Virus record (IMG/VR): IMGVR_UViG_2199352024_000011
Location: 1-22,033 of that record
DNA length: 22,033 nucleotides
Strand: one strand, 5' to 3'
Source: a virus
Below, piece after piece: positions 1 through 22,033 of the stretch. Each line of letters opens with the position of its first letter. Positions within the stretch are counted from its first letter, which is position 1. A program made the position numbers and the translations under genes. The notes under the pieces are model-generated. The model worked only from the letters and a program-made list of their open reading frames with translations. It searched no databases and was not told the DNA's origin.

Positions 1-554
1 CCGAACGCGTCGAGCCACTCCTCGCGCGTCTGCCGAGCGTAGCCAGCGTGCTCGAGGCCGATTGAGCGGTCGTTGAACCCGCGCGCGTGGAACGCCACGC
101 AGTGATCGGGCACGCACTGGATGACGGTGCCGCTGTCGAGGCAGTAATGGGCGCTCGCCTGCATCTCGATCGGCGTGGCGAGGGGCATCGTCGCGAAGTA
201 GTTCGCGACCCGCTCGGCGGTGGTCGAGGCCTCGGGCGCCTCCATCGAGTGCAGCACGAGGCTGTCGACGGCAGTGCGGACCTTCGGCGAGTAGAACCGC
301 GCGAGCACGAGCGGAATGGTGTTCGCCAGCGTCGGCGGCGGCGGAATGCTGCGGCCCGTGAGCTCCGCCGCCGTGTCCCACTCCTGCGTGTCGACGATGC
401 CCGTGGTCGGCAGCCCGTGGCGCGTTTGATAGGCAAGCGTCGCGTTGTGCGTTGCTGGCCCGAAGGCGCCGTCTTGCTCGATACGTGCGCCTTCGTTGAC
501 GAGGATGCCTTGCCACGTTCGAACTGCGGGACCTTTGTCGCCGACGCGCAGCAT
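1..554 (-). CDS. Endolysin: peptidoglycan-binding domain plus Amidase_2 (N-acetylmuramoyl-L-alanine amidase), partial
   Basis: This enzyme would cut the bond between N-acetylmuramate and L-alanine in peptidoglycan to release progeny phage. I translated it by hand from the ATG at 554, which directly follows the TAG stop of the upstream gene. 184 codons are visible before the window edge cuts the 3' end. Residues 3-62 look like a PG_binding_1 domain (LRVGDKGPAVRTWQ, then DGAFGPATHNA and GIVDTQEWD). Residues about 95-184 look like Amidase_2: H102 in VLHSMEAP is a likely zinc ligand, followed by ASAHYCLD (134-140), AFHARGFND (154-162, H156) and SIGLEHAGYA (164-173). The remaining zinc ligands and the true C-terminus are outside the window. 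No signal peptide is visible, so export would need a holin, and none was identified nearby. The family call is strong; the exact cleavage specificity is inferred. Confidence 0.85.
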   Translation of the reverse strand, partial: MLRVGDKGPAVRTWQGILVNEGARIEQDGAFGPATHNATLAYQTRHGLPTTGIVDTQEWDTAAELTGRSIPPPPTLANTIPLVLARFYSPKVRTAVDSLVLHSMEAPEASTTAERVANYFATMPLATPIEMQASAHYCLDSGTVIQCVPDHCVAFHARGFNDRSIGLEHAGYARQTREEWLDAF

Positions 555-965
555 CTACGCCCCGATCAGCCGATAGATCGCTGAGAACGGGTCGGCGGGT
601 GGATCCGGTAGCTGCGCAAACGCAGTCATCATCGCCACGATCACCGGCGTCAGGTCCTCCGTTGGCCCGGCATAGACCTGCGACTGCTCGACCGAGTAGG
701 TGGCGTCCGGGGTCGCGTTCGGATCCATCCGCTTGACCACGGCCTCGGCGCGAGTGAGTTGGTCAGCGTGGTCCGGACCCTTCCGATCGTTGGCAAGCGT
801 TGCCAGCGAGTGCCAGACCGTGTTCACGCGATTGAGCTTCTGACTCAGTGCCAGCGCGGCGCTGTTGCTCACGCTGTCGAAGTAGTAGAGCGGCTGATTG
901 CGCTCGCGCGACGGGTAGGCGGGATCATCGAAATCGACGGTGTAATGCTTCATCACGATCCACAT
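555..965 (-). CDS. Unknown small late protein (136 aa)
   Basis: I do not recognise this protein. It sits between the LamG-like protein and the endolysin. The ATG at 965 is preferred because AGGAG lies seven bases upstream (AGGAGAAGAAGCATG); a second in-frame ATG (M5) lies at 953. The protein is mixed charged and hydrophobic, has no convincing membrane segment or signal peptide, and has a proline-rich stretch near the C-terminus (LPDPPADPFS). The lack of a transmembrane helix argues against a holin despite its place beside the endolysin. It stops one base before the endolysin ATG (TAGATG), so the two are probably co-translated. It could be a minor virion protein or a lysis accessory factor, but nothing in the sequence decides this. 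Confidence 0.65.
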   Translation of the reverse strand: MWIVMKHYTVDFDDPAYPSRERNQPLYYFDSVSNSAALALSQKLNRVNTVWHSLATLANDRKGPDHADQLTRAEAVVKRMDPNATPDATYSVEQSQVYAGPTEDLTPVIVAMMTAFAQLPDPPADPFSAIYRLIGA

Positions 966-983
966 GCTTCTTCTCCTCTGCCT

Positions 984-1685
984 CTACCGAGGCGCGTGCG
1001 AGTAAAACGCCTGAGTCGATGGGGTGAACGCCTGCGTGTAGCGCCCGACGCCCTTGGTGATTCGCACCTCGTCGACGTAACCCTTCCAAAAATCCCCGCC
1101 TGAGCGGTTGGCGCAAATCCTCACCGCGGACGTCGAGGTGCAGTTGTCACTCGTCGACGCGCTGGTCACGAGCGCACCGTCTAGGAACAGGTATCGCGTT
1201 GATCCCACGCGCGAGTATGCGCAGTGGTGCCAGGTATTGAGCGTAAACGCGCCCGCTGAACTCGTGAGGTTGCCTTCGCCGCCGCGCGCCAAAATAGACC
1301 AATCGTATGTCCCGTTTGGTTGCAACTGAAACTCCCACCCGCCAGTGCCGGTGTCGGAGTTTCCGAGCGGGCAGTACCAAGCCCCGGTCGGCCAAGCGGT
1401 CGAGTAGGCCCAGCACTCAACCGTATAATCGCCCGTCCCGAATGCCCAATCGCTGGACGTAGGCCCCTCGACATAGCCCGCGGCGTTCGAAAACACGCTG
1501 CCGCCGCCAAACTTGCTTTGGGCGCTGCTGATCGCGGGGCCGCCCGAAGCAGTCCACGTTTTGCCGGTCTTATCGGTGAAGTCTGTGTCGAGATGGAGCA
1601 GCGCGACGACGTTGCTCCAATACGGATCGCCGGCCCCCACCGGCAAGCCCATCGGATGCCCATATGGATGTCGCGCGCCGAGCAT
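984..1685 (-). CDS. LamG/concanavalin A-like domain virion protein (233 aa), probable receptor-binding protein
   Basis: This is probably a tail-tip or fibre-associated carbohydrate- or protein-binding protein. From about residue 25 to the end it has the pattern of phage LamG/ConA-like lectin domains: ALLHLDTDFTDKTGKTW, then AQSKFGGGSVF, WAFGTGDYTVECWAY, NTWHHCAYSR and a late YVDEVRITKGVGRY strand. This order (LLHFD, then SKFGG, FGTGDFTIE, W.H.A..R, DE.RIT) is typical of jelly-roll LamG_3 domains on phage tails and surface proteins. The N-terminal 25 residues are short and rich in His, Gly and Pro (MLGARHPYGHPMG). The ATG lies one base after the TAA stop of the upstream gene. It is the third member of the fibre/adhesion block. 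The ligand is unknown. Confidence 0.75.
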   Translation of the reverse strand: MLGARHPYGHPMGLPVGAGDPYWSNVVALLHLDTDFTDKTGKTWTASGGPAISSAQSKFGGGSVFSNAAGYVEGPTSSDWAFGTGDYTVECWAYSTAWPTGAWYCPLGNSDTGTGGWEFQLQPNGTYDWSILARGGEGNLTSSAGAFTLNTWHHCAYSRVGSTRYLFLDGALVTSASTSDNCTSTSAVRICANRSGGDFWKGYVDEVRITKGVGRYTQAFTPSTQAFYSHAPR

Positions 1686-1686
1686 C

Positions 1687-2667
1687 TTAGACCGACTGCC
1701 AGCAAAGGTTTGCGCCCGAGGCGCTCGAGATGTGATGCACCGTGTTCATGTTCGAACAGGGGACCCAGAGCGGCGCATCGCCTACGTTGAGTTGCCAGCC
1801 GTTGCCCGTCGTGGCCGTGGCGCCGGGTTTGATGTATGCGACCTGCGACGACGTTGACATGTTCTTCACCCAGAACCCGAGCGCGCACGTCTGCGAGCTG
1901 AACGTGGCATCAGAGTTCGTCGACGACGTCTGTCCCGTCACCGAGCTGCCCGGGTTGAGTGCGGTGAGGATGGAAGCCAGGCTCGTGTTGCCCGTCGACT
2001 GATTTGCAGAGGTCGAGGCTCCCGAGGGAAGGCCGACCGTCAGCGTTCCGGCGAGCGCTGACGCGATCGATGCGAGCGACGTGTTGCCCGTGGACTGATT
2101 TGCAGCTGTCGACGCGCCGGACGGTAGCCCTACGGTGAGCGCACCGCTCAGCAGCGTGATGATCGAGGCGAGCTGCGGGAACACGCTCATGACGCCCGCG
2201 ATCGTCGCGCGGATGGTCGCGCTGGCCGTGCCACCGCCGGTGCTAGCTCGAGCGCGAACGTGGGTCGCACCGATCGGGACGATGATGCCGAGGCTTGAAG
2301 CTGAGCCGGCCGGCGAGAGCGTCGCGCCGGTGATGGTCGGCGGTAGCCCCGGGGTATAGGTTTGCACGCTCGCAAACGTGGTGCCGCCATCGAACGATGC
2401 TTCGAAGGTGATCGTTCCAGTGAACCCCGCGGCGATGGAGAACCCCGCGTAGGGTCGGCCTTCCATTGCGACCGTCACCGCGTCGCTCGTGCTCGCCAGC
2501 GTGCCCGTCGCCGTGGTGTCTGGCACGTCGGCGCTGAACGACCCCGAGAGCGTCGTCCCGCCGAGATCGACCTGTAGACGGTTGCTCTCCGTGACCGTTC
2601 CCGCCAGCTTGGCGAGGTAACCATTGAGCTGCGTGGAGAGCGTGAAGAGATTGTCGAGAAAGCTCAT
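1687..2667 (-). CDS. Tail/baseplate-associated virion protein with 32-residue internal duplication (326 aa)
   Basis: I do not recognise a named family. Residues about 50-160 are rich in Ser, Thr, Gly and Ala and read like a beta-sandwich (AVTVAMEGRPYAGFSI, FEASFDGGTTFASV, THVRARASTGGGTASATI). Residues about 176-235 hold two near-identical copies of a segment around LTVGLPSGAS and ANQSTGNTSLASI, spaced 32 residues apart. The C-terminal 90 residues form another likely beta domain ending close to the stop (LCWQSV). The ATG at 2667 has GAGG about seven bases upstream. The gene lies between the glycine-rich fibre and the LamG protein, so a distal tail or adhesion role is inferred from position only. 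The duplication resembles shaft repeats in phage fibres that mediate trimerisation, but that is a guess. Confidence 0.7.
   Translation of the reverse strand: MSFLDNLFTLSTQLNGYLAKLAGTVTESNRLQVDLGGTTLSGSFSADVPDTTATGTLASTSDAVTVAMEGRPYAGFSIAAGFTGTITFEASFDGGTTFASVQTYTPGLPPTITGATLSPAGSASSLGIIVPIGATHVRARASTGGGTASATIRATIAGVMSVFPQLASIITLLSGALTVGLPSGASTAANQSTGNTSLASIASALAGTLTVGLPSGASTSANQSTGNTSLASILTALNPGSSVTGQTSSTNSDATFSSQTCALGFWVKNMSTSSQVAYIKPGATATTGNGWQLNVGDAPLWVPCSNMNTVHHISSASGANLCWQSV
1988..2140 (-). repeat. Two-copy direct repeat, period about 96 bp
   Basis: Within the 326-aa virion protein gene, the DNA around TTGCCCGT.GACTGATTTGCA occurs at about 1988 and again at about 2084. It encodes the duplicated GLPSGAS / ANQSTGNTSL segment. 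The protein copies are almost identical while the DNA copies differ at many third positions, so the duplication looks established and under protein-level selection rather than recent. Confidence 0.75.
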
Positions 2668-2676
2668 GGTGTGACC

Positions 2677-4001
2677 TCAGACGATCGTGGTGATCGTGCC
2701 GACGTTGTCTTTGCAGGTCTTCAGATTGCCGGCCGCATCCATCCACACGTCACCCTTCTTCGGGCTTGCTGGATCGGACTGCGGCGTAAGGTGCAGAGCA
2801 GCGCCGCTGCCGCCGGTAGCATCTCCCGACAGGGCAGGCCCGGTGCTGCTCGGGCTCTTTCCTTGCACGCCCGCGCCCGACCCAGTGGAGATTCCTTGCA
2901 CGCCGGCCGTCACGCCTGTTGTGGTCCCCTGGACGCCGATCCCGGTAGAGCCACCTCCTACGACGCCGATCCCCAGCGAGCCGCCTCCGATTCCGAAGAC
3001 GCCTGTGCCGTTGCTGGTTCCGCCTGCGCCGTTGACGCCGGCCCCACTTCCGACGCCGTTACCTTGGAGACCGTCCGAGTTACCGGATCCACCGTTGCCG
3101 ACCACTCCCGGGGCCGCCTGCGCCGCCGTTGCCGACTACGCCCGATCCGCCGCTCGCTCCGCCAGTGGCGTCGACACCAGAACTGCTGCCTGCGCCCGTG
3201 CCTTTGAGACCTGGGCCGTTGGTGCCCGCAACACCCCACACGCCTGCGCCCGTGCCAACGCCGGTGCCCTTGACGCCGATACCGTTCGTGGAGCCGCCGA
3301 TGCCTTCGACGCCCGAGCCGCTCGCTGCGCCGCCTGAGCCCCGCACCCCGATGCCGGACGAGGGGCCGCCGGTGCCCTGAACACCGCTGCCGGTGCCCGT
3401 GCCCGTCGCTTGCAATGCGTCGACGTTGCCGGAGCCGGCCTGCGCGATCACGCCGACGCCACCCGCACCGCCCGTGGCGTGAATACCATCCGCGCCGCCC
3501 GATCCGCCTGTGAACCCGCCGCCGTGACCGGAGCCGCCGGCTCCGCCGTTCGCGACGACCCCGCGACCGCTGGTGCCGCCACCGGTGAACGTTCCACCGT
3601 CGCTGCCCGTGCCTGCTGTTGCGACAATGCCTCTCCCCGGTCGCGCCGCCGGTGAACTCGCCACCCGAGCCGCCGCCAGTTCCCTGGCCTTGCACGCCCA
3701 TTCCGTTCGTCGCGCCGCCAGTTCCTTTGACGCCCGGCCCGGACGTCGCACCGCCGGTTCCCGCGACTGCTGCGCCCGCACCGCTGCCCGTCGCGGTGAG
3801 CCCGAGGCTGAACGTTTGCGAGATGCTGAACGTGTTGCCGACGTCGATGCGCGCGCCGTGCACGTTGAGGTTCTTCGTCCGGTTCGCGAGCGCTTGGACG
3901 AACGCCGCCATGTACTCGGCGAGCTGCGTATGAGAGTCGGTCCCGTCCGGCACCGTGATGGTGACCGTGAAGGTATCGACCTCAGTGATGGCGTGTGACA
4001 T
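2677..4001 (-). CDS. Glycine-rich repeat tail fibre (about 440 aa after correcting two +1 frameshifts)
   Basis: This is probably a tail fibre shaft or adhesin. The ATG at 4001 has a strong SD (GAGAGGAAG) a few bases upstream. The N-terminal 70 residues form a non-repetitive attachment-like domain (MSHAITEVDTFTVTITVPDG). About 25 short repeats of 10-13 residues follow, each built on G-V/L-x-G (GVRGSGGAASGS, GVEGIGGSTNGI, GVQGISTGSGA). The C-terminus (KKGDVWMDAAGNLKTC) is a motif often seen near phage fibre ends. The frame breaks twice: at the G run 3635-3638 and near the G/C run 3107-3113. Removing one base at each gives a single continuous 440-residue repeat protein, since 1325-2 is divisible by three. 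Read literally the gene is broken and would give only an N-terminal fragment with a frameshifted tail. Sequencing error, decay or phase variation are all possible. Confidence 0.75.
3107..3113 (-). other. Frameshift point 2 in fibre gene (extra base in a G/C run)
   Basis: The repeat reads ...GVVGNGGAGGP up to this run and then drifts to GSGRQRWIR followed by a stop. Removing one base of the CCCC (minus strand) gives GGPGVVGNGGSGNSDG and the repeat resumes through to the natural C-terminus. Confidence 0.8.
3635..3638 (-). other. Frameshift point 1 in fibre gene (extra base in a 4-base G run)
   Basis: Before this run the repeat protein reads ...EFTGGATG. After it the same frame turns to ERHCRNSR..., which has no repeat character. 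Dropping one G of the GGGG run (minus strand) restores GATGRGIVATAGTG... and the G-rich repeat continues. The signal is direct; the cause is not visible in the sequence. Confidence 0.8.
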
Positions 4002-4010
4002 GGCTTCCTC

Positions 4011-4682
4011 TCAATCGTCGACTGCGATGGTCGTCGATGCGACCGTGGTGTCGATCGTGCCGGCCTGATCGATCGTCCCGGGTGGGTAGTTGATGAGCTC
4101 CGCGCCCGGTGGGAGCAGCACGACGTAGCCGAGGCAGTGCCCCGCGTTCCACGCGCGCGGGATCGCTTTGATGTCCTCGATGACGTCGTCGCTCGGCGTG
4201 CCGAAGATGTCCGTTTCGAAGAACAGCCACCAGCGCGCCCCAAGAGTGGTCAGCGAATCGGGCGCCCACACGATGTCGTCGCGCGTGATCGTGCCGCTCG
4301 TGTCCATCGAGTAGCGACGGCCCGACGAGTACACGAGCTTGATCGGGAAGCGCGTCGGCGCGTAGTACGCATAGAGCTGCGAAAGCAGCGCGTAGGGGCC
4401 ACCGCGGCGCTGATGATCGACGAGCCACCGGGTGAGCCGGCCCGCGTAGGTCGCGTCGTCCTCGGTGCGGCCGCGAAGGATCCTTCGCTCACGTCCGATC
4501 AGCGGCAGCGACTCGTACGAGTAGAAGCCGGGGAACCGCTGCTTCACGCCTGCGACGAGCGCATCGCCGAATATGTCGACCTGCAGCCCGAGCGTGTATA
4601 GGATCGCCTCGGCGAGCCCGTTCTGCAGCCAGGGCGGCGACAGTTTGCGAATCGTATCGCGGAATGTGCTGAGCTCCGGCAT
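4011..4682 (-). CDS. Baseplate protein, Mu gp48 / tail protein I-like (223 aa)
   Basis: This is probably the baseplate component that links the wedge to the fibre. The ATG at 4682 overlaps the stop of the baseplate J gene (TGATG) and has GGAGG just upstream. The N-terminus is MPELSTFRDTIRKLSPPWL, followed by a helical region (GLAEAILYTLGLQVDIFGDA) and the segment DDATYAGRLTRWLVDH, typical of proteins encoded directly after baseplate J. The second half is beta-rich (YSMDTSGTITRDDIVW, ARWWLFFETDIF) and ends in a Thr/Asp-rich tail just before the fibre gene. The call rests mainly on gene order (W, J, this protein, fibre), which is conserved in P2-like and Mu-like phages; the sequence itself is divergent. 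Confidence 0.6.
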   Translation of the reverse strand: MPELSTFRDTIRKLSPPWLQNGLAEAILYTLGLQVDIFGDALVAGVKQRFPGFYSYESLPLIGRERRILRGRTEDDATYAGRLTRWLVDHQRRGGPYALLSQLYAYYAPTRFPIKLVYSSGRRYSMDTSGTITRDDIVWAPDSLTTLGARWWLFFETDIFGTPSDDVIEDIKAIPRAWNAGHCLGYVVLLPPGAELINYPPGTIDQAGTIDTTVASTTIAVDD

Positions 4683-5875
4683 CAGCCTCCGAAGCCTTCC
4701 GGCGGTGCAGATTGATGGATGCCGAGGCACACGGGCGTGCCGAGCACAGGCACTTCAGTGATCGCGAGCGTCACGTCAGCCGCGGGCAGCGTGACAGCTA
4801 CGTGGAAGATCTCCGGAAACGTCGCAGCGATCACGGCGCGGATGGCGTCGACGAAGACCTTCCCAGCGGCGGGCGCGATCACGTTGCCGCCAATCGGCTG
4901 GCTCGACATGAAGCTCTCGAGCGCAGTCTCGATCGCGTCTTGCACCTGCGTCGGACTGCTGCCCGAGGTGTTGTACATCCACGCCTCGTAGGTGGGCGCG
5001 ATCGTCACCGGCGTTGCGCTGAGCGTGTGCGCGGTGACAGCGAGGGGAGCAGCGAGCTGCTGGATCGCTTCGTCGGCGATCCCGAGGTCGGTGGTAAGGT
5101 CGCCGACGGTGCCGGTCACTGCGCCCGAACTCGTCGCGAGATACACGTAGACGTTGCCTGAACCGTCTTTGACGAGGCGGAAGCGCGTGATCCCGAGGCT
5201 CGTGCCATCGGTATGCGTCGCGTTGCGCACGGCCGACGCGTAGGCGTCCCATGGACCGAAGGGCGACAACGCGCCGAGCTTCTCAGAGCACCGCGCGCGT
5301 AAAGACGGGTCGAGCTCTGCGTCGGACCCGATCACCGCGAGATCGTTGCTGCACGTGACACCAATCAGTGGCGTCGTCATTGTATCGATTGCGCCCGGAG
5401 CGCTGGTGCTCGCTGCGCCCTGCTCGGTCGCTTGGATGGCGAGGACGCTCGACCCGAGCGCGCCGAGTGTGAATGGCGCGGTGTTGCGATACGTCTTGCC
5501 CGTGCTCGAGTTCGAGAAGATCAGGTCATCGGCATCGCCCGAGTAGACCCCGCCGCCGCTGTTGGTGATCGTGACCTGCCCGGTCGCGAACGTCGCGCCG
5601 ATGCGCTCGACGCCGTAGCCGTATCGCGCAACGAGGGTCAGCCAGTCTCCGCTCGACAGCTCGAGGAAGCCCGAACGCGCGATCTTCGCTTGTAGCGTGC
5701 TGAACCCCGACAGCACGATCGAGAAGACGGCGATGATTGTGCGCACGACGCCGCCCGGCTTCCAGGAAGTCGTGTTGACGCCGATGATGCTGAGCCCTTG
5801 GTAGATGGAGGCTTCCACCTCGGCCCGGGTCACCGGCTTCGTCAGGTCATCAAGTGAGAAGGTCGGCCCGGGCAT
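4682..5875 (-). CDS. Baseplate J-like protein (Mu gp47 / P2 gpJ family, 397 aa)
   Basis: Baseplate J proteins form the wedge ring around the central hub of contractile tails. The length fits the family. Supporting features are the N-terminal GLSIIGVNTTSWKPGGVVRT segment, FLELSSGDWLTLVARYGYGV, the central beta domain (GQVTITNSGGGVYSG, DLIFSNSSTGKTYRN), and DPSLRARCSEKLGALSPFGP then DAYASAVRNA, the usual place of the DE.LR.R....... motif in this family. The C-terminal part has the conserved QDAIETALESFMSSQPIGGN arrangement. The ATG overlaps the TAA of the W-like gene (TAATG). The position between the gp46/W-like and gp48/I-like genes supports the assignment. Confidence 0.88.
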   Translation of the reverse strand: MPGPTFSLDDLTKPVTRAEVEASIYQGLSIIGVNTTSWKPGGVVRTIIAVFSIVLSGFSTLQAKIARSGFLELSSGDWLTLVARYGYGVERIGATFATGQVTITNSGGGVYSGDADDLIFSNSSTGKTYRNTAPFTLGALGSSVLAIQATEQGAASTSAPGAIDTMTTPLIGVTCSNDLAVIGSDAELDPSLRARCSEKLGALSPFGPWDAYASAVRNATHTDGTSLGITRFRLVKDGSGNVYVYLATSSGAVTGTVGDLTTDLGIADEAIQQLAAPLAVTAHTLSATPVTIAPTYEAWMYNTSGSSPTQVQDAIETALESFMSSQPIGGNVIAPAAGKVFVDAIRAVIAATFPEIFHVAVTLPAADVTLAITEVPVLGTPVCLGIHQSAPPEGFGG

Positions 5876-6351
5876 TAGCTGATCACCTCGATGACCACGG
5901 ACGAGTCGGTGAGAGCAAACGTGAAGCTGAAATCGTCGACGGCCGGGTCTGCGGGAGTCACTGCGATCGCGACGCTGAGCGTCGAGTTCCCGAGCGTGAA
6001 CGAAGCCGACACGTCGACGTCGCGCACGCGGTCATCCTTGCGACACTCGCTTCGCGCTTGCCCAGTGACGGTGCGCAGCTCGGCGAGGGTCACGCCGCGA
6101 TTGAGCATGCCGCGCAGGTCGTAGCCGTAGTCGGGATCGTCGGGCAGACCGCCACGCGGTGTGGTCAGGCGACGGATCAGCGCCTCAGCGATCGCCTGCA
6201 CCGAGTTTGCGTCAACCTCGGCGAGGTCTTCGGTGAGGTCGGTGATGCAGCTGAGATCGGTGCCGTAGCCAAGTGGCGCAACGGGCGCGTCGACCTCACG
6301 CACGAGTGCGGCGAGCTGCGCGTCGAGCGATGCTTTGACGGTCGCGTTCAT
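5875..6351 (-). CDS. Baseplate assembly protein W / gp25-like (Mu gp46 family, 158 aa)
   Basis: gp25/W-like proteins join the baseplate wedge to the inner tail and help trigger sheath contraction. The central part carries the family's signature: GYGTDLSCITDLTEDLAEVD (residues 28-47), ALIRRLTTPRGGLPDDPDYG (57-76) and YDLRGMLNRG (77-86). The C-terminal half is beta-rich. The chosen ATG (6351) forms a four-base ATGA overlap with the stop of the preceding gene. A start ten codons further upstream is open but less likely because it would lie deep inside the preceding gene. It is followed at once by baseplate J, the normal order. Confidence 0.85.
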   Translation of the reverse strand: MNATVKASLDAQLAALVREVDAPVAPLGYGTDLSCITDLTEDLAEVDANSVQAIAEALIRRLTTPRGGLPDDPDYGYDLRGMLNRGVTLAELRTVTGQARSECRKDDRVRDVDVSASFTLGNSTLSVAIAVTPADPAVDDFSFTFALTDSSVVIEVIS

Positions 6352-6860
6352 GTGGCGAACACCGTCCCCACTGCCGCCCAATCCGTCGGCGAGGTCGTCG
6401 CGATGATCAGCGCGTTGGCGTGCCCTCCGACGCCGGGCAGTGAGCCATTTACAGCCGACTGCAGCTCGACGCCGAGGTTGCCTGACGCGCCATCGAACAC
6501 GTAGACGGACACCGTGGCGCTCGGGATGGTGAGCGAGGCATTCGCCACGAGGCTTGCGAGCGTCGCGCTCAGTGCCGTGATCTGCGCCGAGATGGTGCCG
6601 ACCTGCAGCGTCACGATCGGACCGCCGCCCCCGAGTGCGAGCTCGGCCTGCAGGCTTGCGACCGTGGCCAGCGCGGCCGTGATCGTGGCGCCGAGTGCGG
6701 GCGGTGCGACTGTGATCGCAGCGAGCACGTTGCCGAGGCCGGTGAGCTGAGCTTGCAGCTGTGGGATCGCGAAGGCGTTCGCACCCGAAAGCGCGACGGA
6801 GAACTGAGCGAGCAGCGGCACGACCGCGCTCAAAGTGATCTCGCCGAGCTGCGTGATCAT
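6348..6860 (-). CDS. Unrecognised Ala/Leu-rich protein between spike and W (170 aa)
   Basis: I do not recognise a family. The ATG at 6860 overlaps the hub-spike stop by four bases (ATGA). Residues 1-125 are very rich in Ala, Leu, Thr and Gln with few charges, and read as long helices with a loose heptad pattern (IPQLQAQLTGLGNVLAAITV, ITAALATVASLQAEL, TISAQITALSATLASLV). The last 45 residues form a short beta-like domain (VSVYVFDGASGNLGVELQ) ending GTVFAT. Low charge and high helical content could mean a coiled-coil spike-associated protein, a membrane-active protein or a chaperone. Its fixed place between the spike and the W-like wedge suggests a baseplate role. The function is otherwise open. 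Confidence 0.65.
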   Translation of the reverse strand: MITQLGEITLSAVVPLLAQFSVALSGANAFAIPQLQAQLTGLGNVLAAITVAPPALGATITAALATVASLQAELALGGGGPIVTLQVGTISAQITALSATLASLVANASLTIPSATVSVYVFDGASGNLGVELQSAVNGSLPGVGGHANALIIATTSPTDWAAVGTVFAT

Positions 6861-8086
6861 AGAAGCACCTTCGGTGAGCCCGTCGAGATCGCGCCGTAAA
6901 GCGGATCGGCGGGTCCAGGCACGGGCGAGGTGCTGCTGAAGGAGATCAAGTGCGGCGCGCCCGCGACGACGGCGTTGTTCGGCGGCGCACCGACGCCCGT
7001 CAGCGGCATGAGGGTAACGACCGTCCCGACGCCGCCCGATTGGACGAGGTCGCCCTGTCTCGCGGCGGCTTGCGTCGAGCCACAGAAGGCGAGCGACACC
7101 GGCACAAACCCCGCACCGCCCTTGCCCGCAAAGTGCGTGATGATCGGCATGGTGCGCGACCCTTCGATGAACTCGACGAGGACCTCGGCACCGGGTGTGA
7201 GCTCGGCGTGCGCGCCCGCGACACCTGGCCATTGCGCGATCGGCTGCACATCGGGGAGCCCGGCGGTCTTGCTGACCGCTTGCAGCTCGACGCGGCCGTC
7301 GACCGCCATCCTGATGACGCGATAGCGGTACTTGCCGTGCAGAGCCGCGTCGGTGGCGCGCTGGGCGATGCCTCGCAACAAGCCTGGGAGCCGCCCCGGT
7401 TCCTCGCCGCTACCGCCGCACCACGCCGTGACGCGGAACTCGCCGCCGTCGAGGTGCAGCTCGATGTCACGCACCGTCTGTGGGGCGTCTAGGCGCTCCG
7501 AAATGATCGAGCCGACCTGCAAGGCGCCCGGGTCGTCGACGGCGAGCGTGACGATGCGCGTGCGTGGATCGTGCGCGAGGACCTCGTAGCTCGTCGACGG
7601 GAGGGCGCTCGAAGGCCTCGAGCCCCCCTGCGTGACGCCGTCGTAGCCGACCCACCAAGCGACGCCGCCGATCACTTCCTCGAGCACGTTCGAGGCGAGC
7701 GCCGAGCGCCGCACGAAGTCGTTCCCTACGCGCTCAGCCGCCGGCACGAATGCGCCAAGCGTCTCACCTGCCTCGCGCGCTGCGTCGGCGGCGATGAGCT
7801 GCGCCTTGATGCCGGCGTCGTTGTGGTAGGCCTTCGCTCGCAGGTAGGTGCCCCATCCGTTGCCGCCAGCGACGACGCGGCATTTACGCTGCAGAGCGAA
7901 CTTGCCGTCGAACTGCGGGACCACCGTCCCCACAAGCTGCAGCGCGCCGAGCGTGATCGTGACCTGCCCGGCGAGGTCGCCGGCTTCTTCGAGTTCGAGG
8001 TCGGCGAACCATGGGCCGATGTTGCCCACGACGAGTCGCACGCTCACGAGGCGCTGACCGTTGACGCTGGCGAAGGCTTCGGTCAT
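6857..8086 (-). CDS. Fused baseplate hub and spike protein (409 aa), gpP/gp44-like hub with gp45-like OB domain
   Basis: This is probably the central hub plus membrane-piercing spike. Residues 1-240 resemble a tail hub: an N-terminal beta barrel (SVNGQRLVSVRLVVG, LELEEAGDLAGQVTITLG), a helical part (QLIAADAAREAGETLGAF) and a second barrel with a strand pair around 205-225. Residues 250-320 look like the OB-fold of Mu gp45 / gpV spikes: GKYRYRVIRMAVDGRVELQA, then AGLPDVQPIAQWPGVAG, TPGAEVLVEFIEGSRT and PIITHF. The C-terminal 90 residues include AARQGDLVQSGG, reminiscent of PAAR-type tip motifs. In Mu the hub (gp44) and spike (gp45) are separate genes; here one reading frame holds both, as in VgrG. 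The ATG overlaps the preceding stop by four bases. The hub part is less certain than the OB domain. Confidence 0.75.
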   Translation of the reverse strand: MTEAFASVNGQRLVSVRLVVGNIGPWFADLELEEAGDLAGQVTITLGALQLVGTVVPQFDGKFALQRKCRVVAGGNGWGTYLRAKAYHNDAGIKAQLIAADAAREAGETLGAFVPAAERVGNDFVRRSALASNVLEEVIGGVAWWVGYDGVTQGGSRPSSALPSTSYEVLAHDPRTRIVTLAVDDPGALQVGSIISERLDAPQTVRDIELHLDGGEFRVTAWCGGSGEEPGRLPGLLRGIAQRATDAALHGKYRYRVIRMAVDGRVELQAVSKTAGLPDVQPIAQWPGVAGAHAELTPGAEVLVEFIEGSRTMPIITHFAGKGGAGFVPVSLAFCGSTQAAARQGDLVQSGGVGTVVTLMPLTGVGAPPNNAVVAGAPHLISFSSTSPVPGPADPLYGAISTGSPKVLL

Positions 8087-8598
8087 GGCGCCGCCAACAG
8101 TTGAGCGATGCGATCGCTGTTCGTCTGGATCTCTTGCTCGACGGGATCAACGGGCGTCGCCGTCGAGCCTTCGGGCTTGGCCATCGTGAACTTGGGTTGG
8201 CGGAACTCGATAACCTTGAGCTCAATCGTCCACACGCCGTCATCGGCCTGCTCGGCCACGCCGACGCTCTCGATGACGATCGAGCGAATGCCGAGGTCCT
8301 CGAGCAGCGGATGCGCGATGTCGAGAGACCGCGCGCGCTTGCCGATCGGGGGCCGGTCGACGAGCGGACGGAACGCGTGCCAGTCGTCCCAATCCTGCGC
8401 GGTGTACAGCCAGAACTTGATCGAGAAGTGCGAGAGCTTGGTGCCGTGATAGAAGACGGTCGCGCCGGTCAGGCCGTAGCCCTGGCGTTCGTCCCACGCG
8501 CGCGGCGAGTCGGCGCCGATGATCTCACAGATACCCGGGGTGAGCTGACCACCGATCTTCGCTTGATCGACCGAGTTGTCGAGCGGGTTCCAGCTCAT
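8083..8598 (-). CDS. Baseplate hub adaptor-like protein (171 aa), between tape measure and hub
   Basis: This gene sits where Mu-like and T4-like phages encode the protein joining the tail tube to the hub (position of Mu gpN). The ATG (8598) makes a four-base overlap with the end of the tape measure gene. The central part, KLSHFSIKFWLYTAQDWDDW (about 54-73) and then LDIAHPLLEDLGIRSIVIES, is a beta-rich pattern common in tail proteins at this position. GVWTIELKVIEFRQPKF follows, then a Pro/Glu-rich tail. No LysM domain or catalytic motif is obvious. The same frame stays open upstream through out-of-frame tape measure sequence, giving a spurious 800-codon fusion; the ATGA overlap marks the real start. 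The role is inferred from position. Confidence 0.65.
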   Translation of the reverse strand: MSWNPLDNSVDQAKIGGQLTPGICEIIGADSPRAWDERQGYGLTGATVFYHGTKLSHFSIKFWLYTAQDWDDWHAFRPLVDRPPIGKRARSLDIAHPLLEDLGIRSIVIESVGVAEQADDGVWTIELKVIEFRQPKFTMAKPEGSTATPVDPVEQEIQTNSDRIAQLLAAP

Positions 8599-10485
8599 GG
8601 CTCCCCCGCGATCGGTGCGCCCATTTGAATCAGGGCGCCCTCGAGGATCTCCTCGAGCTTGCGCTTGATGTCTACGGCGAGGTCGTGCGGCTTGTCGCTC
8701 GTCGCGTGTACGTGCAGTTGATTGATCGTGACCGTCGTGCCGGTCGCAGTCTTGGCAGCTCTCGGCGAGGTCGAGCGCGACGTCGGCGCTGCCGACTCGG
8801 TGATTCGCGGTGCGCCGCCGGTCGGGTCGAGCGTCGCGCTGCGAGCCATGGGCGCGACGGGAGCTTCGACGATGCCGGCCACCGCTCGACGCGCGGCCGG
8901 TGCGCCTTGCTCGACGCCGACGGTCACGCCCGCCGGGATGGCAGCGCCCAGATTCTGAAACGCCTTCGACGGCGAGTGAATGCCGAGCGCGTCTTTGAAC
9001 GCCTGCGACGCCGCCTTGCCGATGTCCGTCACCGCGTCGACAACCCACTGCGCGCCGGACTTGAGGCCGCCAACGATGCCCTGCCAGATCGAGCGGCCGA
9101 GGTCGGTCCAGCCGATCTCCTTCCACAGCTGATACAGCAGCCTGCCGGTGTTGATCACCGCCCAGATCGCCGCCACGGCCAAGAGGAACGGCGCAGCGAA
9201 CACGACGGCAGCGGCACCGGCAACGATGAGCGCCGTAGCAAGCGCGGCCGCGGCGATGCTGCCCGCGTAGAGAGCGGCAGTGGCGAGGGTTGATTCCCTT
9301 GAACCCTTCCCCGCCGCCGCCAAAGGTGCGCTTGAACGCGGCCCGCACCTCCAACACGGCGATGATCATGCGCTGCGCGCCGAGGATCATGCCTTGGAAG
9401 AACCGTTTGACGATCGGCATCGTCGCGGTAACCGCGTCGACGAGCGGCTGCACGAGGAGCGTCATCAACTGCTTCAGGGCGCGGCCGCTGGCTGTCGACT
9501 GAGCGAACAGGTCGTTGACCGCCTTCTTCGCCTTGAGGAATGGCTCAATGTTCAGGCCGGAGAACAAGGCGGCGTTGGCCTCGCGCAGCTTCTCCGCCTG
9601 CACCGTGAGCGAGAGCATCTGCTTTTCTGCGATGCCGCCGAGGCGCGCCTTGACGTCGTCGGCGAGCTTGCGGACGGACTGACCGGTGAGCGCGGCGCTA
9701 GCGGCCCACCCCGCAAACCAGTTCGCCTGCTCCTCCCCTTGCGTCGACGCCTTGATCGCAACGCCCTCGAGCGCGGCCGACAGATTCTCGCCGCGAAGCC
9801 CCATGCGATAGAGCTGCTCGCTGTACGCCGCGATCTTGTCGCGCCCGAGCGCGCTCGACGCCGACACTCGATCGATCGCCTGCTGCATCTCGGCTGCGTT
9901 GCCGGCGGCGAGGCCGTACCACGTGCGGATCTTGGTAAGCCCCTCGAGTCGCAGCAGCTCACTGCGCCGCGCGTCCGCTTGAGCGACGCCGTAGCGCCCG
10001 AGTGCGTTGATCGCTGCGACGGTCCCGATGACGAGCGCTCCGAGCGCCGCGACGATTGCGAGAATGCCGAGCGCGATCCCACCGCCGCCCACTGCGACCG
10101 CCAGCGTGTGAAAGCGCGAGATGAGACCGCTCAGCGGACCGGGTAGCACAGCGCTTTGTTTCGCGAGCGCCGCGAGCCGAGCCTCAAAGCTGCGGCTCGA
10201 AACGCCCGTCTTGGCGAAGGTGCCGCCGAGCGCGAGGAAGCTCGACTGTGCTTCGGCGATTGCGCCCTTCTTCGCGGTGATTTGCTGTTGCAGCTGGCGG
10301 AACTGCTGGATGTTCACGACCGTCCCGCCCTGTAAGTTCTTCATCGCCTGCTGCATCTGCGAGAGCGCGCGCTTGTCGGCGGCGATCTGGTCGCCTAGCC
10401 GCTTGAGCGCACCGGCTGCGGAAGCCGCGGCGCCTGAGGTCTTATCCTCGAGCTCGATCGCAAACGTTGCAGTCTGATCCGCCAC
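8595..10485 (-). CDS. Tape measure protein (about 629 aa after correcting one +1 frameshift)
   Basis: Tape measure proteins set tail length and line the tube. The GTG start at 10485 is supported by GGAGTGAGGAC directly upstream. The N-terminus is helical with coiled-coil character (residues about 26-80, Gln/Ala-rich), followed by a hydrophobic stretch at about 127-163 and long helices to residue 388. After the frameshift at 9309-9312 the protein continues in the +1 frame with another hydrophobic stretch (AALYAGSIAAAALATALIVA). It then carries the tape-measure C-terminal motif ALGIHSPSKAFQNLGAAIPA and a GV.VGVEQG / VAGIV segment. With one base removed the gene is exactly 630 codons. Read literally, it loses its C-terminus. 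Length is modest, which would predict a fairly short tail, and it matches the gene order after the tail chaperone. Confidence 0.82.
9309..9312 (-). other. Frameshift point in tape measure gene (extra base in a 4-base G run)
   Basis: The upstream frame reads ...EVRAAFKRTFGGGGEGFKGINP and then becomes Arg/His-rich, non-phage-like sequence. Deleting one G from this run (minus strand GGCGGGGAAGGG) gives GGGGKGSRESTLATAALY..., which leads straight into the canonical tape measure C-terminal domain. No recognised +1 programmed slip sequence is present. Confidence 0.8.
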
Positions 10486-10489
10486 GTCC

Positions 10490-11142
10490 TCACTCCTTCG
10501 GCGGCGTCGTCAGTGCCTTGCGGATGTTCCGCAGCTCGGCGACCGCCTCGACCAACAACATCGCGCCTACGTACGCGCGCGCATCCTCCGACTCGAACTC
10601 GCTGGCCTTCCTTCCCAGCGCGGCAAGCACACACTCAGCGGCCACACCCAAACCCTCGTTGCTACGGGCCGCCGTCCGCAGCTCCGCTATTTTGCTGAGA
10701 CGTCCTCCGCGCGAACGCCCGCGAGATATGACACCGCGTCCGCGCAGCGGAGCAGCGTCGCAGGTAGCTCGTCCATGACGAGATCGAACACATCCGGCAA
10801 TGGGTGCACCAGACAGCCGCGCACCAAGCGATCGAGATCGACGGTCTTCAACGAGCCCTTGTCTTGGAATCGCTTGAAGGCGGCGGGGTGAGGCCGCTTG
10901 AGGATGATCGCACCCATGTCGGTCTTTACGACCGCGAGTTTCTTTCCTACTGGACCGTGCTCAGCCTCGGCCGCCTCGATCGCTTGGTCGTCGGCCAGGC
11001 TCTGCTTCTCGTCGGCGAGCGCTTCGTCGATGGCCCGCTGCGCTTCCCGAACGCGGCGCGCCTCGGCCAGCGCTGCCCGCTTCGCCCGCACCTCAGCGAG
11101 CTGCGCCGCCGTGTCGTCGTTCGGCTTCGACACCTCGGTCAT
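10490..11142 (-). CDS. Tail assembly chaperone, probable -1 frameshifted long product (about 217 aa)
   Basis: A -1 shift at the AAAA run just before the TAG stop (10690-10693) adds 66 residues that begin IAELRTAARSNEGLGVAAEC and end TTPPKE at a stop at 10490-10492. The extension looks like real protein: helical, acidic and basic in balance, with the segment ASEFESEDARAYVGAMLLVE. It exactly fills the otherwise empty 200 bases before the tape measure GTG. Phages with long tails commonly make a long chaperone by -1 slippage at this place (lambda gpGT, P2 gpE', Mu gp41-42 region), which supports the reading. The slip would be a single-tRNA Lys re-pairing on A-AAA with a UAG in the A site, not a classic heptamer. 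An independent GTG start at 10645 with GAGGG upstream is the alternative. Confidence 0.65.
10687..10693 (-). promoter_or_regulatory. Candidate -1 frameshift site (A-AAA-TAG)
   Basis: On the minus strand the sequence is GCA AAA TAG in the zero frame. The lysyl tRNA on AAA can re-pair perfectly one base back, while the UAG stop slows the ribosome. I did not see an obvious strong stem-loop directly downstream, although the following GC-rich stretch could fold. Confidence 0.5.
10687..11142 (-). CDS. Tail assembly chaperone, 0-frame product (151 aa)
   Basis: This is the short product of the tail chaperone pair, equivalent in position to Mu gp41, lambda gpG or P2 gpE. The ATG overlaps the tube gene stop by four bases. 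Residues about 10-65 are charged and helical (AQLAEVRAKRAALAEARRVR). The second half resembles chaperones of this class: VVKTDMGAIILKRPHPAAFK, VRGCLVHPLPDVFDLVMDEL and LLRCADAVSYLAG. The gene lies directly between the tube and tape measure genes, which is diagnostic. The reading frame stops at TAG, but the -1 frame continues with coding-like sequence to the tape measure start (see the extension entry). Chaperones of this type bind the tape measure to nucleate tube assembly and are not part of the finished virion. Confidence 0.78.
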   Translation of the reverse strand: MTEVSKPNDDTAAQLAEVRAKRAALAEARRVREAQRAIDEALADEKQSLADDQAIEAAEAEHGPVGKKLAVVKTDMGAIILKRPHPAAFKRFQDKGSLKTVDLDRLVRGCLVHPLPDVFDLVMDELPATLLRCADAVSYLAGVRAEDVSAK

Positions 11143-11618
11143 GGGCTCCCCTGCGACGAGTCAAAGAGCACGAGGTTGTTACGACGGATCAGCATCGCGT
11201 CGATCTCCACCTCTTCTTTGAGTGGGTCGGGGTTCTCTTCGTCGCTGCTCGAGTTGCCCGCCCACACGCAGCGTTCGATCGCGACCGTCATGGGCGTCTC
11301 GTCGGACTCGACGTATTGCACGATGATTTGGAACTCGACATCGCCATAGCTCAGTTGGTTGGCCGAGCGCGCGGCGAGCTGCAGGCGAACCGCCTGGACA
11401 CTGGACTTCCAACCCGTGAGCTTCACGGGCTCGATGGTGTACTTACCTCGCGACCGACCCCGCGGCGCGTGGTGGCGGCCCATGCCGTATGCCTTCACCC
11501 GCTCGCGCTTATCGGCGTAGGTGATGCCTGTGAAGCCGTAGAAGGGTTCTTGATCCACCTTGAGGATGATGCTTCCCCAGCTGAACTGATTGCCGTTGAC
11601 TCGAATCGCGTCAGACAT
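11139..11618 (-). CDS. Tail tube protein (159 aa)
   Basis: This is the likely inner tube subunit (Mu gpM / gp40-like position). It is encoded directly after the sheath and before the chaperone, the standard order. SD AAGGAG lies about eight bases before the ATG. The sequence is beta-rich with moderate length: MSDAIRVNGNQFSWGSIILK, FTGITYADKRERVKAYGMG, a long strand EFQIIVQYVES and an acidic loop SSSDEENPDPLKEEVEID. A conserved-looking Tyr-Gly-Phe-Thr-Gly-Ile stretch near residue 27 is common in tube proteins that share the Hcp-like barrel. It shows no clear signature beyond this, so position carries most of the weight. Confidence 0.72.
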   Translation of the reverse strand: MSDAIRVNGNQFSWGSIILKVDQEPFYGFTGITYADKRERVKAYGMGRHHAPRGRSRGKYTIEPVKLTGWKSSVQAVRLQLAARSANQLSYGDVEFQIIVQYVESDETPMTVAIERCVWAGNSSSDEENPDPLKEEVEIDAMLIRRNNLVLFDSSQGSP

Positions 11619-11629
11619 GCGCGCGCTCC

Positions 11630-13081
11630 TTACGCCGTCTGCACTTGCAGCGCGGGGTTGTAGAAACCGATCGTGAGGTTGATGAACTCCGGGTAGCCAA
11701 GCGGGGTAATGCGGGCGTCGCCGGTCAGCGTCTTCGTCGACAGCAGGTTGTCCGTGCGGCTCAGAGCGAACTGCACGTCGGATGCCTTGGGCTTGGCGAG
11801 CAGCAGGTCACTCATGGCCGTGCGGGCACCGTGCTCGATCTCGAGCGCCTCACTCTCGAGGATGAAGCCCGTGTTCTTGTTGACGCGGATCGGCCGATTG
11901 AGTCGGCGGATCATGAAGGCGCGCAGTGCGATCTCGCCGAGCGACATCACGCGGCGATGGGGTAGCAGTTGGAAGTCACTCCCGTCCGGCGAGAACATCC
12001 GCGGCCGATTGATGTAGACGCCTTGCAGACCGTCCCACGTGCGCAGCACTGCGTAGCGAGAATCGTCGAGCCCGGGATTGACCGACTCGTCGTGCTCATC
12101 GACGTTGCCGTTGCTGTCGCGAATCGAGACGCCGACGAGCGGCCCGAGGTTCACGTTTGCGGTGTCGACTTCCTCACTGACGCTCGCCTCACGCGCAGCG
12201 ATGGCGAAGGCAGTCGGCCGCTTGTATTTGCGACCGCTGACTGCGCTCGTGATCTTCGCAGCTCCCGAGCACAGCATCCCGAACAGCGTCGACTTCGCCG
12301 AAAAGATGGTGTCCATCGCCGTTTTGTAGGCGGACTCGCTCTCGGCGATGTTCGGCACGCGCATCGAGCCGATCCATGCGTGCGGCTTGCCTGCCGCTTG
12401 CATGCCGGCGATGGCGAGGTCGACTGCGTCGAACGTGGACGCAGTCAGCGCGCCGACGATGTGCACGAGCTCCCAGGATTGGATTGAGTTGCCGAGCGCG
12501 GTCAGTGCCGCCGTGATCTCAGTCGAGTTCCACATCGCTGCGGTCGCTCGCGCGGTGAACAAGTCGCCCGCGACGAGCGTGCCCGCGGCGATCGCCCAAG
12601 TGACGCCACCCGCGCCGGGGATGTCGATCGTCGTGCCGGTGCCGAGCGCGGTGACGCTGCCGTATGTTCGGCCGCCATCGAGGCTCAGCTGATAGGTGAT
12701 GCCGGCCGTCCCGCGCGTGCCTCCAGCCACGATCAGCAAGGCAAACTCATAGTCGTCATATGGGGTCGGCGACGAGGAGATCGTGACGACGCTCGTCCCT
12801 GTCGCGACCGAGGTGACCGCCGTCACCGACGCTGCGACGCTGTTGCCGGTGCGCGTGAGGAGCACGGCCTTGCCGGTCAGCTGGATGTACAGGCATGCGG
12901 CCTCGACAAGAGGCCCGGAGCCGAAGGTGGCCACCACATCTTTGACGCGCGCGTACGCCGCGGGCGCATTCACCGTGCCCGATGACGACACGCCGCACAG
13001 CGCGAACAGTCGCCCCGCGGTCGGCGGGAGAATGCCTAGCGCGCCATCCTGTTCTGTGATCGTAACCGCAGGCTGACTCAT
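11630..13081 (-). CDS. Contractile tail sheath protein (483 aa)
   Basis: This is the contractile sheath (Mu gpL / gp39 role). The N-terminal part (MSQPAVTITEQDGALGILPP) and the C-terminal core have the sheath layout: YAVLRTWDGLQGVYINRPRM, LPHRRVMSLGEIALRAFMIR, and the closing strand YPEFINLTIGFYNP. This C-terminal arrangement (arginine-rich start-up segment, helix, final beta strand to the next ring) is typical of sheath families such as DUF2586. Residues about 95-183 form an extra beta domain (YDDYEFALLIVAGGTRG, QLSLDGGRTYGSV) that probably projects outward. GAGG lies before the ATG. The length is close to that of Mu gpL. Together with the tube and tape measure genes it shows that the tail is contractile. 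Confidence 0.88.
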   Translation of the reverse strand: MSQPAVTITEQDGALGILPPTAGRLFALCGVSSSGTVNAPAAYARVKDVVATFGSGPLVEAACLYIQLTGKAVLLTRTGNSVAASVTAVTSVATGTSVVTISSSPTPYDDYEFALLIVAGGTRGTAGITYQLSLDGGRTYGSVTALGTGTTIDIPGAGGVTWAIAAGTLVAGDLFTARATAAMWNSTEITAALTALGNSIQSWELVHIVGALTASTFDAVDLAIAGMQAAGKPHAWIGSMRVPNIAESESAYKTAMDTIFSAKSTLFGMLCSGAAKITSAVSGRKYKRPTAFAIAAREASVSEEVDTANVNLGPLVGVSIRDSNGNVDEHDESVNPGLDDSRYAVLRTWDGLQGVYINRPRMFSPDGSDFQLLPHRRVMSLGEIALRAFMIRRLNRPIRVNKNTGFILESEALEIEHGARTAMSDLLLAKPKASDVQFALSRTDNLLSTKTLTGDARITPLGYPEFINLTIGFYNPALQVQTA

Positions 13082-13091
13082 GTTGACCTCA

Positions 13092-13643
13092 TCACGGCGC
13101 GTCGGCCGGTGAAACTGTGAGCGTGTCGGTTTGGTCGAGGGCGTCGACGGTGAGCACCGCGGTGGTGTCGACGGGCGCGGTGGCCGCGGGCTCGTCTGGG
13201 ATCATCGACTCGATTGAGCAGACGATGCGCAGCGCAGTGCCGAAGCGGCGTTCGTTCTTGTCAACGATCCAAGTCTCGGACTGGATCGCGAAGGTGCCGC
13301 GCGCGGCGAGATACACGGCGCGGTGCCACGCGTCGCGAAGGAGCCGCGTCGCCTTGTATTGGAGCAGCTCGTTCTCGGGGGCGGTCAGGTCGCTCGAGGA
13401 AATGATGACGTGGAAAAGCTCGCGCAGCGTGCCGATCGGCCGAGGGTTGCGGCCTGGATTGCGAGCGGGGCCGTCTTGCCCGACGCTGCCCGATGGGTCG
13501 CCGGGCACCCACGCGATGCGCGGGCGGAGAACTTGTTGCGCCGGCACGCGCCAACCGAAGAGATTGTCGCAGGTCGTGCCCTCGGCGGTGAACCGCGCGA
13601 CGACGTCGTTGTAGAGCTGCTCGAGCGCGAGGGTGTCAGTCAT
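13092..13643 (-). CDS. Probable tail terminator / neck protein (183 aa)
   Basis: The gene lies between the gpG-like morphogenesis protein and the sheath, where phages encode a tail terminator or head-tail joining protein (Mu gp37-gp38 region). I take the ATG at 13643, which overlaps the end of the preceding gene by eight bases; a GTG three codons upstream is also open, and neither has a strong SD. The protein begins MTDTLALEQLYNDVVARFTA, a helix typical of terminators. It continues with a loop rich in Gly, Pro and Arg (DPSGSVGQDGPARNPGRNPR), beta strands (LFHVIISSSDL, RFGTALRIVCSIESM) and a Thr/Asp-rich C-terminal tail. No catalytic motif was seen. The terminator assignment is inference from order and predicted fold. 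Confidence 0.55.
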   Translation of the reverse strand: MTDTLALEQLYNDVVARFTAEGTTCDNLFGWRVPAQQVLRPRIAWVPGDPSGSVGQDGPARNPGRNPRPIGTLRELFHVIISSSDLTAPENELLQYKATRLLRDAWHRAVYLAARGTFAIQSETWIVDKNERRFGTALRIVCSIESMIPDEPAATAPVDTTAVLTVDALDQTDTLTVSPADAP

Positions 13644-14037
13644 GCGCTGCACCCGTCGTCTGCTCGGTGAAGTGCCGCAAGAGCACGTCGCGGATCGCGC
13701 TCGCCATCTTCGCGGGGATCGCCTTCGTCGGGATGACCTCGCGAGTGACGCCGCCGCGGCCTCGGCCGAGGTGGTGACGCGCCTCCGGGCCGGTCAGGCG
13801 CACGAAGACCGTCGTGTCAACCGCGACCACCGCCACCGCCTTCGCAGCGCCGGTGAGGGGCCGGTCGCCGTCTTTGGTGAGCTTCCAGGGTTCACCGTCG
13901 GGCGTCGTGCCGGCGGCGATGGTCCGTTGCAGCTCGGTCTCGACCGCGCGCGCGACGTCCGGCGCAGCCTGCTTGCCGAGATCGGGAAGCTTCTTGATCG
14001 TCGCGATCATCGCGTCGAGCTGGTCGGAGCCGCTCAT
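13636..14037 (-). CDS. Phage virion morphogenesis protein, Mu gpG-like (133 aa)
   Basis: Members of the gpG family join head and tail during assembly. The ATG at 14037 overlaps the preceding stop by four bases. The N-terminus is helical (MSGSDQLDAMIATIKKLPDL), followed by ELQRTIAAGTTPDGEPWKLT (residues about 34-53), the recognisable pattern of this family: an alpha helix, then G..PDG..W..L. A basic loop (RHHLGRGRGGVTREVIPT) and a C-terminal helix ending HFTEQTTGAAHD follow. It is encoded between the gp36-type connector and the putative terminator. In Mu the gene order differs slightly, so this could be a gpG or a gp37 analogue. The frame is also open upstream of 14037, but that part is out of phase with the real gp36-type gene. 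Confidence 0.72.
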   Translation of the reverse strand: MSGSDQLDAMIATIKKLPDLGKQAAPDVARAVETELQRTIAAGTTPDGEPWKLTKDGDRPLTGAAKAVAVVAVDTTVFVRLTGPEARHHLGRGRGGVTREVIPTKAIPAKMASAIRDVLLRHFTEQTTGAAHD

Positions 14038-14522
14038 GTGAACGTGCCTCCGCCGTTGCTGTCCTCGTTCACGCCGACGCGGCGCTGTGCGTCGGTGAAC
14101 ACGTAGGGCGACTGCTCGCTGTAGGCGCGCGGACCGCCCTTGCTGATGCCGCTTGCGGTGAGGTCCGCACGAAGCGGCAGGTCGAAGAGACCGTCGATTG
14201 CGTCGGCGGCCTCTTTGATCTCGGCGATCGCGGTGTCCCGATCCGCAACGTACATGCGCCCTTGCGCATCGGTTGGGTCGTAGCCGCGCTTGCGATACGC
14301 GGACTCCGTCACGATCTTCGCCAGCCACCCCTGTACGCAGATGGGGGCTGGCAGGTCGAACGGGACCGCGTAGCGCTTTGAGAGCCTCGCATCGATCCGC
14401 GCGCTCTCGAGCGTGAGCTGCGTGAGCGTCCACCCAGGCGACACAGCCTCGATCTCGTCGACGAACCCGCTCGGCATGACCGAGAGGTTCTTGAACTCGA
14501 CGAGTGTGAGGTAGGCCGCCAT
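14034..14522 (-). CDS. Mu gp36-like head-tail connector (DUF1320 type, 162 aa)
   Basis: This is a connector or head completion protein. It begins MAAYLTLVEFKNLSVMPSGF and continues with a helical core: ESARIDARLSKRYAVPFDLP (about 40-59) and ICVQGWLAKIVTESAYRKRG, then YDPTDAQGRMYVADRDTAIA and EIKEAADAIDGLFDLPLR. The pattern of an Arg-Tyr-x-x-P-F helix, a helix with Tyr-Arg-Lys-Arg-Gly, and a helix before ADLTASG is characteristic of the gp36 family. It sits directly after the major capsid gene, matching Mu. The ATG at 14522 has no strong SD; the capsid stop is 30 bases upstream. The confidence is high for the family and moderate for the precise role in the neck. Confidence 0.8.
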   Translation of the reverse strand: MAAYLTLVEFKNLSVMPSGFVDEIEAVSPGWTLTQLTLESARIDARLSKRYAVPFDLPAPICVQGWLAKIVTESAYRKRGYDPTDAQGRMYVADRDTAIAEIKEAADAIDGLFDLPLRADLTASGISKGGPRAYSEQSPYVFTDAQRRVGVNEDSNGGGTFT

Positions 14523-14551
14523 GGGATGATCGCTCGCGCGTCAGCACAAGC

Positions 14552-15631
14552 TCACGAGCCCTTGCACTTGAAGAGCAGGTACGGGTGCCCAGCGCTCACG
14601 ACGTTGCGGCCGCGGCACTGCCACTCGAGCTCATTGGCACGACCGAGCACGGCGTCGTCTTGCACGCCGTAGTAGTTGATCTTGAACGGCTCGCGATCGG
14701 TGTAGATCACCGCGCCGAGCTGCGACGCTGATGCCTGCTCGCAACCCACGAAGTAGGTGGTGTCACTCTCGAAGCCCGCAAGCTCGGGCACCATCACCGG
14801 CGTCGCATAGCCGAGCGCTTTGATCAGCGCCTCGACATCGCCGCTCCCGGCCGACGAGCCCGCGGTCTGCGCCAAGAACTTCGCGCTCGTGATTTGCACC
14901 GCCCGCGGGAAGAGGCCCGGAGAGCAGTAGATCGCCCGCGGTCGCAGGTAGCGAGGATCCTCGCCGTTGGGCATCTTGATCGATGCGATGTACGCGAGGA
15001 GCTTGCCGAGATTCGCGAGTGCAACGTCTGCTGTGACCGAGGCGTCGATCGGCAACGCGCCGGGATACGCTGGCGTGTTGCCACTCGCCCCCGCCGAACC
15101 GCCGGTGATCAGATTCGCATAGGTGCCCGCAATCGTGTTGAACGGGTTGACTGGGTGATCGGTCGCGAAGTACGCCTTCGGAACCGAAGGCGTTGAGTCG
15201 TAGCCGTTGAACCCGCCGGACGCAGCCGTCAGGTGCGCGTTCTTCATGAAGAACGTCACTTGCTTCTGCGGCCAGTAGCTCATGTATGCGCCGATATCCG
15301 CGGACCACTGCGCCGCGAGGTCCATCCCGCCACCGTCAGTGTCCTCGAGCTGCGCGCGCGTGAGCTTGAGACCCGCGCCCGCGAACTTGGTTTCGATCTC
15401 GGTGTATGTCGACACGAGATCGTCGAAGGCGATGTTACCGCCCTTGCCCTGATCTTTGATCTGAGCAGTGGACAGAAGCCACGTGAGCACGTCGCGTCGG
15501 CCAGTGGACCCGCGCACTTTGGCAACGTTGTTCCACCACAGCTGTGAGTTTAGCCTGTCGTACTCGCGCTCGGTGATCACCTGCATGCGCGATTCGAGAT
15601 CCATCAGGAAGGTGGGTGTTAGAGCTGGCAT
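14552..15631 (-). CDS. Major capsid protein, Mu gpT-like (359 aa)
   Basis: This forms the icosahedral head. The N-terminus (MPALTPTFLMDLESRMQVIT, WWNNVAKVRGSTGRRDVLTW) and the middle (VSTYTEIETKFAGAGLKLTR, DLAAQWSADIGAYMSYWPQK) follow the gpT layout. YFATDHPVNPFNTIAGTYAN (about 154-173) corresponds to the 'F.T.HPV' segment conserved in Mu-like head subunits. The C-terminal part, DREPFKINYYGVQDDAVLGR, then LEWQCRGRNVVSAGHPYLLF, is also typical. Length is somewhat above Mu gpT (305 aa), with the extra residues around 95-150. The ATG has AAGGA eight bases upstream, fitting a highly translated gene. It lies after the protease/scaffold and decoration genes. Confidence 0.88.
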   Translation of the reverse strand: MPALTPTFLMDLESRMQVITEREYDRLNSQLWWNNVAKVRGSTGRRDVLTWLLSTAQIKDQGKGGNIAFDDLVSTYTEIETKFAGAGLKLTRAQLEDTDGGGMDLAAQWSADIGAYMSYWPQKQVTFFMKNAHLTAASGGFNGYDSTPSVPKAYFATDHPVNPFNTIAGTYANLITGGSAGASGNTPAYPGALPIDASVTADVALANLGKLLAYIASIKMPNGEDPRYLRPRAIYCSPGLFPRAVQITSAKFLAQTAGSSAGSGDVEALIKALGYATPVMVPELAGFESDTTYFVGCEQASASQLGAVIYTDREPFKINYYGVQDDAVLGRANELEWQCRGRNVVSAGHPYLLFKCKGS

Positions 15632-15665
15632 GTGACTGATTCCTTCGTCAGTGAGTGGTCAGCGA

Positions 15666-16421
15666 TCACGGGCTGACGTAGGCGTTGGCTCGCCACGCAC
15701 CGCCCACGAACATCGCGATCACCAGGTGTCGCTTGCTCGCAGTGAGTGCGGTCGTGATGTTGGTGGGGCCGGTCGCGTCGCGATACTGCACGGTGTGACC
15801 GTTGTGCGTGCCGTCGGCGGTGAAGTAGAGGACCGTCCCCTCGTTCGCCGTTGCTGGCAGGGTGATCGTCGATGCCGCACCCGTCGTAGGGCAGTCGTAG
15901 ACGGATCCGCTGTCCGGCGAGTTCGCGATGTTGATGTTGTTCGAGCTGAACGCCGGTGGCGTGACCTCGTTCAAGAGGAGCCCATCGAGCGAGACGATGG
16001 GGCTCGGCACTGCGCTGAGGAACTCGACGGCGACGCCCTTGGCGCTATCGACACCCCAGACGCGTCCAGCGGTCGACGCGCCAGTCGGCGTGATCGTCAC
16101 GCTCTGATCGTCCTTGACGTAGCAGATGCCACCCAGGTCAGTCGCAGCGACCGAGCTCGAGTCGTTGGCAAACCACTCGACCCAAATCTCGCGAGCGAGT
16201 TGGACGTTGACGAGCTTGTCACCCGCGGTCGCATCGACCGTCTCGGCGAACTTGCCGATCACGAACAGGCTGGTCGAGGCCGCTCCCTGCACGACCTTTC
16301 CCGTGCCGATCGCGATGCACGCCATCCCGTTCTTGAAAGCCTTGTGGCCGCTCGCAAGCGTGAACTGTTTGTACTTCCACGCCTCGAGCATCGACATGCG
16401 CTCATTGGCCAACGCGGTCAT
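15666..16421 (-). CDS. Capsid decoration protein with C-terminal extension (251 aa)
   Basis: This probably stabilises or decorates the capsid surface. It follows the protease/scaffold gene with a four-base overlap and precedes the major capsid gene. Residues about 5-135 match the pattern of phage head decoration proteins: KYKQFTLASGHKAFKNGMAC, FAETVDATAGDKLVNVQLAR, ICYVKDDQSVTITPTGASTA, then GRVWGVDSAKGVAVEFL. From about residue 140 there is an extra beta-rich domain (VYDCPTTGAASTITLPATAN, TVLYFTADGTHNGHTVQYRD) that resembles phage tail and capsid fibre domains and could be displayed on the outside. The AGGAGGTG before the ATG is the best ribosome site in the window, as expected for a protein needed in many copies. 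Confidence 0.72.
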   Translation of the reverse strand: MTALANERMSMLEAWKYKQFTLASGHKAFKNGMACIAIGTGKVVQGAASTSLFVIGKFAETVDATAGDKLVNVQLAREIWVEWFANDSSSVAATDLGGICYVKDDQSVTITPTGASTAGRVWGVDSAKGVAVEFLSAVPSPIVSLDGLLLNEVTPPAFSSNNINIANSPDSGSVYDCPTTGAASTITLPATANEGTVLYFTADGTHNGHTVQYRDATGPTNITTALTASKRHLVIAMFVGGAWRANAYVSP

Positions 16422-17101
16422 TTCGCACCTCCTGCAGAGGCGCTTTGCGCCGCCGGAACTTCATGCACGCCGAAGATCAGCGCGTTGCCTTTGCGAACAC
16501 ACCCGAGCGCCGAGGTCGTGAGACCCATTGCGCGATCCATCTCAGCCGCCTCGGGAGACGGCGTCGCAGCGGCGCCACCCTGCCCTGCGCCGCGCGTCGC
16601 TTGCACGACTGCTGTCGCAGCTGGCTTCACCGCCGGCTTGGCTGCAGACGCCTTGAGCGGCGGCATGGCGTTGATGTATTCGCGCACGACCGCCAAGCTG
16701 GCCGCTCGCAGCACCGGGAGGAGCTCGGGGGAAAGGTCCGGACGGCTCGCGAGCAACGCGTCGCGCTCGGTCCTGAGCTTCTCACTCTTGAGCTGAGCCT
16801 CGAGCTGGTTGACCTTCGCCAACGCCTTGAGCGCGATGTCGGCTGCGCTTGCCGCGGCCTTGCCTGTCTCAGCTGCCGCGGCCGGCTTCTTGTCGTCGTC
16901 GTCCTTGGGCGCGTCGGCGTCGCCTTCGGCCTTCTTGTCGTCGTCCTTCTTGTCGTCGTCCTTGGGCTCGTCGCCGTCGGGCTCGGTCTTGGGTTCATCA
17001 TCCATCGCCGCGAGCGCGCGCTTGGCCGCTGCCGCGTTGGCGTCGTCGCCTGCGGCGGCTTCCTCGAGCGCGGCCTTGGCCTTCTCATAGGGGCTCGACA
17101 T
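16418..17101 (-). CDS. Scaffold protein from an internal in-frame start (227 aa)
   Basis: An ATG at 17101, in frame with the protease and corresponding to its residue 258, is preceded by AAAAGGAACGGTT, a good SD at the right distance. Translation from it would give the scaffold alone, without the protease domain, just as lambda Nu3 and Mu gpZ are produced within their protease genes. The product begins MSSPYEKAKAALEEAAAGDD, is Ala/Glu-rich, carries an acidic/basic Asp-Lys tract and a coiled-coil-like stretch, and ends in ASAGGAK. Such composition is normal for scaffolds. The evidence is the SD, the domain boundary and the conserved arrangement in related phages; expression itself is inferred. 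Confidence 0.65.
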   Translation of the reverse strand: MSSPYEKAKAALEEAAAGDDANAAAAKRALAAMDDEPKTEPDGDEPKDDDKKDDDKKAEGDADAPKDDDDKKPAAAAETGKAAASAADIALKALAKVNQLEAQLKSEKLRTERDALLASRPDLSPELLPVLRAASLAVVREYINAMPPLKASAAKPAVKPAATAVVQATRGAGQGGAAATPSPEAAEMDRAMGLTTSALGCVRKGNALIFGVHEVPAAQSASAGGAK

Positions 17102-17872
17102 AACCGTTCCTTTTCCGCTCGCGATCGCCGCAAGCATTTCGTCAAACGACTGCACGTCATCAGCGAGGCGCGCTTTGATCGCTGCGTCCCCGTGAAACAC
17201 TCCGGCTTGCAACCCCGCGACCGCAGCAGCCGACACGCCACGAAGCTCTGCAACGAGCTCGAAGAACGCGTTCGCCATCGAGTCGACGAGCTCTTGCGTT
17301 GCCTTGAGCTCGGCGTCGGTGAGCGGCTGGTCAGGGTTTCCGTCGGCCTTGCGCGCCCCGCTCGCGACCAGCGCAATGCGGATGCCTTGGGCAGCGTTCA
17401 GCGCCGAGACATCTGCGCGGGCAGCGATGACGCCGATGCTCCCGACGATGCCGGTGTCGCCGAGGCAAATCTCATTCGCAGCCGCGGCGAGCGCGTAGCC
17501 CGCGCTGCATGCCTTGCCGTCTACGTGCGCCCATAGCGGCTTCTTCGCAGCTGCGCACATTGCGCGGATCGCTCGCGAGGTGTCGAAGCACCCGGCCACG
17601 TCGCCGCCGGGAGAGTCGATGCGCAGCACAATCGCCGATGCAGCACTCGCACATGCAGCTTGCACGCGACCGCGAATCGCCTCGTACGAGTCGAAGAAGC
17701 CTTCGTCGTGCTGCGTGAGCGGTCCGCAGACGTCGACGATCGCAACGCCGTCCCGTTCATCGTTCTCGCGCGACTCGGGCATCATGAACAGCTCGAGAAA
17801 CGCCTGCGGGTGGACAGCGAGTGTCCCGGTGCGCTTGTACGCCTGCGGTGGAACGTTGCTGCGACGCTTCAC
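16418..17872 (-). CDS. Head maturation protease (S49/SppA-like) fused to scaffold (484 aa)
   Basis: The N-terminal domain is a peptidase of the S49 (SppA/SohB) group, used by Mu, lambda and related phages to mature the prohead. Visible motifs: IVLRIDSPGGDVAGC (81-95), the serine site GKACSAGYALA (119-129, catalytic Ser123), GDTGIVGSIGVIAAR (138-152) and SGARKADGNP (171-180), where Lys175 is the likely general base. Residues 258-484 form the scaffold part: Ala- and Glu-rich, with a run of Asp/Lys (about 296-345) and a helical segment (LAKVNQLEAQLKSEKLRTER). The ATG overlaps the portal stop by four bases. In Mu and lambda the scaffold is made from an internal start in the same frame (see the nested entry). 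No MuF-like gene lies between portal and protease. Confidence 0.85.
   Translation of the reverse strand: MKRRSNVPPQAYKRTGTLAVHPQAFLELFMMPESRENDERDGVAIVDVCGPLTQHDEGFFDSYEAIRGRVQAACASAASAIVLRIDSPGGDVAGCFDTSRAIRAMCAAAKKPLWAHVDGKACSAGYALAAAANEICLGDTGIVGSIGVIAARADVSALNAAQGIRIALVASGARKADGNPDQPLTDAELKATQELVDSMANAFFELVAELRGVSAAAVAGLQAGVFHGDAAIKARLADDVQSFDEMLAAIASGKGTVMSSPYEKAKAALEEAAAGDDANAAAAKRALAAMDDEPKTEPDGDEPKDDDKKDDDKKAEGDADAPKDDDDKKPAAAAETGKAAASAADIALKALAKVNQLEAQLKSEKLRTERDALLASRPDLSPELLPVLRAASLAVVREYINAMPPLKASAAKPAVKPAATAVVQATRGAGQGGAAATPSPEAAEMDRAMGLTTSALGCVRKGNALIFGVHEVPAAQSASAGGAK
16422..16440 (-). promoter_or_regulatory. Near-consensus ribosome binding site for the decoration gene
   Basis: On the minus strand AGGAGGTG lies four bases before the ATG of the decoration gene (AGGAGGTGCGAAATGA). 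It lies inside the end of the protease gene, so strong initiation there can occur despite the ATGA overlap. Confidence 0.75.
16893..16990 (-). repeat. Low-complexity Asp/Lys tract in the scaffold (GTCGTCGTCC / CTTCTTGTCG repeats)
   Basis: On the plus strand the sequence repeats GTCGTCGTCCTT and CTTCTTGTCGTCG several times. It encodes an Asp/Lys-rich tract (KDDDKKDDDKKAEGD and nearby KDDDDKKP). It is a simple-sequence stretch within the scaffold and would be sensitive to slippage, but the frame stays open here. Confidence 0.75.
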
Positions 17873-19296
17873 GCCGCCTCGCTTTCGTCGTCGCTATCGG
17901 AGCTGACTGCATCCCCGGGAACGAGTGTCAGGCGCGCCTTGCCTGTTTGCGCGTCGAACGTCTCCGACTCTTTGGTCGTGACCTCGGGGGCGCCGTCGCC
18001 GTTTTGATCGCCCGCGACGGGGATGCCGAAGCGGCTCATGATCGCCGCGATGTCGATCGTAACGCCGTAGGGCGCTGCGGCTGCGGTGAGCAGCGTGATC
18101 GCGTTGGCAGCGGTGACCATGCTGGTCGCCTCGCTGTTGCGATCCTTGGGCGGTGTGACGTCCCACTCGACGACGACACCCTTGCTCTCGACTGCGTCGA
18201 CGCCGTAGCGGAGCGCGATGAAGGCGGGGATGCCCTGCGTGTTGATCGTGTACGCGAGGCCGTCGGCGGTCGCCTTGATCAGGTCCGCGCGAATCGTCTT
18301 GTGAATGTCGGAGTTCTGGAAACCCGCGCCGCCATCGGTCGTGACCGTCTGTCCGGCGATCGCGATCGTGATCTCGTTGTTCGCGGCCTCGATCGTCTTG
18401 TTGAACGACTCCCACCCGCGGCCGTTGCTCTCGAGCAGGCGCACGTCATAGCCGGGCCGCAGGCTGAACACCGTGTTGATGCCCCATGCCATGACCTGCT
18501 TGAACCAGGCGTCTTGCTGCGCTTCGGCGCCGCCTGCAGGTGCCACCGCAACGCGTGCGGGGTTCGCGAGCTTGCTCTCCCAGTTGTCCTTGTTGAGGCT
18601 CGCGTGCTCTTTGCGGATGTACGCTCGGCCGAGCGCGCGCCACAGCCCGTGTTGCCACGGTGTCATGCGACCGCCCGGTGCGTGCAAGATCCACCGACCA
18701 TCGCCCGGCGTGATCGGGATGAGCCCTGCGATCGATCGGTAGTACCAGCGGTTTTCAACCCACCGGTACACGAGGAACTCGGGCGCGAGCCGGACGAACA
18801 CCGGGTAATCGCGGCCTTCGACGGGCACGAGTTCGCCAACACCGACGCCGAGACACTCGCCGTCGGCCGCGAGGAGCGCGAGCTCGGTTGGCGGGTACAT
18901 CTCGTCGAACACGGATCGCACTTGGCCGTGGCCGAGCTCGAGGTCCGCGATCACATCAGGATCGCCGCGGAACTTCTTCGGCAGGCGCACAAGCCCGCTC
19001 GTGCGCGTCGACAGCACGCCGGACAGAACGCCGTCCTTACGCGCTGCGGTCATGAGGCGCGCTGCGTCTTCGAGCCAGCCAGCGTCGGCATTGAGCTCGG
19101 CGCGCTCGAGATCGGCGAGGTACCAACGCGTCTGCGTGACGGTCGGCAGCGCGAGCTGACCGCCCATGCGGCGGCGTGTCTCTTCGACGCGCGGATCGTC
19201 GAGCCCGGTCGTGCTCTGATCGAGCGGCGGCATTTGGTATGCCGATCGCCCGAGCAGCACAGCGGTCGCGTCGCTAAGACGTCCGAACAGGCTCAC
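17869..19296 (-). CDS. Portal protein, Mu gp29-like (DUF935 type, 475 aa)
   Basis: The portal forms the dodecameric ring for DNA entry and exit. The middle of the protein carries the most telling segments: GGRMTPWQHGLWRALGRAYI, RKEHASLNKDNWESKLANPA, MAWGINTVFSLRPGYDVRLL and VTTDGGAGFQNSDIHKTIRA, which together match portals of Mu-like phages. The N-terminus has the helical RTSGLVRLPKKFRGDPDVIA region. The C-terminus is polar and acidic (SSDSDDESEAA). The start is GTG at 19296, the only suitable start in this frame; it lacks a good SD, and 39 bases separate it from the upstream HTH gene. The protease ATG overlaps its stop. Length is typical for the family. Confidence 0.82.
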   Translation of the reverse strand: MSLFGRLSDATAVLLGRSAYQMPPLDQSTTGLDDPRVEETRRRMGGQLALPTVTQTRWYLADLERAELNADAGWLEDAARLMTAARKDGVLSGVLSTRTSGLVRLPKKFRGDPDVIADLELGHGQVRSVFDEMYPPTELALLAADGECLGVGVGELVPVEGRDYPVFVRLAPEFLVYRWVENRWYYRSIAGLIPITPGDGRWILHAPGGRMTPWQHGLWRALGRAYIRKEHASLNKDNWESKLANPARVAVAPAGGAEAQQDAWFKQVMAWGINTVFSLRPGYDVRLLESNGRGWESFNKTIEAANNEITIAIAGQTVTTDGGAGFQNSDIHKTIRADLIKATADGLAYTINTQGIPAFIALRYGVDAVESKGVVVEWDVTPPKDRNSEATSMVTAANAITLLTAAAAPYGVTIDIAAIMSRFGIPVAGDQNGDGAPEVTTKESETFDAQTGKARLTLVPGDAVSSDSDDESEAA

Positions 19297-19335
19297 GCAA
19301 CGAGTGAGCCATGCGCATTTCCAAGGCTTGCGGAA

Positions 19336-19557
19336 CTAACGCAGGCGTCGCATGTAAACCGGGTTAACAGGCTGCTGCCATGCGGTCGGCGAAATGCCGT
19401 AAATCCGCCACAAACGCCTGCGCGGCTCGTCGCTTGGGGCTGTTAACCCCGAGCCCCATTCGCTGACCCTACTCGGCGCAACGCCGGCTCGCGCCGCAAT
19501 TTCGCGACCGCTGGTGACCTGCATGAGCGCGATGAGAGCGCGCCGCCCCGGGCTCAT
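19336..19557 (-). CDS. Small helix-turn-helix DNA-binding protein (73 aa)
   Basis: This looks like a Cro/XRE-type DNA-binding protein. The ATG at 19557 forms an ATGA overlap with the terminase stop; an ATG three codons earlier is less likely. Residues about 12-35 form the helix-turn-helix (MQVTSGREIAARAGVAPSRV then SEWGSG), followed by TAPSDEPRRRLWRIYGISPTAW. This second half closely matches the HTH protein at 21430-21987 (both have W.SG....PSDE.RRRL, then GI...AW). The C-terminus is short and basic (YMRRLR). It could be a repressor, an anti-repressor-like regulator, or a packaging accessory protein recognising a pac site. The two GTTAAC boxes inside or near it are possible binding sites. The function is inferred. 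Confidence 0.65.
   Translation of the reverse strand: MSPGRRALIALMQVTSGREIAARAGVAPSRVSEWGSGLTAPSDEPRRRLWRIYGISPTAWQQPVNPVYMRRLR
19361..19449 (-). promoter_or_regulatory. Inverted pair of GGGTTAACAG boxes, possible operator
   Basis: GGGTTAACAG at 19361-19370 and its exact reverse complement CTGTTAACCC at 19440-19449 lie 69 bases apart, inside the small HTH gene. A related TGTTAACCG overlaps the start codon of the first HTH gene at 21987-21995. GTTAAC is A+T-rich and palindromic, unusual in this G+C-rich DNA. Binding by the HTH proteins is only a hypothesis. Confidence 0.3.
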
Positions 19558-21203
19558 CGCCGCCATGCATCTAGCCCCGCGTACGGATCAAGCACTGGTA
19601 CGCGGCTCTCTTGCGCGGCAACGAACTGCTGACCGCCCGCGGGGATATTGTCCCGCAGGCTCAGCGGTTCCCAACAGCTAAGCGCGAGCGCGTCGTAGCG
19701 ATCGGGGGAGCGACCAATCAGCTTTCGAACGATGTCCTTGGGCGTGACCTTGAAGCGCCCATTCGCGGCCTGCTTCCATTCGAACGCGTGCAACTCGCGC
19801 TCGAGCTTCACGTCCTCGAGGATCGCACCGCCATCGCGGAACCACTGCTCGAGGTTCGCCGCGAGCGCGTCACGCATGCGGTCGTAGATCTCGGGCTGGC
19901 GCACCGCTTTGTCGCTGGCTCGCACGCCGACGACCTCGAAGGCCTGCGGGTTCGCCTCGGCGTAGTTGCACAGCAGCGTATAGAGCCGCGAGCCGATCGA
20001 GCCCTCGCGGTCCATCACCACGACCGGCGTTTCGCGTTGGACCTTCAGCGTCGCGATGTACACGAGCAGCTGCGTAAGGTGTTGCTCCTCGTTCATCCCT
20101 TGGTGAGCGCGCAAGAGCAGCTGCTTGCACCCGCGTCGCGCACAGAAGACCGTTTCATCGCCGCTGCCCGACTCGCCTGCGGGGTCGAGGCCGAAGAACA
20201 GCCGGCCCGCATCGGACGTGTCGGCCCATCGTTGCTCGGCCGTGGTGATCGTGTGGATCGAGAAGATCTTGCCAGCCTCGGCGATCGCGTGCAGACCCTT
20301 CACGCGGATCGTGAACATCGGCGACGACTCGCCCCACTCCTGCCGTTTCTCTTCGACCCAATCGCGGGTAGCGAGCCCCGGCACCACCTCGCGCCCTTCC
20401 ACAACGTTCGGTGTCTCCTCGGATGACACCGTGATCGTGCGGTAGTGAGCCGCCTTGCCGTGGAACGCTTCGTAAAACTCGCCTGAGTTGCGGGTCGGGT
20501 TGCCGAACATCACGATCCTCGCTCCGCCCGCACGGTTGCCCTCGATGGCTTCGAAGATCGCGTCGTCGACGCCGCTCGCTTCGTCGACGATGTACAGCAG
20601 GTTGCGACCGCTGATACCGGCGACGGCCTCGGCCTCGCGAGCGGTGAAGCCCACGATCTCGCGGAAGTCGCGCGACTTGAGCCCCGTCCTCGCGAGCTCG
20701 CCCTGCTCGCCGTCGATGAGCGCCGAGTGCTCGCACGGCCTGGTGATGACGAACCCACCGGGATCGGCCTGCTTGCAGCCGAGGCATCGACCACCGCGTG
20801 CGCGCATCATGCGGAGCTCCCGCCATAAGATCTGATCGACCTGCCGCGACGTCGTCGACGTCATCACGACCCTCGCGTCCGGGAACGACGAGTAAAACCA
20901 CAGTGCTGTCGCCGAGGCGGTATTGCTCTTGCCGATTTTGTGGCCGCTGCGCACCGCGACGCGTGGGTGGTCGCGGATGGCGTCGAGAATCTCGATCTGC
21001 TTCGACCACGGCTCCACGCCGAGAATCTCTCGACAGAACTCGACGGGCCTGTCGCGGTAATGCGGATTGGGAAACCGGATGCGCGTGGCGAGCGTGCACT
21101 CGAGCGCGAGCGCCTCGCGAAACGACATCGCGAACGTCATCCGCTCGACGGGCTTGCGCCGCGACTTCCGCTCGGCCACCTCGGTCGCGATCGACGATGT
21201 CAC
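19554..21203 (-). CDS. Terminase large subunit (549 aa)
   Basis: This is the ATP-driven packaging motor and nuclease. The GTG start at 21203 overlaps the preceding stop (GTGA); a longer frame upstream has no matching features. The ATPase domain shows Walker A SGHKIGKS (86-93, Lys92), Walker B NLLYIVDEAS (201-210, Asp207/Glu208) and the coupling-type motif VMFGNPTRNSG (231-241). The nuclease domain shows the acidic residues in GLDPAGESGSG (Asp340), VVVMDREGSIG (Asp398) and SPDRYDALALS (Asp501 or Asp504). Between Walker A and B an insertion contains C140-x2-C143 and C157-x-H159, a possible metal site. The motifs are clear. The N-terminus (ERKSRRKPVE) is basic and may contact DNA or the small subunit. 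No standard small-subunit gene was recognised. Confidence 0.93.
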   Translation of the reverse strand: MTSSIATEVAERKSRRKPVERMTFAMSFREALALECTLATRIRFPNPHYRDRPVEFCREILGVEPWSKQIEILDAIRDHPRVAVRSGHKIGKSNTASATALWFYSSFPDARVVMTSTTSRQVDQILWRELRMMRARGGRCLGCKQADPGGFVITRPCEHSALIDGEQGELARTGLKSRDFREIVGFTAREAEAVAGISGRNLLYIVDEASGVDDAIFEAIEGNRAGGARIVMFGNPTRNSGEFYEAFHGKAAHYRTITVSSEETPNVVEGREVVPGLATRDWVEEKRQEWGESSPMFTIRVKGLHAIAEAGKIFSIHTITTAEQRWADTSDAGRLFFGLDPAGESGSGDETVFCARRGCKQLLLRAHQGMNEEQHLTQLLVYIATLKVQRETPVVVMDREGSIGSRLYTLLCNYAEANPQAFEVVGVRASDKAVRQPEIYDRMRDALAANLEQWFRDGGAILEDVKLERELHAFEWKQAANGRFKVTPKDIVRKLIGRSPDRYDALALSCWEPLSLRDNIPAGGQQFVAAQESRVPVLDPYAGLDAWRR

Positions 21204-21433
21204 CGACGCAGCTTCTCCGTCGCGCGCACGAGCTCCGAGGTGGCCCGGGCTTGCGCTTCGAGGGCGCGCGTCATGCGCTCGGTCAGCTGGCGATCGAGCG
21301 CGGGCTCCTCGGCCGCGTGCACGGTCGTGCCTCGCACCCAAGTGGCGACCACCGCGCCGAAGATGAACCAACCGACCCGCGTTACAACTGCTTTGGTCAT
21401 ATCCCTATTGTATCGCACTCGGCACCCTGTCAC
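21200..21433 (-). CDS. Small single-pass membrane protein (66-77 aa)
   Basis: I do not recognise this protein. It has a basic N-terminus, then a hydrophobic segment VGWFIFGAVVATWV, followed by a polar helix rich in Glu, Arg and Ala (LTERMTRALEAQARATSELV). This is the layout of an N-in, C-out anchored protein or a signal-anchor. The GTG at 21433 overlaps the preceding stop by four bases, and the terminase start overlaps its own stop. An ATG at 21400 (MTKAVVTRVG) is an alternative start and would give 66 residues. In Mu-like phages small lysis proteins such as inner spanin subunits lie upstream of the terminase genes, so a lysis role is possible, but no pairing partner is visible. Confidence 0.6.
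   Translation of the reverse strand: MTGCRVRYNRDMTKAVVTRVGWFIFGAVVATWVRGTTVHAAEEPALDRQLTERMTRALEAQARATSELVRATEKLRR
21407..21433 (-). promoter_or_regulatory. Weak promoter-like pair (GTGACA / TACAAT)
   Basis: On the minus strand GTGACA (21428-21433) lies 15 bases upstream of TACAAT (21407-21412), each one base from the sigma70 consensus. The spacing is short. A start about seven bases downstream would fall on or near the ATG at 21400, giving a leaderless message. It could be coincidence in coding DNA. Confidence 0.22.

Positions 21434-22033: not shown

Follow-up and report, generated by a model that had tools for sequence, protein, structure and literature searches.

A probable programmed −1 frameshift in the tail assembly chaperone gene of a seemingly uncultured myophage group

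In phage lambda, a −1 frameshift gives rise to gpGT, in which the G part binds the tape measure protein and the T part binds the tube subunit (PMC5009743). The myophages P2 and Mu also carry a gene pair ahead of the tape measure gene that is subject to a backward frameshift, which in Mu is −2 (Xu et al. 2004, as reported in PMC2628397). Here we describe a locus that is best read, from its sequence, as a programmed −1 frameshift of the gpG/gpGT type in a myophage group that appears to be uncultured. It lies in the 22,033-base stretch that makes up the whole of IMG/VR record IMGVR_UViG_2199352024_000011 (the window), and very probably encodes a tail assembly chaperone together with a frameshifted form that carries a C-terminal extension, the counterparts of lambda gpG and gpGT. 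The locus shares with lambda (slip site GGGAAAG) its place between the tube and tape measure genes and the combination of a short product with a −1 extension. It differs in that the group is sheath-bearing (contractile-tailed), the zero-frame stop falls 0–3 nt after the slip codon, the window's slip site lacks P-site re-pairing, and its chaperone has no sequence match to named tail assembly chaperone families. The likeness to P2 and Mu lies in the gene pair before the tape measure and in the backward direction of the shift. As in E. coli dnaX, the window would combine re-pairing of tRNA-Lys on A_AAA with an upstream internal Shine-Dalgarno (SD) sequence, although two elements of dnaX, the heptamer and the downstream hairpin, are lacking in the window.

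All tail-module coordinates are on the minus strand. The gene order, which is the same in relatives, is tail sheath (DUF2586/phrog_907), tube-like protein, chaperone and tape measure. The tube-like product (11139..11618) matches the PHROG family phrog_4579, a tail protein, at E=0.0012 and phrog_9206, labelled major head protein, at E=2e-9; we call it tube-like, an assignment resting mainly on position. The chaperone (10687..11142; 151 aa followed by TAG) is located between the tube-like and tape measure genes, as in gpG/gpGT-type pairs, and its 3′ end reads GTC TCA GCA AAA TAG. This places the slip site, A GCA AAA, at 10690..10696, with its re-pairing part, A-AAA, at 10693-10690 and the zero-frame TAG (10687..10689) directly 3′. 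The −1 frame is open across the chaperone end. From ATA (10690) it encodes IAELRTAARSNEGLGVAAECVLAALGRKASEFESEDARAYVGAMLLVEAVAELRNIRKALTTPPKE, comprising 66 codons, and then reaches TGA at 10492-10490, just before the GTG (10485) that starts the tape measure gene (8595..10485; PHROG tape measure matches at E=1.9e-15). The coordinates given in the initial annotation, its length of 66 residues for the −1 extension (10490..10690) and its GTG at 10645 all proved exact.

Ribosomes probably slip back one base at the chaperone end some of the time, adding the 66 residues. In the mechanism we propose, most ribosomes would end at TAG (10689-10687) to release the 151-aa chaperone. In a minority, positioned at AAA with the upstream GGAGG (10704..10708) paired to 16S rRNA, tRNA-Lys would move back from this codon onto the AAA that overlaps it (10693-10691), and reading would resume at AUA GCG GAG to give a 217-aa fusion. 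Tandem re-pairing in the P and A sites (canonical X_XXY_YYZ) is not available in the window, and the slip most likely occurs from the P site, because the GCA tRNA cannot re-pair at −1, on AGC. On this view tRNA-Lys would already have been translocated to the P site when it slips, UAG would occupy the A site, and the slip would thus compete with release factor 1. We infer this timing, as we do the occurrence and efficiency of slippage. By analogy with lambda, the short form would coat the tape measure, whereas tube subunits would be recruited by its extended counterpart.

As a query, the chaperone alone found no relatives in viral contigs or phage records, and its alignment was too variable to serve for scanning. 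The tube protein retrieved 55 IMG/VR loci, and an alignment of tubes retrieved 80 along with one MAG contig; the sheath found no relatives among genome contigs. Together, the tube and sheath searches yielded 71 further junction-distinct relatives (70 from IMG/VR and the MAG contig). Two HMMs, one for the chaperone and one for the extension, identified both parts in 72 junction-distinct loci, window included, which clustered into 67 lineages. The window's sister phage (L066/L012) has an extension that is 86% identical at the DNA level. No INPHARED phage record matched the chaperone or the tube, and it is for this reason that the group appears uncultured. The sole bacterial-genome relative found is the MAG contig (L146), from a MAG labelled Actinomycetota; its coverage is low (cov 1.49), and it may be a phage contig that was mis-binned and so not point to a host.

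Relative to the chaperone, the extension occupies the −1 frame in every one of the 72 loci, and an A_AAR sequence (A_AAA or A_AAG) is present at the zero-frame stop or one codon before it. The proposal that the tail chaperone is extended by a −1 shift was thus borne out in every relative examined. This constancy bears directly on the concern, raised in the initial annotation, that a base is missing from the AAAA run and that sequencing or assembly error has split one gene into two frames. The reading frame is indeed interrupted elsewhere in the contig, both in the tape measure gene, near 9290, and within the Gly-rich fibre region (2677-4001), but the same frame change and stop placement recur in 72/72 loci from many independent metagenomes and one MAG contig, and the tape-measure break, unlike the frame change in the chaperone, is absent from relatives. 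The chance that a lost base explains the locus is negligible. With a −1 extension that begins at a slip within one codon of the stop in 72/72 loci, a lost base and a separate gene both fail as explanations of the extension. As judged from sequence, the frameshift arrangement is real, being common to all 72 sequences that could be checked, the window included, and is of a kind already known in phages.

A separate gene could in principle arise from a start of its own, at GTG 10645 or TTG 10651, or from reinitiation at the stop, for example at the AUA overlapping UAG. The GTG, noted in the initial annotation as a possible independent start, does exist in the −1 frame and has GAGG upstream of it in the window, and the SD-like element ahead of the stop might also help terminating ribosomes to reinitiate, as happens at other coupled genes (PMC5009743). 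The sister phage, however, has ATA in place of GTG 10645 and CTG in place of TTG 10651, and across the family no alignment column keeps a start codon. Comparison with the same locus in relatives, recommended at the outset, revealed the extension in the −1 frame everywhere and no separate gene with a conserved start. Conservation in the extension alignment begins at the slip site, upstream of both candidate starts, and the first −1 codon is ATC, ACC, GTA, GTG, ATG or AGT in 16/67 lineages, so that there is no shared start at the stop either. A separate gene would also leave the conserved slippery heptamers without a purpose, and we consider this explanation very unlikely.

Canonical heptamers occur in 51/72 loci (GGGAAAA in 36, AAAAAAA in 12, AAAAAAG in 2 and GGGAAAG in 1). 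The lambda-type G_GGA_AAR heptamer is thus found in most relatives of the window, and L082 carries GGGAAAG itself. In the other 21/72 loci, full re-pairing is possible for the lysine tRNA only: these P-site-unpaired variants are GGCAAAA (8), AGCAAAA (5), CGCAAAA (2), GTCAAAA (2), GGAAAAA (2), CTCAAAA (1) and CGAAAAA (1). The initial description of the site as a single AAA and not a classic heptamer is accurate for the window, whose AGCAAAA is one of several recurrent variants, but does not extend to the sister phage, which has GGGAAAA there, or to the majority of relatives. On a quick tree with many weak forks, built from the chaperone and extension with the slip region excluded, the paired and unpaired P-site states interchange at least 12 times by parsimony without loss of the extension. 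The stop adjoins the slip codon in 59/72 loci and follows one codon later in the other 13, giving a slip-to-stop distance of 0–3 nt throughout the family. By comparison, the PRFect study gives a mean distance of 26 nt in the SEA-PHAGES set and of 36 nt in that of Xu (PMC10885494). A motif that PRFect also lists, ‘twoonefour’, would, judged by its name, include GGCAAAA but not the window's AGCAAAA.

Codon usage at the junction is sharply skewed. Lysine at the slip position is encoded by AAA in 64/67 lineages, as compared to 22% elsewhere in these genes (where AAG accounts for 78%). Slip-position Gly is GGA in 35/35 cases versus 14% elsewhere, and slip-position Ala is GCA in 12/12 versus 12% elsewhere. 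In 51/67 lineages the −1 frame opens with ATA, a rare codon that accounts for 19/173 Ile codons over the remainder of the extension; this choice keeps TA(G/A) in the zero frame. The slip and the zero-frame stop are thus both maintained, in keeping with a need for both products. The extension itself evolves as a coding sequence: for close pairs, its median dN/dS is 0.15 (0.11 for the chaperone), and differences at the three codon positions of the −1 frame are 0.13, 0.05 and 0.33, such that the third position dominates. Nor is the open −1 frame a product of chance: an HMM of the extension from 24 relatives, with the window excluded, matches the window at E=2.7e-24. The substitution pattern indicates that the extension is under purifying selection and conserved as protein.

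The optimum for an SD sequence upstream of −1 shifts is 9–14 nt (PMC5009743). Taking as a stimulator either an upstream SD at this spacing or a downstream structure, the window has one in the GGAGG that precedes the slip codon AAA by 11 nt. Across the family, SD-like 4-mers occur 6–15 nt before the slip codon in 51/67 lineages, with a peak at 8–12 nt, as compared to 40.5 ± 2.5 expected from synonymous shuffling (maximum 46 in 200 shuffles). Folding of the 100 nt after the stop, along the lines suggested in the initial annotation, gave z +1.2 and no structure in the window. The family mean z is about −0.9 at +8 to +68, with 11/67 lineages below −2, and downstream RNA structure is no general element of the family. 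The SD-like element sits at translational spacing, which argues against a transcriptional origin of the fusion, with slippage of the polymerase, not the ribosome, on the A run. Some relatives do have 7–9 consecutive A residues, but the window and most relatives have only four, a run too short for efficient polymerase slippage, and this origin of the fusion seems extremely improbable. Programmed ribosomal frameshifting thus remains our preferred reading.

Experiments in bacteria with the HIV slip site placed immediately before a stop codon showed that the slip has to compete with the cognate release factor (Horsfield 1995, as described in PMC4373837), and in a few bacteria a zero-frame stop lies directly 3′ of the dnaX site (PMC5009743). 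In this phage group the frameshift might work as a −1 ‘shifty stop’: with the zero-frame stop waiting in the A site, one peptidyl-tRNA-Lys alone would slip on A_AAA, and release factor 1 (RF1) would tune the ratio of the two chaperone forms. Hints in this direction come from the stop adjoining the slip codon in 59/72 loci, from the stop at the shift being TAG in 48/67 lineages (TGA in 2/67), and from the repeated switches between paired and unpaired sites; we nevertheless regard the idea as speculative and rather unlikely. The extension's own stop is TGA in 44/67 lineages, and the TAG bias at the shift may stem from −1 frame coding (ATA-G) or from an RF1 preference. We found no support for the idea that a slip site unpaired in the P site needs a stop directly beside it: the stop abuts 20/21 unpaired and 39/51 paired sites (p=0.09, or p=0.16 when only lineages are counted), an independent-pairs test of the link was uninformative, and there is one counterexample (L116). 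If the ‘shifty stop’ were true, host RF1 would tune tail assembly through the chaperone ratio, much as RF2 tunes prfB, although that shift is in the +1 direction and the one proposed here in the −1 direction. The family also provides a well-sampled natural series for testing what a minimal bacterial −1 frameshift requires: over 67 lineages, a single orthologous position has changed at least 12 times between tandem and single-tRNA slip sites, and the window's site is a recurrent minimal variant.

The chaperone, aligned across 24 sequences of the family, has a confident AlphaFold2 model (pLDDT 91) that consists of a long helix followed by a small α/β domain. Its best solved match is 3fgx, an uncharacterised protein of B. 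stearothermophilus (Z 10.3). Matches to YqbN (3klu, Z 5.4) and the HK97 tail assembly chaperone (2ob9, Z 4.6) lie below Z 8, where scores can reflect a common arrangement. Both align with the C-terminal domain of the model at 12–15% identity, and differ in that the window protein has a long N-terminal helix (residues 8–62). Several weak predicted viral fold matches are annotated as tail assembly chaperones. Sequence searches with the chaperone gave no match to a named family of such chaperones, and a search of PDB sequences returned only a chance-level bZIP match. The extension model is helical (pLDDT 81), and a fold search with it gave no convincing match. Of the 24 chaperone relatives, 4 match Pfam DUF6848 (best 2e-5) and 10 match phrog_5128, which has no assigned function; these two families may be unrecognised tail assembly chaperones. 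The 66-residue part corrects the annotation of this phage group, as gene callers will miss it.

Elsewhere in the window, the tape measure frame is broken at 9270-9330 (minus strand). The frame is open over about 1.8–2.3 kb in relatives with enough sequence, so that the break near 9290 looks specific to the window contig, reflecting sequencing or assembly error or decay. A Gly-rich, repeat-containing fibre-like protein at 2677-4001 (minus strand) changes frame about twice, passing from the frame of ATG 4001 to another from about 3620 and then to that of 3105-2677, through either indel errors or repeat-driven variation. Finally, two small HTH_3-like proteins with similar motifs (19336-19566 and 21430-21987, minus strand) flank a large-terminase-like ORF, and one of them could be a small terminase subunit.
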